Positions 1 to 64,000 of a DNA stretch of 64,000 nucleotides are shown here, piece after piece. The stretch spans positions 248,001-312,000 of the forward strand of contig NZ_CP127832.1 in NCBI RefSeq assembly GCF_030389495.1, in the 5' to 3' direction. The notes beneath the pieces are model-generated. The model did no database searches, was not told the origin of the DNA, and worked only from the letters and a program-made list of their open reading frames with translations. Each line of letters opens with the position of its first letter. The first letter of the stretch is position 1. Both the position numbers and the translations under genes were made by a program. This DNA comes from Ligilactobacillus cholophilus. GTDB lineage: Bacteria; Bacillota; Bacilli; Lactobacillales; Lactobacillaceae.

Positions 1-434
1 ATGGAGTTATATTTCATCGTGTAATTAAAGATTTTATGATTCAAGGGGGAGATCCAACAGGAACTGGAATGGGTGGTCAAAGTATTTGGAATAATTCATT
101 TGAAGATGAATTTTCAAATGAATTATTTAATTTAAGAGGAGCATTATCAATGGCTAATGCAGGACCTAACACAAATGGAAGCCAATTCTTTATAGTTCAA
201 AACGAAAATTTAGATCAAATGATGATTAAAGAAATGGAAGTAGCAAGTTATCCAGAAGAGATTATAAAAGAATATCAAAAGGGAGGTACTCCATGGTTAG
301 ATCATCGTCATACTGTATTTGGTCAAATTATTGCTGGATATGATGTATTAGACGAAATTGCTAAAGTTAAGACACTATCAAATGATAAGCCAGAAAAAGA
401 TGTTGTAATAAATAATATTCAAATTATAGAATAG
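1..434 (+). CDS. Peptidyl-prolyl cis-trans isomerase, cyclophilin type (5' partial)
   Basis: The gene enters from the left edge; the open frame is already cyclophilin at base 3 ([20 protein letters not shown]). The [14 protein letters not shown] block, the later GSQFFI motif and the HTVFGQI block hold the conserved active-site and binding residues of this family (Arg in FHRV, Gln in QGGD, Phe in FFI, His in the last block). The enzyme speeds prolyl-peptide isomerisation during protein folding, most likely in the cytoplasm, although the missing N-terminus means a signal peptide cannot be excluded. The stop is 8 bases before the next gene, so the two are probably co-transcribed. Confidence 0.93.
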
Positions 435-442
435 GTGAGTAA

Positions 443-853
443 ATGGATTATCGTATTGGAATGATTTTATCTGGAAAAATTACAGGAATTCAACCTTATG
501 GTGCTTTTGTAATGTTGGATGATAAAACACAGGGCTTGATCCATATCTCAGAATTAAAGCATGGATATATAAGCGATATTGAAAATTGTTTAAAAATTGG
601 TCAATCTGTAAAAGTAATGATTATTGATATTGATGAATATACTAAAAAAATATCTTTATCATTAAGATGTATGGAAAAGCCATTTAATTTTAAATATAAT
701 CGTGATGAAATTGCACATCAATATAAAAAATACTGGAGTAATAAACATTTAAATATTGGTTTCGAGCCAATTAAAAATCATTTAGATTTTTGGATTAATG
801 AAGCTTTAAATGATATAGAAAAAAAAGATAAAAAAAATCTTGACCTTAACTAA
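443..853 (+). CDS. S1-domain RNA-binding protein (YugI/CvfD type)
   Basis: A 136-residue protein whose first 75 residues form one S1 RNA-binding fold (GMILSGKITGIQPYGAFVML, then GLIHISEL and KKISLSL). The rest is charged and ends in a Lys/Asp-rich tail. Single-S1 proteins of this size in Bacilli (B. subtilis YugI, pneumococcal CvfD) bind RNA or ribosomes and tune translation. A GGTGAG ribosome site lies just before the ATG, after the cyclophilin stop. The substrate RNA cannot be told from sequence. Confidence 0.85.
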   Translation: MDYRIGMILSGKITGIQPYGAFVMLDDKTQGLIHISELKHGYISDIENCLKIGQSVKVMIIDIDEYTKKISLSLRCMEKPFNFKYNRDEIAHQYKKYWSNKHLNIGFEPIKNHLDFWINEALNDIEKKDKKNLDLN

Positions 854-917
854 AAAATCAGATATTATAATAAACGTTGTTGAGTTACTTAATTCGTTTT
901 ACAAATGAAAAAAGTTC

Positions 918-946
918 TTGACAGGGTTTATTTTTTTCGATAAACT
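918..946 (+). promoter_or_regulatory. rrn promoter P1
   Basis: TTGACA (918-923), 17-bp spacer, TAAACT (941-946), preceded by an A-rich stretch and the phrase AAAGTTC seen before all the stable-RNA promoters in this window. It is the upstream member of a tandem pair driving the rRNA operon. Confidence 0.8.
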
Positions 947-989
947 TTTAAGAGTCGTAAATAAGTGATAAGAAAAAATAAAAAAGTTC

Positions 990-1017
990 TTGACATTTAT
1001 TTATAACATGTTAAAAT
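990..1017 (+). promoter_or_regulatory. rrn promoter P2
   Basis: TTGACA (990-995), 16-bp spacer, TAAAAT (1012-1017), about 150 bases before the mature 16S. A boxA-like phrase CTTTGAAAACTGAATA follows in the leader near 1053, and CTTTGAAAACTAGATA recurs in the 16S-23S spacer near 2805, as expected for rRNA antitermination. The rest of 854-1168 holds no gene. Confidence 0.8.
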
Positions 1018-1168
1018 GATAAATGTTGTCGCTAAGATAACAAATAGATGTAGATCTTTGAAAACTGAATATGTTTCGATGAACAAATGTGCAGGGCAAT
1101 TCATGAAAATGAATGCAAAAACATTTGCGAAGTCAATTCGCTAGTAAAATTTATGAGTCACAAAACTT

Positions 1169-2740
<1,572 letters not shown>

Positions 2741-2928
2741 AAAATACGGAAGCTGCACATTGTCGAAACTTATTCAGTTTTGAGAGATCTACTCTCAAGC
2801 TTGTTCTTTGAAAACTAGATAATAATTTATTTCTTAATAAACCGAGAACACCGCGTTTTTAAGAGTTTTAACAAGAATCAAAGTTCTTAATTCGCTAAAC
2901 TCATAAACCAACTGATCAAATCAGTTCA

Positions 2929-5840
<2,912 letters not shown>

Positions 5841-5917
5841 GTTAAAAAAGCGGTGAAGGTCAAAAGAATAAATTATTAGCTAGTTTTGAGAGAACAAGGT
5901 TTTCTCAAAAGCACAAA

Positions 5918-6035
5918 GTGCGGTGATGATGGCTTGAAGGATACACCTGTTTCCATTCCGAACACAGAAGTTAAGCTTCAAAACGCCGATAGTAGTTAGA
6001 GGAACGCCTCTTGCAAGGGTAGGAAGTCGCCGTGC
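5918..6035 (+). rRNA. rrf: 5S ribosomal RNA
   Basis: Contains the 5S hallmark CCGAACACAGAAGTTAAG and the GTAGGAAGTCGCCG 3' region. Its ends pair as helix I. It lies about 80 bases after the 23S and 6 bases before the first tRNA, so the tRNA run is an extension of the rRNA transcript. Confidence 0.95.
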
Positions 6036-6040
6036 TTAAT

Positions 6041-6113
6041 GGAGGATTAGCTCAGCTGGGAGAGCATCTGCCTTACAAGCAGGGGGTCACAGGTTCGAAC
6101 CCTGTATCCTCCA
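6041..6113 (+). tRNA. tRNA-Val(TAC)
   Basis: 73 nt; acceptor GGAGGAT/ATCCTCC, anticodon loop CTTACAA, T-loop TTCGAAC. CCA is not encoded. Confidence 0.95.
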
Positions 6114-6116
6114 TTT

Positions 6117-6189
6117 GAGTCGTTAGCTCAGTTGGTAGAGCATCTGACTTTTAATCAGAGGGTCGACAGTTCGAGCCTGTCACGACTCA
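6117..6189 (+). tRNA. tRNA-Lys(TTT)
   Basis: 73 nt; acceptor GAGTCGT/ACGACTC, anticodon loop CTTTTAA. CCA is not encoded. Confidence 0.95.
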
Positions 6190-6209
6190 TAAAAAAATAA
6201 AAAAAGTTC

Positions 6210-6238
6210 TTGACAAATCTAATTGATCAAGTTAAACT
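6210..6238 (+). promoter_or_regulatory. Internal tRNA-cluster promoter
   Basis: TTGACA (6210-6215), 17-bp spacer, TAAACT (6233-6238). The phrase AAAAAGTTCTTGACA before and over the -35 is the same as at rrn P2, so the tRNA run has its own stable-RNA promoter after the second tRNA. Confidence 0.8.
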
Positions 6239-6261
6239 ATAGTAGTTGTGTTAAGCAGCAC

Positions 6262-6334
6262 GCCGACTTAGCTCAGTTGGTAGAGCATCTGTCTTGTAAA
6301 CAGAGGGTCGGAGGTTCGAATCCTCTAGTCGGCA
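6262..6334 (+). tRNA. tRNA-Thr(TGT)
   Basis: 73 nt; acceptor GCCGACT/AGTCGGC, anticodon loop CTTGTAA. Confidence 0.95.
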
Positions 6335-6338
6335 TTAT

Positions 6339-6410
6339 GCGGAAGTAGTTCAGTGGTAGAACACCACCTTGCCATGGTGGGGGTCGCGGGTTCGAATCCC
6401 GTCTTCCGCT
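6339..6410 (+). tRNA. tRNA-Gly(GCC)
   Basis: 72 nt; acceptor GCGGAAG/CTTCCGC, anticodon loop TTGCCAT, discriminator T. Confidence 0.95.
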
Positions 6411-6421
6411 TGTATAAATTC

Positions 6422-6507
6422 GCCGGGGTGGCGGAACTGGCAGACGCACAGGACTTAAAATCCTGCGGTGAGTGATCACCGTACCGGTTCGATTCCGGTC
6501 CTCGGCA
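6422..6507 (+). tRNA. tRNA-Leu(TAA)
   Basis: 86 nt with the long variable arm of class II tRNAs; anticodon loop CTTAAAA. Confidence 0.95.
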
Positions 6508-6518
6508 TTTATATTTAT

Positions 6519-6592
6519 GCACCCATAGCGCAACTGGATAGAGTGTCTGACTACGAATCAGAAGGTTGTAGGTTCGACTCCTACTGGGTGCA
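6519..6592 (+). tRNA. tRNA-Arg(ACG)
   Basis: 74 nt; acceptor GCACCCA/TGGGTGC, anticodon loop CTACGAA. After A-to-I editing this tRNA would read the CGC codon that I take as the specifier of the argS T-box at the right end of the window. Confidence 0.95.
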
Positions 6593-6597
6593 TTTAT

Positions 6598-6671
6598 CGG
6601 GAAATAGCTCAGTTTGGTAGAGCACTTGGTTTGGGACCAAGGGGTCGCAGGTTCAAATCCTGTTTTCCCGA
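6598..6671 (+). tRNA. tRNA-Pro(TGG)
   Basis: 74 nt; acceptor CGGGAAA/TTTCCCG, anticodon loop TTTGGGA. Confidence 0.95.
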
Positions 6672-6699
6672 TAAGAGAATTAGTTCTCATATATTTTAT

Positions 6700-6773
6700 C
6701 GCGGTGTAGCTCAGCTGGCTAGAGCGTTCGGTTCATACCCGAGAGGTCGAGGGTTCGATCCCCCCTGCCGCGA
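6700..6773 (+). tRNA. tRNA-Met(CAT), elongator
   Basis: 74 nt; anticodon loop TTCATAC. C1 pairs with G72 and the anticodon stem lacks the three G-C pairs of an initiator, so this is the elongator; it resembles the Bacillus elongator Met tRNA. Confidence 0.88.
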
Positions 6774-6791
6774 TTGGATCATTAAGAACTT

Positions 6792-6865
6792 GGACCTTTA
6801 GCTCAGTTGGTTAGAGCAGACGGCTCATAACCGTCCGGTCGTAGGTTCGAGTCCTACAAGGTCCA
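6792..6865 (+). tRNA. tRNA-Ile2(CAT), lysidine-type
   Basis: 74 nt; anticodon loop CTCATAA. It has a CAT anticodon, but the body (acceptor GGACCTT/AAGGTCC) matches the minor Ile tRNA of Bacilli, whose C34 is changed to lysidine by TilS to read AUA. Assigned by recall of that family, so it could be mis-called Met. Confidence 0.75.
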
Positions 6866-6898
6866 TTAATAATTTTATTATTAACTTTCATCTCATTT

Positions 6899-6990
6899 GG
6901 AGGATTACCCAAGTCTGGCTGAAGGGAACGGTCTTGAAAACCGTCAGGTCGGGGCAACTCGGCGCGAGAGTTCGAATCTCTCATCCTCCT
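6899..6990 (+). tRNA. tRNA-Ser(TGA)
   Basis: 92 nt with a long variable arm; acceptor GGAGGAT/ATCCTCC, anticodon loop CTTGAAA. The base at the discriminator position is T, where G is usual for Ser. Confidence 0.93.
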
Positions 6991-6999
6991 TATAATTAT

Positions 7000-7073
<74 letters not shown>

Positions 7074-7077
7074 TTTT

Positions 7078-7152
7078 GGTCCGTTGGTCTAGTTGGTTTA
7101 GGACGCCTGCCTGTCACGCAGGAGATCACGGGTTCGAGTCCCGTACGGACCG
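7078..7152 (+). tRNA. tRNA-Asp(GTC), copy 1
   Basis: 75 nt; acceptor GGTCCGT/ACGGACC, anticodon loop CTGTCAC. Identical to the copy at 7678-7752. Confidence 0.95.
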
Positions 7153-7157
7153 TTTAT

Positions 7158-7230
7158 GGCTCGGTAGCTCAGTCGGTAGAGCAAAGGATTGAAGCTCCTT
7201 GTGTCGGCAGTTCGATTCTGTCCCGCGCCA
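7158..7230 (+). tRNA. tRNA-Phe(GAA)
   Basis: 73 nt; anticodon loop TTGAAGC. The acceptor halves GGCTCGG and CCGCGCC leave a T-C mismatch at pair 4-69, where CCGAGCC would pair fully. Confidence 0.92.
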
Positions 7231-7244
7231 TTAAAACTAAATAT

Positions 7245-7315
7245 GCGGGTATAGTTTAGTGGTAAAACCACAGCCTTCCAAGCTGTTGTCGCGAGTTCGA
7301 TTCTCGTTACCCGCT
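7245..7315 (+). tRNA. tRNA-Gly(TCC)
   Basis: 71 nt; acceptor GCGGGTA/TACCCGC, anticodon loop CTTCCAA. Confidence 0.95.
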
Positions 7316-7320
7316 TATAT

Positions 7321-7395
<75 letters not shown>

Positions 7396-7398
7396 TTT

Positions 7399-7486
7399 GG
7401 AGAAGTACTCAAGTGGCTGAAGAGGCGCCCCTGCTAAGGGTGTAGGTCGGTAACACGGCGCGAGGGTTCAAATCCCTCCTTCTCCG
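7399..7486 (+). tRNA. tRNA-Ser(GCT)
   Basis: 88 nt with a long variable arm; acceptor GGAGAAG/CTTCTCC, anticodon loop CTGCTAA, discriminator G. Confidence 0.95.
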
Positions 7487-7501
7487 TTTTGATTCTTCTA
7501 T

Positions 7502-7573
7502 GACCCGTTGGTCAAGTGGTTAAGACACCGCCCTTTCACGGCGGTAACATGGGTTCAAATCCCGTACGGGTCA
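7502..7573 (+). tRNA. tRNA-Glu(TTC)
   Basis: 72 nt; acceptor GACCCGT/ACGGGTC, anticodon loop CTTTCAC. Confidence 0.95.
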
Positions 7574-7599
7574 TTTAAATAAATATTTCTCGTAATTAT

Positions 7600-7673
<74 letters not shown>

Positions 7674-7677
7674 TTTT

Positions 7678-7752
7678 GGTCCGTTGGTCTAGTTGGTTTA
7701 GGACGCCTGCCTGTCACGCAGGAGATCACGGGTTCGAGTCCCGTACGGACCG
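7678..7752 (+). tRNA. tRNA-Asp(GTC), copy 2
   Basis: Identical to 7078-7152; last gene of the rRNA/tRNA unit. Confidence 0.95.
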
Positions 7753-7766
7753 TTGTGACTTATAAT

Positions 7767-7793
7767 GCATCGCCTTGAGCGGTGTTTTTTTTT
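7767..7793 (+). terminator. Terminator of the rRNA-tRNA operon
   Basis: Stem CATCGC/GCGGTG around CTTGA, followed by a nine-T run. Confidence 0.85.
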
Positions 7794-7803
7794 GGTTAAG
7801 TTT

Positions 7804-7844
7804 AAGTCAATAATCTTTTAAAATAAGTCAATAATCTTTTAAAA
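7804..7844 (+). repeat. Two tandem copies of AAGTCAATAATCTTTTAAA
   Basis: A 19-bp phrase occurs twice in direct orientation upstream of the autolysin promoter; the second copy runs into a palindromic TCTTTTAAAAGA. This could be a regulator site, but no known box is recognised. Confidence 0.6.
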
Positions 7845-7888
7845 GATTATATAATTATGTAAATTTATTCAAATTCTATTAAAATATT

Positions 7889-7918
7889 TTGACTTTTTAG
7901 TGTAATTAAGGGTATATA
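7889..7918 (+). promoter_or_regulatory. Promoter of the LysM autolysin gene
   Basis: TTGACT (7889-7894), 18-bp spacer, TATATA (7913-7918), ahead of GAGGT (7944-7948) and the ATG at 7955. Confidence 0.65.
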
Positions 7919-7954
7919 TAAAGTAGGAATTTATAATTATATAGAGGTAAAAAA

Positions 7955-10309
7955 ATGCGTAATAGAAAAGACAGAATTGCTAGTAAAAGAAAACTAGAAC
8001 ATATGCAAAAAATGAAAAATGTAAAAAAAGCAACAACAGCTTTAGGTACATCATTAATGGTAGGAACTGCAGGTTTTCTATTAAATAATAAAGAAGTTCA
8101 TGCTGATTCTACATTGCAAATGAACGATAAATCACAATCATCTAGTGATAAAGTAAGTTCTAGTAGTTCATCAGAAACAACAAATGTTTCTTCAAGTGCA
8201 GCTGGAGCACGAGTTACTGGTGAAGTTATTTATTCTTCTAGTTCATCAGATGATCAAACAAGCTCATCATCAAGTTCATCATCAAATGTTGAGAATGCAT
8301 CAAGTTCATCATCAAGTAGCATAGTTAGCTCAAGTTCTTCTGCGGTTGAATCTAGTTCAAATTCATCAAGTAGCGAAGTAAGTTCATCAAGTAGTACAGT
8401 GAGCTCTAGTAGCAGTTCAAAAGATAGTGAATCTTCAAGTATTCAAAGTAGTGAAGTTTCCTCAAGTGAAATAAAAGATGATAATACTACTGATTCTTCA
8501 AGTTCAAATAATGAATCATCATCAAGTAGTATTTCTTCAGTGAATACTACTTCAGCACAATCTACAAGTGATAAAGAAACAGAAAATACTAATCAAGTAC
8601 AAACTCGAGAACAATTAAATTCTGTATCAACACTTTCATATCCTGGAAACGTCCAAAACTTCTTGAATACAATTGGCCCAGTTGCTCAACAAGTTGCACA
8701 AGAAAATGGAATCTATGCTTCACTCATGATTGCTCAAGCAGCATTAGAAAGTGGATGGGGAAGTAGTGCATTAAGTACTCAAGGTCATAATTTATTTGGT
8801 GTCAAATGGAATGGAACCGGAAATTATATAATTATGAAAACACAAGAGTATATCAATGGTAAGTGGTATACAGTTGATGCAAAATTTCAAAAATATGATA
8901 GTTATTATGATTCATTAACTGCATATGCAAAATTGATTACATCACGTTTCCCTAATTCTACACGTGCAAAAGCTGCTACTCCACAAATTGCTGCAGCTAA
9001 TTTGCGCAACGGTGTTTATGGTACTTATGCTACTGACCCTAACTATGCTAATACATTATGTCGTTTGATGAGCGAGTATAATTTAACTAAATATGATGTG
9101 TATAGTGGTAATTCTAACAACCAGAATAATCAAAATTCTAACGCTTCTAACAGTAACCAAAATGAAAATAATTCAAGTACTGGAAGTGGAAATCAAGTTC
9201 CTGATACATATACAGTAAAATCAGGCGATTCACTATGGGGAATTTCACAAAAATTTGGTACATCTGTTAATCAATTAAAACAATTAAATAATTTAAGTTC
9301 AAATGTTATTTACGTTGGACAAGTGTTAAAGATTAAAGAAAAAACACAATCTACAACTACTTCAAATAGTAGTAGTAAAACATATACGGTTAAATCAGGC
9401 GACTCATTGTGGTCAATTGCAAATAATCACAATACAAGTGTAAGTAACTTAAAATCAATCAATAATTTAAAGTCTGATACTATTTATGTTGGTCAAGTAC
9501 TTAAGCTAACAAAAGAAACAACATCAAATAATCAACAAAATAGTAATAATAATAGTCAATCTTCTAGTGATGTTTACTATACAGTAAAATCAGGTGATTC
9601 ATTATGGAAGATTGCTACTAGCCATGATACTACTGTTAATGATCTCAAGAGTATTAATAAATTAAGTTCAAATACTATTTATGTTGGTCAAAAATTGAAA
9701 ATTAAAGAGGGCAAAAATAATCAAAGTTCTTCACAAAATCAATCATCAACATCAACTTCACAATCATCAAGTGTGAAAACATATACAGTAAAATCAGGTG
9801 ATACATTGTGGGGAATTGCAAATAAAAATAATACAAGTGTAAGTTCAATTAAAGAAAAGAATAATTTGAAGTCTGATAACATTTATGTTGGTCAAGTACT
9901 TACTATTAGTGGAAATAAGACTAGCGGAAGTACAACAAATAAAAATCAATCTTCAAGTCAACAACAATCATCAAGCTCTTCACAAACATATACAGTAAAA
10001 TCAGGTGATTCATTATGGTCAATTGCAAATAATCATGATATGACTGTTTCGCAATTAAAACAAAATAATAATTTGAGTAATGATGTAATTTATGTTGGTC
10101 AAAAATTAAATGTAGGCAAAAAATCAACTTCAACGTCAACTTCAAATAAGAATCAAAGTTCATCTTCTGCAAAATCATACACAGTAAAATCAGGTGATTC
10201 GCTTTGGAAGATTGCTTCTTCAAATGGACTTACAGTAAATCAATTAAAATCTATGAATAATCTAAATTCAGATTTAATTTATGTAGGACAACAATTAAAA
10301 TTAAAATAA
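7955..10309 (+). CDS. Secreted Ser-rich N-acetylglucosaminidase with six LysM repeats
   Basis: 784 residues. A long signal peptide ends near VHADS (residue 51). Residues 55-215 are a low-complexity Ser tract, probably a wall-spanning and perhaps glycosylated linker. A GH73-type glucosaminidase domain follows (about 225-380) with AQAALESGWGSSAL, whose Glu is the likely catalytic acid, and NLFGVKWNG. Six LysM modules follow, each opening YTVKSGDSLW and closing near IYVGQ, separated by Ser/Asn linkers. It would bind peptidoglycan through LysM and cut glycan strands for daughter-cell separation or wall turnover. It is monocistronic, with its own promoter, and sits before the leuS leader. Confidence 0.93.
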   Translation: MRNRKDRIASKRKLEHMQKMKNVKKATTALGTSLMVGTAGFLLNNKEVHADSTLQMNDKSQSSSDKVSSSSSSETTNVSSSAAGARVTGEVIYSSSSSDDQTSSSSSSSSNVENASSSSSSSIVSSSSSAVESSSNSSSSEVSSSSSTVSSSSSSKDSESSSIQSSEVSSSEIKDDNTTDSSSSNNESSSSSISSVNTTSAQSTSDKETENTNQVQTREQLNSVSTLSYPGNVQNFLNTIGPVAQQVAQENGIYASLMIAQAALESGWGSSALSTQGHNLFGVKWNGTGNYIIMKTQEYINGKWYTVDAKFQKYDSYYDSLTAYAKLITSRFPNSTRAKAATPQIAAANLRNGVYGTYATDPNYANTLCRLMSEYNLTKYDVYSGNSNNQNNQNSNASNSNQNENNSSTGSGNQVPDTYTVKSGDSLWGISQKFGTSVNQLKQLNNLSSNVIYVGQVLKIKEKTQSTTTSNSSSKTYTVKSGDSLWSIANNHNTSVSNLKSINNLKSDTIYVGQVLKLTKETTSNNQQNSNNNSQSSSDVYYTVKSGDSLWKIATSHDTTVNDLKSINKLSSNTIYVGQKLKIKEGKNNQSSSQNQSSTSTSQSSSVKTYTVKSGDTLWGIANKNNTSVSSIKEKNNLKSDNIYVGQVLTISGNKTSGSTTNKNQSSSQQQSSSSSQTYTVKSGDSLWSIANNHDMTVSQLKQNNNLSNDVIYVGQKLNVGKKSTSTSTSNKNQSSSSAKSYTVKSGDSLWKIASSNGLTVNQLKSMNNLNSDLIYVGQQLKLK

Positions 10310-10314
10310 TTGAA

Positions 10315-10343
10315 TTGAAAGATAATCTAGTTTATGATAAAAT
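10315..10343 (+). promoter_or_regulatory. leuS promoter
   Basis: TTGAAA (10315-10320), 17-bp spacer, TAAAAT (10338-10343), just before the T-box leader. Confidence 0.6.
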
Positions 10344-10371
10344 TCTAGTTAATATTTAACGTGGAAAAGGA

Positions 10372-10602
10372 TTAGTAGAATAGTTGGTACCTTATTTCAG
10401 AGAGGGCATGTTCGGTGAAAATGTCTAGGGAGATTATTCGAACTCACCTTTATTTTATCTTTATTTGAAATTTTTTAGAGTAGGATAAAGCGTGTTAGAT
10501 CGTTATCTCTAATTAAGTGCTGATTTTAGAGTCAGAAAATAGGTGGTACCGCGATTTTTTCGTCCTATTCAAGTTTTTATACTTGGATAGGATTTTTTTT
10601 AC
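10372..10602 (+). promoter_or_regulatory. T-box leader (Leu) of leuS
   Basis: Stem I elements AGAGAGGG are followed by the specifier CTC (10443-10445) in the context GAACTCACC. The T-box AGGTGGTACCGCG is at 10541-10553. The terminator hairpin formed by GTCCTATTCAAG and CTTGGATAGGAT is followed by eight T's. Uncharged tRNA-Leu pairing at the specifier and at the T-box would favour the antiterminator and raise LeuRS when leucine is short. Confidence 0.93.
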
Positions 10603-10632
10603 GTTAAAAATTTTTTACAAGGAGAAATTAAA

Positions 10633-13047
10633 ATGTCATACGATCACAAAAAAATCGAACAAAAGTGGCAAAATTATTGGGATGAACATAAGACGTTCAA
10701 GACAACTGAAGATCCTAAAAAAGAAAAATATTATGCAATGGATATGTTTCCATATCCATCTGGACAAGGATTACATGTTGGACATCCAGAAGGGTATACT
10801 GCAACAGATATAATTTCGAGAATGAAGCGTATGCAAGGATACAATGTATTACACCCAATGGGGTGGGATGCATTTGGACTACCTGCAGAACAATATGCTT
10901 TGAAGACAGGAAATTCTCCTCGTGAATTTACACAGAAGAATATAAATAATTTTCGTCGTCAAATTAAATCTTTAGGACTTTCATATGACTGGGATCGTGA
11001 AATTAATACAAGTGATCCATCATATTATAAATGGACTCAATGGATTTTTGAACAACTCTATAAAAAAGGACTTGCTTATGAAGCTGAAGTTCCTGTTAAT
11101 TGGTCACCTGACTTAGGAACTGTTGTAGCAAATGAAGAAATAATTGATGGAAAGACAAAACGTGGCGGTTTTCCAGTTATTCGAAAACCAATGAAACAAT
11201 GGATGCTAAAGATTACTGCGTATGCTGATCGTTTAATTGATGATTTAGATGACTTAGATTGGCCAGAAGCTATTAAGGAACAACAACGTAATTGGATTGG
11301 ACGTTCAATTGGCGCAGCGGTAGACTTTAAAATTGATAATTTAGAAAATGAAAAGATAGAAGTCTTTACTACACGTCCTGATACAATTTTCGGTGTATCT
11401 GTTTTAGTGTTAGCTCCAGAACATGAATTAGTAAAAAAATTGACTACTGCATCTCAAAAAGAAAAAGTAAATAATTATCTTGAAGAAGTTTCTCATAAGT
11501 CAGATTTAGAGAGAACGGACTTGGCCAAAAATAAGACAGGTGTATTTACTGGAAGTTATGCTATCAATCCTGTAAATGGTGAAAAGATTCAAATTTGGGT
11601 TGCTGATTATGTTCTTTCTACATATGGTACAGGAGCAATTATGGTTGTTCCTGCTCATGATGAACGTGATTATGAGTTTGCTAAGAAATTTGATTTACCA
11701 ATTAAACCTGTAATTAAAGGTGGAAATATTGAAGAAGAACCTTATACAGGCGAAGGAATTCATATCAATTCAGAATTCTTAAATGGTATGAATAAATCAG
11801 ATGCAATTAGTGCAATGATTGACTGGCTAGAAAACAATAAAGTGGGACATAAACAAGTAAATTACAGATTACGTGATTGGTTATTCTCTAGACAACGTTA
11901 TTGGGGTGAACCAATTCCTGTAATCCATTGGGAAGATGGAGAAACTACTTTAGTTCCTGAAGATGAATTACCATTGAAGTTACCAAAAACAAATGATATT
12001 CGTCCTTCTGGCACAGGTGAGAGTCCATTAGCAAACCTTGATGATTGGGTAAACGTTGTTGATGAAAATGGACGTAAAGGTAAGCGTGAAACAAATACAA
12101 TGCCACAATGGGCAGGAAGTTCTTGGTACTTCTTACGTTATGTAGATCCACATAATGAAGAAGCACTTGCTGACTATAATAAATTAAAAGAATGGATGCC
12201 AGTTGATCTTTATGTAGGTGGAGCTGAACATGCTGTACTTCATTTATTATACGCACGTTTTTGGCATAAATTCTTGTATGATTTAGGTGTAGTTCCTACA
12301 AAGGAACCATTCCAACGTTTAGTTAACCAAGGAATGATTCTTGGAGAAAACCACGAAAAGATGTCTAAATCAAAAGGAAATGTAATTAATCCAGATGAAA
12401 TTGTTGAAAAATATGGTGCAGATACACTAAGAGTATACGAAATGTTTATGGGACCTTTAGAAGCATCTAAACCATGGACAGAAGATGGATTAAATGGTGC
12501 AAATAAATTTGTTAATAGAATCTGGAATTTATTAATTGACGAAAATGACGAATTAAGAGATCGTGTAACAACTGTAAATGATGGAAAATTAGATAAAATT
12601 TATAACCAAACAGTTAAGAAAGTTACAGAAGATTATGAAGATTTGCATTTTAACACAGCTATCTCTCAACTTATGGTTTTCGTTAACGAATGTTATAAGG
12701 TAGATGCATTACCATTAGAATATGTAGAAGGTTTTGTAAAACTAATCGCACCTGTAATGCCTCATATTGCTGAAGAATTATGGACAAAATTGGGACATGT
12801 TGGAACTATTTCATATGCAAAATGGCCTACATACGATGAAAGCAAATTAGTTGAAAAATCTGTCGAAATTGTAATTCAAATAAATGGAAAAATTCGTCAA
12901 CGCTTAGTAGTAAGTAAAGATGCAACTAAAGAAGAGATTGAAAAACAAGCATTAGACGATGCAAAAGTTAAAGAAGAACTTCAAGGGAAAACAATTAGAA
13001 AAGTAATTGTAGTACCTGGTAAATTAGTTAATATTGTTGCTAATTAA
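10633..13047 (+). CDS. leuS: Leucyl-tRNA synthetase
   Basis: 804 residues, full length for bacterial LeuRS. The class I signature [12 protein letters not shown] is near residue 40 and KMSKSKGN near residue 577. The CP1 editing domain is present ([11 protein letters not shown]). It charges tRNA-Leu with leucine in the cytoplasm and hydrolyses mischarged products. GGAG precedes the ATG; the gene follows a Leu T-box and ends at a strong hairpin, so it is a single-gene unit. Confidence 0.98.
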
Positions 13048-13080
13048 CAAAAAATTTAATTCTCTGTAGCGGAGATTAAT

Positions 13081-13109
13081 AAATATCCTATCTTTAAGAT
13101 AGGATATTT
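13081..13109. terminator. leuS terminator (bidirectional hairpin)
   Basis: 12-bp perfect stem AAATATCCTATC/GATAGGATATTT with loop TTTAA. Confidence 0.8.
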
Positions 13110-13134
13110 ATTTTATTTATAGTTATAATGATAT

Positions 13135-13171
13135 AAAAAATGCACAGGAATAATGTTCCTGTGCATTTTTT
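13135..13171. terminator. Terminator between convergent genes
   Basis: TGCACAGGAA/TTCCTGTGCA stem flanked by A and T runs, usable in both directions. It serves the leftward gene at 13186-13728. Confidence 0.85.
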
Positions 13172-13185
13172 AATCATAATTATTA

Positions 13186-13728
13186 TTAATATAATTCAAC
13201 AACATACTTACCATTGTCATTAATTACTTTATAGTTATTGCAAGAATTATTAGCAATGCATTGTTTTCCATAATTAATGGCTGTTTGAAGATCATTAAAT
13301 GTAGCATTATTTCCTACATTTTCTGAAGTATTAGTGGTATTAGTTTTAGAAGATATATCTGTGTTTTGATTTTGTTGAGTATCTGAATTTATAACAGAGT
13401 TTTGATTTTCAAAATCATCTGTATTTGAAGTTACATCTTCATTATTTTGAATTGATGATTCAGAAGAGTCAGAATCACTTGAGTTTTCCTGTGATGAATA
13501 TTTATCTTTATTACCCTTACTTGTAATTTCAGTTTCACTGACTGAATCAGATTCACTTGCAGCTTTATTATGAGAAGAATTTGATGATGATACTATTATA
13601 TATAAACCTAATAATAAAGCGATGCATACCGCAATAATAAGTAGAATCCTTTTGCCTTTATTATTTCCATTATTGTTATTACTGTGATATTTAGACATTC
13701 TTGAATAATCTGAATTATTTTTCTTCAA
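13186..13728 (-). CDS. Membrane-anchored Ser/Asn-rich protein, unknown function
   Basis: 180 residues. A short basic N-terminus is followed by one transmembrane helix (about residues 28-47, ILLIIAVCIALLLGLYIIV). A Ser/Asp/Asn-rich stalk (50-140) comes next, then a compact C-terminal segment with two Cys (GKQCIANNSCNNYK) that could form a disulfide outside the cell. The topology suggests an extracellular tip on a flexible stalk. Family not recognised. It has its own terminator at 13135-13171. Confidence 0.7.
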   Translation of the reverse strand: MKKNNSDYSRMSKYHSNNNNGNNKGKRILLIIAVCIALLLGLYIIVSSSNSSHNKAASESDSVSETEITSKGNKDKYSSQENSSDSDSSESSIQNNEDVTSNTDDFENQNSVINSDTQQNQNTDISSKTNTTNTSENVGNNATFNDLQTAINYGKQCIANNSCNNYKVINDNGKYVVELY

Positions 13729-13909
13729 AATAAAATTCCTCTCTTTAAGTAATGTTCACATTAAATTATATACATTGTGTATATAGTTATCAATAAATAA
13801 ACTAAATTTGAAAAAGTAGTTAAATCAAAAAATCCCTTAAATTTAGTAGATTAAGGGATTGATAGAGAAATTTAATAACTGTTATTAAGGTATTGGAAAA
13901 CCCTATAAA

Positions 13910-14263
13910 TCAATTATTGCTTTTTACATTAGATAATATAATACATGAAATAATTAATAATATAAATGCAGGGAAAACAATAAAGGGAATGAACACAGAT
14001 AATATATAGCCTAAATTCCCTATAATTCCAAGAATGCCACCACTCATTTTTCCATATTTATTTGATTTATAAATACAGATTGCGTTTAATATGATTCCAA
14101 TAAAGTACATCATATAAGAAATGAAAATAGCAATTTCTACTAAATTTCCTGAACAATTATATCTGAGTGAGTAAAGAATGATAAAAAAAGATATAGCGAA
14201 TAAAACACAATTAAGAATATTAGATGTTATAGTCCATGTATAAAATTTAAATTTCTTATCCAT
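13910..14263 (-). CDS. Small four-helix membrane protein, chromosomal paralogue of the prophage protein at 17650
   Basis: 117 residues from the ATG at 14263, chosen because AGGAG sits just upstream; a longer frame from 14299 lacks a site. About four hydrophobic helices. Key stretches NCVLFAIS, ILNAICI, GGILGIIG and LLIISCI are shared, in the same order, with the prophage-encoded protein at 17650-18045. Function unknown. It lies directly downstream of a decayed lipoprotein gene, mirroring the gene order in the prophage. Confidence 0.7.
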   Translation of the reverse strand: MDKKFKFYTWTITSNILNCVLFAISFFIILYSLRYNCSGNLVEIAIFISYMMYFIGIILNAICIYKSNKYGKMSGGILGIIGNLGYILSVFIPFIVFPAFILLIISCIILSNVKSNN

Positions 14264-14335
14264 AATAACTCCTAAAATTTGCTTTTTATTTGATTCCAAT
14301 CCTTATTGTAGTAATTCTCAAAAAGAATCATTATA

Positions 14336-14804
14336 TTATTGTCCTTGTTGTTCAAGTTGGTGCTGCAACTGAATTTCACCAGATGTTTTTATATTATCAG
14401 GTGTAGATTGGTAGAGCTTCTAATTCTGACATGCCTTCATATTGCATTTTATAAGCAGCAGGAGATACTCCATACTTATTAACAAATTCGGTTAACGTTT
14501 GTGGCTCATCTTCTGTATCTTGTTTATTATTAGTTGATTGTTGTTGAACGCTGGATGATCGTGTAATAACAGATTGTGGATTATTTATTGCGACAGATGA
14601 TGAAACCACTGAAGCAACGGAAGAATTATTACTCATGTGTGAACTGCTTGATTTTGAAGAACTAAAACTTTTTTTAAGCTAATACTTTTAATTTTTTCAG
14701 ATTTAATTTTATTATGTACATTTTAACGCTTATTTTGATTACTACAACCAGCTAAAACCAAACCTAATAAAAAATATACTACAAACTAATATTAATTTTT
14801 TCAT
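14336..14804 (-). pseudogene. Decayed lipoprotein gene with several frameshifts
   Basis: On the minus strand GGAGAA and an ATG (14804) open MKKLILVCSI. After a one-base shift in a T run the frame reads LLGLVLAGCSNQNK, a clear lipobox. Internal stops follow, then an intact piece (14397-14636) ending EFVNKYGVSPAAYKMQYEGM. A further shift is needed to reach STPDNIKTSGEIQ and the stop at 14336. At least two frameshifts and internal stops make it inactive. It sits directly upstream of the small membrane protein at 13910-14263. Confidence 0.75.
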
Positions 14805-14849
14805 ATTATTTTCTCCAAATATTATGTAATGCACTTACTTTCTTTTTTA

Positions 14850-15189
14850 TTATTCTTTACGTAAAATTTTATTAATAAAACTAGAATCATTTAAAATAAA
14901 AGCAGTTGTTAGTATTAGTATAATAATAACAATTACATGTTGAATGTGGCATTAGCAAGAATAGTTCCAAGATCAATAAATCCAATACTATATATATGTC
15001 GTACGATTAAACTGATATAAGGTAAAATTAATAAAACTATTAAGTGAATAAGCAAGTATAGATAAATATTTATCTTTGTACGTATCAGAAACAAAGGTAG
15101 CTACTCCAATAATTGGAATAAGTAGTATTTGTAATACTCCAATCCAAAATTCCAGTCCAGAAATTTAAAATAGACCCCAAAAATGACAT
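14850..15189 (-). pseudogene. Decayed multi-helix membrane protein gene
   Basis: No single frame is open, but joined minus-strand frames give a membrane protein: MSFLGSILNFWTGI, then LLIPIIGVATFVSDTYKDKY, then LIVLLILPYISLIVRHIYS and a final hydrophobic helix ending FINKILRKE. At least three frameshifts are needed. Together with 14336-14804 it marks 14.3-15.2 kb as a gene graveyard. Confidence 0.55.
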
Positions 15190-15388
15190 AGTATAACCTA
15201 TTTTATAATTACTATATCATACATTAATATGAGCTATTGTATTAAAAAATTAACATTTACTAAAATATTTTTAATTAAATAAAAAATTATAGATATTAAA
15301 TTGATTTGATTTTTATAAACATACTATTATATGTTTATAAAAAAGAAAATAATATGTACATTTCAAATCTGAATTTTCATTATTAAAA

Positions 15389-15413
15389 AAGTTCCTATAT
15401 TATAATAGAAACT
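15389..15413. repeat. GTTCCTAT inverted-repeat element, chromosomal copy
   Basis: AAGTTCCTAT followed by AATAGAAAC (one mismatch in the arm), preceded by TTATTAAAAA as at the right-arm copy 55561-55584. Related to 53617-53653. Confidence 0.55.
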
Positions 15414-15429
15414 GATATTGTACAATATC

Positions 15430-15468
15430 AAAAAAGTTCTTATTGTGTTTTACAATAAGAACTTTTTT
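15430..15468. terminator. Strong bidirectional terminator-like hairpin
   Basis: 17-bp perfect stem AAAAAAGTTCTTATTGT/ACAATAAGAACTTTTTT. The remainder of 15190-15516 is AT-rich with no gene seen. Confidence 0.8.
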
Positions 15469-15516
15469 GATTATGATATTAATATATTTAAATGCTATGA
15501 GAGAAGAGAATGACAT

Positions 15517-16158
15517 ATGAAAAGAATAAATGGATTCACATGTCGTAGTTTATTTATTGTTATATTTATAATTGAACAAATAGGATTTAATCTTTTTATT
15601 TTAAAACATACATTAATAAGTTTAATTTTAATGGTGATATCCTTAATTGGAGCATTATTATTGCAATTATGGTATCAAAAAATAAGAAATCAAAAATTAG
15701 ACTCACTTAAAAAGAATTTTAAATTTATTTTGATAGCATTAATTTGTTTAATGATAACAGTATTAATAATATCTGTAATTTTAAATATAGCACATGTTCC
15801 ATTACCAGAAGATCAACAGGTAATAAAGAGTGTAGGAAATAATATTTTTAGAAAAATAGAAATTTTATTTTTTATCGTAATTGTAGCACCAGTTGTAGAA
15901 GAAGGTTTATTTCGCACAGGAATAATAGGAAAGTCAAATCATACTGTATTGTTAAGTCTGTTAAGTACATTTTTGATTATTTTAGGACATTTAGATGCTG
16001 TAAATGTTTCAGAAGTAACGCTAATTTTTTATTCAATACAATTTGGAATATTAGGATTGACTTTTTGTGTTTTATACTGCTGTACAAAAGATTGGCGAAT
16101 AAATACTATAACACATATAATTTGGAATTTTATTAGTTTTTTAGATTTACTATTTTAA
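15517..16158 (+). CDS. CPBP-family intramembrane metalloprotease (CAAX protease / bacteriocin-immunity type)
   Basis: 213 residues, almost entirely hydrophobic. The family motifs are present: VEEGLFR (EExxxR) near residue 128, a histidine in LGHLDAV near 153, and HIIWNF (HxxxN) near 202. These coordinate the metal in the membrane. In lactobacilli such proteins often act in bacteriocin self-immunity or peptide maturation, but nothing nearby encodes a bacteriocin. It is the last chromosomal gene before attL. Confidence 0.85.
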   Translation: MKRINGFTCRSLFIVIFIIEQIGFNLFILKHTLISLILMVISLIGALLLQLWYQKIRNQKLDSLKKNFKFILIALICLMITVLIISVILNIAHVPLPEDQQVIKSVGNNIFRKIEILFFIVIVAPVVEEGLFRTGIIGKSNHTVLLSLLSTFLIILGHLDAVNVSEVTLIFYSIQFGILGLTFCVLYCCTKDWRINTITHIIWNFISFLDLLF

Positions 16159-16186
16159 TAATGTAAAACGAAGTTACTAACTAACG

Positions 16187-16221
16187 GCAAGATAATCTTA
16201 ATTGATGTATCTTGCTTTTTT
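16187..16221 (+). terminator. Terminator of the CPBP protease gene
   Basis: Stem GCAAGATA/TATCTTGC followed by six T's. Confidence 0.8.
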
Positions 16222-16303
16222 ATTAATAAAAAAACATAAGCGTGCACAAAGTGTGTACAAAAAATTGAAAAACATACTAAAACATATGATTTATAAAATA
16301 ATA

Positions 16304-16335
16304 AAACACCGTAAAATTAACGATTTACGGTGTTT
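16304..16335. terminator. Hairpin just outside attL
   Basis: 12-bp perfect stem AAACACCGTAAA/TTTACGGTGTTT, 20 bases from the left attachment core. Confidence 0.6.
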
Positions 16336-16355
16336 AAATAAAAGATAATATCCAT

Positions 16356-16374
16356 TTTTATGCCACTGGCAGGA
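16356..16374. repeat. attL core (19 bp)
   Basis: TTTTATGCCACTGGCAGGA occurs here and at 56293-56311, where it is the 3' end of tRNA-Leu(CAG). It flanks the integrase, as expected for the left prophage junction. Confidence 0.9.
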
Positions 16375-16484
16375 TTTAATAATGAATTTTTAAGAAAAAT
16401 AATAAAGAATAAACGTTGATGTTAAGGCAAATGACCACATATCAAATTTATTAAAATTTAAAGTTGTTGCAATTTTTGTTGCAA

Positions 16485-17573
16485 TTATAATTTATCTAAG
16501 ACATTTTCAATATGATCATCAGATTTTGCCTTTAATTCATCAATTAAGTAAGCATATTTTTTCGATGTCGTGGTCATATCAGAGTGTCCTAATCTTTTAC
16601 TGATAGAATATAAGTCAATTCCATAATACAACAATAACGCAACATGAGAGTGCCGTAAACTGTGAAAATGAAAGTTTGCTTTTGATATATCACATTGTTT
16701 CATAGCATATCTTAACTGTTTATTAACGCCGTTTGATGAAGGTATCTTATTTTGAAAGTTTTCGAAAACCATTTCTTTATTATTTTGTTTCAATTCCTTC
16801 AATTTGTTTAAAATAAGGTCATTAACTCTGATCGTTCTAACACTACTTTTGGTTTTTGTTGGTTTAAATCCGCTATCATAAATGTAGTCCCAGCTCTTGT
16901 CGATATTAATTGTATGCTTGTTAAAATCAATATCATTCCATGTTAAAGCACAGATTTCGCCTAATCGCATTCCAGTATATATGGCTGTTAAAATCATGTA
17001 ATTAGCGGTATATTTTGGATTAAGATTATTTTCTAAGTAATGTACTAATTGTCTAATTTCATTTAATGATAGATATTCAACTTTAATCTCTTTATCTTTA
17101 TTCACGACTAATTCAACATTTTGTGTAAAATCAGTATTAATTTTGTCATCAATAATAGCTGATTTAATGCAAGCTCTTATAATTGAATTAGTTTTTTTAA
17201 CAGTATCTGGAGCGTGGGTACTACCAAATTTATTGATAAAGCGTTGATAATCACGTCTTTTAACTTTCGATAGCTTCTTGTTTCCAAATTCTTCTTTTAT
17301 CAAACGTGCGACAATTTTATATCTTGCAATCGTCGCTTTAGAAAGGCGGGGCTTTTTATAAGTTTCAAACCAATCAACAAAATAATCATAGAATGATATA
17401 TCGTCAATTACAGCCTTACCCATATACACATCATTCAAAAAAGAATTCGCCCATCGATTAGCTTCGACTTTCGTTTTAAAAATGGCTTTTGATTTTTGCT
17501 TTAGCTTTTCACCATCACGCCATGAAACACGAGCAAGCCATTTTCCATTTTTTTGTTTCTTAATATAAGCCAT
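16485..17573 (-). CDS. int: Tyrosine-recombinase integrase
   Basis: 362 residues from the ATG at 17573, chosen for the AAAGGAAA site just upstream; a longer frame has none. An N-terminal AP2-like arm-binding part (GKWLARVSWRDGEK) is followed by a SAM-like core-binding domain (about 60-145) and the catalytic domain. Visible active-site residues are R203 (GMRLGE), H304 and R307 (HSLRH), H330 (LGHSD) and nucleophile Y340. It joins attP to the tRNA-Leu attB. It lies 110 bases from attL and reads toward it. Confidence 0.96.
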   Translation of the reverse strand: MAYIKKQKNGKWLARVSWRDGEKLKQKSKAIFKTKVEANRWANSFLNDVYMGKAVIDDISFYDYFVDWFETYKKPRLSKATIARYKIVARLIKEEFGNKKLSKVKRRDYQRFINKFGSTHAPDTVKKTNSIIRACIKSAIIDDKINTDFTQNVELVVNKDKEIKVEYLSLNEIRQLVHYLENNLNPKYTANYMILTAIYTGMRLGEICALTWNDIDFNKHTINIDKSWDYIYDSGFKPTKTKSSVRTIRVNDLILNKLKELKQNNKEMVFENFQNKIPSSNGVNKQLRYAMKQCDISKANFHFHSLRHSHVALLLYYGIDLYSISKRLGHSDMTTTSKKYAYLIDELKAKSDDHIENVLDKL

Positions 17574-17612
17574 TTGTTTCCTTTCTAGAATATATGTTCG
17601 ATTGATACGTTT

Positions 17613-17642
17613 AATAATAGCCCTCTTTTGAGGGCTATTATT
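17613..17642. terminator. Bidirectional hairpin before int
   Basis: 13-bp stem AATAATAGCCCTC/GAGGGCTATTATT. It separates int from the upstream lysogeny genes, so int expression may depend on readthrough or its own promoter. Confidence 0.8.
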
Positions 17643-17649
17643 TCTAATA

Positions 17650-18045
17650 TTATTGTTGTGCAGCAGAATTGTTATTGTTGTTGGCGTTATTTTTAGCAGC
17701 ATGTTGTTGGAATAAGAAAACACATGAGATAATTAGTAAAACAATTGCAGGAAAAGCAAGCATTGCTGTAAAACCAAAACAAACGCTACCAATAGTTCCT
17801 AAAATACCACCCGTCATTTTAATGCCGTGTTTGTGTGATTGAAAAATGCAAATTGCATTTAAAATAACACCAACCCAAGCCATTACATAAAAGAATGTTG
17901 CTGTACCGTCAGTTGCACCAGATGTTGCTCCGGCAGCGTCAGAAAACGCAGTTCCAAAAATAACAAACCATGAGATAGCAAATAAAACACAATTAATAAT
18001 GTTGAAAATAGCTGTCCACGTATTAATTTTTAATTTCTTAGGCAT
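17650..18045 (-). CDS. Small four-helix membrane protein of the lysogeny module
   Basis: 131 residues with about four transmembrane helices and an Asn/Gln-rich C-terminal tail. It shares NCVLFAIS, ILNAICI, GGILG-IG and LLIISC with the chromosomal protein at 13910-14263. Position between integrase and repressor is typical of lysogenic-conversion genes, including superinfection-exclusion proteins, but this function is only a guess. AAGGAG precedes the ATG, and the lipoprotein gene ends 16 bases upstream, so the two are co-expressed. Confidence 0.75.
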   Translation of the reverse strand: MPKKLKINTWTAIFNIINCVLFAISWFVIFGTAFSDAAGATSGATDGTATFFYVMAWVGVILNAICIFQSHKHGIKMTGGILGTIGSVCFGFTAMLAFPAIVLLIISCVFLFQQHAAKNNANNNNNSAAQQ

Positions 18046-18060
18046 ATAAAAATCTCCTTA

Positions 18061-18612
18061 TTATTGTTGATTTAAATTGAAATGTACTAATTTATTATCG
18101 TCTAATGAATTTGGTTGATATGTAAGTTGAATTTTTTGTCCGTTTTCGTCAACAGGAACTTGTCCGACCAAATCTTTTGTTAAAGAAGCATTTTTATCTA
18201 ACGACCCTGAACCTAGATCATTAACACCATCTAAAGTAACTGTATCTGGGTCTTTGCTGTTTCCGTTAACATTAAATTTGAAATCAAGTTCGTTATAATC
18301 GATAGTCTTGTCACTGTCATTTGTGATTGTAACGTTAAGAATCATATATTTTTTTCCTTGGTCAGGTGTTTCAACATCATCACCGTTGCTATAACGGATA
18401 TTATTAACCTTAACTTTAACTCCATTAACGTTTGCTTCTTCACCCACGTTAAACACTTTGGAATATACTTCATCTTTTTTTGAAGCACTTTCCTTTTGTT
18501 CAGTTTTAGCTTGGTTTGTGTTTTCAGAGGATTTATCTGATGAACTAGAACCGCACCCAGCAAGACTAATTGAGAGCAATAAGGCACTTGATAACATGAT
18601 TACTTTTTTCAT
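18061..18612 (-). CDS. Lipoprotein with DUF4352-like domain
   Basis: 183 residues. A lipoprotein signal (lipobox SLAGC, Cys at about 20) is followed by a Ser/Lys-rich linker and then a beta-sandwich-like domain (about 50-180, FNVGEEANVNGVKVKVNNI, YMILNVTITNDS) of the DUF4352 type. The mature protein would be anchored outside the membrane. Lipoproteins in this place in lactic-acid-bacteria prophages can block DNA entry of related phages (phage TP-J34 Ltp is the known case, a different domain), so exclusion is a reasonable but untested idea. AGGAGG precedes the ATG. Confidence 0.8.
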   Translation of the reverse strand: MKKVIMLSSALLLSISLAGCGSSSSDKSSENTNQAKTEQKESASKKDEVYSKVFNVGEEANVNGVKVKVNNIRYSNGDDVETPDQGKKYMILNVTITNDSDKTIDYNELDFKFNVNGNSKDPDTVTLDGVNDLGSGSLDKNASLTKDLVGQVPVDENGQKIQLTYQPNSLDDNKLVHFNLNQQ

Positions 18613-18694
18613 AAGTAACCCTCCTAAAATAACATTTTCCTAGCTTTTAGCGTCATCAAGGTTTGGACTTGAGATAACACTTACTTCCTTTTAA

Positions 18695-19087
18695 TTAATG
18701 CAAATTATATTTTTTCTTTAAAACGTCCTTAACTAATGAGGCATCAATCGAATTGTTTATGGCAAAATTTTGATAATTGACATCAGATATTTCGACTCCT
18801 GTATTTGAAATATAATCATTAACAATTTTATTAACCATAAATTCGTTTGCTTCATGTTCCATTTTTAATCGCATAGCTTCTGTTTTTGAATAAAGATTAG
18901 CTTCATGTCGTTGCTTAGCGATATGACCAAGTTCATGTAGTAAAACATTTTTTTGTTGCTGTTCTGATAAATTGCTATTAATAACAATAATATTTAACAA
19001 TTCAACACAATATCCTTTTTTATCAAGTAGTGGGCTGCATACTACTTTGACATTTAGTTCCTTAATAATTGCATTAATAGAATTCAT
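18695..19087 (-). CDS. ImmA/IrrE-type metallopeptidase
   Basis: 130 residues with the zinc-protease motif HELGH (near residue 50) and a downstream EANEF helix with the third ligand. Proteases of this family cut and inactivate the phage or ICE repressor next to them. The repressor gene lies 4 bases upstream and lacks a self-cleavage domain, so induction probably runs through this enzyme. Confidence 0.88.
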   Translation of the reverse strand: MNSINAIIKELNVKVVCSPLLDKKGYCVELLNIIVINSNLSEQQQKNVLLHELGHIAKQRHEANLYSKTEAMRLKMEHEANEFMVNKIVNDYISNTGVEISDVNYQNFAINNSIDASLVKDVLKKKYNLH

Positions 19088-19091
19088 AAAA

Positions 19092-19427
19092 TCACTTCTT
19101 ATTTTCCATATATCCTTTAATAATTCCCTCTATAACTTCTCTATCATTTTCTGTCATTGGTTTTCCGTCATAACTCATTACAGAATCTAAAGCCTCTTTT
19201 AATGTATAATCATTATTATTTTCTTTCTTTTTTTCGCTTCTACCGAGGAGATAGTCTGTTGATACATTAAAGTAATTAGCTAAAATATTTAGCGTATCTG
19301 CACCTGGAACGATTCTTTCTATCTCCCATGCTCCAATAGTCTGTTGTGATACATTTAATTTTTCAGCCAATTCACGTTGGCTCATTTTTTTCTCTTTTCT
19401 CAATTCTCTAATACGTGAACCTAACAT
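19092..19427 (-). CDS. CI-like repressor (HTH Xre family)
   Basis: 111 residues. The N-terminal HTH reads IRELRKEKKMSQRELAEKL and NVSQQTIGAWE; the rest is a short linker with no S24 peptidase domain, so it is likely controlled by the ImmA-like protease encoded next door. It would bind the AATAGT-type operators at 19471-19574 and shut off the rightward early promoter. Divergent from cro. Confidence 0.88.
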   Translation of the reverse strand: MLGSRIRELRKEKKMSQRELAEKLNVSQQTIGAWEIERIVPGADTLNILANYFNVSTDYLLGRSEKKKENNNDYTLKEALDSVMSYDGKPMTENDREVIEGIIKGYMENKK

Positions 19428-19470
19428 GATGACACTTCTTTCTAAAATCTAAAATAACTCTTACTACAAT

Positions 19471-19584
19471 TAATAGTATATTACTATTGATAATAGTTAT
19501 CAGCATAAAAATGAGTTTTACTAATTAAAATAGAAAAATATCAAAAAAAATATTAACTTACTATTTTAAGTAGTATATTATAAT
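19471..19584. promoter_or_regulatory. Lysis/lysogeny switch region with palindromic operators
   Basis: Between the divergent repressor and cro lie AATAGTATATTACTATT (19473-19489), the overlapping ACTATTGATAATAGT (19483-19497) and ACTATTTTAAGTAGT (19560-19574). All share ACTATT/AATAGT arms. The last abuts the cro -10 TATAAT (19579-19584). Confidence 0.7.
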
Positions 19585-19608
19585 AAGTGTAGAGAGGAGG
19601 AACGGTAA

Positions 19609-19815
19609 ATGAAAACTAAATTAAAGGTTTTAAGAGCTAAAAAAAACTTAACTCAATCTCAATTAGCAAGTATTTTAGGAGTAAAGCAAAATGTTGTGTC
19701 TAAATGGGAAAGAGGTGACAGTGTTCCACGACCAGATATGATGCAACGTATCGAAGATTATTTTAAAGTGCCAAAAGAAGATATTTTTTTTACAGCTTTT
19801 AACTATTTAAAATAG
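19609..19815 (+). CDS. Cro-like HTH regulator
   Basis: 68 residues, one HTH domain (LTQSQLASILGVKQNVVSKW). AGAGAGGAGG lies before the ATG. Opposes the CI-like repressor at the shared operators. Its last codons lie inside a 45-bp perfect palindrome that contains the operator motif, so a repressor bound there could also act on the gene's 3' end. Confidence 0.88.
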   Translation: MKTKLKVLRAKKNLTQSQLASILGVKQNVVSKWERGDSVPRPDMMQRIEDYFKVPKEDIFFTAFNYLK

Positions 19816-19827
19816 TTAAAAGCTGTA
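19783..19827. repeat. 45-bp perfect palindrome across the cro stop codon
   Basis: Two 22-base arms around a central A, starting TTTTTACAGCTTTTAACTATTT. The core AACTATTTAAAATAGTT matches the operator motif, which recurs at 19842-19855 (ACTATTTTAAATAG). Confidence 0.75.
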
Positions 19828-19941
19828 AAAAGCAATTATTTACTATTTTAAATAGGCACAAATACGAAAATTTGATAAATTATATCAATTAGTAATTCAT
19901 ATTTATAAAGTATTGGGAATCAAATAGAAAGGAAATGCCAA

Positions 19942-20685
19942 ATGAACGAATTACAAAATTTTAATTTTAACGGCTCACAAGTTAGAGCATTAACAATTGA
20001 TAATGAACCTTGGTTTGTAGCCACAGATGCATGCAAGATTTTAGGATTAAAAAATACAACGGTTGCACTTCAAAGATTAGACAAAGATGAACGGTCTAAG
20101 TTGAACTTAGGTCGTCAAGGAAAAACCAATATTGTTAATGAATATGGACTTTATACATTGATTTTAGCTAGTCGAAAACCAGAAGCACATAAATTTAAAC
20201 GTTGGATTACTCATGAGGTTCTTCCAGCAATTAATAAACATGGTGCTTATATGACGGATGCAAAGGCGGAAGCAATTGTAACTGATAAAAATGCACTAGC
20301 AGATTTATTACAACAAGCAAGCGACCAACTCAAAGAAAAAGATATTCAAATTGCAGAAATGAGACCGAAAGCATTATTTGCAGATGCAATCACAGAAAGT
20401 CATACATCAATCTTAGTTGGTGATCTTGCTAAGATTTTACGTCAAAACGGAATAGAAATTGGGGCAAGACGATTATTTAAATGGCTACGAGAAAATCATT
20501 ATCTAATTTCACGAAAAGGTTCAGATTACAACTCACCAACACAACGAAGTATGGAAATGGGGTTGTTTGAAATCAAAGAGTCATCACACATCAACGGAAA
20601 CGGTGTGAATGTGATTACAAAGACGCCTAAGGTTACTGGAAAAGGTCAGAAGTATTTTATGAACAAGTTTTTGGAGTCTGAATAG
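19942..20685 (+). CDS. Phage antirepressor (BRO-N plus KilAC domains)
   Basis: 247 residues. An N-terminal BRO/ANT domain (about 8-105; NEPWFVATDACKILGLKN, HKFKRWITHEVLPAI) is followed by a KilAC DNA-binding domain (about 130-235; LRQNGIEIGARRLFKWLRE). Such proteins counter the repressor or regulate early lytic genes. AGAAAGGAAAT precedes the ATG. Confidence 0.9.
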   Translation: MNELQNFNFNGSQVRALTIDNEPWFVATDACKILGLKNTTVALQRLDKDERSKLNLGRQGKTNIVNEYGLYTLILASRKPEAHKFKRWITHEVLPAINKHGAYMTDAKAEAIVTDKNALADLLQQASDQLKEKDIQIAEMRPKALFADAITESHTSILVGDLAKILRQNGIEIGARRLFKWLRENHYLISRKGSDYNSPTQRSMEMGLFEIKESSHINGNGVNVITKTPKVTGKGQKYFMNKFLESE

Positions 20686-20700
20686 AAAAGGTAAATAAAA

Positions 20701-21024
20701 ATGAAATTAATAAAGAATGTTCCTAAGATAATCAACCGTCCTAGATTAGTCGTGATAAATGTTGAACAGTTTGAAAAGCTAAAACACCACGATGAACAAG
20801 GTCAATGCTGGGGTTTAAAAGAATTCAAAGACAAATTGCAAATCAAGAAAAGCCTTGAATGGATTAGAGAAGACCTATTAAAGCCAAACAGAGAAGAAAT
20901 TGAGGCTAAGAATGGGAAAGGTTGGTGCGTGTTTGGAGACGGAAAAGGTACTGCATACCGCATTCAACCAAGTGGTGCTCGAAAGTGGCTTGAAGATAAT
21001 TTTAACAAAATTAATTGGGATTGA
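20701..21024 (+). CDS. DUF771-family phage protein
   Basis: 107 residues. Trp/Lys-rich with RIQPSGARKWLEDNF at the C-terminus, the pattern I associate with DUF771 proteins found after antirepressors in lactic-acid-bacteria phages. Probably an excisionase-like or early regulatory DNA-binding protein; not certain. Confidence 0.65.
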   Translation: MKLIKNVPKIINRPRLVVINVEQFEKLKHHDEQGQCWGLKEFKDKLQIKKSLEWIREDLLKPNREEIEAKNGKGWCVFGDGKGTAYRIQPSGARKWLEDNFNKINWD

Positions 21025-21068
21025 ATTATAAAAATGAACGATATACCAATTAGAAAGGAAAAATGAAA

Positions 21069-21260
21069 ATGTTAGGAAAAATTTCAGATGCAATGAGATA
21101 TGTTGAAAGTTTTTTGTTTTTTGCAACTTTTATAGTTGGATTAATTTCTTCAAAAACAGTTGGAATGATTTGGTTATCGCTTCTAGTCATCCTTTTAGTT
21201 CATTGGATAATTGATAAGGATTATGCAGAAGAATGGGTTAGATATATTTTTGGAAAATAA
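21069..21260 (+). CDS. Small two-helix membrane protein
   Basis: 63 residues from the second ATG, with AAAGGAAA upstream; the ATG at 21063 is also possible. Two transmembrane helices (SFLFFATFIVGLISS and IWLSLLVILLVHWII) and a charged C-terminus. Function unknown. Confidence 0.6.
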   Translation: MLGKISDAMRYVESFLFFATFIVGLISSKTVGMIWLSLLVILLVHWIIDKDYAEEWVRYIFGK

Positions 21261-21264
21261 AAAA

Positions 21265-21281
21265 GTCGGCATAGTGCCGAC
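21265..21281. other. Short perfect hairpin
   Basis: GTCGGCA-TAG-TGCCGAC just after the stop at 21260, with no T run. It may be an RNA stabiliser or processing site before the next ribosome site AGAAAGG. Confidence 0.5.
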
Positions 21282-21297
21282 AGAAAGGTATCTAAAA

Positions 21298-21628
21298 TTG
21301 AGAAATATTTAAAATACTAACTACTGTTATTTTAACATTACTAATAATAGTTAGTCTAGTGATTATCAATGATTTAGATTCCATAAGTTTATTGAGAAAG
21401 AAGAATAAAACGATGAATACAGAAATCAAGAATTTATGTAGTGAATATAATTCAGATACTCATGTAACTATTTACAAATGGTTATCAGAAAAAGAAATGA
21501 AGGCATTGGAAACATACGATTATATTTTTGTAAAAGTTGCTCATATTTTTAATAAACAAAAATTGGAAAAAGCAATCAAACAAGCAAATGAATTTGAAGA
21601 ACAAAAAATAATTAAAGGAGAGATTTAA
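21298..21628 (+). pseudogene. Small phage membrane protein, probably frameshifted near its start
   Basis: The open frame has only a poor GTG start at 21359, yet it continues upstream as TVILTLLIIVSLVIIND, a clear membrane helix. A TTG at 21298 with AGAAAGG nine bases before opens LRNI and then meets a stop; adding one base at the ATTT run joins it to the helix. I read this as a one-base deletion in a gene of about 110 residues. The rest is soluble and charged (YKWLSEKEMKAL). Alternatively translation starts at 21413. Function unknown. Confidence 0.5.
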
Positions 21629-21630
21629 CT

Positions 21631-22494
21631 ATGACATATTCATTAAAACAACTTACACAGTCAAAAACAGTAATTAACAAATTTAGCAAAGTAATTGGTA
21701 AAAGAGCTCCACAATTTTTAAGTTCAGTATTAAATTTAGCAAACAGTAATAATAATTTTGACAAAGTTGATCCTAATACAATTATGGGAGCAGCAATGGT
21801 TGCAGCTACTTTAGATTTACCAGTAAACCCTAATCTTGGATATATGTACATTATTCCTTATGGAAATAATGCACAAGCTCAAATTGGATATAAAGGCTAT
21901 ATTCAATTAGCACAAAGAAGTGGTTTATATAAGCATTTGAATGCTGTTTCAATCTATGCTGATGAATTTAAAAGCTATAATCCATTAACTGAGGAATTAG
22001 ACTATGAACCACATTTTAAAAACCGTGATAAAAGTGAAGTTCCAGTTGGTTATGTTGGATATTTTGAATTAATGAATGGTTTTTCAAAAACAGTTTATTG
22101 GACTAGGGAACAAATTGATGATCATCGGAAAAGATTTTCAAAAGTGAGTGGAGAAGACCAACCAACAGGAGTTTGGAAAGATAATTTTGATGCAATGGCT
22201 TTAAAGACGGTTATTCGTAATTTACTTTCTAAATGGGGTCCATTAAGTACCGAAATGCAAACAGCATATGAAAATGATGAAACAACAACGAAACTTGAAA
22301 ATGACGAAAATAATCGTAAAGATGTAACGCCTAAAGCTAAAGAAAAGGAAAAACAAGCTCAAGAATTATTAGACCAAGCATTGAATGGAAAAAAACAAAA
22401 TGAAGATCCTAAACAAAAATCAAAAGAGGAGGCTGTAAATAATGAACAAGGAGAATTACTCGACCATTGGGGAGATCCAACTGACGCAAAGTAA
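21631..22494 (+). CDS. recT: RecT-type single-strand annealing protein
   Basis: 287 residues. Conserved RecT blocks are visible (ATLDLPVNPNLGYMYIIPY, AQIGYKGYIQLAQRSG, GVWKDNFDAMALKTVIRNLL). It coats ssDNA and anneals complementary strands during phage recombination. The C-terminus (about 220-287) is a charged low-complexity tail. The partner nuclease gene overlaps its end by 53 bp. Confidence 0.95.
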   Translation: MTYSLKQLTQSKTVINKFSKVIGKRAPQFLSSVLNLANSNNNFDKVDPNTIMGAAMVAATLDLPVNPNLGYMYIIPYGNNAQAQIGYKGYIQLAQRSGLYKHLNAVSIYADEFKSYNPLTEELDYEPHFKNRDKSEVPVGYVGYFELMNGFSKTVYWTREQIDDHRKRFSKVSGEDQPTGVWKDNFDAMALKTVIRNLLSKWGPLSTEMQTAYENDETTTKLENDENNRKDVTPKAKEKEKQAQELLDQALNGKKQNEDPKQKSKEEAVNNEQGELLDHWGDPTDAK

Positions 22495-23287
22495 TTACTA
22501 TACGCATGAAACAGATAAACAATACATGTCAGTTTCATTATTCAAAGACTTTCTTAAATGTGAAGCCTGTGCATTAGCAAAATTGAATGATGAGTGGCAA
22601 CCAAAAGAAGATAAAACCGCTTTGTTAGTTGGAAACTATATTCACTCATATTTTGAGAGTGAAGAAAGTCATCAAAAATTTATTGATGAAAATAAAGGCA
22701 CTATGATGTCAAGCAGAGGAGCATCCAAAGGCAAACTTAAAGCTCCATATAAAATCGCTGATGAAATGATTGAATCGTTGGAAAATGAAAAATTATTTGA
22801 ATCATTTTATAAACCAGGCGAAAAAGAAGTTATCGTAACTGGAAAAATTGGTGGTTATCCGTGGAAAGGAAAAATTGATAGTTTGCGAAAAGTACAAGGC
22901 TTTTTCTGTGATTTAAAAACAACGCGTGATATTCATCAAAAAATTTGGAATGAAGATACACGACAAAAAGAAAATTTCATTAAAGCATACGGTTATTATT
23001 ACCAAATGGCTGTATATACTGAATTAATCAGACAAACGTTCAATATTGATTGTCAACCATTTATCTTTGCGGTATCAAAGCAAACTCCGCCAGATAAAGT
23101 GGCAATCCAATTTAATTCAGATAAAGCTAGAGAATTAATGGATGAGGCGATGCAAAATATCATTGAAAAACAACCACACATTTGGAATGTAATCAAAGGT
23201 CAAGAAAAGCCTGAACGATGTGAGCAATGCGAATATTGCAGAGCAACAAAGCATCTGATGGAATTAGTACAAGCTGATGAAATATAG
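22442..23287 (+). CDS. PD-(D/E)XK exonuclease, RecE/DUF3799-like, probable Fe-S cluster
   Basis: 281 residues. AGGAGG precedes the ATG inside the recT end. The nuclease core is GNYIHSYFE, GKIDSL and CDLKTT (the D and D-x-K of the fold). One Cys pair at LKCEACA and the C-terminal group CEQCEYC resemble the four-cysteine iron-sulfur staple of Cas4/AddB-type nucleases. It would resect dsDNA to feed the RecT annealase. Confidence 0.87.
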   Translation: MNKENYSTIGEIQLTQSNYYTHETDKQYMSVSLFKDFLKCEACALAKLNDEWQPKEDKTALLVGNYIHSYFESEESHQKFIDENKGTMMSSRGASKGKLKAPYKIADEMIESLENEKLFESFYKPGEKEVIVTGKIGGYPWKGKIDSLRKVQGFFCDLKTTRDIHQKIWNEDTRQKENFIKAYGYYYQMAVYTELIRQTFNIDCQPFIFAVSKQTPPDKVAIQFNSDKARELMDEAMQNIIEKQPHIWNVIKGQEKPERCEQCEYCRATKHLMELVQADEI

Positions 23288-23298
23288 GAGGAATTGAA

Positions 23299-23781
23299 AT
23301 GAATAAAGAAAAGATTGTAGAAGAATTAAACAAATGGGCAGCGGAAGAACTTGGCATGCAATATAAATGTGTTTCCGATACAGGCGATTTAAGTCTAGCT
23401 TTGTATAGAAATGCTAAGCTTTATCGTTATGTAACTTGGTTTAAAGATTTTAGATCGGATAAATTTTATTTTGACGGTGGAGGTTTAGATTCAAAAATTA
23501 ACATTCAGTTAACCGAAGATGATGTTATTCGAAAGTTTTATAACAAAGGCGTTGAATTGCTATCAAAGAACGAACCAAGATACACGATTCAAATCATCGA
23601 AAATAATGAGTATTCATATTTAAACATAAATAGAAAAAACAGAAACATTATTTTTGATGATAGACAATACCCTGAACAGTATAAAACCGAATTTACCCAA
23701 TTAGAAATCGAAGTGCTAAAAAACCGTGATGATTTGGCTATTGACTGGGACAAAGCAGTTATCAAAGAAGTTAATGATTAA
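23299..23781 (+). CDS. Phage protein with DUF1642-like C-terminus
   Basis: 160 residues. No catalytic motif is seen. The end (KTEFTQLEIEVLK, AIDWDKAVIKEV) resembles the tail of DUF1642 proteins common in early regions of lactic-acid-bacteria phages. AGGAGG before the ATG; the stop overlaps the next start by one base. Function unknown. Confidence 0.6.
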   Translation: MNKEKIVEELNKWAAEELGMQYKCVSDTGDLSLALYRNAKLYRYVTWFKDFRSDKFYFDGGGLDSKINIQLTEDDVIRKFYNKGVELLSKNEPRYTIQIIENNEYSYLNINRKNRNIIFDDRQYPEQYKTEFTQLEIEVLKNRDDLAIDWDKAVIKEVND

Positions 23782-24473
23782 TGTATGGAAAGCTCGAAAA
23801 AATTCAAGGTAATCAAATTTTGATAACACTTGATGAAAAGATCGATATGTATAAAGTTCAAAGATTGTCAGATGGAAAAAAGCCAACCGTAGAAGTCGAT
23901 ATTTCAGACGAACGAAGAATTACACCAGACCAAAGGAAAAAGATTTATGCGTTGATTAATGACCTTTGTGAGTATACAGGAGATGTTCCTGAATACTGGA
24001 AAGAAAAATTTAAGTTTATGGTTGAGACAATTTTTGAAATAGATGATTTCAGTTTGAGCAATTGTTCGATGACAGTTGGTAATTACATGATTTTAGTGAT
24101 TTTAGAATTTCTGTTTCAACATGATATTCCATTTAAAACTAAGGTTTGGGATAGCATACCTGATGATTTTCCCAAACAAGCACTAGCATTAAAACAAAAA
24201 CGATGTGTTATTTGTGGACGAAAAGCTGATATAGATCACTTTGATACTGTGGGAATGGGAAGAAATCGAGAAAAAATAGTTCATGTTGGAATGCATATTA
24301 TGACGCTATGCAGAGTCCACCACAATGAAAGACATAAGATAGGTGTTTTGGATTTTATACAAAAGTACCACTTAAAACCAATTAAAGTAACACCAGAAAT
24401 TGCTAAAAAGTATAGATTGGGAGTGATAAAAGATGATTCTAAACAGATTGCAAGAAATAAGAGAACGAAATGA
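23781..24473 (+). CDS. Putative HNH nuclease (phage early type)
   Basis: 230 residues. An N-terminal part is followed by an HNH-like zinc site in the C-terminal third: CVICGRKADIDHFD, then TLCRVHHNERHKIG. This matches the HNHc proteins found beside recT and replication genes in Firmicutes phages. Likely a structure-specific nuclease for recombination or replication intermediates. Confidence 0.8.
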   Translation: MYGKLEKIQGNQILITLDEKIDMYKVQRLSDGKKPTVEVDISDERRITPDQRKKIYALINDLCEYTGDVPEYWKEKFKFMVETIFEIDDFSLSNCSMTVGNYMILVILEFLFQHDIPFKTKVWDSIPDDFPKQALALKQKRCVICGRKADIDHFDTVGMGRNREKIVHVGMHIMTLCRVHHNERHKIGVLDFIQKYHLKPIKVTPEIAKKYRLGVIKDDSKQIARNKRTK

Positions 24474-24627
24474 TCTTACAGAAAAGGAAGTCGCTAAGAA
24501 AATATATGTTAGTCCACAATCATATAGTGGTTATGAAAAACAATATAGGACACCATCATTAGAAACATGTTTCTTATTAGCAAAATTATTTAATTGTAAA
24601 ATTGAAGATTTGTTTTGGGAGATGTAG
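24433..24627 (+). CDS. Small Xre-family HTH regulator
   Basis: 64 residues, almost only an HTH (LTEKEVAKKIYVSPQSYSGY, then LAKLFNCKIEDLF). Overlaps the end of the HNH gene by 41 bases and is followed 3 bases later by the replication gene, so it is co-expressed with both. Confidence 0.75.
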   Translation: MILNRLQEIRERNDLTEKEVAKKIYVSPQSYSGYEKQYRTPSLETCFLLAKLFNCKIEDLFWEM

Positions 24628-24630
24628 GTA

Positions 24631-25122
24631 ATGAGTAATTTTATTAAAGATTTTTATACTGTAACATCTCAAAAGTTAGCTCAAGATGAGAGACTTAGTT
24701 GGAAAGCGAGAGGAATATTTTTGTATCTCTCTTCTATGAGTGAAGGATGGAATTTTTATGTAGATGAAATAGCAAATCATTCTCCAGGTGGAGTTAAAGA
24801 ATTGAGAACTGGGTTAAAAGAACTTGAACAATATGGGTATTTAAAACGAATTCAAGAACATTCAAATAATGGAAGTTTTTCAAAATATAAGTGGTTGTTA
24901 TGTGGCAATCCGCACCGTCCTGCCCAAAATGGCGATGACGCCAAAATAGGTCGGACCTCAAAAAGCGATGACGCTCAAACAGGTCGGACCTTAAATGGCA
25001 CACTAATAAATAACAATAACAATAAAGAACAATTAATAATAAAAAACAATAGTAATAAGTTAGGTTGTTATGTTACTGACTTCTATGAAAAAAAATATTG
25101 GTTTCTTAGCACCAACACTTAG
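24631..25122 (+). CDS. Replication initiator, N-terminal part (winged helix), frameshifted
   Basis: 163 residues. The N-terminal winged-helix domain (WKARGIFLYLSSMSEGW, ELRTGLKELEQYGYLKR) is like phage DnaD-type or RepA-type initiators. After a polar linker the frame reads VTDFYEKKYWF and stops. The alternative frame gives FYEKNIGFLAPTLRED and runs into the DnaD-like domain at 25070-25513, so the gene is broken, or slips, at an A8 tract near 25087-25094. Confidence 0.75.
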   Translation: MSNFIKDFYTVTSQKLAQDERLSWKARGIFLYLSSMSEGWNFYVDEIANHSPGGVKELRTGLKELEQYGYLKRIQEHSNNGSFSKYKWLLCGNPHRPAQNGDDAKIGRTSKSDDAQTGRTLNGTLINNNNNKEQLIIKNNSNKLGCYVTDFYEKKYWFLSTNT

Positions 25123-25513
25123 AGAAGATATTGAATATGAAATTGAAGAATGGAATCAAATTAATCCTGAGGAATCAGAAAAAATAATTGTTGAAGCACT
25201 AAAAAATGCAATAGGTGCACAAGCATCAAATAAATGGAAATATGCAAGATCGGTTCTAAATTCATGGAAAGAGAAAAATATCAAATCATTATCAGATATA
25301 GAAGCAGATGATATTGAGCATCGAAAAAAGATGGAACTTAAATATGGAAAAAAGAAAAGCTATATGAGAAAGCCAAGAGAAGAAAAGATGCCATATTGGT
25401 TTGATGATAAAAATAATAATCAAGTTGAAAAAGATCAAGAGAGTAAAAAAGAAACTAGAGCTGAAATAAATAAGCTAATGGAAAAAATAAATGGAGATGA
25501 TAACAATGGATAA
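25070..25513 (+). CDS. Replication initiator, C-terminal DnaD-like part
   Basis: About 135 useful residues beginning at NIGFLAPTLREDIEYEIEEW, with the later KWKYARSVLNSWKEKNI, the conserved DnaD-domain end (YxxxIL-xW). It has no ribosome site of its own, so it is made only if the ribosome or polymerase slips in the A8 tract, or it is a remnant. It ends with a Lys/Glu-rich tail. Confidence 0.75.
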   Translation: MLLTSMKKNIGFLAPTLREDIEYEIEEWNQINPEESEKIIVEALKNAIGAQASNKWKYARSVLNSWKEKNIKSLSDIEADDIEHRKKMELKYGKKKSYMRKPREEKMPYWFDDKNNNQVEKDQESKKETRAEINKLMEKINGDDNNG

Positions 25514-25748
25514 ACTTGATATTTCAATGATAGATATAGAAAACGCTAAAGCAAATGATGATAAGTATGGCTTGGTTTGTGAACTGTTTTCAATGGCAGA
25601 AGCATGCGTTGGTCAAGCGTGTGAAATAGTTAAGAGTGAAATAACTAAAAAGAATACAAAAATGGAGTTTAAGGAAATGGCAAAAGATTTGAAGAAGTTG
25701 CTTAAAGAAACTGGAGATTTTGCAACCGATCATATATTATATTACTAA
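25506..25748 (+). CDS. Small phage protein, unknown
   Basis: 80 residues from the ATG at 25506, chosen for GGAG nine bases upstream. Acidic N-terminus, helical middle (LVCELFSMAEACVGQAC), Lys-rich end. No family recognised. Its stop codon overlaps the start of the structured RNA region. Confidence 0.65.
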   Translation: MDKLDISMIDIENAKANDDKYGLVCELFSMAEACVGQACEIVKSEITKKNTKMEFKEMAKDLKKLLKETGDFATDHILYY

Positions 25749-26270
25749 TCTAGTACGGTTAAGGCGGTTCAACTCCGCCACTAGATTTTGCCAGACTGCC
25801 AACTGGCTTTACTATTAACAAATTATTTCTCCTTAGAATGTTTAATTGGTAAATATAATAGCACGGTTAAAATTTGGCAGAGTCTAGACAGAGTGTTTAA
25901 TCAGCGTGCAAGTCGCTGACTAGGCTTTAGGTTTAGGCACCTCTCTCAATCTTTCGTGTGGTTTGGAAACGGCAAATTTAATACAGGAAGAAGGAAACGC
26001 CTTTATTTATTATGTATATCACTATTTAACACACACGATCACCAAAATATTTATCCATTACTTCAATATTTAATTTTCAACTATCCAATTTTCAAAGGTT
26101 GGATAGTCATAGCTCCCTTAATGGACTTAGAGAGCAGGTATTACAACAACCTTGATTAGATGTTTACGGTAAGTTATGGGATGTACGACCGACATTCATA
26201 CAGGCTTGATGATTTTCGCAGGTCATCAAGTCATAGCAGCTGCGAAAAATAAATTGAAAGAAGAAAAATA
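25749..26270 (+). ncRNA. Large structured RNA region, ROOL/GOLLD-like candidate
   Basis: 522 bases without a credible gene. Helices read directly: AATCTAGT/ACTAGATT enclosing GGCGG-TTCAACT-CCGCC; AGACTGCCAA (25793-25802) with TTGGCAGAGTCT (25874-25885, two-base bulge); AGTCTAG/CTAGGCT enclosing TCAGCG/CGCTGA; TCGTGTG (25954-25960) with CACACGA (26032-26038); ACTATCCAA/TTGGATAGT (26080-26107); and a 3' pseudoknot (26205-26248). The phrase ACGGTTAA occurs twice. A TATAAT at 25854-25859 could be a -10. Giant RNAs ROOL (about 580 nt) and GOLLD are known from Lactobacillales prophages in gene-free stretches of this size; class assignment is inference. Confidence 0.6.
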
Positions 26271-26528
26271 ATGAAAAGTAAAAAGACAACAATCAGAATT
26301 GATGATACTTATCGAGTTGAAGTTGACAGTTATAATTACACATTAATTAAACATGTCCCTGAAACTAAAATACATGATGTTATGATTGGATACTATCCAA
26401 GTTTACACCACGCTTTAGTTGGTTTAAAAAGACAAAAATTAGCAACGGAATTAACCGAATTAACGATTGATGAATATATTGATAAATTACGTAAGTTAGA
26501 AGATTGGGTATCAATAAAGGAGAAGTGA
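26271..26528 (+). CDS. Small phage protein, unknown
   Basis: 85 residues, starting just after the structured RNA with AAAGAAG upstream. It opens with strand-like alternation (TTIRIDDTYRVEVDSYNYTL) and ends in a helix. No function recognised. Confidence 0.65.
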   Translation: MKSKKTTIRIDDTYRVEVDSYNYTLIKHVPETKIHDVMIGYYPSLHHALVGLKRQKLATELTELTIDEYIDKLRKLEDWVSIKEK

Positions 26529-26531
26529 AAA

Positions 26532-26768
26532 ATGGGTAAATTATCAAGTGTTTTACAAAAGGCATTTAAAAGTAATGATATTAAAATTAAAACAATTTTG
26601 GGAGATTCAAAACCTATTCAAATTGAAATAACTGGTTGTGATGGAAAATTAAAAATAGTTGCACATAAAAGTGATGATGGAGTATCTACACCAGTCTTAA
26701 CAATGCCACCAATTAAATTAACAGATTTTAGTGAAGTTGCAGATGCAATACAAGAATATTTCAAATGA
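26532..26768 (+). CDS. Small phage protein, unknown
   Basis: 78 residues; GGAGAAG precedes the ATG, 3 bases after the previous stop. Beta-rich, with IQIEITGCDGKLKIV. Part of the same early operon. Function unknown. Confidence 0.6.
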   Translation: MGKLSSVLQKAFKSNDIKIKTILGDSKPIQIEITGCDGKLKIVAHKSDDGVSTPVLTMPPIKLTDFSEVADAIQEYFK

Positions 26769-26780
26769 GGGGAAGATTAT

Positions 26781-26891
26781 ATGGAAGAAATTAAATTTTA
26801 TAAATATAAGAATACTTATCGCATATTAAGAAATAATGAATGGAAAAGAGTTTCTAAAGAGTATTGGGAAGAACAGTATGGAGCTAATTAA
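26781..26891 (+). CDS. 36-residue phage microprotein
   Basis: MEEIKFYKYKNTYRILRNNE opens a short, Lys/Tyr/Trp-rich protein. GAGGGG lies 8 bases before the ATG. Its spacing fits the operon, and the next micro-ORF begins inside its last codons. Confidence 0.55.
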   Translation: MEEIKFYKYKNTYRILRNNEWKRVSKEYWEEQYGAN

Positions 26892-26946
26892 TTTTGCATT
26901 TTGTGTGCCTGTGTTAATGATTTTAATTATCATTGCAAAAAAATAA
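26878..26946 (+). CDS. 22-residue single-helix membrane peptide
   Basis: MELINFAFCVPVLMILIIIA followed by two Lys. It overlaps the preceding micro-ORF by 14 bases (the ATG lies over its last codons), so translation would be coupled. Too short to be sure; a hairpin CGCC-ACAAA-GGCG (26948-26960) follows. Confidence 0.35.
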   Translation: MELINFAFCVPVLMILIIIAKK

Positions 26947-27009
26947 ACGCCACAAAGGCGCTTCCTAAAATCAAATGCATAAATATTATAACATAAGGAA
27001 GTGCATAGC

Positions 27010-27477
27010 GTGGATGGAGCAAAATTAACAGCATTATTTGAATATGATGATGAACAAACTGCTAAAAACGTAAATAATTTTTTTAAGGCTTTTAAGAGAA
27101 TTAGTCGAATGGCTGGGGAAGATCCATCGGCGCTCAAATCTCCAGTTATTACAGATACGCCTGTTAGTCATGATGGTGGAAACCATAATGAAGATAAATT
27201 AGTAGAACATATAAATGCAACAGATTTAGCACCGAAGATTATGAGTGATGTCAGATTTGCATTAAATCATATTTCTCAACGTTCAAAAATGATTATTCTG
27301 GGTGTATATGTAGATGAATTATCACAAGTAATAATGGCAGAAAAATTACAATGCTGTAAAAGCTCATATAAAATTTATAAGAAAGTAGCATTGAATGAGT
27401 TTGCAGATTCTCTTAGTTCTAAGAAAACAATATTACAATTAGATTTGCATAAAGAAAATGGAAAGGAACTAGTCTAA
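27010..27477 (+). CDS. ArpU-family late transcription regulator
   Basis: 155 residues from GTG 27010, placed 8 bases after AAGGAAG; a GTG at 27001 is less well spaced. It has the sigma-like C-terminal helix-turn-helix of the ArpU/RinA group (SQRSKMIILGVYVDEL, SSYKIYKKVALNEFA). Such proteins switch on the packaging and structural genes that follow. The stop lies within a terminator stem. Confidence 0.82.
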   Translation: MDGAKLTALFEYDDEQTAKNVNNFFKAFKRISRMAGEDPSALKSPVITDTPVSHDGGNHNEDKLVEHINATDLAPKIMSDVRFALNHISQRSKMIILGVYVDELSQVIMAEKLQCCKSSYKIYKKVALNEFADSLSSKKTILQLDLHKENGKELV

Positions 27478-27493
27478 AATTAGTTCCTTTTTT
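27465..27493 (+). terminator. Terminator of the early operon
   Basis: Stem GGAACTA/TAGTTCC with a six-T tail, overlapping the arpU stop codon. Confidence 0.85.
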
Positions 27494-27530
27494 ATAATAT
27501 AATTAATTTTTATTTTAGGAGTGGTATAAA

Positions 27531-27992
27531 TTGAAGTGGTGGGATTGGAATTTTGTATTTAATTTCATATCTATGTTAGCATCTATTGGGACTGCTGGTA
27601 CTTTTATAATTTTGCTTAAAAAGCGAAGATCTAAAAGAAAAGAGAATGAAAGGAAAAGAGCAAATGCTTTGAGAGACTTGAAAAAATGTGACAATAACTT
27701 AGATGGTGTACTAAATTTATTAGCAAATAAAAATAAATTTGAAATGTTCAAAGGAAAATGTACAATATCTAAGGAAGAAATAGATAACCTTTTATCTGAA
27801 TTAGCAATAGTTGCAGGATATAAAGTTATTGATGATGAAATTCGCAGTGCTTTGTATCAATATATAAATAAGGTTCATGTTATTTATCTTTCTGTTAATA
27901 ATAACATGTTAACAGAACGTCAAAGTTTAGAAATTGATCATAATTTACATGAAATTAAAGAATACATAAATTTAGCGATTAATAATTTATAA
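27531..27992 (+). CDS. Membrane-anchored cargo protein, unknown
   Basis: 153 residues from a TTG with AGGAG 8 bases upstream. One N-terminal helix (FISMLASIGTAGTFIILL) is followed by a strongly basic stretch (KKRRSKRKENERKR) and a helical cytoplasmic domain. It lies between two terminators and outside the phage core, so it is likely a lysogenic-conversion (moron) gene; exclusion or defence is a guess. Confidence 0.65.
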   Translation: MKWWDWNFVFNFISMLASIGTAGTFIILLKKRRSKRKENERKRANALRDLKKCDNNLDGVLNLLANKNKFEMFKGKCTISKEEIDNLLSELAIVAGYKVIDDEIRSALYQYINKVHVIYLSVNNNMLTERQSLEIDHNLHEIKEYINLAINNL

Positions 27993-28065
27993 AAGTAATT
28001 AATTTATTAAAAATAGATCTCCATAAGAATGATAAAGAATTAGTATTTTGCTAGTTTTTTCGTTT

Positions 28066-28095
28066 TGTACAAAATAAGATACAAAAATATGTACA
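28066..28095. promoter_or_regulatory. YefM-type operator
   Basis: TGTACA at 28066-28071 and 28090-28095, 24 bases apart, with a partial copy GATACA exactly midway (28078-28083). TGTACA hexamers at 12-base steps are the known target of YefM/YoeB. Confidence 0.75.
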
Positions 28096-28150
28096 AAATC
28101 ATAAAAAGGATATATAATTAATTATGTCATGAAGATCAAAGGAGTAATTT

Positions 28151-28441
28151 TTGAAAATGGAAAATGTAATTGCAACAAGTTCAAACGAATTTCGTAAGAA
28201 CTTTAAAAAATATTCAGACGATGTTGTTGATTACCAAGATGCCGTAATTGTAACTCGTCCTAAAAATAGAAACGTAGTCGTTATTTCAGAAGATGAATAC
28301 AATTCTTTACGAGAAACAGCATATTTATTAGAAAATAAAGAAAATCGTGAATTTTTACGTGAATCAATGAGCCAACTTAAAGAAGGTGATGTTAAGGTAT
28401 TAACTCCTGATGATTGGGAGAATTTAAAGAATGAGGAATAA
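28151..28441 (+). CDS. yefM: Antitoxin, YefM/Phd family
   Basis: 96 residues from a TTG 6 bases after GGAG; the ATG at 28157 is the alternative. The N-terminal Phd/YefM DNA-binding fold (SNEFRKNFKKYSDDVVDYQD, VVVISEDEYNSLRETAYLL) is followed by an acidic tail that would wrap the toxin. It represses its own promoter at the TGTACA sites and neutralises YoeB, encoded 9 bases downstream. Confidence 0.92.
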   Translation: MKMENVIATSSNEFRKNFKKYSDDVVDYQDAVIVTRPKNRNVVVISEDEYNSLRETAYLLENKENREFLRESMSQLKEGDVKVLTPDDWENLKNEE

Positions 28442-28450
28442 GAATGACAT

Positions 28451-28714
28451 ATGAAATTAAATGTGGAATTTACCGCTAATGCTTGGGGACAAATGTCTGA
28501 AATTATTCAAACAGATAAGAGAATGATGAAACAAGTCATTAAATTAATTGATGATACTATGAGAAATCCTTTTAGCGGGTTAGGGAAGCCTGAGCCATTA
28601 AGAATGGATTTACAAGGTTTCTGGTCAAAACGAGTTGATAAGAAAAATAGAATGGTATATCGAGTAACAGATAAATCAATTCAAATTATCGTACTTAAAG
28701 GTCATTATAAATAA
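28451..28714 (+). CDS. yoeB: Toxin, YoeB-type ribosome-dependent mRNA endonuclease
   Basis: 87 residues, the usual YoeB length. RelE-type fold with the family ends GLGKPEPL, FWSKRVDKKNRMVYRV and the C-terminal GHYK; the Glu, Arg, His and Tyr of the active site are all present. It cuts mRNA in the ribosomal A site when the antitoxin is lost, which may keep the prophage in the population. Confidence 0.93.
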   Translation: MKLNVEFTANAWGQMSEIIQTDKRMMKQVIKLIDDTMRNPFSGLGKPEPLRMDLQGFWSKRVDKKNRMVYRVTDKSIQIIVLKGHYK

Positions 28715-28752
28715 AAAACTATTCTGCAAGATTTGAATTAAATTTAAGTGTT

Positions 28753-28791
28753 GAGTTGATAGATTAATTGCAGTCTATTAACTCTTTTTTT
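28753..28791 (+). terminator. Terminator of the toxin-antitoxin operon
   Basis: 11-bp stem GAGTTGATAGA/TCTATTAACTC with one G-T pair and a seven-T tail. Confidence 0.85.
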
Positions 28792-28878
28792 ACTTTTCGG
28801 ATAACTTGATAAAGTAATTTAGAGATTAAAAATATATTTCTTGGTAATTGAATTATTTTTGTAAGAAAGGTTGTTTAT

Positions 28879-29466
28879 ATGAGTATATTAAAAAATTTAG
28901 TAAGTTGGTTAGGAGCTGGTTTTATAACCAGTATCATTACATGTTGGCTTACAGCATATTTTAATGAGAAAAATTCATTAAAAAAATGTAGACCATATTT
29001 AAAGGTTGAAAAGTTAAATAATATGTTTCATGCTGCTCAACCGAATCCTGGGAAATTAGTAGTAAATAATTTATCTAAATTTGATGCTTATAATGTTGAA
29101 ATTATTTTTGAAGTACATACAGAAATAGCTTCAACTGTAAATCAGAGCTATAATGGGAAGCAGAACTACTCAATAATAAAAAGTGATAATTCAATAGAAT
29201 TGAATGTATTTGATAAAATTAATTCTATAGTTAATAATAAATTTAAAGAATTATCAAAGGAAAAGCAACAAATGGCCTATTATGGAAATGGTTACATTGT
29301 TGACAGAGTAGAGATACATATGGATAGTCAAGAATTTGAACGGCTAATATATATATTTACATCGGATAAAAATAATAATTTAATTTGGAAGAATAAAGAA
29401 AAATATAGACCTAAAGGCTCTAAACCAAGAAGAGTAGTTAAGTGGTTTAGTAATATGGTTAGTTAA
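28879..29466 (+). CDS. Membrane-anchored cargo protein, unknown
   Basis: 195 residues; AGAAAGG before the ATG. One N-terminal helix (WLGAGFITSIITCWLTAYF) anchors a soluble beta-rich domain (KLVVNNLSKFDAYNVEIIFE) with a basic end. Its own transcription unit between terminators, ahead of the terminase genes. No family recognised; cargo or exclusion role possible. Confidence 0.65.
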   Translation: MSILKNLVSWLGAGFITSIITCWLTAYFNEKNSLKKCRPYLKVEKLNNMFHAAQPNPGKLVVNNLSKFDAYNVEIIFEVHTEIASTVNQSYNGKQNYSIIKSDNSIELNVFDKINSIVNNKFKELSKEKQQMAYYGNGYIVDRVEIHMDSQEFERLIYIFTSDKNNNLIWKNKEKYRPKGSKPRRVVKWFSNMVS

Positions 29467-29713
29467 AAATTGACTAAAAATAACCTAAAAATAACCAAAA
29501 ATTGCCTACATCCTGACTAGGTAAGGGTTTATTATGATATTGTTGAAAGATAAGCGATAGCAAATGATTATTGCTTTTATTGTATTGAGATGACCAAACT
29601 GATATAATCAACTCAATTATTCCATTAGCCATTGTAATTCGATTGTAGTCAGCTTATAGATCTAAAAGATAAACAATTACGGACATTAAATTAAAAATAT
29701 GGAGTAATAAGAA

Positions 29714-29740
29714 GAGATAGCACAACGCTGTCTCTTTTTT
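29714..29740 (+). terminator. Terminator before the packaging genes
   Basis: Stem GAGATAGC/GCTGTCTC with six T's, 24 bases before the terminase start. The 29467-29713 stretch before it holds two AAAATAACC repeats and no gene; a late promoter or packaging site could lie here, but none is recognised. Confidence 0.8.
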
Positions 29741-29764
29741 ATTTAAGGAGGTGAGTAGAATGTC

Positions 29765-30298
29765 ATGAAGTTGACGCATAAGCAACAGATGTTTGCTGAT
29801 GAGTATTTGAAAAGTGGAAATGCAACAGATGCATATATAAAAGCTGGCTATAAAGTAAAAAATTCATCTGCTAGATCGAATGCATCAAGAATGCTAACAA
29901 ATGCTAACATTAAATCTTATATTGATAAGAAACTTGCTGAAATTGAGTCACATAAGATTGCAGATGCTAAAGAAATCATGGAATTCTACTCATCTGTTTT
30001 ACGTGGTGAGGCGAAAGAAACAGTTGTTATTTCTACTCCATTTGGTATGAAAAAGACCGAAAAAGAACCAGATATAAAAACAAGGTTGTCAGCAGGAAAA
30101 GAATTAATGAAACGTTATCCTGCTGATGATCCATTAACAAAACAACAATTACGCAAATTAAATGCTGATGCAGAATTATTAGAAATGAAAGTAGATGCTT
30201 TAAAGGGTGGTAAAGATGCTATTACTCAAATTATATTTAGTGATGATATGAAACCTGATGAAGATGAGGAGCGTGAAAACAATGGAAATGAAGCTTAG
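29765..30298 (+). CDS. terS: Terminase small subunit
   Basis: 177 residues. The N-terminal HTH region LTHKQQMFADEYLKSGNATD is typical of the PBSX/SPP1-type TerS, followed by helical oligomerisation regions. It recognises the packaging site and loads the large subunit. AGGAGGTGAG precedes the ATG. Confidence 0.92.
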   Translation: MKLTHKQQMFADEYLKSGNATDAYIKAGYKVKNSSARSNASRMLTNANIKSYIDKKLAEIESHKIADAKEIMEFYSSVLRGEAKETVVISTPFGMKKTEKEPDIKTRLSAGKELMKRYPADDPLTKQQLRKLNADAELLEMKVDALKGGKDAITQIIFSDDMKPDEDEERENNGNEA

Positions 30299-31571
30299 TC
30301 TTCAAGAAATGGTAGGCAAAGGATATTATGATTATTGGCATGATAAACATTTCTATCGTGTAGTTAAGGGTTCTCGTGCTTCTAAGAAATCTAAAACGAC
30401 AGCATTAAATTTCATATATCGCATTATGAAATATCCATGGGCTAATTTGCTCGTTGTAAGGCGTTATTCAAACACTAATAGACAGTCTACCTATTCGGAT
30501 TTATGTTGGGCAATTTCTCATTTTAAGGTTGAAAATTTATTTAAATGTAATCCTTCATTGCCTGAAATAACATATATTCCGACTGGTCAAAAAATATTAT
30601 TTCGTGGATTGGATAAGGCATTGAAATTAACCTCAATTACTGTTCCCAAAGGTATTTTGTCATTTGTGTGGCTGGAGGAAGCTTTTGAACTTGAAGATCC
30701 TGATAAATTTGAAACATTGGTAGAATCGATTCGTGGTAAAATTGATGATCCAAATGCTTTTAAACAGATTACAGTAACTTTTAATCCATGGGCAGAAAAT
30801 TGGTTAAAAAAGTATTTTTTTGATGAAGATACTAGAAAATCAGATACTTTTGCAATTACTACGACATTTCGAATTAATGAGTTTCTCAGTAAAAAAGATA
30901 AACAACGTTATTTAGATTTATATAAGACAAATCCAAGACGTGCTAAAGTAGCATGTGATGGCGATTGGGGAGTTACTGAAGGATTAGTTTTTGAAAATAA
31001 TATAGAACAAGTAGAATTTAATGTTCAAAAACAATTAAATGAGGCTGATGCAATTTCATTTGGTCTTGATTATGGTTTTGGTAAAGATCCAACGGCTTTT
31101 ATTGCTGCGGCAATTGATAGGACTGATAAGATTATTTGGGTTTACGATGAAATGTATGCTTATCATCAAACAACACCTCAAACAGGAGAATGGCTATTAT
31201 CTCATGGATATAAAAATGCTCATATTTTAGCTGATAGTGCTAACCCAGAACGAACACAACAATTAGTTGATATGGGAATTATAAATGCACAAAGCGTTTC
31301 AAAAACCCCAATTGAAGTTGGAATTGATCAATTGTGGCAATATCAAATTAAAGTACATCCAAAGTGTAAAAATCTTTGGCGTGAATTAAATTCTTATGTA
31401 TTCGAAACAAATGCTATGGGAGAAACCATGAATAGACCTAAAGATGCAAATAATCACGGATGTGACGCATTAAGGTATCTAATTCGTCCATTTATGGAAG
31501 ACTATAACAATAAGTTAGGTGTTAAATGGAATGAACAATATCAAATTGGAAAGGAAATGGGGGTGAATTAG
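30282..31571 (+). CDS. terL: Terminase large subunit
   Basis: 429 residues from the ATG at 30282 (GAGGAG upstream; overlaps terS by 17 bases). ATPase: Walker A-like GSRASKKSKTTA, Walker B FVWLEEAFE. Nuclease: GLDYGFGKDPTA, ILADSANPE and HGCDALRYL supply the metal-binding acids. It pumps DNA into the head and cuts it. Confidence 0.96.
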   Translation: MEMKLSLQEMVGKGYYDYWHDKHFYRVVKGSRASKKSKTTALNFIYRIMKYPWANLLVVRRYSNTNRQSTYSDLCWAISHFKVENLFKCNPSLPEITYIPTGQKILFRGLDKALKLTSITVPKGILSFVWLEEAFELEDPDKFETLVESIRGKIDDPNAFKQITVTFNPWAENWLKKYFFDEDTRKSDTFAITTTFRINEFLSKKDKQRYLDLYKTNPRRAKVACDGDWGVTEGLVFENNIEQVEFNVQKQLNEADAISFGLDYGFGKDPTAFIAAAIDRTDKIIWVYDEMYAYHQTTPQTGEWLLSHGYKNAHILADSANPERTQQLVDMGIINAQSVSKTPIEVGIDQLWQYQIKVHPKCKNLWRELNSYVFETNAMGETMNRPKDANNHGCDALRYLIRPFMEDYNNKLGVKWNEQYQIGKEMGVN

Positions 31572-31574
31572 TGA

Positions 31575-33224
31575 ATGCAAATTGAAAATAAAAATCGTTT
31601 TTATGAAGAAGCCAATCAAGTCTATACTATGCCTGCTGATTATTTTTCCCTTATTAAAAATGATCCACAAAGATTATTTGAAGTAGCTTTTAAGTTTATG
31701 CAGCACCATTTTAATAATGAAGTTCCAAGACTTAAAGCATTGAAACGATATTACTTGGCCGAAAATGATATTAAAAATAAGCCTAAATCAACAGCAATAA
31801 ATCATTCAACTAATAGGATAGCCAGTGCGTTTGCTAGATATATTACTAACATTCGTGTTGGTTATTTTTTAGGCAATGATATTCAATTTAAGGTTAATTC
31901 TGATGATGCAGAATCACTAAGTGAAGATTTAGAAAATGTAGTTAATGAATTTAATAGAAGAGTTGACGAACCTTATATTGAAGAATTATTAAAAAAAGAT
32001 TTATCAATCATGGGAAGAGCCTATGATTTGGTATATATCGATAAAGGTACAAATAATATTAATTTAGCAAATGTTGACCCAATGACTTGTTTTGTAGTTT
32101 ATGATGATGAAATTAAACCACAGCCATTAATGGGAGTTAGATATTATCAAATTGGTATTTTAAATCAAGATTTAAATACTATATATGAAATTTACACTGA
32201 TAATATGATTTATCGTTATCATACGGAAGGTGGAATTCCTGGAAATAATTCACCAACTTCAGAAGCAATTTTAGATAGTAATGAACCAATTTTCTTTGGA
32301 AGAGTGCCATTAACTGAATATATTAATAATGATGAGCGGACTGGAGATTGGGAAGCAGAATTAGATCAAATTGATGCTTTAGATAAGTCGATTTCAATGA
32401 TGGCTGATTTTCAAGATGATTTTGATAATGCGAATATTATTTTAACAGGAAAATTTGCTAACATGACTAAACCTGTCTATATGAAAGACGATAAAGGTAA
32501 TGTTATAAAAGGCAAAGATGGGCAACCAATAGTTCTTGAATCACCACATCCAGATGTAGGGCCACATAATCATATGTGGTATTTAGAACCATATCAAATG
32601 AATACTGGTATAGGTCAACCTAAACAAATTATTCAACCAAAAGCAGAATATCTGACTAAGCAATATGATTCAACAGGATGGAAAACATATACTGATTTCT
32701 TAATTAATGAAATCCACAAGTATACTAATACCCCAAATGTTAATGATCCTAATTTCGCTAGCAATGCTTCTGGTGTAGCAATGAGCTATAAGCTATGGGG
32801 TTCAGATCAAGAACGTAAAACGCAAGAAGCATTGTTTGAAAAAGGATTAAATAATCGTTATTTAGCTTGCATTACTTATTGGAAAAATCTAAATAAAATA
32901 CAAGATGAAAAAGAGCCTGCTGATTTAGTTTCTATGCTATCTTATACATTTACACCTAATTTACCAAAGAATGATGCAGAAACAGCGTCACTGGTTCAAA
33001 CGCTAAATAATACAGGTGTATTAAGTAAAGAAACATTAAGAGAATTGATTCAACCAATTACTGATGTAACTGCTGATACTGAACAACAACGAGTAGATGA
33101 AGAACAAAAAGCAGCAATGAATAAAAATGTTGGATATAATCAAGGTTCTTTTGGAACTGGTAACGTATTTAAAGATGGCCAACCAACGATTGTTGAGGAT
33201 AATGACGAAGATGATAAATCATGA
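31575..33224 (+). CDS. Portal protein (SPP1 gp6 type)
   Basis: 549 residues, the usual size. Features include FARYITNIRVGYFLGN and LDKSISMMADFQDDFDNANI with an acidic C-terminal tail. Twelve copies form the DNA entry and exit channel at one head vertex. The stop overlaps the next start (ATGA). Confidence 0.92.
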   Translation: MQIENKNRFYEEANQVYTMPADYFSLIKNDPQRLFEVAFKFMQHHFNNEVPRLKALKRYYLAENDIKNKPKSTAINHSTNRIASAFARYITNIRVGYFLGNDIQFKVNSDDAESLSEDLENVVNEFNRRVDEPYIEELLKKDLSIMGRAYDLVYIDKGTNNINLANVDPMTCFVVYDDEIKPQPLMGVRYYQIGILNQDLNTIYEIYTDNMIYRYHTEGGIPGNNSPTSEAILDSNEPIFFGRVPLTEYINNDERTGDWEAELDQIDALDKSISMMADFQDDFDNANIILTGKFANMTKPVYMKDDKGNVIKGKDGQPIVLESPHPDVGPHNHMWYLEPYQMNTGIGQPKQIIQPKAEYLTKQYDSTGWKTYTDFLINEIHKYTNTPNVNDPNFASNASGVAMSYKLWGSDQERKTQEALFEKGLNNRYLACITYWKNLNKIQDEKEPADLVSMLSYTFTPNLPKNDAETASLVQTLNNTGVLSKETLRELIQPITDVTADTEQQRVDEEQKAAMNKNVGYNQGSFGTGNVFKDGQPTIVEDNDEDDKS

Positions 33225-34720
33225 TTGATTACGATAAATTAATTAGTGATTTAGATAAGGTATTTAATGCTAATAGTCCTGGTATTCAAGAGCTAGATAA
33301 TTTAATTAAAAAATATGCTAAGAATCAGCAAATGAATATTGATTATTTTATCAATAATAATCTTGAGTGGAATGCCACAGCTAGCTCTGAAGATGTAAAA
33401 ATCGTGTTATCTGAATTAGAAGAATTGAAAAAACAAGTAGTGCAAGAGGATGCAGGAGATATGGCCGGCTTATCTGCATTATGTGGGATAATTTTAAATA
33501 ATTTACCATACCAAACAAATGCTGATGTATGTAAATTAAAAGCTAGAATCGATAATGTAAAATTAGGAATTGAAACTAATAAGAAATTAATTAGTGAGCA
33601 AAAATTAATTGAAAATAAAACAACTGGAGTAATAAAAAAAGATATTTCACCAACTGATGAATTAGTACAAAGAATTGCCAGTTACCAAGGAAATGGAAGT
33701 TATAATACAATTTCTAGGCAAAGAGCATTATTGAGAGTGGCTTATCAAAATGCTACTGCTGAAACGCCACTTAATTTAATTTTTAAATATGTTCAAACAT
33801 TGTCAATGGATTTAGATAATATCATTGATTATGCGGTCAAAAATCATGTTAATTTGAACAATTTAACTACTCAATATAAAGATGTTCTCAAAGCAGGACA
33901 ATTAAATAATTTAGCACAGGGAAAATGGAAAACAGAAGTTGCCAAAGATTATATGACGACTGCAGCAAACCTTAAACGGATATTTGTTACTGAATGTAAA
34001 GCAAGAGAAAGCCAAGTAGCTTTAAAAGAATATCAGCTTCAGGGATATTCTAAAGTTAAAATTATAACTCGTCATAGTAAATATGTTTGTAAATATTGTG
34101 CACAGATGGATGGAACAAAAGTTGATATCAAAGATGCTAAGCAAGGCATTAACATTCCGCCGTTTCATCCTAATTGTTTTTGTCATGTTGAACCAGTGGA
34201 ACTAAATTATGATGATATTTTGAATAAACTTGATAAAGAAAAACCAACTACTCCAGTCTTAACACCTGGTGAAGAAAGTGCATTGAATCAATACATTAGT
34301 TCAGATAGTTATAAGATTAATGCCAAACTACGTGAAGGTATCCATCTAGATAGAAATGATTTGAAATTAATCAAAAATCTAGATAGTGCATTAGAAAAGT
34401 TTCCTAAATATACTAGCAATAAGCCATTGCAAAGATCATATTTCTTTCATGATCATGAAACACAAAATAAATTCTTGAGAAAAATTATTAAGAATGATGA
34501 GGTTTTAGAGAAGGGTTATTTATCAACAAGTAAAAGTGACTATGGAGAAGGACAAGAACAAGTAAATATGGTCATTAGAAACAGTCATAGCGGAGTAAAT
34601 ATTAGTTCTATAAATAGGGCAGAACAGGAAGTTATTTTCCCAAGAAACACTAAGTTTATTTTAGATGATGTTCATGCAAAAGATGGTATAATCATCGTTG
34701 AGGTGAGTGAAGATGACTAA
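33221..34720 (+). CDS. MuF-type minor head protein fused to an ADP-ribosyltransferase toxin domain
   Basis: 499 residues. N-terminal part (to about 335) is SPP1 gp7/Mu F-like, with the signature CKYCAQMDGTKVDI and PPFHPNCFCHVEPV. From about 348 a second domain carries the three ART motifs: R405 (LQRSYFF), STS 435-437 (GYLSTSKS), and E468-Q-E470 (AEQEVIFP). MuF proteins are packed in the head at the portal, and MuF fusions with toxin C-termini are a known class of phage polymorphic toxins. This one may be delivered with phage DNA to modify a host target, or act between cells. The target residue is unknown. Confidence 0.88.
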   Translation: MIDYDKLISDLDKVFNANSPGIQELDNLIKKYAKNQQMNIDYFINNNLEWNATASSEDVKIVLSELEELKKQVVQEDAGDMAGLSALCGIILNNLPYQTNADVCKLKARIDNVKLGIETNKKLISEQKLIENKTTGVIKKDISPTDELVQRIASYQGNGSYNTISRQRALLRVAYQNATAETPLNLIFKYVQTLSMDLDNIIDYAVKNHVNLNNLTTQYKDVLKAGQLNNLAQGKWKTEVAKDYMTTAANLKRIFVTECKARESQVALKEYQLQGYSKVKIITRHSKYVCKYCAQMDGTKVDIKDAKQGINIPPFHPNCFCHVEPVELNYDDILNKLDKEKPTTPVLTPGEESALNQYISSDSYKINAKLREGIHLDRNDLKLIKNLDSALEKFPKYTSNKPLQRSYFFHDHETQNKFLRKIIKNDEVLEKGYLSTSKSDYGEGQEQVNMVIRNSHSGVNISSINRAEQEVIFPRNTKFILDDVHAKDGIIIVEVSEDD

Positions 34721-34919
34721 AAAGCCTTTTTCTGATAGAAGATGGTGGGGTACAGCTGATGAACTAACTTTCATTCATAAACGAAAAAAAACTTTAATGA
34801 GTGATGAAGAACTAGATGCGATGCTTAAAGAAGTGAAAGAATATCGTATAAAACATGGATTATCACTTTATGGTAAACCTGATTATGTAGAGGAAGAAAA
34901 TAATAATCGACCTAAGTAA
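34713..34919 (+). CDS. Small protein overlapping the MuF-ART gene; candidate immunity factor
   Basis: 68 residues from the ATG at 34713, with GAGGTG 7 bases upstream; it overlaps the toxin stop by 8 bases. Charged, with no signal peptide or membrane segment; WWGTADELTFIHKRKK then a Glu/Lys-rich helix. Core head modules do not normally have a gene here, and MuF toxins usually carry an immunity gene directly downstream. Function is inferred from position only. Confidence 0.55.
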   Translation: MTKKPFSDRRWWGTADELTFIHKRKKTLMSDEELDAMLKEVKEYRIKHGLSLYGKPDYVEEENNNRPK

Positions 34920-35005
34920 GTCGTTAAACTGCTTATTTTTTATGCTCAAAAACTCGACGGAGGATAAACGGAATTAGTCGATGGACGTTAAACAGGAGGT
35001 TCGTA

Positions 35006-35647
35006 ATGGACGATAAAGAACAACAAAATACTCAAACTGAAAATGAAGGTAATGAAGATATTCAATTTACGGAAGAACAACAAAATAAAATCAATGAGTT
35101 GATTGCTTCACGAATTGCCAAAGAACGAGCAAAAGAACAAAGTAAAATCGATGAAATGAATGCTCAACATGAAAAAGAAATGCAAGAAGCCGTAGATAAA
35201 GCTGAAAAGCGTGCAAAGATGTCAGCTGAAGAACGTGCAGAAGCTGAACGTAAAGAACGTGATGAGCAAATGAAGCAAAAACTTGCTGATTTAGAATCTG
35301 AAAAACGTGAACTTAAAACCAAGTCTTTGTTACTAGATAAGGGAATGTCATCAGATTTATTGCCATTAGTCATGGGTAATAATGATGATGAAACCGAACA
35401 AAGAATGAATGTACTTGAACAATATGTAAAAGGTCGTATTGAACAAGCTACTAAGGAATTAATGCAAGGTCGCCAAACACCAACAAATGGTAATACAACT
35501 AGAGATATAACATATAGTTCTAATCCATGGGATAAAGGAAGTTGGAATATGACTAAGCAAAACGAAATTGTACAAAATGATCCTGAAAAAGCTAAGCAAA
35601 TGATTGCACAAGCTAAACCAGAAGGATACTATATCAAACCATTATAG
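35006..35647 (+). CDS. Capsid scaffolding protein (DUF4355 type)
   Basis: 213 residues. Long charged coiled-coil (about 25-110) typical of scaffolds (IASRIAKERAKEQSKIDEMN), then a Gly/Asn-rich part. Directs capsid assembly and is then lost. AGGAGG before the ATG. It is 86 bases after the previous gene. Confidence 0.9.
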   Translation: MDDKEQQNTQTENEGNEDIQFTEEQQNKINELIASRIAKERAKEQSKIDEMNAQHEKEMQEAVDKAEKRAKMSAEERAEAERKERDEQMKQKLADLESEKRELKTKSLLLDKGMSSDLLPLVMGNNDDETEQRMNVLEQYVKGRIEQATKELMQGRQTPTNGNTTRDITYSSNPWDKGSWNMTKQNEIVQNDPEKAKQMIAQAKPEGYYIKPL

Positions 35648-35663
35648 AAAGAGGTAATTTTTT

Positions 35664-36722
35664 ATGGCAGTAGATTTTACAAATGCAACACATTTAGCAG
35701 ATATGCAAATCCCAGAAAATTGGGCACAATATATTATTGAACGTTCAACAACTACAAATGCTTTCTTTAAGTCAGGTGTAGTTGCTGATAACACGCCAGC
35801 ATTTCATGACTTATCAAATGCCGGTACAACAATTAACATCCCAGCATTTAAGCCATTAGATGTATCTGATCCACAAATTCCTGATGATAATTCAGATATG
35901 CTAGTTCATAAAATTTCAACAGATAAATTCCAAGCACGTAAATTAGGATTTGACCAAGCATGGAGTGCAACAGATTTATCTCGTGAATTGTCTGGTACAG
36001 ATCCACTAGGAGCTATTGGAAATTCAATTGCTGATTACTGGTCAACAATTTATCAAAAGATTATGTTATCTGAATTAACAGGAATGTTTGCCGCAACATC
36101 AATGAAAGACGTTAACCAATTAGACGTTACAAGTGATAAGACAGATAGCACATTTTCATTGAAGAACTTTAACAAAGCACGTTTCTTATTAGGAGACCAT
36201 TATAAAGATTTAGCATTAGTAGTTATGCACTCTGATATCTTACGTCAATTACAAGATGCAAATATTGTAGATCCTAAGACAGGTTCAAATACATTCGTAA
36301 TTAATGGTAATGCAGGCGTACCATCAGCAGTTACAGCACCAGACGTTGGCGATAAGATTAAAGGAGTTGAAATTATTGTTGATGACTCATTAACAAAGGA
36401 TGAAAGTGGAAAATACAACTCATACTTATTTGCTAAAGGTGCGATTTCTTATGTTGAATTACCAGTTGAAAATGCTGTCGAAACAGGTCGTGATGGTTTA
36501 CGTAATCATGGTATTGATTATATTATTAATCGCCGTAGATTAGTAATGGCTCCACAAGGTATGTCATGGAACGATACAGCATTTGGAACTGATAAAGAAT
36601 TTCCAACATTAGATGATTTAAAGAATGGTAACAACTGGGTTAAGAAATTTGATAACAAATTAATTCCAATTGTTAAATTTACCACATCAGATCAACCAAT
36701 TGTTGCTGCTGCATCAAAATAA
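35664..36722 (+). CDS. Major capsid protein
   Basis: 352 residues, HK97-like in length and place, directly after the scaffold with AGAGGT upstream. It has a short N-arm and a central domain (PDVGDKIKGVEIIVDDSL, RDGLRNHGIDYIINRRR). Codons are the most frequent, G/C-ending more often than in flanking genes, as expected for a highly expressed gene. Confidence 0.92.
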   Translation: MAVDFTNATHLADMQIPENWAQYIIERSTTTNAFFKSGVVADNTPAFHDLSNAGTTINIPAFKPLDVSDPQIPDDNSDMLVHKISTDKFQARKLGFDQAWSATDLSRELSGTDPLGAIGNSIADYWSTIYQKIMLSELTGMFAATSMKDVNQLDVTSDKTDSTFSLKNFNKARFLLGDHYKDLALVVMHSDILRQLQDANIVDPKTGSNTFVINGNAGVPSAVTAPDVGDKIKGVEIIVDDSLTKDESGKYNSYLFAKGAISYVELPVENAVETGRDGLRNHGIDYIINRRRLVMAPQGMSWNDTAFGTDKEFPTLDDLKNGNNWVKKFDNKLIPIVKFTTSDQPIVAAASK

Positions 36723-36742
36723 CATAACAAGGAGATGATTAA

Positions 36743-37090
36743 ATGCTAGCAACCGATGAAGATTTAAAAAGAGCGTCAACAATGATAGGTGTTGAACTAT
36801 CGGATAAAGATCAAGAAAGAGTAAAACAGTACATTGATAACGCTAAGAACATGATTTTGACGTTGCTTGGTGTTGAAGAATTTCCAGACAAACTAAATTA
36901 TATTGTTGATGATGTTGTTTTAGCTAAATTTAATAAGTTTCATAATGAAGGAATGAATAGTATTTCTGAAGAAGGACTTTCAATTACTTTTGAACAAGAT
37001 GAATTGAAGAAATATTATCCAATTCTACAATCTTGGTTAGATAATCAGGAAAATCAAGCAACTAATGGAAAAGCAATCGGTTGGGAGTGA
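36743..37090 (+). CDS. Head-tail connector protein (gp6/gp15-like)
   Basis: 115 residues. An all-helical N-terminus (ISEEG and DQERVKQYIDNAKNMILTLL) matches the phage connector family that forms the ring below the portal. AAGGAG before the ATG. Confidence 0.8.
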   Translation: MLATDEDLKRASTMIGVELSDKDQERVKQYIDNAKNMILTLLGVEEFPDKLNYIVDDVVLAKFNKFHNEGMNSISEEGLSITFEQDELKKYYPILQSWLDNQENQATNGKAIGWE

Positions 37091-37095
37091 TAATT

Positions 37096-37413
37096 ATGCG
37101 TTATGACAAAAAGGTTTTGCTACTTAAACGAATTGAAGATAGTAATCCAGATGGATTAGATCACTCTGTTAGTTATTCTTCAAAAGAAGTTTTAGCAAAT
37201 GTAAAACGTACAAATTTATCACTTAATAATGGAAAAATATATGATGCAACTATTGTCCGAATTTATGGGGAATATGAAGCTGATGCAATTGGATTTATTG
37301 GTGAATATGATGCCAATGATGAGAGCACAATTCATACAATTCAAAAAGTCGGACGACATTTTAATCATATGGATTTTTATATTATCCATGGGGAAGTGAT
37401 TTTACATGGATGA
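37096..37413 (+). CDS. Head-closure / stopper-type protein
   Basis: 105 residues from the ATG at 37096 (GGGAG upstream). Beta-rich and short, between connector and gp10-like genes, the place of the head-closure protein. It matches the DUF group of minor capsid proteins by position more than by motif. Confidence 0.65.
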   Translation: MRYDKKVLLLKRIEDSNPDGLDHSVSYSSKEVLANVKRTNLSLNNGKIYDATIVRIYGEYEADAIGFIGEYDANDESTIHTIQKVGRHFNHMDFYIIHGEVILHG

Positions 37414-37879
37414 TGATAATATTCCAGTTGTTAAATTTTCAGTTGATATGCAAGGTATTGAGAAAATGAAACAAGTTGCAGCTTTAATGTCATCAAATGG
37501 CTTTGAAGAGGCGGTGGGAGTTGCTAATGCCACTGAAACAAAGGCAAAAGCACTAAGTAAAGCATTTATCCGAAATGCTGGGGCAAAAGAAGTCGATCAA
37601 GCACAACAAATTGAAAGTTCTTTAGTTGGCCATGGAAAAAGTGGATATGTTCCAACTGGAAATTTACAAGGTAGTATTAAGCCTAAATTTAATAAGAATG
37701 GATTAGAAGTTTCTGTTAAGCCAGAAGCAACAAATGGTAAAAATCAACCTTATGGGCAACATGTTGAATTTGGAACATATAAAATGGCTCCAGAACCTTA
37801 TATGAAACCGTCTGGAGAAAAAGTATCAGCAGAATTGGATAAAGAATTCGAAGATATCATTAGAAAGGCGGCAGATTAA
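37406..37879 (+). CDS. HK97 gp10-like neck/tail-completion protein
   Basis: 157 residues. Conserved GNLQGSIKPK, then QHVEFGTYKMAPEPYMKP, typical of the HK97 gp10 family. Links head and tail. Overlaps its neighbours by 8 bases and 1 base. Confidence 0.88.
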   Translation: MDDDNIPVVKFSVDMQGIEKMKQVAALMSSNGFEEAVGVANATETKAKALSKAFIRNAGAKEVDQAQQIESSLVGHGKSGYVPTGNLQGSIKPKFNKNGLEVSVKPEATNGKNQPYGQHVEFGTYKMAPEPYMKPSGEKVSAELDKEFEDIIRKAAD

Positions 37880-38271
37880 TGGCTCCAGAAGTTGATTTAT
37901 TAATATCAGTGAAAAAATTACTAAAAAAAGCAAATGTTCCTGTATATGATCTTGGACAACAACGTCCAGTTAAATTTCCACAAATTATTGTTTATATTCA
38001 AAATGAGCAAGAACTTACGGATTTAAAAGTGATGGATTATATAAAAATAACGGTTGCAGTTGATGTATATACTGATATTAGTCAACAAGGTCAAGCATTA
38101 TCGCTTGGAAGAAAAATTTCAAATCTAATGCAAACATTGAATTTATCTGAATGGCCATTGCGTTATTCTGATTATTCAATGCGACCATTAATAGATAATT
38201 CGTTAGAAAGCAAGACTTTATATCGTCTTGCTTTTTTATTTGACTATTACATTTATGGAAAGAAGGATTAA
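37879..38271 (+). CDS. Tail completion protein (DUF806-like)
   Basis: 130 residues. VYDLGQQRPVKFPQIIVYIQ and the short spacing from gp10-like point to the tail-terminator type. Reads directly from the upstream gene. Confidence 0.72.
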   Translation: MAPEVDLLISVKKLLKKANVPVYDLGQQRPVKFPQIIVYIQNEQELTDLKVMDYIKITVAVDVYTDISQQGQALSLGRKISNLMQTLNLSEWPLRYSDYSMRPLIDNSLESKTLYRLAFLFDYYIYGKKD

Positions 38272-38274
38272 AAA

Positions 38275-38940
38275 ATGGTTGAAGAAGCACAATCAATTAA
38301 TTTAGATACAAAATCAGCAGATAAAATCGTTTATGGGATTAAGTTTCCTTGGAATAAGACAACAGACAAAATTCAAATGTTAGGTGTACAAGCTGCGACA
38401 TCAACAACGAATACACGGAAAATGACTGATGTTGCTACTAAGAAAGGTACATTGCATGCTAGTGGTTCAAAATCTGAAACATTCGTAGTTGATTCATATT
38501 GGTTACGAGGTTCAGACATTTATGATTCATTAAAACGTGCAGTGCAAGAGGGTATTAAAGTCGCTATTTGGAGAATTGATTTTAACGAACGTCGATATGA
38601 TTCAAGCGGGAAGTTATACGTTCCAGCCGATTTTGCAATGGCAACACCTAATGGTTTACCAAACACTGAAGCAGTAAATAACTTAATCCACTCAAATATC
38701 ACATATGATATTGACGGTGAAAGCCAACCTGGAATGTTGAGTGAAGATGATTTAGATCCAGATATGTTAGCAGACGGTTTGAAGATGTTCAGCTTTACTG
38801 GTGCTTCTGGTATTGGCGGAACAGAAAGTCCAGAACCAACACCATTAGAACAATGGGATAAGGAACATGGAACATCAGACGATAATATTCATGCTAGTTC
38901 TACAACAAACGACAATCAATCAGGAACACAAAGTAAATAA
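38275..38940 (+). CDS. Major tail protein (tail tube)
   Basis: 221 residues. Beta-rich; KTETFV-type blocks like KGTLHASGSKSETFVVDSYW match the TP901-1/phi13-type tail tube family. The C-terminus is a polar, flexible tail (SSTTNDNQSGTQSK). It stacks as hexamers around the tape-measure. Confidence 0.9.
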   Translation: MVEEAQSINLDTKSADKIVYGIKFPWNKTTDKIQMLGVQAATSTTNTRKMTDVATKKGTLHASGSKSETFVVDSYWLRGSDIYDSLKRAVQEGIKVAIWRIDFNERRYDSSGKLYVPADFAMATPNGLPNTEAVNNLIHSNITYDIDGESQPGMLSEDDLDPDMLADGLKMFSFTGASGIGGTESPEPTPLEQWDKEHGTSDDNIHASSTTNDNQSGTQSK

Positions 38941-38965
38941 TTAAAAATGATGGAGGAATCAATTC

Positions 38966-39487
38966 ATGGAAAATTTAACAATTAACGGTAATGTATATAC
39001 ACCAAAATTCAACTTTGCATTTTATAAGCAAATTTCAAAAGAAATGGCTAATGCCAATACTGATGGTTTTTCAGCTTTAGTCGAAAAGTTATTAACTGGC
39101 AATGTTGAAGCAGTTATTGAAGCCTATTACTACTCATTTGCATGGTATAAACGTAATCAACCATCAGAAGATGCGGTTGAAGAAGCTCTTGAAGAAACTG
39201 CATTTGCAAGTGATGAAGCAACTAATGAAGCAATTGACGACATTATCAAAACAATGCACGAAGACAATTTTTTAGCACGGAAATTGTCGGAATATATCAA
39301 GAATACCGAAAATGCTTTGGATGTCTTGGAAGAACGTTTGGACGGCATGAAGGACGAAATCAACGATGCACCAAACGCCGACAAACAGAACTTAGAAATC
39401 GGATTAAAACAAATGTCTGCACAACTAAACAAATTGAAAACCCTCATCGGTTATGGCTTGACACCATTACCTACGGAAGAGAAATAG
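38966..39487 (+). CDS. Tail assembly chaperone (gpG-like)
   Basis: 173 residues, between tail tube and tape-measure as expected. Acidic helical middle (DAVEEALEETAFASDEAT). In the -1 frame the sequence past the last codons reads WLDTITYGREIGISPGELDD and runs straight into the next ORF, so a longer gpGT product by -1 frameshift is likely. The codons from about 39250 on are more G/C-ending than in flanking genes. Confidence 0.82.
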   Translation: MENLTINGNVYTPKFNFAFYKQISKEMANANTDGFSALVEKLLTGNVEAVIEAYYYSFAWYKRNQPSEDAVEEALEETAFASDEATNEAIDDIIKTMHEDNFLARKLSEYIKNTENALDVLEERLDGMKDEINDAPNADKQNLEIGLKQMSAQLNKLKTLIGYGLTPLPTEEK

Positions 39488-39513
39488 GTATTAGTCCAGG
39501 AGAATTAGATGAT

Positions 39514-39801
39514 ATGACGCCCGCTGAATTTAAGGCGGTTGAAAAAGGGTATCAATTACATCTTGTAGACGAACAAGACCAAGCTTTGGCTAAGGCACAA
39601 ATTCCCCAACCAGTCTTTGGAATTGATACTGAATCGGTCCGACCACAGGAATTTGTTGAGAATATTCATGAGAATAATTCTAAAGTGCGTGACCGCATTA
39701 TATCAGGAAATAATAATGACCCTAAACCGATGAAAGCTGGAACATTATCTCCAAGTTATCAAAAAATTATGGAAGAAAAAGCTAAAAGGAAAGGAGGTTA
39801 A
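39514..39801 (+). CDS. Tail assembly chaperone, T-part (frameshift product)
   Basis: 95 residues from the ATG at 39514, but the frame is open upstream across the gpG stop (ISPGELDDMTPAEFKAVEKG), which is the usual start of the T-part of such chaperones. So it is probably made only as the gpG-T fusion. Ends 3 bases before the tape-measure start. Confidence 0.75.
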   Translation: MTPAEFKAVEKGYQLHLVDEQDQALAKAQIPQPVFGIDTESVRPQEFVENIHENNSKVRDRIISGNNNDPKPMKAGTLSPSYQKIMEEKAKRKGG

Positions 39802-39804
39802 GCC

Positions 39805-42800
39805 ATGTCAACAGTTGTCGAAAAAGAATTTGTTTGGCGGTTTGTTGATGAAGTAACAGCTGGTTTAAGACAAGCACAATCAGTTATGGAACAAACTTTA
39901 TCAGTTTTTCGTTCTGCTGGTTCGATTGCCAACGAAAGTACTAGTGGATTAGAAAATTTTGGTGATTCTGCTAAAGAAATGTCAGAAAAAATCAAAAATT
40001 CAACGAATGATTGTAAAGAAGATATTAATAAAATCAAAAAGTCAGTTGATGATCTTCCTAAAAATAAAACTACTAAAATTGATACAAAAGCTAATACAGA
40101 AGGTATTAATAAAGCTAAAGAAGAAATCAATAAGATTCCTTCTAAGAAAACAACAACATTAAATTCTAAAGCTGATACAAATGATGCTAAGAAATTCAAT
40201 AATGAGATTAAACTAACGCCTAAGCAACGGATAACTAAATTGTTAGCAAATGCTAAAACTAGCGTTATCAATTCGTTCAAACGGTCAATCGACGATGTAC
40301 CTAAAAAACATACAACAGATTTAGATGCTAATCCAACTGGAGAAAGTAAGATTAAATCATTTGGTGAAACTTTAAAAGGTACAGCATTAGGAATGGGCGT
40401 TTATAATGCAGCAATGAAAGTTGGTTCTGAAGTATCTAATGAATTTGCTGGAGCAATTAGTCGTTATGATACGTTGAACAATTACCCCAAAGTACTTAAA
40501 TCTATGGGAGCAAGTGCTAATGATGCTAATACTTCAATGAAAACTTTAAAAAATGGTGTTGATGGCTTACCTACATCACTTGATTCAGTAGCAAAAGCTT
40601 CACAGAGATTTTTACCAATGAGTAAAAATGCTAATGATGCTGCTAAATCAGCTTTAGCTTTAAATGATGCCTTTCTTGCTAGTGGTGCTAGTTCAGAAGA
40701 TGCAAGCCGTGGCTTGGAACAATATACACAAATGTTGAGTTCAGGAAAAGTTGACCTTGAGTCATGGAAAACACTTGAAGAAACTATGCCTGCTTCCTTA
40801 AAGAAAGTTTCTGAATCTTTTGGTATTGCAGGTGGTTCAGCACAAGGCTTATATCAAAAATTGCAAAGTGGTCAAATATCAGTTAAACAATTAAATCAAC
40901 GTTTTCAAGAATTAGATAAAGGAACAAAAGGTTTTCACGAAACTGCTAAAAGTGCAACTGGTGGAATTGGTACAGCTTTTGAAAATATGGGTAATCGAAT
41001 GAAAGCCGCAATTCAAGAAGCTATGGGCGGATTTGATAAATTTGTTCAAAAATTAACAGGAAAGTCAATTGCTAGAAATATTAATGATTTAACATCTAAG
41101 TTCTCTGAGTTTGGTAAAAAAGCTGGAGAAGCATTATCCTCTTTAGGAGATTATCTGAAACCATTAACACCTGCATTTCAAGCTTTAGGTTTAATTATCG
41201 GCACTGTATTTAAAAGTGCAGTTAAGCCAATTCAAGATATCGCTAAAGCTTTAGGAGATATGTTTAAAAATGTAAAAGATAGTAAAGCTTTTGATGATAT
41301 TTCTAAGTCTTTGCAAGGAATTGCAAAAAATAAGACTGCACTTGAAGGTATTGGTAAAGCAGTTACTACTATGATTGCAGCATTTGCTGGTGCGAAAGCT
41401 CTCAGTTCAACATTCACAATGATTTCTAAAGGTATTGGCGTATTTATGACCTTGGGTAAAGCGATTAGCAATATTAAAAGTTTTGCAGGAGCTTTATCAA
41501 TTTTGCAATTTGGATTAAAAGGTCTAGTTTCTGCTTTAGGTGGTATTCCTGGAGTTATTGCAATTGTTGTTGGTGCATTTGTAACTTTATATAATGTTAA
41601 TCCAAAATTCAAAAAGTTCATTGATGACATTGTAAAAAATGTAAAGGATTTTGCCAAAAATTTCGTAAATGGTTTTAAAACCGCTTTTGATAATGTTAGC
41701 AAATTTTTCAAAGGCGATTTAGGATGGCAAAAAGCTTTAGAGAAAAATTTGAGTAAGATAGGTAATTCTATTAGTAAAGCTGTAAAACCATGGATTAAAC
41801 CTATTCAAAATTGTTTTTCTGACATTGGAAAAATAATTAGTAAAGATGTAGTGGTGTGGGAAAAGAATATTGATAAATTTGTTAAAAGTGTAACTAAATT
41901 CTTTTCTTCTTTAGGAAAAGATATTTCTTCTGTTTGGAATACAATTACTAAAAATATTGATAAAGGAATTAAAGGAATTCAAAAAGTAATTAATCCAGTA
42001 TTAAATACTATTTCTAAGGAATGGAATAAAGTATGGAATGGCTTAGCAAATACTATTTCTAATGTGATGAAAAATATATCTAAATTTGTTACACAACATA
42101 TGGGTAATATTAAGGATATTATTAACTCTGGTGTAAAGATAATAAAAACTATTTGGGATACTATTTGGAAGCAAATTGAAAATGTATTCAAATTAGTTTG
42201 GGATTCAATTTTTCATACATCAAAAGTGATTCACGATATTAGAAACATTATTGATACACAAATCAAGGCCATTCAAACAATTTGGAAGAATGCTTGGAAT
42301 ATTATAAAAAATTACTTTGAAATGGTTTGGGATGCAATTAAGGATATTGCTAATTCTGCTATTAATGGCGTTAAGAATGTTATTTCTAATGTTGTGAAAA
42401 GCATTCAAAGTGTTTGGAATAATATTTGGAATGCAATCAAGGACTTTTTTGGCGGAATCTGGGATGGAATTAAAACAGCTGCTAAAAATTATGTTGAGGC
42501 AGTTCATGATGCTATTAAGGGTACTTTAGATAAAATCAGCGATACTTGGCATTCTATGTGGCAAGGATTAAGTGATTTCTTTGGTGGCATTTGGGATAAT
42601 ATTAAAAAATTTGCTCAAGATGGTATTAATGGCATATTGAAGGTTATTAATGCTGGTATTGATGGAATTGATGCAGTTTGGAAATTCTTTACTGGTCACG
42701 AAACTAGCATTCATCATTTAAAGCCTGTTAAATTTGCTCAAGGTGGTATTGTTGAAAGAAGTTTATCAATGGTTAATGATGGTGCTGGTTCAAACTGGAA

Positions 42801-43956
42801 GGAATTAATTGAAGAACCAGATGGTAACATGTTCATGGCTAGTGAACGTAATGCAGTATTACCATTAAAACCAGGAACGAGAGTTTATAGTGGTGAAGAA
42901 ACTCATCAAATTATGAGTGCTTTAGGTGTTGAACATTATGCAACTGGTGGTGTTGTTGGAAATAATGGAATTAAACATTATAAAGACGGCGGAATTGTCA
43001 GTGATGTAATTGATTGGGGTGCTCATGAATTAAAAGATTTTGGTTCATGGATTAAAGACAAATGGGATGCAATTACTAAGTTTTTGAAACATCCAATTGA
43101 AAATACAAAAGCAATTATCAGCAAAGCAATCACTGAGCCACTTAACAAATTAAGTAATTCTAATATGGTTGATCTTGGTAAAGGTATATTTGATAAATTA
43201 ACAAATCCAATTGCTGACTGGTTTAAAAAAGGCTTAGAGGATGTTAAAAAGAAACATGATGAAGAGTCTGTTGGCGGATTTGGAAATATTAAAGATATGA
43301 AAAACAGTGCTGACTTAAAAAAACTTGTTAAAGCAGCACTAGAAGCAAATGGCTTATCTACTAGTGATGATATGATTGCTCGTGTTATGCGTCAAATTGC
43401 TACTGAATCTGGTGGAAATGCTCATGCTGTACAACCAGGGGCTGATCCTGATGGTGATGGTTCGGGTCCCGCTTTGGGTTTGATGCAAACAAAACGTGCT
43501 ACATTCAACGCTTATAAAGCTCCAGGTCATGATGATATTTTTAATGCTTATGATAACTTACTTGCTGCGTTAAATTATGCTAAACACACATATGGTCCAA
43601 GTCTTAGTTTCTTAGGTAATGGACATGGTTATTCTACTGGCGGACATATTATGGGGCAAGAATTAGCTTGGATTGGTGATAATCCAGAACATGAAGAATT
43701 TGTAATTAATCCTTATGCACCATCGGCACGACCACTACTTAAACAAGCAATGGAAAGAACACAAGCTGTTCAACCAGTTTCTCAAACTGAAACGGCGAGT
43801 CAAGAACAACATGATTCATATGGTGAACGTATTATTGAATTACTTGAAGCTATTTTGATGAAAGATAGTTATGTAAATCTTGATGATGCAAGTCAGAAGT
43901 TAAGAAATCATGATGCACAAGTATTAAGAATGACTAATATGCAAAGGGGTGTTTAA
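39805..43956 (+). CDS. Tail tape-measure protein with lytic-transglycosylase domain
   Basis: 1383 residues. Long coiled-coil and Lys/Asn-rich N-terminal part with a tape_meas core (about 180-370), hydrophobic stretches (IIGTVFKSAV, GGIPGVIAIVVGAFVTL), Trp-spaced repeats (IWN/IWD, 640-960), and a C-terminal SLT-type lytic domain (about 1180-1270) with TESGGNAHAV and ALGLMQTKRAT. It sets tail length and likely drills peptidoglycan during DNA entry. The Glu in TESGG is the likely catalytic acid. Confidence 0.93.
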   Translation: MSTVVEKEFVWRFVDEVTAGLRQAQSVMEQTLSVFRSAGSIANESTSGLENFGDSAKEMSEKIKNSTNDCKEDINKIKKSVDDLPKNKTTKIDTKANTEGINKAKEEINKIPSKKTTTLNSKADTNDAKKFNNEIKLTPKQRITKLLANAKTSVINSFKRSIDDVPKKHTTDLDANPTGESKIKSFGETLKGTALGMGVYNAAMKVGSEVSNEFAGAISRYDTLNNYPKVLKSMGASANDANTSMKTLKNGVDGLPTSLDSVAKASQRFLPMSKNANDAAKSALALNDAFLASGASSEDASRGLEQYTQMLSSGKVDLESWKTLEETMPASLKKVSESFGIAGGSAQGLYQKLQSGQISVKQLNQRFQELDKGTKGFHETAKSATGGIGTAFENMGNRMKAAIQEAMGGFDKFVQKLTGKSIARNINDLTSKFSEFGKKAGEALSSLGDYLKPLTPAFQALGLIIGTVFKSAVKPIQDIAKALGDMFKNVKDSKAFDDISKSLQGIAKNKTALEGIGKAVTTMIAAFAGAKALSSTFTMISKGIGVFMTLGKAISNIKSFAGALSILQFGLKGLVSALGGIPGVIAIVVGAFVTLYNVNPKFKKFIDDIVKNVKDFAKNFVNGFKTAFDNVSKFFKGDLGWQKALEKNLSKIGNSISKAVKPWIKPIQNCFSDIGKIISKDVVVWEKNIDKFVKSVTKFFSSLGKDISSVWNTITKNIDKGIKGIQKVINPVLNTISKEWNKVWNGLANTISNVMKNISKFVTQHMGNIKDIINSGVKIIKTIWDTIWKQIENVFKLVWDSIFHTSKVIHDIRNIIDTQIKAIQTIWKNAWNIIKNYFEMVWDAIKDIANSAINGVKNVISNVVKSIQSVWNNIWNAIKDFFGGIWDGIKTAAKNYVEAVHDAIKGTLDKISDTWHSMWQGLSDFFGGIWDNIKKFAQDGINGILKVINAGIDGIDAVWKFFTGHETSIHHLKPVKFAQGGIVERSLSMVNDGAGSNWKELIEEPDGNMFMASERNAVLPLKPGTRVYSGEETHQIMSALGVEHYATGGVVGNNGIKHYKDGGIVSDVIDWGAHELKDFGSWIKDKWDAITKFLKHPIENTKAIISKAITEPLNKLSNSNMVDLGKGIFDKLTNPIADWFKKGLEDVKKKHDEESVGGFGNIKDMKNSADLKKLVKAALEANGLSTSDDMIARVMRQIATESGGNAHAVQPGADPDGDGSGPALGLMQTKRATFNAYKAPGHDDIFNAYDNLLAALNYAKHTYGPSLSFLGNGHGYSTGGHIMGQELAWIGDNPEHEEFVINPYAPSARPLLKQAMERTQAVQPVSQTETASQEQHDSYGERIIELLEAILMKDSYVNLDDASQKLRNHDAQVLRMTNMQRGV

Positions 43957-44856
43957 ATGCAAATTTTTTCAAAGCGGAATGATAAACCACATGCTTATAA
44001 GTTTGGAGAATATCAAAATCAACTTGCGTTTGATCCAATTGAAATTTCAATTAGTTCAGACGCTAAAAATTGGATATCTAATTTTGATGTTTCAGATTTA
44101 ATGGGAATTCATTTAACTGAATTTGAATGGCTTAATCCAGTAACTGCTGATAGTTATTCGGTTTTAGGAATGAGAAATGGACAAATATTGACTGGATCAA
44201 GATATGAGCAAAGAGATATGACTTTATCATTTTATACTTTTTTGCGTGATGAAATAGATCAAAAATTAGCATTAAAAGCATTAACTGATTACTTTGCAAA
44301 AGCTGAACCATATTGGATAACGTTTGATAATGCAGGTTATCGAATGTATAAAGTTAAGTTTAAATCGCTTACTCCAACTTATATTGGAACACACTATATG
44401 ACAATAAATGTGGTATTGAATAATCTAACAGGAGTTTCACAAAGCGTTGTTTCTACTCAAAATATAACTGAAAAAATGGCATTTGGATTAGGATATGACG
44501 GTTTACAACAAATGAATTATGATTTTCAATCAAGTTCATTTACTGTATTTAATCCAGGTGATTTGGAAATTGATCCTGTGATTCAAGATGATTATTTATT
44601 ATTAACAATTAGAGCTAATGGAAAGCCTTCAATTACAAATACAGATACAGGCGATACATTTACGTTTAATGATTCTTTAAATAAAGATAGAGAATTAACT
44701 TTAAACGGTGTTAATCCATTTTTAGATAGTATAAATTGTGGCATACAAACGAATAATGGAATTATTAGATTAAAGAAAGGCGATAATCATTTCACAGTGT
44801 CTGGATGTAATGATTGTTTAATTTCTTTTGATTTTTATCCTAAGTATTTAAACTAA
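43957..44856 (+). CDS. Distal tail protein (Dit)
   Basis: 299 residues, the siphovirus distal-tail family by position and by N-terminal fold (LMGIHLTEFEWL, RYEQRDMTLSFYTFL). It forms the hub between tail tube and baseplate. It begins directly after the tape-measure stop and shares a base with the next start. Confidence 0.88.
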   Translation: MQIFSKRNDKPHAYKFGEYQNQLAFDPIEISISSDAKNWISNFDVSDLMGIHLTEFEWLNPVTADSYSVLGMRNGQILTGSRYEQRDMTLSFYTFLRDEIDQKLALKALTDYFAKAEPYWITFDNAGYRMYKVKFKSLTPTYIGTHYMTINVVLNNLTGVSQSVVSTQNITEKMAFGLGYDGLQQMNYDFQSSSFTVFNPGDLEIDPVIQDDYLLLTIRANGKPSITNTDTGDTFTFNDSLNKDRELTLNGVNPFLDSINCGIQTNNGIIRLKKGDNHFTVSGCNDCLISFDFYPKYLN

Positions 44857-46265
44857 TGTTTAAAATTCCTACATTAACAATCAGTGATAGTAAGTTCCAG
44901 ACACGAGAAAGATTACCAGTTGCTGATTTACAAAAAAGTTTTAAGGAAACTTGGAATAAAAATGATACATGGACAATTACTTTTTCCATTATGGAACAAC
45001 AAAAATATGCTAAAGCAATTAAGTTAATTTCGTCTGAAAATATCATAACTTATAATGGTCAAGAATTTATTATTAAGCAATCAAATCGAGAGATGAGTAA
45101 TGGTATTAGTACTTATACAGTTACAGCAACTCATCGATACTTTAATGATGCAAATAATATTAGAAAAAATGATCAATATTCAGGATCTAAAACATGGAAC
45201 TTTCAAGATGCAGTTAGTTTTTATTGTAATGGTAATGATCAAGGTATTTCTACGGAATTTCATGGGAATTTTCCAACAGTTCAAATTGAAAATTTAGGAA
45301 ATAGTTCATTTTTAAAATTTGGCCAAGATTATTTCAATAGTTTTAATGCTGTAATTATTCCCAATAATAGACGATGGATATTCTATTCATACGATGAATT
45401 TAAAAAGAAAAATGGTAAAAAAATAATTTATCAACATGATTCGGAAAACTTAAAAATGAATATGGATAGTACTTCAATTGTTAATGAATGTCGATGTTTA
45501 GGGAAACCAATTGAAAATTCTAATCCACAAAAATATTCAGTTGATTTTATTTGGCGAAACCAGGATTCAATTGATAATTGGGGAATTCATCGTGGTGATG
45601 TTGTAAGTGATGAACGTTTTACGGATCAAAATAGTATGAGTGATTATGAGAATAAGCACCAACAAATTGAACCAAATATTACACTTGAAGTTTCTTCATT
45701 TAACCGCAAAGATTTTGATATGGGAGAAGAGATTTTACTAATGATTCCTAGTATAAAATGGTCTACTAAGGTTGTTTTGAATCATTATGAAAGAAATCCT
45801 TTTCTTGAATATGACGTGCCAGTCTTGCAATTTGATAATACAAATTTGTCTTTGCGGGATGTTAATGTTGCGTTGCATGATCAAATTGAGAACGTTAGAA
45901 ATTCAACTACTTTAATGGGAATACAAGGTGATTATTCTAGCGATACAATGACCATTGATTTAACTGGAAAGTATATTGGAAAATTAACTTTAAATTTAAA
46001 TGGAAATATTGTTTATGTGAGTTTTAATACTATATCTTTAATAGCTAATACAACATTAGTAACTGTTAAAACGCCATTTATTCCTAAAGAAAAACGTCAA
46101 GGAACATTCTATGCTAATAGTGATCAATTTTATATTGTGTCATATACAATTGATGTAAATGGAAATATTAATATTAATAGCATTAATACTTTAAGTGGTC
46201 AGAGTATCGATGAAATTTCTGATAAGGACAATTTAATCATATGTAGTTTTAATTATCTAATTTAA
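44856..46265 (+). CDS. Tail-associated protein, Tal/prophage endopeptidase type
   Basis: 469 residues. Follows Dit as Tal does, and has the gp27-like N-terminal hub (DLQKSFKETWNKNDTWTITF). No clear peptidase motif is visible, so it may be only the structural hub that closes the tail end. Confidence 0.82.
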   Translation: MFKIPTLTISDSKFQTRERLPVADLQKSFKETWNKNDTWTITFSIMEQQKYAKAIKLISSENIITYNGQEFIIKQSNREMSNGISTYTVTATHRYFNDANNIRKNDQYSGSKTWNFQDAVSFYCNGNDQGISTEFHGNFPTVQIENLGNSSFLKFGQDYFNSFNAVIIPNNRRWIFYSYDEFKKKNGKKIIYQHDSENLKMNMDSTSIVNECRCLGKPIENSNPQKYSVDFIWRNQDSIDNWGIHRGDVVSDERFTDQNSMSDYENKHQQIEPNITLEVSSFNRKDFDMGEEILLMIPSIKWSTKVVLNHYERNPFLEYDVPVLQFDNTNLSLRDVNVALHDQIENVRNSTTLMGIQGDYSSDTMTIDLTGKYIGKLTLNLNGNIVYVSFNTISLIANTTLVTVKTPFIPKEKRQGTFYANSDQFYIVSYTIDVNGNININSINTLSGQSIDEISDKDNLIICSFNYLI

Positions 46266-46276
46266 GGAGATGTTTT

Positions 46277-46690
46277 ATGAATTTTAAAATTGAGCAATGG
46301 AATGGAAATCCTGGAACGCTTGAAATTACAAATCAAAATAATTTCAAAAATATTATGAATTTAATAGCAAAGATTAATGAATTGGCTAAAACCAATTCTA
46401 TTTTTTTACCACAAACTTTAAATTTAGATACCGAAATTTTAACTAACTTAAATCGTGGTGCAAGAAATCAATTTTTAAATAATGCAGCAATTTTAAATAC
46501 AGTATTGCCAGATTTATTTAATGATTATCGTTACAGTACTGGTGATATTAAAGATGTTCAAAAAAAATACCAAGAACCTAGTATTCCAACTAATTTAGTT
46601 ATTAATAAAGATGAAATTAATAATTATTGGAATACAGTTGATTATGATTTGAGTTTAGTTATTAAAACAATTAATAAGGAGGATAAATAA
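46277..46690 (+). CDS. Baseplate-region protein, unknown
   Basis: 137 residues. Helical, with no recognised motif; AAGGAGATG upstream. It lies between Tal and the upper baseplate protein and ends one codon before the next start. Confidence 0.6.
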   Translation: MNFKIEQWNGNPGTLEITNQNNFKNIMNLIAKINELAKTNSIFLPQTLNLDTEILTNLNRGARNQFLNNAAILNTVLPDLFNDYRYSTGDIKDVQKKYQEPSIPTNLVINKDEINNYWNTVDYDLSLVIKTINKEDK

Positions 46691-47869
46691 ATGTCTAATA
46701 ATGTAGATGTATATAATGGCGATATTATTTCTATGCTACCTGGAAGTCAACAAGATCCACCTTTATATAAATCAATTAATGGTGATGGAATTACTGATCG
46801 CAATAGTGCAGGAGAAATCCAAGCAATTAAATTAGATATGACTAAGGCAGGAAATACTTTTATTGATTTAAGACCAATTTTTAATGCTAATCAATCTGAT
46901 GGAAATATTGAAATGCCAATTATGCCACTTATGTACGGTCGTCAAGCTCCTTTAGATGGATTCAGAGGTGAAATTCATGGAATATATCCTGATAAAATAC
47001 ACACTTTTGATGTTGATACAGCTTTAGGTAATACAGGAAATATCTATCGTTTCTTATGGCCAACAGGAGTATTTCAAACAACAGGTAAATATATATTTAC
47101 TATTACATTTATAAATGATAATACTGGAGAAAAAATTACTTCAAAAGAATGTTTCTTTGAAGTAGAACCAAATTTATTAACAATGGCAGTTAATTTTTCA
47201 GAAGGCGTTAATCCATTTGATTCAGAGTATGAGAGATGGAAAAATGATGTAAAAATACAATATAACGATTTCTTAGATAAAATAAACACGCTTAACGATA
47301 CATCAGATAGAATCGAAAAATTAATGCAAAATACATTGAATAAAACAAATCAATATGTTGAGCAAGCCTGGGATAGTAAATTAAGTGGAAATAATACTTG
47401 GACTGGAACAAATACTTTTGATGGTGGATTAACGGCAAGTTCAATTAATTCAAGTGGCGATATTCAAGGTACAACCATTAATGGTAATGATTTAAAACTT
47501 AATAATAAATCGTTAAAATTTACTCAATCTGGTACATGTACATTAGAAGGGTTAGCAAGTAATGATGGTGGTTCACATATTTCTTATTGGGTTAATGCTA
47601 ACACACTTTATATCACTGGTTGGGTGGACAAACCAAAAACAACTTATAAGACATTTAAGGCTTATATACCAACGTCAATTACTCAAAAAGCAGTAAACAA
47701 ACAAAATTACTATGTAGCTGTAAACGACTATGACTGGAATTATCCAAGTGCAGCAACAAACCCAACTGAATTTCACTTAGATGGGAATCAAGGAATTATC
47801 TATGTTAATGGTTCAGGAAATGATGGTGGTGCTCGTTTAGATTGGATTATTCCATTAAAAGACGCTTAA
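46691..47869 (+). CDS. Baseplate upper protein (BppU-like N-terminus)
   Basis: 392 residues. N-terminal domain (about 1-165) of BppU type with a beta fold and GKYIFTITFINDNTGEKI. Then a coiled-coil (about 180-235) and a C-terminal beta-rich head (SGTCTLEGLASNDGGSHIS) that could bind receptor. A later gene also has a BppU-like start. Confidence 0.7.
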   Translation: MSNNVDVYNGDIISMLPGSQQDPPLYKSINGDGITDRNSAGEIQAIKLDMTKAGNTFIDLRPIFNANQSDGNIEMPIMPLMYGRQAPLDGFRGEIHGIYPDKIHTFDVDTALGNTGNIYRFLWPTGVFQTTGKYIFTITFINDNTGEKITSKECFFEVEPNLLTMAVNFSEGVNPFDSEYERWKNDVKIQYNDFLDKINTLNDTSDRIEKLMQNTLNKTNQYVEQAWDSKLSGNNTWTGTNTFDGGLTASSINSSGDIQGTTINGNDLKLNNKSLKFTQSGTCTLEGLASNDGGSHISYWVNANTLYITGWVDKPKTTYKTFKAYIPTSITQKAVNKQNYYVAVNDYDWNYPSAATNPTEFHLDGNQGIIYVNGSGNDGGARLDWIIPLKDA

Positions 47870-47885
47870 TAGGAGGTGTATTAAT

Positions 47886-48206
47886 GTGTTAGGTTATTTT
47901 TTAGATGATAAAGGCTTTATTGATCATGTTGATTTTGTCGATGAAAAAACGACTGGAAACTATATTACAATATCTGTTCCTACTGGATTAAATAAGCCCC
48001 AATGGAATGGTACACAATGGATAGAAGGATTAAGTAATGATAAATTAAATGAAATTCATAAAACCGAAATTAAACCAAGTGAAGTACAAAAGCAATTATC
48101 TGCAATGAATACACAGATTGCACAACTAACGCAAAGTAATATAGCTTTAACTAATCTGGTTACTGCCCAAAACCAAATGATTACAAAAATGAAAGGTGGA
48201 AATTAA
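47886..48206 (+). CDS. Tail accessory protein, unknown
   Basis: 106 residues from a GTG after AGGAGG. PQWNGTQWIEG near residue 40, then a C-terminal coiled-coil (QLSAMNTQIAQLTQSNIALT). Common near tail fibres of lactobacillus phages; function unknown. Confidence 0.65.
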   Translation: MLGYFLDDKGFIDHVDFVDEKTTGNYITISVPTGLNKPQWNGTQWIEGLSNDKLNEIHKTEIKPSEVQKQLSAMNTQIAQLTQSNIALTNLVTAQNQMITKMKGGN

Positions 48207-48207
48207 C

Positions 48208-48378
48208 ATGTATACAATGTATGACTGTATTAAAGAACAATGGCAATGGGGTTGCTATACTGATCCTAGTCAATTAGATATATATGTTCAAGTTGGTTGG
48301 ATTACAAAAGAACAAAAAGAAGAAATCGTACACAGTACAGATACTTCTACAAATAATCCAACAGCTACTAATGTTTAA
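48208..48378 (+). CDS. XkdX-family protein
   Basis: 56 residues from the ATG at 48208 (AAAGGTGG upstream). Small Trp/Tyr-rich protein, CIKEQWQWGCYTD then QVGWITKEQKEEIV, the XkdX pattern. Found beside tail fibres in Bacillus and lactobacillus phages. Role unknown. Confidence 0.8.
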   Translation: MYTMYDCIKEQWQWGCYTDPSQLDIYVQVGWITKEQKEEIVHSTDTSTNNPTATNV

Positions 48379-48423
48379 TTAATTTTTGTGGTGGGTGGGG
48401 TTGAGGAATAAGAGGTGTTTTAA

Positions 48424-50760
48424 ATGAAAACTCTAAAAATAATCAACGACAATGATATTTTTAAAGTTGACGAAACAGGAACATTAATTCCATTTCAAGC
48501 TTTTGAGAATGATCATCGAATATCTTTTACCGAAGATGATAAAATTGAATTTAAAATAAAAAACAAGACAGGATTTGTTTTAACTGCGACTGGTGAAGCT
48601 AGTGCAGGCGGTGCGGTTGTTAATTTAAAAACGTCAGATTTAGAAAATTTAACACCAGATGATTATTTTTGTGAGTTGTGGGTAACTAACACTAAAGGCA
48701 TTAATATTTATCCAGATAAAGGTTTTGTTCAATTCATAATTAATGAGAACTGTTTAAAAGTTGAAGGGGAAATCTTGCCAGAGATTTCCCTTTCTGATTT
48801 CACAAAACAATTTGATGACTATGTTAAATCCGTAAAGCAAGGACCACAAGGAATTCAAGGAGTTCAAGGTCCAAAAGGTGACAAGGGAGATAAAGGCGCT
48901 GCTGGGGCAATTACAACGGTTAAAAGTGTAAAATCTATCCTTGATTTATTTAGTAAATATTATCAAATTGACGCTAGTCGTTCGAGTGTAGGTGTTTCAG
49001 ATCATAATTATTATGACCCAAATAATTTAACGTTGTATAACTATAATTATATAGGCGAAAGTACAGCATATTATCCATATAATTCTGATAAAGGCGGAAG
49101 TGCAACATTAAGTCCAATACCACTTGATAAAGGTTGTCAAAACAGTGGTATTCAAATTGATTTTGATTTGGTTACAACTGCTGATGGTGGGACATTTACG
49201 GTTGTGTTACCTGATTTTCCAAGTGCCTCACTTCCTGAAAACACAATCAAGACTGGTACAAATCACTATTCATTCTTCGCACAAATCGGCTCGGTTGCAG
49301 ATTCAGCTTATTTCGTCAACATGGGACTTAAATTGAGTGGATATAGTGGAACATTAGGTATGAAGAACCTTGTGGTTCGCGTTAATAATTCATTTGTTGA
49401 TTATGAAAAAACATATAATGGCATGACAAATGCAATTAATAACGTGATTGTAAATAAATCCGATACTGATGAATTAGATTTATTTAATAGTGGATTATTT
49501 GATAGTATCAAACCTTATTTGACAGAAAAAGATAATCTATCAAACAGCATAGAACAAGCGTTGCATGAAACGATTACCAATACCAATGATTTAATCAATG
49601 CTACAAACAACAACCTTTCAAAGTTTGCTAGTTCATCAATGGTTATGAGTCCAACTAATATTAAAGGTGGAAATGTTAGTGCATTCGGCAACATGGATTA
49701 TAACGAAATTCAAAATCAAGGCGAAGCATTAAATTTAAATACTATCACAGTATCACTTTTAGTTCGTTGCGATAGTGCTACTAGTTCAACCTTGACCGTT
49801 ACTGATAATGATTGGGCAAAGGTAAAAGCAGACGTTGCAGCATTAAAGCAGCGTGGATTTAAGATTTTAATTCAACCATATCCATATATTGCAGATGGGG
49901 CTATTGCTGAGGTCGATTGGAATCCTAGCGATACAACAACATGGTTTACTAATTACTCAACGATTTTACAACAAATCGCAGAATATGCACAATCTGAAAA
50001 TCTTTACGGAATGTACGTAGCTACTAACCTTGTACATCTTGAACAGTACGAAGATAAGTGGGTATCAATTATTCAAAATGTCAAGAAAACATATTCAGGT
50101 AAAGTATTTTTTAGAACAAACTGGTGGAAAACAGCAAGTTGGGCTCCTGAAACTGTTACAGCATATCAAGCTACATTAAACAGAACATTTTGGCAATACG
50201 TTGATGTAATTGCGATTGCTGCTTATTTTGAAGTAACTGATGAACAAAATCCAAGTTCAGAAACATTACAGAAAGAACTTCACTCAACTGAAATCTATGA
50301 TCGTAAACAAGATATTGTTATTGAAATTAAGAATTTTCATGATAAATGGAACAAACCAGTATTCTTTGGGGAGTTAGGTTTACCACCATATTCAAACGCT
50401 CCATCTAAACCATATGATAATCAAATGGATAAAACTTCTAAATATAGTGAAGTAGTCCAATCTAATTGGTTTGACGCATGGTATACAGTATTTAGTCAAT
50501 TCGATTGGTGGTTAGGGTATTCCATTTTTGAAATTGGTTCAAACAGTTCATATAATCCATACGGTAAAATGGCAAGCTCAACCATTAGAATGCAGGTATT
50601 TGGTGGCGAAAATAAACCAACAAGTACGATTAGTAAAGACATTCCAAGTGTTCCTACTAAAGGAGATATTTGGTTTGTAAGTGATAATTCAAATAATATT
50701 ATTGGAATTAAACAATGGAATGGTACAGATTGGATTCAATTTAATTTTAAATTAAATTAA
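48424..50760 (+). CDS. Receptor-binding tail protein: BppU-like base, collagen-like linker, GH113-like barrel
   Basis: 778 residues. BppU-like N-terminus (1-125), short collagen repeat (GPQGIQGVQGPKGDKGDKGA, 140-160), a beta domain (185-330), coiled-coil (350-400), then a TIM-barrel part (410-720) with KQRGFKILIQPYPYIA and GKVFFRTNWW, as in GH113 mannanases. E650 (FFGELGLPPY) sits where the nucleophile is expected; where a GTEL-type acid/base glutamate is expected the sequence is VATNL, with N535. So it may bind wall glycan without cutting it. The last 50 residues form a C-terminal tip (WNGTDWIQF). Best current guess for host binding. Confidence 0.75.
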   Translation: MKTLKIINDNDIFKVDETGTLIPFQAFENDHRISFTEDDKIEFKIKNKTGFVLTATGEASAGGAVVNLKTSDLENLTPDDYFCELWVTNTKGINIYPDKGFVQFIINENCLKVEGEILPEISLSDFTKQFDDYVKSVKQGPQGIQGVQGPKGDKGDKGAAGAITTVKSVKSILDLFSKYYQIDASRSSVGVSDHNYYDPNNLTLYNYNYIGESTAYYPYNSDKGGSATLSPIPLDKGCQNSGIQIDFDLVTTADGGTFTVVLPDFPSASLPENTIKTGTNHYSFFAQIGSVADSAYFVNMGLKLSGYSGTLGMKNLVVRVNNSFVDYEKTYNGMTNAINNVIVNKSDTDELDLFNSGLFDSIKPYLTEKDNLSNSIEQALHETITNTNDLINATNNNLSKFASSSMVMSPTNIKGGNVSAFGNMDYNEIQNQGEALNLNTITVSLLVRCDSATSSTLTVTDNDWAKVKADVAALKQRGFKILIQPYPYIADGAIAEVDWNPSDTTTWFTNYSTILQQIAEYAQSENLYGMYVATNLVHLEQYEDKWVSIIQNVKKTYSGKVFFRTNWWKTASWAPETVTAYQATLNRTFWQYVDVIAIAAYFEVTDEQNPSSETLQKELHSTEIYDRKQDIVIEIKNFHDKWNKPVFFGELGLPPYSNAPSKPYDNQMDKTSKYSEVVQSNWFDAWYTVFSQFDWWLGYSIFEIGSNSSYNPYGKMASSTIRMQVFGGENKPTSTISKDIPSVPTKGDIWFVSDNSNNIIGIKQWNGTDWIQFNFKLN

Positions 50761-50807
50761 TTTTTTGAAAGCAATAAATTATTAATATATTAGTTTATTT
50801 GATAAAT

Positions 50808-50840
50808 AAAGAGAGACCTATTATTAATAGGTCTCTCTTT
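50808..50840. terminator. Terminator of the structural operon
   Basis: 14-bp stem AAAGAGAGACCTAT/ATAGGTCTCTCTTT. Confidence 0.85.
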
Positions 50841-50929
50841 ATTATGTGAAACTTTATGTCATAAGTAAACCAAAACTACAACATATAAGTTGTTACTCTC
50901 TTACACCAGAAAGCATAATAACATATAAA

Positions 50930-51151
50930 AATAAGACATACAAATTATATGTCTTATTTTGGATAAATTTAATGCATTTGAATTATATCATATTTTTATT
51001 TAATTGAATATATATTTATAAATAAAAATACTTCATTATCTAGATATAATTATTAGATAATGAAGTATTATTTACTATAATACTAAATAGTGTACTTATG
51101 TATAAGTAATTATAACATAAAAAATAAAGACTACAAACTATGTGTAGTCTT
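50930..51151. repeat. Three strong hairpins before the lysis genes
   Basis: AATAAGACATA/TATGTCTTATT (50930-50958), AATACTTCATTATCTA/TAGATAATGAAGTATT (51027-51069) and AAGACTACA/TGTAGTCTT (51127-51151). The first and third look related (AACATA-AAAATAA-GAC...GTCTTA). Nothing else is seen in 50841-51244. Confidence 0.7.
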
Positions 51152-51244
51152 AAAAAAACTGTACTCGCAATAGGACTTAATTATACCATAATATTTTAAT
51201 TAATGGTATTAATAATTTTTTATAAGGAGAAAAGAGGTGAGAAC

Positions 51245-51613
51245 ATGAAAAATCTTGTTAAACAACCAGTATTCTTTATTGTTGGAATGGAATTTATCAT
51301 GAATGGATTGTTTTTTATCATGCATGATACTTATTTTAAATGGCCACCACAAATTGCTTCTATTGAAAATAGTGATTTGTTTGGTGGTTTATTTGTAGTA
51401 TTTGGTTTGGGAATGTTGTTAATTAAAATTTTCCCAAAAGAACTACGTAGATTTGAACCATATATTTTATGTGGTGCAGCAATAGTTCAAACATTTCTAA
51501 CCGTGATTGAGTTTATCCATTTCATCAAATTAGGAATTAACATGCCATGGATTCCTAATTTTTGTATTGCGTTGATTATCCCAGTTCTCGCAACTAGGAG
51601 TGATGTTGTATGA
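51245..51613 (+). CDS. Holin-like membrane protein
   Basis: 122 residues from the ATG at 51245 (AGAGGTGAG upstream). Three to four transmembrane helices, including GGLFVVFGLGMLLIKIF. Seen ahead of lysis cassettes of related phages; could aid holin or be an antiholin. Stop overlaps the next start. Confidence 0.65.
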   Translation: MKNLVKQPVFFIVGMEFIMNGLFFIMHDTYFKWPPQIASIENSDLFGGLFVVFGLGMLLIKIFPKELRRFEPYILCGAAIVQTFLTVIEFIHFIKLGINMPWIPNFCIALIIPVLATRSDVV

Positions 51614-51819
51614 CATTAAAAGATTGGATGTATTCAGTTGCTACCTTTGTTGCATCAATTACTGGAATTTTAACTTTTTGGTTAAATTATCAAAAAAATA
51701 AACGTGATGATTTACACAGAACGTTAAAAATAGTTGAAAAAGACCGTGATTACTGGAGAAAAAGAGCAATTGAAGCAGAGAAAGAATTAGAAAAAAGAGA
51801 GGATAATAAAAATGAATAA
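51610..51819 (+). CDS. Small membrane protein of the lysis cassette
   Basis: 69 residues. One N-terminal helix (SVATFVASITGILTFWL) then a charged coiled-coil (KDRDYWRKRAIEAEKELEKR). Structure resembles haemolysin-XhlA or antiholin type proteins. Overlaps neighbours by 4 and 8 bases. Confidence 0.65.
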   Translation: MTLKDWMYSVATFVASITGILTFWLNYQKNKRDDLHRTLKIVEKDRDYWRKRAIEAEKELEKREDNKNE

Positions 51820-52246
51820 TGCAGATTTAATAACTCAAATTATTGTTGCTGTGGCAGGTGTTGTAACGCCTGCCATTTGTGTATATGTAGCAAATTTAAT
51901 TAAGAAATATATTCCCCAAAAATCATTATTACAAGCACTTGAACAATTTGCAAAAGATGTGGTTGTCTTAGCTGAACAAACTGGTGTTAAAGATGATTAT
52001 TTAGATAAGAAGAAATTTGCAATTTGTAAATTACAGGAAATGTTAGAAAGTGCTGGATTTAGTAAACAAGATGAAGATTTACTATCTGGTTGCATTGAGC
52101 ATGCTTATTGCGAATTGAAAGATGAAATCGAATCAGTTTACAAAGATGACCATGATGATAAGGTGTATTCATTATCAGAAACAACAGATGCAAATGGAAA
52201 TATAAAAAGCGAATTAAATGGAGGTAAGAATAGTGAAGAAAAGTAA
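51812..52246 (+). CDS. Holin, LLH family
   Basis: 144 residues. One N-terminal helix ([20 protein letters not shown]) and a soluble helical rest, as in Lactobacillus LL-H holins. AGAGAGGA before the ATG. Makes the membrane hole that ends the lytic cycle. Its last codons overlap the endolysin start. Confidence 0.83.
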
Positions 52247-53420
52247 ATTAATCATGGGTACAGCAATGTTAGCTGGATTAATATTTGGTAGTGGCGTAGT
52301 TAATGCTGCACGAACAGATATGGTTGACGTATCGAACCATAATGGAAATATGACTGTTGCTGAATATGTTTCGATGAGAAATAATTATGGAGTTAAAGCA
52401 GTAACAGCAAAAATTAGTGAAGGTACTTATTATCATGATCCATATGCTGCAAATAATATTAAAAATGTTCAAGCAGCTGGATTATATATCAATGGCTACT
52501 ATTTCTGTCGTTATACTTCAGTTGAAGATGCTAAAGCAGAAGCAGAATATGCGGTTAAAATGGCAAAACAAGATGGTTTACCAGTTAATGCTGTTTTATG
52601 TGCAGATATTGAAGCTAGCCAACAACGTGGTTTAGGAACATATACAAACTCATTAGCGATTGAAGCAATGAAACAAATCATTGAAAATGCAGGTTATAGA
52701 TTTGATGTTTATTCAATGGCTTCATGGGGTGATAGCATAATTCCATGGAAATACATGGGATGGATTGCATCATATCCAAATAATGTTTCAAAAGATTTGT
52801 ATACTAAAGGGCACGCATGGCAATGGACTGATAAACAACAATTCAAAGATAGCTATGGTGGATTTGATACAAGTCAATTGTATGATAATTACTATACTGG
52901 TGGTCAAGATAAGAACGCTGTTATTTCTAATGGAGATACAACAGATGTTTCTCATGTTAATGGAAACAACAATAATAAACCTAGCCAAGATAAGAATATG
53001 ACAGCAACAAGTGGCAATAATAATCAATATCAAAATGAAGATTATGCTCAAAATGGAGTGTTCACAGCAAATACGACATTAAATATTCGTACTGCACCAA
53101 GTATATCAGCAAGTATTGTTGGATCTTATGCACCTGGAGAAAGTCTGGTGTACGATCACGTTTACATTAAAGGTAAATATGTATGGTTGCGTTATATGAG
53201 TTACAGCGGAAGTTATCATTACGTTTGTGCTGGAATCTTAGGCGGTGAAGAATATGGCACACGCCAAGCATACTCAGTAGCTAAAACATACACAGTTAAG
53301 AGTGGCGATACATTAAGTGGCATTGCCCAAAAGTTAGATGTCTCAATATCTTATTTAACAAGTAAAAATGGCATTAACAATGCTAACTTGATTTATGTTG
53401 GAGAAATGTTAAAATACTAA
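52233..53420 (+). CDS. Endolysin: GH25 muramidase with signal peptide, SH3 and LysM domains
   Basis: 395 residues from GTG 52233 (GGAGGT upstream; overlaps holin by 14 bases). A Sec-type signal ([20 protein letters not shown], cut near VNA) is followed by GH25 (about 28-220) with VDVSNHNG and the catalytic ADIE, a Ser/Asn linker, SH3 (about 270-340; [15 protein letters not shown]) and a C-terminal LysM ([15 protein letters not shown]). The signal means Sec export, so the holin may only trigger activation. Last phage gene with a known role. Confidence 0.94.
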
Positions 53421-53524
53421 TTGTCCGGATTGTATTAATAATTTCCCAGTGAAGAATAGAAATGTTTCAAGAAAGTTTTATTTTTATATGTTAAAATAAA
53501 GATTCAGATTAATGTTCAAAAAAA

Positions 53525-53557
53525 GAATGTGCCTCAATTGGTACATTCCCTTTTTTT
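53525..53557 (+). terminator. Terminator after the lysis cassette
   Basis: Stem GAATGTGCC/GGTACATTC with one G-T pair and seven T's, 105 bases past the endolysin stop. Confidence 0.85.
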
Positions 53558-53616
53558 ATATATTAAAGTAAGAATAATATCTAATCTTTACTACTCTAAT
53601 ATTTTTAATTACTAAA

Positions 53617-53653
53617 AAGTTCCTATCATTTACAAATAAAATAATAGGAACTT
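53617..53653. repeat. GTTCCTAT hairpin element, copy A
   Basis: AAGTTCCTAT and ATAGGAACTT as 10-bp perfect arms around 17 bases, followed by ACACAATTAGTTG. Copy B at 55561-55584; a degenerate copy lies outside the prophage at 15389-15413. Confidence 0.75.
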
Positions 53654-54200
53654 ACACAATTAGTTGAAAATAAATTGTATGAGGAAGAAATGCCTTATAC
53701 AACATTCTCAGTATAATATATCTGACTAAATAAATCAATTAATAAATAAAAAACTCTTATCACATATTTAGTGGTAAGAGTAAGTTTGATTTGATAGGAG
53801 ACTTTAATAATAGCATATTTATTGTATTTTATTTATAAATAAAACGTTTTGCTACATTACTTTAAATGAAAATTAAGGAACTAAATATTTTATTAAGTAA
53901 AGATAACTGTATGTTTTTATAAATAAAATATATTCTGAGTAGAGTTATTTAAATTATATATGATACTTGTTATATTTTATTGAGTTGTCATTGATAATAA
54001 ATTAGGATAAACAAATACTCAATTCTAATAAAGATAAGGTGTTGAACGTTTATTAGAATGTAGTCAAATATTATGTGTTAAAAAAGCGGAATACTAATTA
54101 AAGGATTTTCATTTTTATATTGCATTTTTAAATTATTTGAATTATCATAGTAAGCAATAGGGGGAGATGTTGCTCGAATGGGCAAAAAATATCAACTATA

Positions 54201-54231
54201 ACTTCACTTCAGATATGGAGTGAAGTTTTTT
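54201..54231 (+). terminator. Terminator-like hairpin, family 2 copy 1
   Basis: ACTTCACTTC/GGAGTGAAGT stem with six T's, preceded by ATCAACTATA. Diverged copy at 55716-55745, where the stem bases covary. Confidence 0.75.
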
Positions 54232-54432
54232 ATTGAATTATAAGATATTTAAATCTTATATTTTGTAATGAACTATAAAAATTTCTTATTACTTTGAAGT
54301 GAAATCCTAAAAGTTGAACACTTTATTAAGTTAGTAACAAGGGACAGGGATCTGTATTAAACAAGACTTAGTTTTTTTAATTTTATCTTGATTTTGTCAT
54401 TATTATATTAATGAATTGTTTAAATTAAATTA

Positions 54433-54560
54433 TCAGCATATATTTATATAAGCTTTCATATCTCTAATTCCATTATCTAAACTATTTCCCTTACGGGGTA
54501 TATTTTGAATAATTTCATGATTAAAAAACTTTGATAACATGTTAAATTTTGATGAAGAGT
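54433..54560 (-). mobile_element. Decayed IS3-family transposase fragment
   Basis: On the minus strand NHEIIQNIPRKGNSLDNGIR can be read; it matches the conserved QSMSRKGNCLDNA-type block of the IS3-group transposase, with frameshifts upstream (LHQNLTCYQSF) and a stop soon after. No other part of the element remains. Confidence 0.65.
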
Positions 54561-54840
54561 AAGAAAGGAAACATCGTAAGCAATAATCTTTCTAATACTG
54601 GCAATAAATAACTTGGTCTTCTTATTAGTTTATTAATTATATTATAACCATTTTTTAAATAATCTTAAATCCAATTAGATAATCCTAAATAAAGATACTT
54701 TGTTTATTTTTTTAACGCTTAATGACATTTAATTCCATCTGTGCAAGCTTAAGCGATGCCATAATATTCCTTTATTTTTGAATATCTATATTCTTTTTGA
54801 TAGATATTTTTTATCTTGCTTCGAAGAATGAACAAAAAGC

Positions 54841-54874
54841 CCCCAAATCCTAAATTTATTTTTAAGATTCGGGG
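54841..54874 (-). terminator. Minus-strand terminator-like hairpin
   Basis: On the minus strand CCCCGAATCTTAAAAATA pairs with the following TTTAGGATTTGGGG and is followed by CTTTTTG. Confidence 0.6.
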
Positions 54875-55560
54875 TGCATGTCACTTATATAATAGGAACT
54901 TAATAGTTTAGTTATAGGGAGAAATAATAATATTATAATAACACGTTAGCTTATATAAATCAATTATTTATAAATTAAAGAAAAAGTTTAAATACTTGTT
55001 TTTATTTAGTGAGGTAGAAAAATTTATTTTCTGCTATAATAATTTCTGATAAATAGAAATGGATTTTATCTTTTTTTTGTAATATAATATCTCAAAGTAA
55101 TTTGATTTTTATATAAATGATTTGTTAAAATATTGATGTTCCATTTACATTCTAATATTATATACCTTGTATAAGAGACATTAGAGTATTTGTCTCTTAT
55201 ATTTTTATATTGGAAAAATGGGCATATATGTTGTATTTTTAATTTAAATAAGGTAGTCTAAACATAGAGATTTCTCTAAGAGTTGGTTACTCTTCTTATG
55301 TAATTACATAAGTTTTATTCATTAATCTTCCTTCCTTGATTTTTCAAGGAAGGTTTTTTAGTAGCATACTTTATATTTATTTGATATAATAAAAGCACTC
55401 TCTGATATAAGTATTTTTAACTTTGAAGGTCTCATTTATATGAGACCTTTTATTTATAAAAATAACATTATAGTATAGTAATATATTTTAATTAGGTACA
55501 TACTAATAAAATGTTAAAATAAGAATGTTACAATATTTTAAATGAATTTTTTTATTAAAA

Positions 55561-55584
55561 AAGTTCCTATTAAAATAGGAACTT
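55561..55584. repeat. GTTCCTAT hairpin element, copy B
   Basis: AAGTTCCTAT and ATAGGAACTT around TAAA, followed by ACGCAATTGGTTG, which resembles the sequence after copy A. Confidence 0.75.
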
Positions 55585-55715
55585 ACGCAATTGGTTGGAA
55601 TAATTTATATAAGAAAGGAACTTTACATAAACTATACATTATATAATAATATATTTTGATAAATGAATCAACTAAAAACTCTTATCATATATAATAAAAG
55701 AATATTAACTATATC

Positions 55716-55745
55716 TTCGCTTCAGGAAGAGGAGCGAACTTTTTT
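55716..55745 (+). terminator. Terminator-like hairpin, family 2 copy 2
   Basis: TTCGCTTC/GGAGCGAA stem with a T run, preceded by ATTAACTATA. Relative to copy 1 an A-T pair has become G-C, so the pairing is kept. Confidence 0.75.
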
Positions 55746-56039
55746 ATGTAAGCTTAGGATTTGCTAAAAGTTTAAGAATAAAGGAAATTTTTACATTTTT
55801 TGATTTTATTATTAATTGTGTTATTTTAGCAATTAGTATATTAGATAATTGTTTAGCTTTTTAATATATTCCACTAATATTATTATCTTTTATTTTTTAA
55901 TGTTGGTTTGTTTGGTTAGGGATTTCTGTTATTATTTTTTGATTAAGAGATTATAGCTTTTTTAATAAAATATGGAAAAATAATGTGGGTTACCCACAAA
56001 GTAACTCACACAAAATTTAATTCAATGATGCTAAATGAC

Positions 56040-56072
56040 TTATCCACAGCTTCTTGCTTGTGGATATTTTTT
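56040..56072 (+). terminator. Terminator-like hairpin containing DnaA-box matches
   Basis: TATCCACA/TGTGGATA stem with a six-T tail. TTATCCACA at 56040-56048 equals the DnaA-box consensus. Confidence 0.65.
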
Positions 56073-56162
56073 GAATAAAATATAGTTATGGTTGTTTTGG
56101 AATTTTGTTTTTTCATTAGACAATTTTTTTGATTAGTTTCTTATTCTTTATTTTTATTTCGT

Positions 56163-56194
56163 AGACAGGAAACCGAGGACTGTCTGTTTTTTTG
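56163..56194 (+). terminator. Terminator-like hairpin near attR
   Basis: Stem AGACAG/CTGTCT around an 11-base loop, followed by a run of T's. Confidence 0.65.
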
Positions 56195-56292
56195 TATAAA
56201 AAACCCCACTTTTGATAAAAAAATGGGAGCTGTTGCAATAAAATTGCAATTTCGTTTGTAAAACATTGATATATCAGTGACTAAGTGCTTGG

Positions 56293-56311
56293 TTTTATGC
56301 CACTGGCAGGA
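56293..56311. repeat. attR core (19 bp)
   Basis: Same 19 bases as attL (16356-16374); here they form the 3' end of tRNA-Leu(CAG), so the phage restores the tRNA on insertion. Confidence 0.9.
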
Positions 56312-56382
56312 ATCGAACCTGTACTCGGATAAACCGAACAGCGACCTGAACGCTGCGCGTCTGCCAGTTCCGCCACAGTGGC
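56298..56382 (-). tRNA. tRNA-Leu(CAG), prophage target
   Basis: 85 nt on the minus strand; acceptor GCCACTG/CAGTGGC, anticodon loop TTCAGGT, long variable arm. CCA is not encoded. The integrated phage lies next to its 3' end. Confidence 0.95.
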
Positions 56383-56426
56383 AAAATCTATAATAATTCT
56401 ATACTATAGAAAATGTAAATGACAAG

Positions 56427-56708
56427 TTATTTCTTTAGAAAACTTATTGCAGTACCATATCCATGTAAAACGATGTATTTAGGCCCAACAGAAACACGAA
56501 CGATTTGAGGCTCAAATCGTACATTAATGACTCCATCTGCATTTTTTGTTACCGCTTTGTCAATTAATTTCATTTTAACTTGATCATATAAATCATCAAA
56601 ATCATCTACACGATTCAATTCGTCAGCTTGTAATTCTGCTTTAACAGTAGCATTGACTATTCCATGTATAGCATATCCTTGATTTAGTCCACCTGTTGAT
56701 AAAAACAT
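56427..56708 (-). CDS. UPF0145 / YbjQ-like protein
   Basis: 93 residues. The family blocks GYAIHGIVNATVKAE and ADGVINVRFEP with KYIVLHGYGTAI are visible. YbjQ-like proteins form pentameric rings; a metal-binding role has been proposed but not shown. It shares a leftward strand with the small peptide gene 24 bases upstream. Confidence 0.82.
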   Translation of the reverse strand: MFLSTGGLNQGYAIHGIVNATVKAELQADELNRVDDFDDLYDQVKMKLIDKAVTKNADGVINVRFEPQIVRVSVGPKYIVLHGYGTAISFLKK

Positions 56709-56732
56709 TTTAAAACCTCTAATTCTATAATA

Positions 56733-56843
56733 TTATTTTTTCTTTTTTTTGACACTTATACATAAGCTTACAATTGCAAGTACTAAGGATGCAGTTGCAA
56801 TAGCTAATGAAATAATTGATAATACAAAAGAACTTACTAGCAT
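56733..56843 (-). CDS. 36-residue single-helix membrane protein
   Basis: MLVSSFVLSIISLAIATASL opens a hydrophobic helix that ends in five lysines. GAGG is about 8 bases before the ATG on the minus strand. Similar in form to small membrane proteins and type I toxins, but no antisense RNA or toxin motif is seen. It lies between UPF0145 and the hydrolase gene. Confidence 0.6.
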   Translation of the reverse strand: MLVSSFVLSIISLAIATASLVLAIVSLCISVKKKKK

Positions 56844-56890
56844 AATGAAAACCTCAACTAATTATTTCTATTTAAAAGTGTATCATATTT

Positions 56891-57649
56891 TTATTTTTGT
56901 TGGATAAAATCTTTAACAATATCTATCATTTTATTTCGATATTTGCCTTCAAATAAGTGTCCAGCTCCTGCAATCCAGTGAACTACACTTTGCGAATAAT
57001 ATTGTTGATACTTAATAGTTACATTAGGACTTACAATGTCATCAGCTGTACCATGAATTAAGCAGACCTTTCCATTGTATTTTGCAGATACTGAATAAAT
57101 AGGTAAAGTTTGAGCGGTTCTTAAATAAAAACCTCCAACATTATATCCAGGGCGTAATTCTTGTTTATCTGGAATATGAAGGGGATCATAACGTAAATTT
57201 AACGTATGTCCAATTAAAGCATCATCCTTAAGCGATGCAGCAGGTGCTAATAGTACAAGTTTGCTGATGAATTCATGGTAATAGCCAGCAAGCATACCAG
57301 CTACAACGCCACCTTGAGAATGTCCAATTAAGTAAATGTTTTTTATTCCTGGCAAAGAACGTACATAGTCTAGTATTTTTTGCCCATCAGCAATTTCACT
57401 TGGAACTGTCATATCACAAAAATTTCCGTCACTTTCTCCATGACCATTAAAATCAAATCGTACTGATGCAATTCCAATTTCTTTAAGCATTTTAGCAAGA
57501 CGATAATGCATATTACCTGGATTATTTCGACCGCAATTTCCACTGAAACCGTGCATTAAAATTGCTAGATCAAAATTAGTTTTTTCTTCTGGAATTTCTA
57601 AAACTCCACGTAAAGTTAAACCATCTCTTTTAATTTCAATATCTGTCAT
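56891..57649 (-). CDS. Alpha/beta hydrolase, cinnamoyl (feruloyl) esterase-like
   Basis: 252 residues. Strong likeness to the L. johnsonii LJ0536 cinnamoyl esterase: RFDFNGHGESDG, the nucleophile elbow GHSQGG (Ser near 113), the acid in HGTADDIVSP and His in GAGHLFEG. The oxyanion motif is HGFSGN. It would release hydroxycinnamic acids from plant esters in the cytoplasm; no signal peptide. Single-gene unit on the minus strand. Confidence 0.88.
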   Translation of the reverse strand: MTDIEIKRDGLTLRGVLEIPEEKTNFDLAILMHGFSGNCGRNNPGNMHYRLAKMLKEIGIASVRFDFNGHGESDGNFCDMTVPSEIADGQKILDYVRSLPGIKNIYLIGHSQGGVVAGMLAGYYHEFISKLVLLAPAASLKDDALIGHTLNLRYDPLHIPDKQELRPGYNVGGFYLRTAQTLPIYSVSAKYNGKVCLIHGTADDIVSPNVTIKYQQYYSQSVVHWIAGAGHLFEGKYRNKMIDIVKDFIQQK

Positions 57650-57763
57650 AATTTCACCTTTTTTGTAGATTATATATTAATGTTACTATAGTTATAGTAA
57701 GACTATTCAATATAGATATTTTAAAACAAATGACAGTAATTGAAAGCTAAAGGAAGAATAAAA

Positions 57764-58606
57764 ATGAGTCCAATTAAAAGTGAAATTATTTCTAAAGTAA
57801 TAAAAAAAAGACCAAATGAGAGTTATAAGGGAATGTACGGGAATGTGTTAATAATTGGAGGAAATCAAAACATGGGTGGGGCTGCTATAATGTCAGGAAG
57901 TGCTGCAGTCCATTCTGGAGCAGGATTAGTTACAATTGCTACTGATAAAACTAATATAGCGGCTATACATGCTGCATTACCTGAAGCTATGTTTATTAAT
58001 TATTGTGAAATAAAATCGTTGATAGAACATCTTACTGATGCTGATGTAATTGTAATTGGACCAGGGTTAGGAATAGATGAAACAGCTTTTAATATTTTAA
58101 GTAACGTTTTAATGAATATTAAAAAGCATCAAATTTTAATAATAGATGGTTCAGCGATTACGTTAATTTCAAAACATAAGAAATTATTAAATGAAATACT
58201 AGATTTACAAATTATTTTTACACCTCACCAAATGGAATGGCAAAGATTAAGTGGAATAAAAATAGAAGAACAAACAGAACAAAAAAATCAATTAGCGCAA
58301 GAAAAATTAGATGCAACTGTTATTGTTAAGAAATTTCATACAGAAATTTATTTCAAAAATAAAATTACAAGAAAATTATTAGTTGGTGGACCATATATGT
58401 CAACCGGTGGGATGGGAGATACGTTAACAGGAATTATAGCAGGATTTTTAGCGCAATTTAAAAATGAAAAATTTGAAGATGTTATTCAAGCTGCAGTTTA
58501 TACTCATAGCAAGATAGCAGAGATTATATCTAACGATAAATATGTTGTATTGCCTTCAGATATAATTTCAAATATTCAATCATTTATGCGACAACATGAA
58601 TCATAA
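57764..58606 (+). CDS. nnrD: ADP-dependent (S)-NAD(P)H-hydrate dehydratase
   Basis: 280 residues from the ATG at 57764 (AAGGAAG upstream; an in-frame TTG at 57740 is less likely). Ribokinase-like fold: GNVLIIGGNQNMGGAAIMSG near the N-terminus and the active-site GGMGDTLTGIIAG near 225. It repairs damaged NAD(P)H hydrates. The epimerase partner is not in the window. Confidence 0.92.
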   Translation: MSPIKSEIISKVIKKRPNESYKGMYGNVLIIGGNQNMGGAAIMSGSAAVHSGAGLVTIATDKTNIAAIHAALPEAMFINYCEIKSLIEHLTDADVIVIGPGLGIDETAFNILSNVLMNIKKHQILIIDGSAITLISKHKKLLNEILDLQIIFTPHQMEWQRLSGIKIEEQTEQKNQLAQEKLDATVIVKKFHTEIYFKNKITRKLLVGGPYMSTGGMGDTLTGIIAGFLAQFKNEKFEDVIQAAVYTHSKIAEIISNDKYVVLPSDIISNIQSFMRQHES

Positions 58607-58608
58607 AA

Positions 58609-58636
58609 AAAATAGGATTAAAATAATCCTATTTTT
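58609..58636. terminator. Shared terminator of convergent genes
   Basis: AAAATAGGATTA/TAATCCTATTTT stem; serves nnrD and the rsuA-like gene. Confidence 0.85.
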
Positions 58637-59351
58637 TATTTTTTAATATATTTATTTCTTGCGAAGACAATCGACGATATGCTCCTGGTTGAAGAGAATT
58701 ATCTAAAAATAAAGATCCCATGGAAAGACGATGAAGTGTTAATACTGTCATTTGATTAGCTTTGAACATTCTTTTTATTTGATGGTATTTTCCTTCAGAG
58801 ATTGAAATACTTACTTTACTAGTATTATTTTCTTTATTTATGGATAAAATTTTTAATTTTGCAGGTTTAAAATTAGTTCCATCTTTTAAAGTTATACCAT
58901 TTTTAAAACGTTCAATTAAAGAGTCGTCGACTATACCAGATACTAATGCATGGTATGTTTTTATAACATGTTTCTTAGGTGCAAGTAATTCATGTGCTAA
59001 TTTTCCATCATTTGTTAATAAGAGTAATCCAGTTGTATCTTTATCTAAACGCCCAACAGGGGCTAAATCTTTGATTTTATCTTTTGAGGAAATTAGATCT
59101 ATAACAGTAGGTTGAGATGAATCTTTAGTGGCTGAAATTACACCTTGAGGTTTATTTAACATTAAATATCGTTTAGTTTCTAAAGAAATCTTTTTACCAT
59201 TTACTTTAACAATGTCCTTTGTTAAATCTATTTGTTCTTTTCCATTTTTAATAATTTTTCCATTCAATTCAATCATATTTTGTTTAATCATTTTTTTGAT
59301 CTCAGAACGGCTACCAAAGTTTGCGTTGCTTAAATATTTATCTATACGCAT
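58629..59351 (-). CDS. rsuA: RsuA-family 16S rRNA pseudouridine synthase
   Basis: 240 residues. N-terminal S4 RNA-binding domain (MRIDKYLSNANFGSRSEIKK), catalytic GRLDKDTTGLLLL with its active-site Asp near residue 103, and the KTYHALVSG block. It would convert one uridine of 16S rRNA (U516 in E. coli) to pseudouridine. Assigned to RsuA over RluB/E by length and place; fairly sure. Confidence 0.88.
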   Translation of the reverse strand: MRIDKYLSNANFGSRSEIKKMIKQNMIELNGKIIKNGKEQIDLTKDIVKVNGKKISLETKRYLMLNKPQGVISATKDSSQPTVIDLISSKDKIKDLAPVGRLDKDTTGLLLLTNDGKLAHELLAPKKHVIKTYHALVSGIVDDSLIERFKNGITLKDGTNFKPAKLKILSINKENNTSKVSISISEGKYHQIKRMFKANQMTVLTLHRLSMGSLFLDNSLQPGAYRRLSSQEINILKNKK

Positions 59352-59418
59352 CTATATCACCTAAATTTATTAATATACAAATGAAAGTAATATAATTATA
59401 CATGAAAAATAATTAAGT

Positions 59419-59449
59419 AAAAAGAGAGACTATTAAAGTCTCTCTTTTT
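59419..59449. terminator. Terminator of pepV
   Basis: 12-bp stem AAAAAGAGAGAC/GTCTCTCTTTTT; lies at the end of pepV and before rsuA. Confidence 0.85.
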
Positions 59450-59454
59450 AAATA

Positions 59455-60861
59455 TTATTTGATTAGTTCATAAATTCCTTGAGCATAAATAGCTGCTGCT
59501 TTAATCAAGTCATCAACTGGTACAAATTCATTTGCTTGATGCATTGTATCAGGAACACCAGGGAACATAGCACCGAATGCGACACCACGTTTCATTAAAC
59601 GGCCATATGTTCCGCCACCCACAACTTGACCATGTGCATCTTCACCAGTTTGATCTCTATAAACATTGAGTAATGTTTTAACTAAAGGATCATCTTCTGG
59701 AACATAATGAGGAACCATACCACCTTCATGTTGAACAAATTTTGCATCATATTGTTCTTTTGTGCTATTTAAACCATTAGCAATGTACTCTGGATCAGTT
59801 CCTTGTGGATAACGGAAGTTCAATGTGATTGATCCACCATTATTTTCGTCAAATGAAAAAATACCTGCATTCATAGTTAAATCGCCCATAACTTCATCTG
59901 TGTATGCCATATCAAAGTTATTTAAACGTGAATCAAGATGGAGTTTTTCAGCGGCAAAACTAATAAAGTTTTTAGCACCAGCACCAAAATCAAATTGGTT
60001 TAAGAATAAGCACATGTATGTACCTGCATTAATTCCACGTTTTGGTTCTTGAGCGTGTGCAGCCTTACCAATAACATGAATATATAATTTGCCATCTTGA
60101 ATATCGCTTTCGCCAACAATTGGGTTTTCGGCAACAAATTCATCAAACTTCTTAATCATTTCATCATAGTTACCATTTTTGCTTTCAATCCATGCTTCAG
60201 CATCACGAGGTACCATGTTTTCACGTAATCCAGAATCAAATTTAATTAAAGAGTAATTACCATCATTTGTTCCATTGAATTTAGCATCAAAAGTAACATT
60301 TCCTTTTTCACCGTTAATGATAGGGAAGAAGGCATCTGGTGAAAATCCAAAGTCAGGTTCTGGCATGTTTTTGAAATAATAGTCCATACCACGCCAAGAA
60401 CTTTCTTCATCAGTTCCTAAAATAAAAGCAACTTTTTTGCTAACAGGTAAATTTAAATCTTTAATAATTTTTAATCCATAGTATGCTGCCATACTTGGTC
60501 CTTTATCATCAGAAGCACCACGAGCATATATTTTGCCATCTTTAATTACTGGTTCAAATGGATCTGTGTTCCATCCTTTACCTGCAGGCATTACATCAAC
60601 GTGTGCAAGAATTCCTAATGTTTCATCACCTTGGCCAAATGAAATTTCGCCTGCCATGCCATCAATATTTGTAGTCTTAAAACCGTCACGATTTGCGATG
60701 CTTAAAAATTGATCTAATCCGGCTTTTGGACCAGGTCCAAGTGGAGCATCATCAGTTTTTTTACTTTCATCACGCACGCTTTTTATACGTAACATTGATT
60801 TTAAATCTTCTAGAAGTTCTTCGCGCCGATTTTCAGCTTCTTTTTTCCAGTCAATTGTCAT
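59455..60861 (-). CDS. pepV: Dipeptidase PepV (M20 family)
   Basis: 468 residues, full length for PepV. Metal ligands in order: HVDVMPAG, ARGASDDKGP, GTDEESSW, GFSPDAFFP, and MHQANEF near the end. A zinc enzyme that cuts dipeptides with a broad range in the cytoplasm, important for using milk or host peptides. GGAGG lies before the ATG. Monocistronic. Confidence 0.96.
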   Translation of the reverse strand: MTIDWKKEAENRREELLEDLKSMLRIKSVRDESKKTDDAPLGPGPKAGLDQFLSIANRDGFKTTNIDGMAGEISFGQGDETLGILAHVDVMPAGKGWNTDPFEPVIKDGKIYARGASDDKGPSMAAYYGLKIIKDLNLPVSKKVAFILGTDEESSWRGMDYYFKNMPEPDFGFSPDAFFPIINGEKGNVTFDAKFNGTNDGNYSLIKFDSGLRENMVPRDAEAWIESKNGNYDEMIKKFDEFVAENPIVGESDIQDGKLYIHVIGKAAHAQEPKRGINAGTYMCLFLNQFDFGAGAKNFISFAAEKLHLDSRLNNFDMAYTDEVMGDLTMNAGIFSFDENNGGSITLNFRYPQGTDPEYIANGLNSTKEQYDAKFVQHEGGMVPHYVPEDDPLVKTLLNVYRDQTGEDAHGQVVGGGTYGRLMKRGVAFGAMFPGVPDTMHQANEFVPVDDLIKAAAIYAQGIYELIK

Positions 60862-60959
60862 TAATGTAACCTCCTGTAAGAATATATATTAATATTATCA
60901 TATTAAATAATATGAAGAAAAGTTTAATTACGTTTTCATTGATTTGGTAAAATATATGT

Positions 60960-60965
60960 TATAAT
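60960..60965 (+). promoter_or_regulatory. -10 box that rules out the ATG at 60964
   Basis: TATAAT, with a weak -35 near 60939. It overlaps the first ATG of the frame, so translation of the next gene must begin further on, at the TTG at 61003. Confidence 0.6.
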
Positions 60966-61002
60966 GCTTATCGAATTGTTACATAGAAAGAGGAGAGCTT
61001 TA

Positions 61003-61350
61003 TTGTCTAATTTTGGCATTGCCATTATATACATACTTTTAGTAATATTAACCATTTATAATATTCGATTAAACACAAAATTATTTAAACTAAGAGCAAC
61101 TAATATGCCATCGGATCCTAGAAATCTTTCTGAAGAAGAATTAACAGTAATAAAATCATTGACAAATGAGAAAAGAAAATGGGCAATTTTAAGTCAGATT
61201 CTTTTTTGGAGCTCACTTATTTTGGTTATTTTTGGTTCAATGGGAATTTTAGGATTTTTCTTGGACTTATATACAGTTACTTGTATTGTTTCAAATCAAA
61301 TTGATTTAAATGCTACAAAGGTATTAATTAATACTAATAAAAAAATCTAA
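61003..61350 (+). CDS. Small two-helix membrane protein, unknown
   Basis: 115 residues from the TTG at 61003, 7 bases after AGGAG; a start at 60964 would lie in the -10 box. Helices: FGIAIIYILLVILTIYNI and WSSLILVIFGSMGILGFFL, with a charged middle (PRNLSEEELTVIKSL). No family recognised. Convergent with the kinase gene and separated by a shared hairpin. Confidence 0.7.
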   Translation: MSNFGIAIIYILLVILTIYNIRLNTKLFKLRATNMPSDPRNLSEEELTVIKSLTNEKRKWAILSQILFWSSLILVIFGSMGILGFFLDLYTVTCIVSNQIDLNATKVLINTNKKI

Positions 61351-61378
61351 GGATTAATTCCTTAGATTTTTTTTATTT
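61342..61378. terminator. Shared terminator of convergent genes
   Basis: AAAATCTAAGGA/TCCTTAGATTTT stem followed by T's. Confidence 0.85.
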
Positions 61379-62119
61379 TTCACTATAACGATTTTGTTTT
61401 AATTTTTTTGCCTGATCTTCAGTAATATGGCCTAATGAAACTAGTTTATTTTCAATTTTATCTAATAAATAATTTCGATCTTGCATGCTATCTACAAAAT
61501 CATATTTATCACCATCTATAATGATTAATTCAGAAGCTTTATCCCAATTTTTATACCAATCTAGCCAATTTTCATAGTATTCTAATAGTTTTTTATAATA
61601 TGAAGGTAAAGTTGGATCAGTTTCAATTTGTTCATAATCTCGACCACGTTTTTTAATTCTTTTTATCATAGTGTCATATGAAACGTGAATAAAAATCATT
61701 AAATCTTTTGAATCAACTTTTGTAGCATAGGTCAATTCATCTAACATATTTTGAAGTAATTCTTGATATGTAGAATATTCTACTGATGTGGCATTTCCCA
61801 TGTCAGTGTTCATTTTCATAAATAGCGCATCTTCATATATTGAACGATCCAAAATATTATTTGCATCTTTTTTTGCATCTTTTATCATACGGAATCTGCG
61901 ATTAACGAAAAATGTTTGTAAAAGATATGTATATGGATTAGTTGCATCTTTATCGCCATGTGCTCGTTTTTCTGCTGCAAGTTCGTTACCTTTATAAAAT
62001 AAAGGTAAAACAGGATTATCATCCACTGGTTCAAAAAAAGCTTGTGAACCTAATTCTTTTGAAAGAATTTCTGACATTGTCGATTTACCTGAACCAATAA
62101 TTCCAGCTAATGTAATCAT
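61373..62119 (-). CDS. Deoxynucleoside kinase (dAK/dGK type)
   Basis: 248 residues here, longer than the usual 215. P-loop GIIGSGKST at the N-terminus, the DRSIYEDALF substrate motif near 92, and a lid KKRGRDYEQ with the usual Arg. It phosphorylates deoxyadenosine or deoxyguanosine for salvage, an important route in lactobacilli. In many lactobacilli two such kinases are adjacent; only one is here. The substrate is not fixed by sequence. Confidence 0.88.
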   Translation of the reverse strand: MITLAGIIGSGKSTMSEILSKELGSQAFFEPVDDNPVLPLFYKGNELAAEKRAHGDKDATNPYTYLLQTFFVNRRFRMIKDAKKDANNILDRSIYEDALFMKMNTDMGNATSVEYSTYQELLQNMLDELTYATKVDSKDLMIFIHVSYDTMIKRIKKRGRDYEQIETDPTLPSYYKKLLEYYENWLDWYKNWDKASELIIIDGDKYDFVDSMQDRNYLLDKIENKLVSLGHITEDQAKKLKQNRYSEK

Positions 62120-62252
62120 GCTAATTCTCCTTTAATGTTTGTCAATGTAATTTTACATTTTAAAATGAGATAAATCAAACACGTGATTAGTTGCATTTTA
62201 ATAAGAAATTTGTTAATATTTCTTAGAAATTTAAGTTAAGGAGAACTTTTTT

Positions 62253-62534
62253 ATGGCAAAAAAATTTAAAGTTGGCGATAAAGTGACATGTAAAGCCTTT
62301 GGACCATTGAAGCATAATTTTAGTGGGACAGTAGAAAAGATTTATGAAAATTCTGCTCTTATAAGATTTAGTGAATTTGATCCAAAAGATAAAATTGCTG
62401 TAAGTGATTTGCATAACCAAGCAATTGTACGCTTAACTAGTATGGTAATGTATGGTGAGAAGTTTAAGCCTGAAAAAGTAAAAAAAGCTGAAAGTAAAAA
62501 AGAAACAAAAAAAACATCAGCTAAAAAGAAATAA
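62253..62534 (+). CDS. DUF2187-like small basic protein
   Basis: 93 residues. KVGDKVTCKAFGPLKHNFSG, then GTVEKIYENSALIRF resembles the DUF2187 fold; the end is Lys-rich (KKAESKKETKKTSAKKK), which could bind nucleic acid. AAGGAG before the ATG. Function unknown. Confidence 0.72.
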   Translation: MAKKFKVGDKVTCKAFGPLKHNFSGTVEKIYENSALIRFSEFDPKDKIAVSDLHNQAIVRLTSMVMYGEKFKPEKVKKAESKKETKKTSAKKK

Positions 62535-62554
62535 TATATTGATTTTTATTTAAG

Positions 62555-62583
62555 CTGACATTAAAAGGATTTTATGCTATACT
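62555..62583 (+). promoter_or_regulatory. Promoter of tRNA-Gly(CCC)
   Basis: CTGACA (62555-62560), 17-bp spacer, TATACT (62578-62583). Confidence 0.75.
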
Positions 62584-62594
62584 TAACCTAAATC

Positions 62595-62665
62595 GCGGGT
62601 GTAGTTTAGTGGTAAAACCCCAGCTTCCCAAGCTAGTGTCGCGAGTTCGATTCTCGTCATCCGCT
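62595..62665 (+). tRNA. tRNA-Gly(CCC)
   Basis: 71 nt; acceptor GCGGGTG/CATCCGC, anticodon loop TTCCCAA. The anticodon stem CCAGC/GCTAG has one C-A mismatch (28-42). Lone tRNA with its own promoter. Confidence 0.9.
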
Positions 62666-62689
62666 TGGACTTATTCAATGATAGAAACT

Positions 62690-62866
62690 AGTAAATTTGG
62701 AAATATTGCAGCGAGTTCGGGATGGTGCAAGCCGAATATAGGAACAAATTGAATCGCACTTCTTAGAATAATTAGTTGAATATTAAAGTGGATTACTTTT
62801 TAATCAATTAGAGTGGTACCGCGGGTTAACTCGTCTCTTACATTTTATATGTAAGAGATTTTTTTA
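62690..62866 (+). promoter_or_regulatory. T-box leader (Arg) of argS
   Basis: Specifier CGC (62755-62757) in GAATCGCAC, T-box GAGTGGTACCGCGG (62811-62824), terminator TCTCTTACAT/ATGTAAGAGA with T's. Uncharged tRNA-Arg would prevent termination and raise ArgRS. Confidence 0.9.
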
Positions 62867-62885
62867 TTTTATAGGAGGTTTTAAA

Positions 62886-64000
62886 ATGGATTATAAACAA
62901 CAAGTTGCTCAAGCAATACAAGATGTAATTGGTAATGACTTATCAATTGAAGAAATTATTGAAAAAATTGAAGTTCCTAAAACTTTGAAAATGGGAGACT
63001 ATGCATTTCCTGCTTTTGTATTATCAAAAGTTATGCACAAAGCACCTCAAATTATTGCAGGTGAAATTGTTGAAAAAATAAATCAAGATGACTTTGAAAA
63101 AGTTGAAGCTGTTGGTCCTTACGTCAACTTTTTCTTAGATAAAAAGAAATTTGGAAAAGATATTATAAGCCAAGTCTTAATTGAAAAAAATCATTATGGT
63201 GATTTAAATTTAGGTAATAATGGGAATGTTACGATTGATATGTCATCTCCTAATATTGCTAAGCCAATGTCAATGGGGCATTTACGTTCAACTGTAATTG
63301 GAAACTCTTTAGCAGAATTATTAAAGAAAACAAATTATAATCCAATTAAGATTAATCACTTAGGAGATTGGGGTACTCAATTTGGTAAGTTGATTGAAGC
63401 ATATAAATTATGGGGAAATGAGGAAGAAGTAAAGAAAGATCCAATCAATACTTTACTTAAGTACTATGTTCGATTCCATAAAGAAGATCAAGAAAATCCA
63501 GAACTTGATGATGAAGCTCGTGCATGGTTTAAAAAACTTGAAGATGGTGATCCGGAAGCAACTCGTTTGTGGAAATGGTTCCGTGATGAATCATTGAACT
63601 TCTTTATGAAAATCTATAAACGTTTAGGAATAACATTTGATTCATATAATGGTGAAGCATTTTATAATGATAAAATGCAACCAGTAATTGATGAATTAAA
63701 AGAAAAAGGTTTGTTGGAAGAAAGTCAAGGAGCAATGATTGTTGATCTTTCAAAATATGATTTAAATCCTGCTTTAATCCAAAAATCAGATGGGACAAGT
63801 TTATATATAACACGTGACCTTGCTGCTGCTATTTATCGTAAAAACACATATAATTTTGTTCAATCATTATATGTAATGGGAAATGAACAATCAAATCATT
63901 TTCACCAATTAGTTGCTGTATTGAAAGAAATGGGATATGATTGGGCAAATGACATGCATCATGTTGCATTTGGATTAATTACTTCTGGTGGTAAAAAGCT
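62886..64000 (+). CDS. argS: Arginyl-tRNA synthetase (3' partial)
   Basis: The frame is open to the window edge (371 codons visible, about two-thirds of the enzyme). N-terminal Add1-like domain, then the HIGH region as [16 protein letters not shown], and [35 protein letters not shown] precedes the ATG. Charges tRNA-Arg; regulated by the T-box upstream. Confidence 0.97.

Follow-up and report, generated by a model that had tools for sequence, protein, structure and literature searches.

What occupies the gap without a called gene in this prophage, and is it one of the giant phage RNAs already known? A sequence-only reading of the window (the whole 64-kb stretch of DNA analysed; all coordinates are window positions) had placed a large structured RNA, a member or relative of ROOL or GOLLD, at 25749-26270. 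Coding content, folding, homologues and known RNA families were accordingly analyzed for this gap.

Gene-free gap and folding

The gap is flanked by RecT, exonuclease and DnaD-like genes on its upstream side. Downstream come a small ORF of replication-initiation type, the gene of a phrog_248 transcriptional activator (27001-27477), and terminase and portal genes. In the list of ORFs of at least 40 aa, the upstream ORF stops at 25748 (TAA) and the next ORF starts at 26271. Two plus-strand ORFs of 43 and 67 aa lie fully within the gap, and a 42-aa ORF on the opposite strand reaches into its 3' end. The 67-aa ORF had no Pfam match, and tblastn against three homologous gaps gave only chance-level matches (best E 0.17); no intact ORF was conserved at the same place in related phages across these three gaps. 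The claim that 25749-26270 is gene-free was thus borne out by ORF calling, which found no credible gene. The gap is real, but its bounds required a small correction, as the element starts one base earlier, at 25748, and its last conserved piece ends at approximately 26243.

Folding of 25746-26250 gave -130.8 kcal/mol on the plus strand (z -4.22), with 0 of 100 shuffles equally good, versus z -2.04 and 2 of 100 shuffles on the minus strand. The 9- and 10-bp helices named in the sequence-only reading were both present (H1 and H2, Table 1). The proposal of a large structured prophage RNA is backed by these fold statistics and by the homologues and predicted covariation described below, and the presence of a structured RNA at the gap is almost certain. 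Its size is about 500 nt in the window and about 400-1350 nt in relatives.

The suggested promoter was not retained: the TATAAT at 25854 has no counterpart in the homologous stretch of L007 or L008. A promoter scan of 25400-26400 gave 9-of-12 matches at best, of which 9 were found against 4.6 expected. Since no conserved promoter was found, we infer that the RNA is made within the operon transcript. Two terminator-like hits (0.3 expected) in the same interval correspond to the T1 T-arm and hairpin P2.

Table 1. Predicted parts of the RNA, 5' to 3', in window coordinates.
Feature	Position	Strand	Pieces	Remarks
T1, armless-tRNA module	25748-25786	+	acceptor ATCTAGT/ACTAGAT (7 bp); linker ACGGTTAA; T-stem GGCGG/CCGCC; T-loop TTCAACT	55 bits with model R1, itself built with T1; first base is the last base of the upstream stop codon
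P2 hairpin	25790-25807	+	GCCAG/CTGGC	found in 6 of 6 5' domains; also terminator-like
PK1, 5' strand (P2 loop)	25796-25802	+	CTGCCAA	loop complement search
PK1, 3' strand	25874-25880	+	TTGGCAG	one base 5' of T2
T2, armless-tRNA module	25882-25925	+	acceptor GTCTAGA/ACTAGGC (6 of 7 pairs); linker CAGAGTGTTTAAT; T-stem CAGCG/CGCTG; T-loop TGCAAGT	43.9 bits with R1, itself built with T2
Purine-rich hairpin (putative)	25990-26004	+	GAAGGAAACGCCTTT	from reading; similar pieces in L007 and L008
H1, 9-bp hairpin	26080-26107	+	conserved-type loop TTTTCAAAGG	
Small hairpin 3' of H1 (putative)	26112-26135	+	GCTC/GAGC	resembles post-H hairpins of L004 and L007
Small hairpin 5' of H2 (putative)	26180-26196	+	GATGT/ACATT	from reading
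H2, 10-bp hairpin	26203-26232	+	loop TTTTCGCAGG, then ATAG	
3' palindrome (putative)	26236-26243	+	GCAGCTGC	counterpart palindromes in relatives; last conserved piece, then AAATAAA and the next start codon

Armless-tRNA modules

Each module consists of a 7-bp acceptor stem, a D-loop-like linker, a 5-bp T-stem and a 7-nt T-loop. A strict scan for this anatomy found T1 and T2 in the gap and likewise two modules each in L007 and L008, whereas the aviarius and faecavium RNAs had three apiece. Its two hits in the rest of the window were a genuine tRNA at 6543 and a match at 42380 attributed to chance; the background was 0.6 hits per 64 kb in dinucleotide shuffles, and a looser scan gave 2 hits in 624 kb of reversed, uncomplemented loci. 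An encoded CCA followed none of the modules examined. Over 12 instances (11 distinct), 95.5% of cells were paired versus 70% after shuffling, a percentage that is partly circular because the scan itself demands stem pairing; slid-structure controls gave 33-42%. Double-sided changes occurred in 9 of the 12 module pairs versus 6.1 in shuffles (5 of 500 shuffles as high), and further pair types were not above chance (15 versus 13.0; 84 of 500 as high).

The tRNA elbow is reported to be held by the contacts G18:Psi55 and G19:C56 (excerpt of PMC4810234). Among 18 module instances, which, like the module counts, are not independent because many are identical or positional homologues, U55 in the T-loop went with GG in the linker in 10 of 10 cases, and G55 went with AG and no GG in 8 of 8. 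The AG was one base off its usual linker place in three T2 modules of the window species, all among the eight with G55, and the GG was one base off in L089. As judged from sequence comparison, the covariation of linker and T-loop is that of the elbow contacts, with a D-loop-like partner that co-varies at 18/55 while 19/56 stays constant. Five of the 18 instances (L086, L087 twice, L089 and T1 of L106) were found with a covariance model, which cannot impose this correlation because unpaired positions are scored one by one. Moreover, T1 changes its elbow state among positional homologues (window and L106 versus L004 and L003). In ten further module rows, GG accompanied U55 in 9 of 9, and the single G55 row has both AG and GG.

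5' domain, pseudoknot and H hairpins

Six 5' domains, including that of the window and two that are 97% alike, keep T1, P2 and the candidate pseudoknot PK1. In all six, the P2 loop is complementary to the bases next to T2 on its 5' side, and the sequences of P2 and PK1 change yet still pair. The PK1 strand pairs were CTGCCAA/TTGGCAG, TCTGCCAT/ATGGCAGA and CTGTCAGA/TCTGACAG. These pairs were sought in each sequence separately because the MAFFT alignments A1, A3 and A4 misplace P2; the script required a P2 stem of at least 4 bp and found loop complements of 7-10 nt. As a control, a 7-nt complement was present in 7 of 910 windows of the present sequence (W) and 8 of 1028 windows of L007, all at the PK1 target, and the L004 loop complements other places too (42 of 1747 windows). 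The position of the modules is constant with respect to PK1 and, for several relatives, with respect to the RNA ends as well.

A pattern for the H hairpins with free stem arms was found in 34 IMG/VR contigs and in 4 of 26 genus genomes, and its reversed control gave no hit in these 26 genomes. A related, slightly stricter pattern hit the window genome only among 395 genomes of the order. The pattern places no constraint on the arms. Among the 18 distinct arm pairs, 17 form at least 4 of their 5 possible base pairs, and 94.4% of arm positions were paired versus 64.5% after reshuffling (maximum 80%). L058, whose arms pair at 3 of 5 positions, was discarded as a chance pattern hit.

Homologues and possible cassette exchange

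A DNA search found two further copies in a genome of the same species, G009, one on contig C8 and one across contigs C19 and C7, which were counted together in view of an overlap of their ends seen by eye. One copy each was found in G006 (putative Ligilactobacillus aviarius) and G013 (putative Ca. L. faecavium), and a model search added L106, another locus of G013. Divergent loci in G014, G018 and G023 had weak E-values (0.015-0.26) and were accepted on context, namely two modules 119 nt apart in G014 and a palindrome 3' of the module in G018 and G023; a family-wide run with stricter filters did not report these modules. Searches of the gap DNA against phage and plasmid collections gave chance-level matches only, protein searches of both flanking ORFs in phages gave no match, and a first exact pattern gave none in viral contigs.

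When model R1 was applied to 397 family genomes, nine had matches with E up to 0.05. Four belong to the genus, and five belong to three other Lactobacillaceae genera (E 1.4e-4 to 5e-3), the latter resting on context because approximately two would be expected by chance from E-values alone. Three modules were found in L118 and two each in L119 and L120. A phrog_248 activator gene lies near the modules in all three loci, with one ORF between in L119, and a true tRNA lies near those of L118 and L120. At 1431-1810 of L119, further tRNA-like pieces were seen by eye that ARAGORN missed, one of them with a small D-arm-like hairpin.

Several candidates were rejected. L005 and L014-L019 matched weakly in the DNA search, over short stretches and with E of about 1e-4 to 1e-3, L005 being located in coding sequence, and the pattern hit L116 (G035) seems to sit in coding sequence. 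Seven hits with E 0.25-0.6 covered model positions 11-32 only, that is, the T-arm alone, and were dropped (G016, G008, G011, G001, G018, G019 and G023).

In the Ligilactobacillus phage relatives, the RNA is approximately 0.4 to 1.35 kb long. In the window, L007, L008 and L004, its start coincides with the upstream stop codon; for the window and L007, its end lies immediately 5' of the start codon of the following ORF. Sequence comparison showed that the RNA stretch is accompanied by different flanking genes in different copies. The 400-nt upstream flank of L008 has 94.8% identity to the window, but to L007 only 73.6%, the level of five shuffled baselines (72-74%). The 5' RNA domain of L008, in contrast, matches L007 at 97.4% and the window at 92.0%. 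Conversely, the last 200 nt of the L006 RNA are 96.0% like L007 and 84.9% like the window, and past the start codon the preference is reversed (L007, 75.6%; window, 91.0%; all identities ignore gaps). These switches suggest that the RNA is exchanged as a cassette. At approximately 9340-9401 of L109, the first part of a T1 acceptor seems to be joined directly to the 3' half of a terminal T-module with its TTATCCGGATAA, which would fit a deletion of the intervening RNA by recombination between two T-modules. Because the L109 phage thus seems to have lost most of the RNA, the RNA is apparently not needed in every phage.

Salivarius-type regions and salivarius-1

The H hairpin was also found within a gene-free region in named L. 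salivarius plasmids (L032 and L033) and IMG/VR contigs of the same type; a search of the salivarius-type region against phages gave no match. In a cmscan of five salivarius-type contigs, four (L025, L026, L028 and L030) contained salivarius-1 (RF03030) at or above the gathering cut-off; L029 is cut off by the contig end. The motif lies approximately 220 nt 3' of H in L025, L028 and L030 and approximately 640 nt in L026. No Rfam match was found for the approximately 360 nt that precede the motif and contain the H hairpin shared with the window.

Both end anchors, the 3' one being a salivarius-1-like motif, were found in 18 distinct regions of 35 H-bearing loci, and 17 of these (all but L043) formed alignment A5. 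RNAalifold predicted 68 pairs, 14 with changes on both sides, at -61.6 kcal; 40 column shuffles averaged -14.6±4.2, and the reverse complement reached -27.1. The shuffles gave 2.7 double-changed pairs (maximum 6), and the reverse complement gave 13. In this model, salivarius-1 looks like the 3' end of a structured region of approximately 420 nt.

RF03030 has a 7-bp closing stem on which one hairpin stacks directly, and a 4-bp hairpin takes the place of the D-arm; in these respects it resembles the modules, and by eye, T2 of L106 also has a D-arm-like hairpin. Its location, the 3' end of salivarius-type regions, is one that a T-module occupies in other relatives. However, it is only 56 nt long, its T-arm-like loop is not a T-loop, and RF03030 is absent from the window and its genome. 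Salivarius-1 may be a diverged member of the module family. A palindrome (TTATACCGGTATA or TAGCTAGCTA) follows it in 18 of 18 regions, all selected by the motif. The 3'-terminal T-modules of L010, L086, L089 and L106 are followed by TTATCCGGATAA, as are L107-L111, which were found with a pattern that includes it; TTATCCGGATAA is absent after the G014 modules.

The salivarius-1 motif reportedly comes from Weinberg 2017. Its structure is given as PDB 9G4Q in the excerpted PMC12776560, and no role for it is described among the literature matches listed. The gap RNA family would give this solved structure a larger context.

Two side observations were made. Genome G024 has eight salivarius-1 hits in total, with three tandem elements within 500 nt at each of two places (C5:9061-9551 and C17:10344-10797; tandem loci L073, L075 and L077-L080). 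In eight H loci (L039, L042, L046, L049, L052, L053, L057 and L060), H seems to lie directly 3' of a coding ORF end, and the usual 5' part of the salivarius-type region is missing.

Comparative folding of long and short types

For the long type (L004, L003 and L106; 1149-1347 nt), the consensus fold was -239 versus -138±8 for 12 shuffles, with 34 double-changed pairs versus 15 (maximum 23); the reverse complement gave -203 and 33 double-changed pairs. The window aligned with L007 gave -63.8 versus -27.7±3.6 for 30 shuffles and -42.0 for the reverse complement, but its double-changed pairs were not above the shuffles (8 versus 9.4), partly because MAFFT pairs wrong hairpins. In comparative folding, proposed earlier as a check, double-changed pairs exceeded the shuffles in the long and salivarius types but were almost as many on the reverse complements, and between the window and L007 they stayed at shuffle level.

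Possible function and relation to known RNAs

The gap RNA is probably a modular, structured and autonomous non-coding RNA of the phage, placed in the operon between the replication genes and the late regulator and terminase. It would be made as part of the operon transcript. RNase P could then cleave it where T1 begins, a position that coincides exactly with the upstream stop codon, and in RNAs with a terminal T-module the 3' end could be trimmed by RNase Z or by an exonuclease. The excised RNA might act in trans as a compact scaffold and might dimerise via the 3' palindrome; cleavage, trimming and scaffold function are the least certain steps. The elbow is described as a recognition site of RNase P and RNase Z in tRNA (excerpt of PMC4810234). 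Because the modules have an elbow-like acceptor and T-arm and T1 starts exactly at the stop codon, it is suggested that T-modules define the RNA ends. Processing of the tRNA type is nevertheless possible rather than probable, and RNase P would be expected to cleave internal T-modules as well if these are not shielded. Cleavage by RNase P and RNase Z at named bases and dimerisation of the palindrome offer direct tests.

The main alternative is a cis-acting operon element, that is, a terminator or antitermination site, an mRNA-processing or stability spacer, or a ribosome block between early and late genes. The RNA lies on the coding strand inside the operon and, in the window and L007, extends from the upstream stop codon to just before the next start codon. 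Its T1 T-arm and P2 are terminator-like (2 hits versus 0.3 expected), and the phrog_248 activator is located approximately 750 bp downstream of the RNA in the window and close to the modules in L118-L120. However, the RNA stays while flanking genes differ, its length varies about threefold, and it carries several modules. A cis element is thus considered unlikely, and a trans-acting unit is probably the better description.

The autonomous RNA has also to be weighed against a ROOL- or GOLLD-type RNA beyond the reach of Rfam with the same nanocage fold. ROOL is reported to form an octameric RNA nanocage, ROOL and GOLLD are reported near tRNA genes, some GOLLDs have tRNAs in a linker, and the function of such large phage RNAs is stated to be not known (excerpt of PMC12286853). 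The gap RNA shares with ROOL the length and structure of a Lactobacillales phage RNA, with GOLLD the long phage RNA, and in L118 and L120 the nearness of real tRNA genes. However, cmscan of the whole window at gathering scores gave no match at the gap, and 25500-26500 with E up to 10 gave only a chance snoRNA match (E 6.2). The claim of ROOL membership was not supported, as RF03087 stayed below the gathering cut-off in the window and the homologues scanned. This silence is informative because the ROOL model scored 118-243 bits in 5 of 26 Ligilactobacillus genomes. Moreover, L022, the sole ROOL locus examined closely, looks stand-alone, with its own promoter-like and terminator-like sequences, whereas the gap RNA sits inside an operon and has T-modules. 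The GOLLD model (RF02032) had no match in the window or homologues, although it was positive in none of 26 genus and 121 family genomes, controls included, which makes this negative weaker, and the tRNA-like parts here have no anticodons. A diverged ROOL or GOLLD is considered very improbable, and the gap RNA looks like a separate lineage with readable parts: elbow modules with a co-varying tertiary contact, a candidate pseudoknot and repeated hairpins. The expectation that an RNA outside Rfam would be new holds for the window branch, which matches no class, but not wholly for the related branch, which carries salivarius-1 near its 3' end. No description of the gap RNA was found among the literature matches listed, some seen as excerpts.

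The modules share with tRNA and the tRNA-like domain of tmRNA the 7-bp acceptor and 5-bp T-stem, a TTCRANY-type T-loop and the GG linker. Sub-threshold matches to the tmRNA 3' end fell on the T1 T-arm of L002, L007 and L008 (E 0.39). In contrast to tRNA, the modules have no anticodon arm and, apart from T2 of L106 by eye, no D-stem; neither ARAGORN nor the Rfam tRNA model found a cloverleaf with an anticodon arm at 25748-25925. Decaying phage tRNA genes that lost the D and anticodon arms, accompanied by chance hairpins, would explain the elbow, the 7+5 geometry and the tRNA genes near L118 and L120, but double changes keep the stems, linker and T-loop co-vary, and module places are fixed relative to PK1 and, in several relatives, the RNA ends, which makes decay highly improbable. 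Equally improbable is a conserved structured spacer for phage recombination with no RNA function: sharp flanking-gene swaps and the likely deletion in L109 agree with it, but the plus strand folds more strongly and the covariation is of a tertiary type.

A broader form of the preferred reading, possible though somewhat less likely than not, is a new class of large phage RNAs built on the tRNA elbow and spread over several Lactobacillaceae genera. In such a class, several modules without anticodon would set the ends and fold of an RNA of 0.4-1.35 kb, host tRNA enzymes would excise it from the phage operon transcript, terminal palindromes would assemble it, and salivarius-1 would be an end module.

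Two other features of the window were recorded. A YefM/YoeB-type toxin-antitoxin pair (28151-28714) lies between the prophage late regulator and terminase, and two T-box leaders are present at 10352-10570 and 62669-62841.
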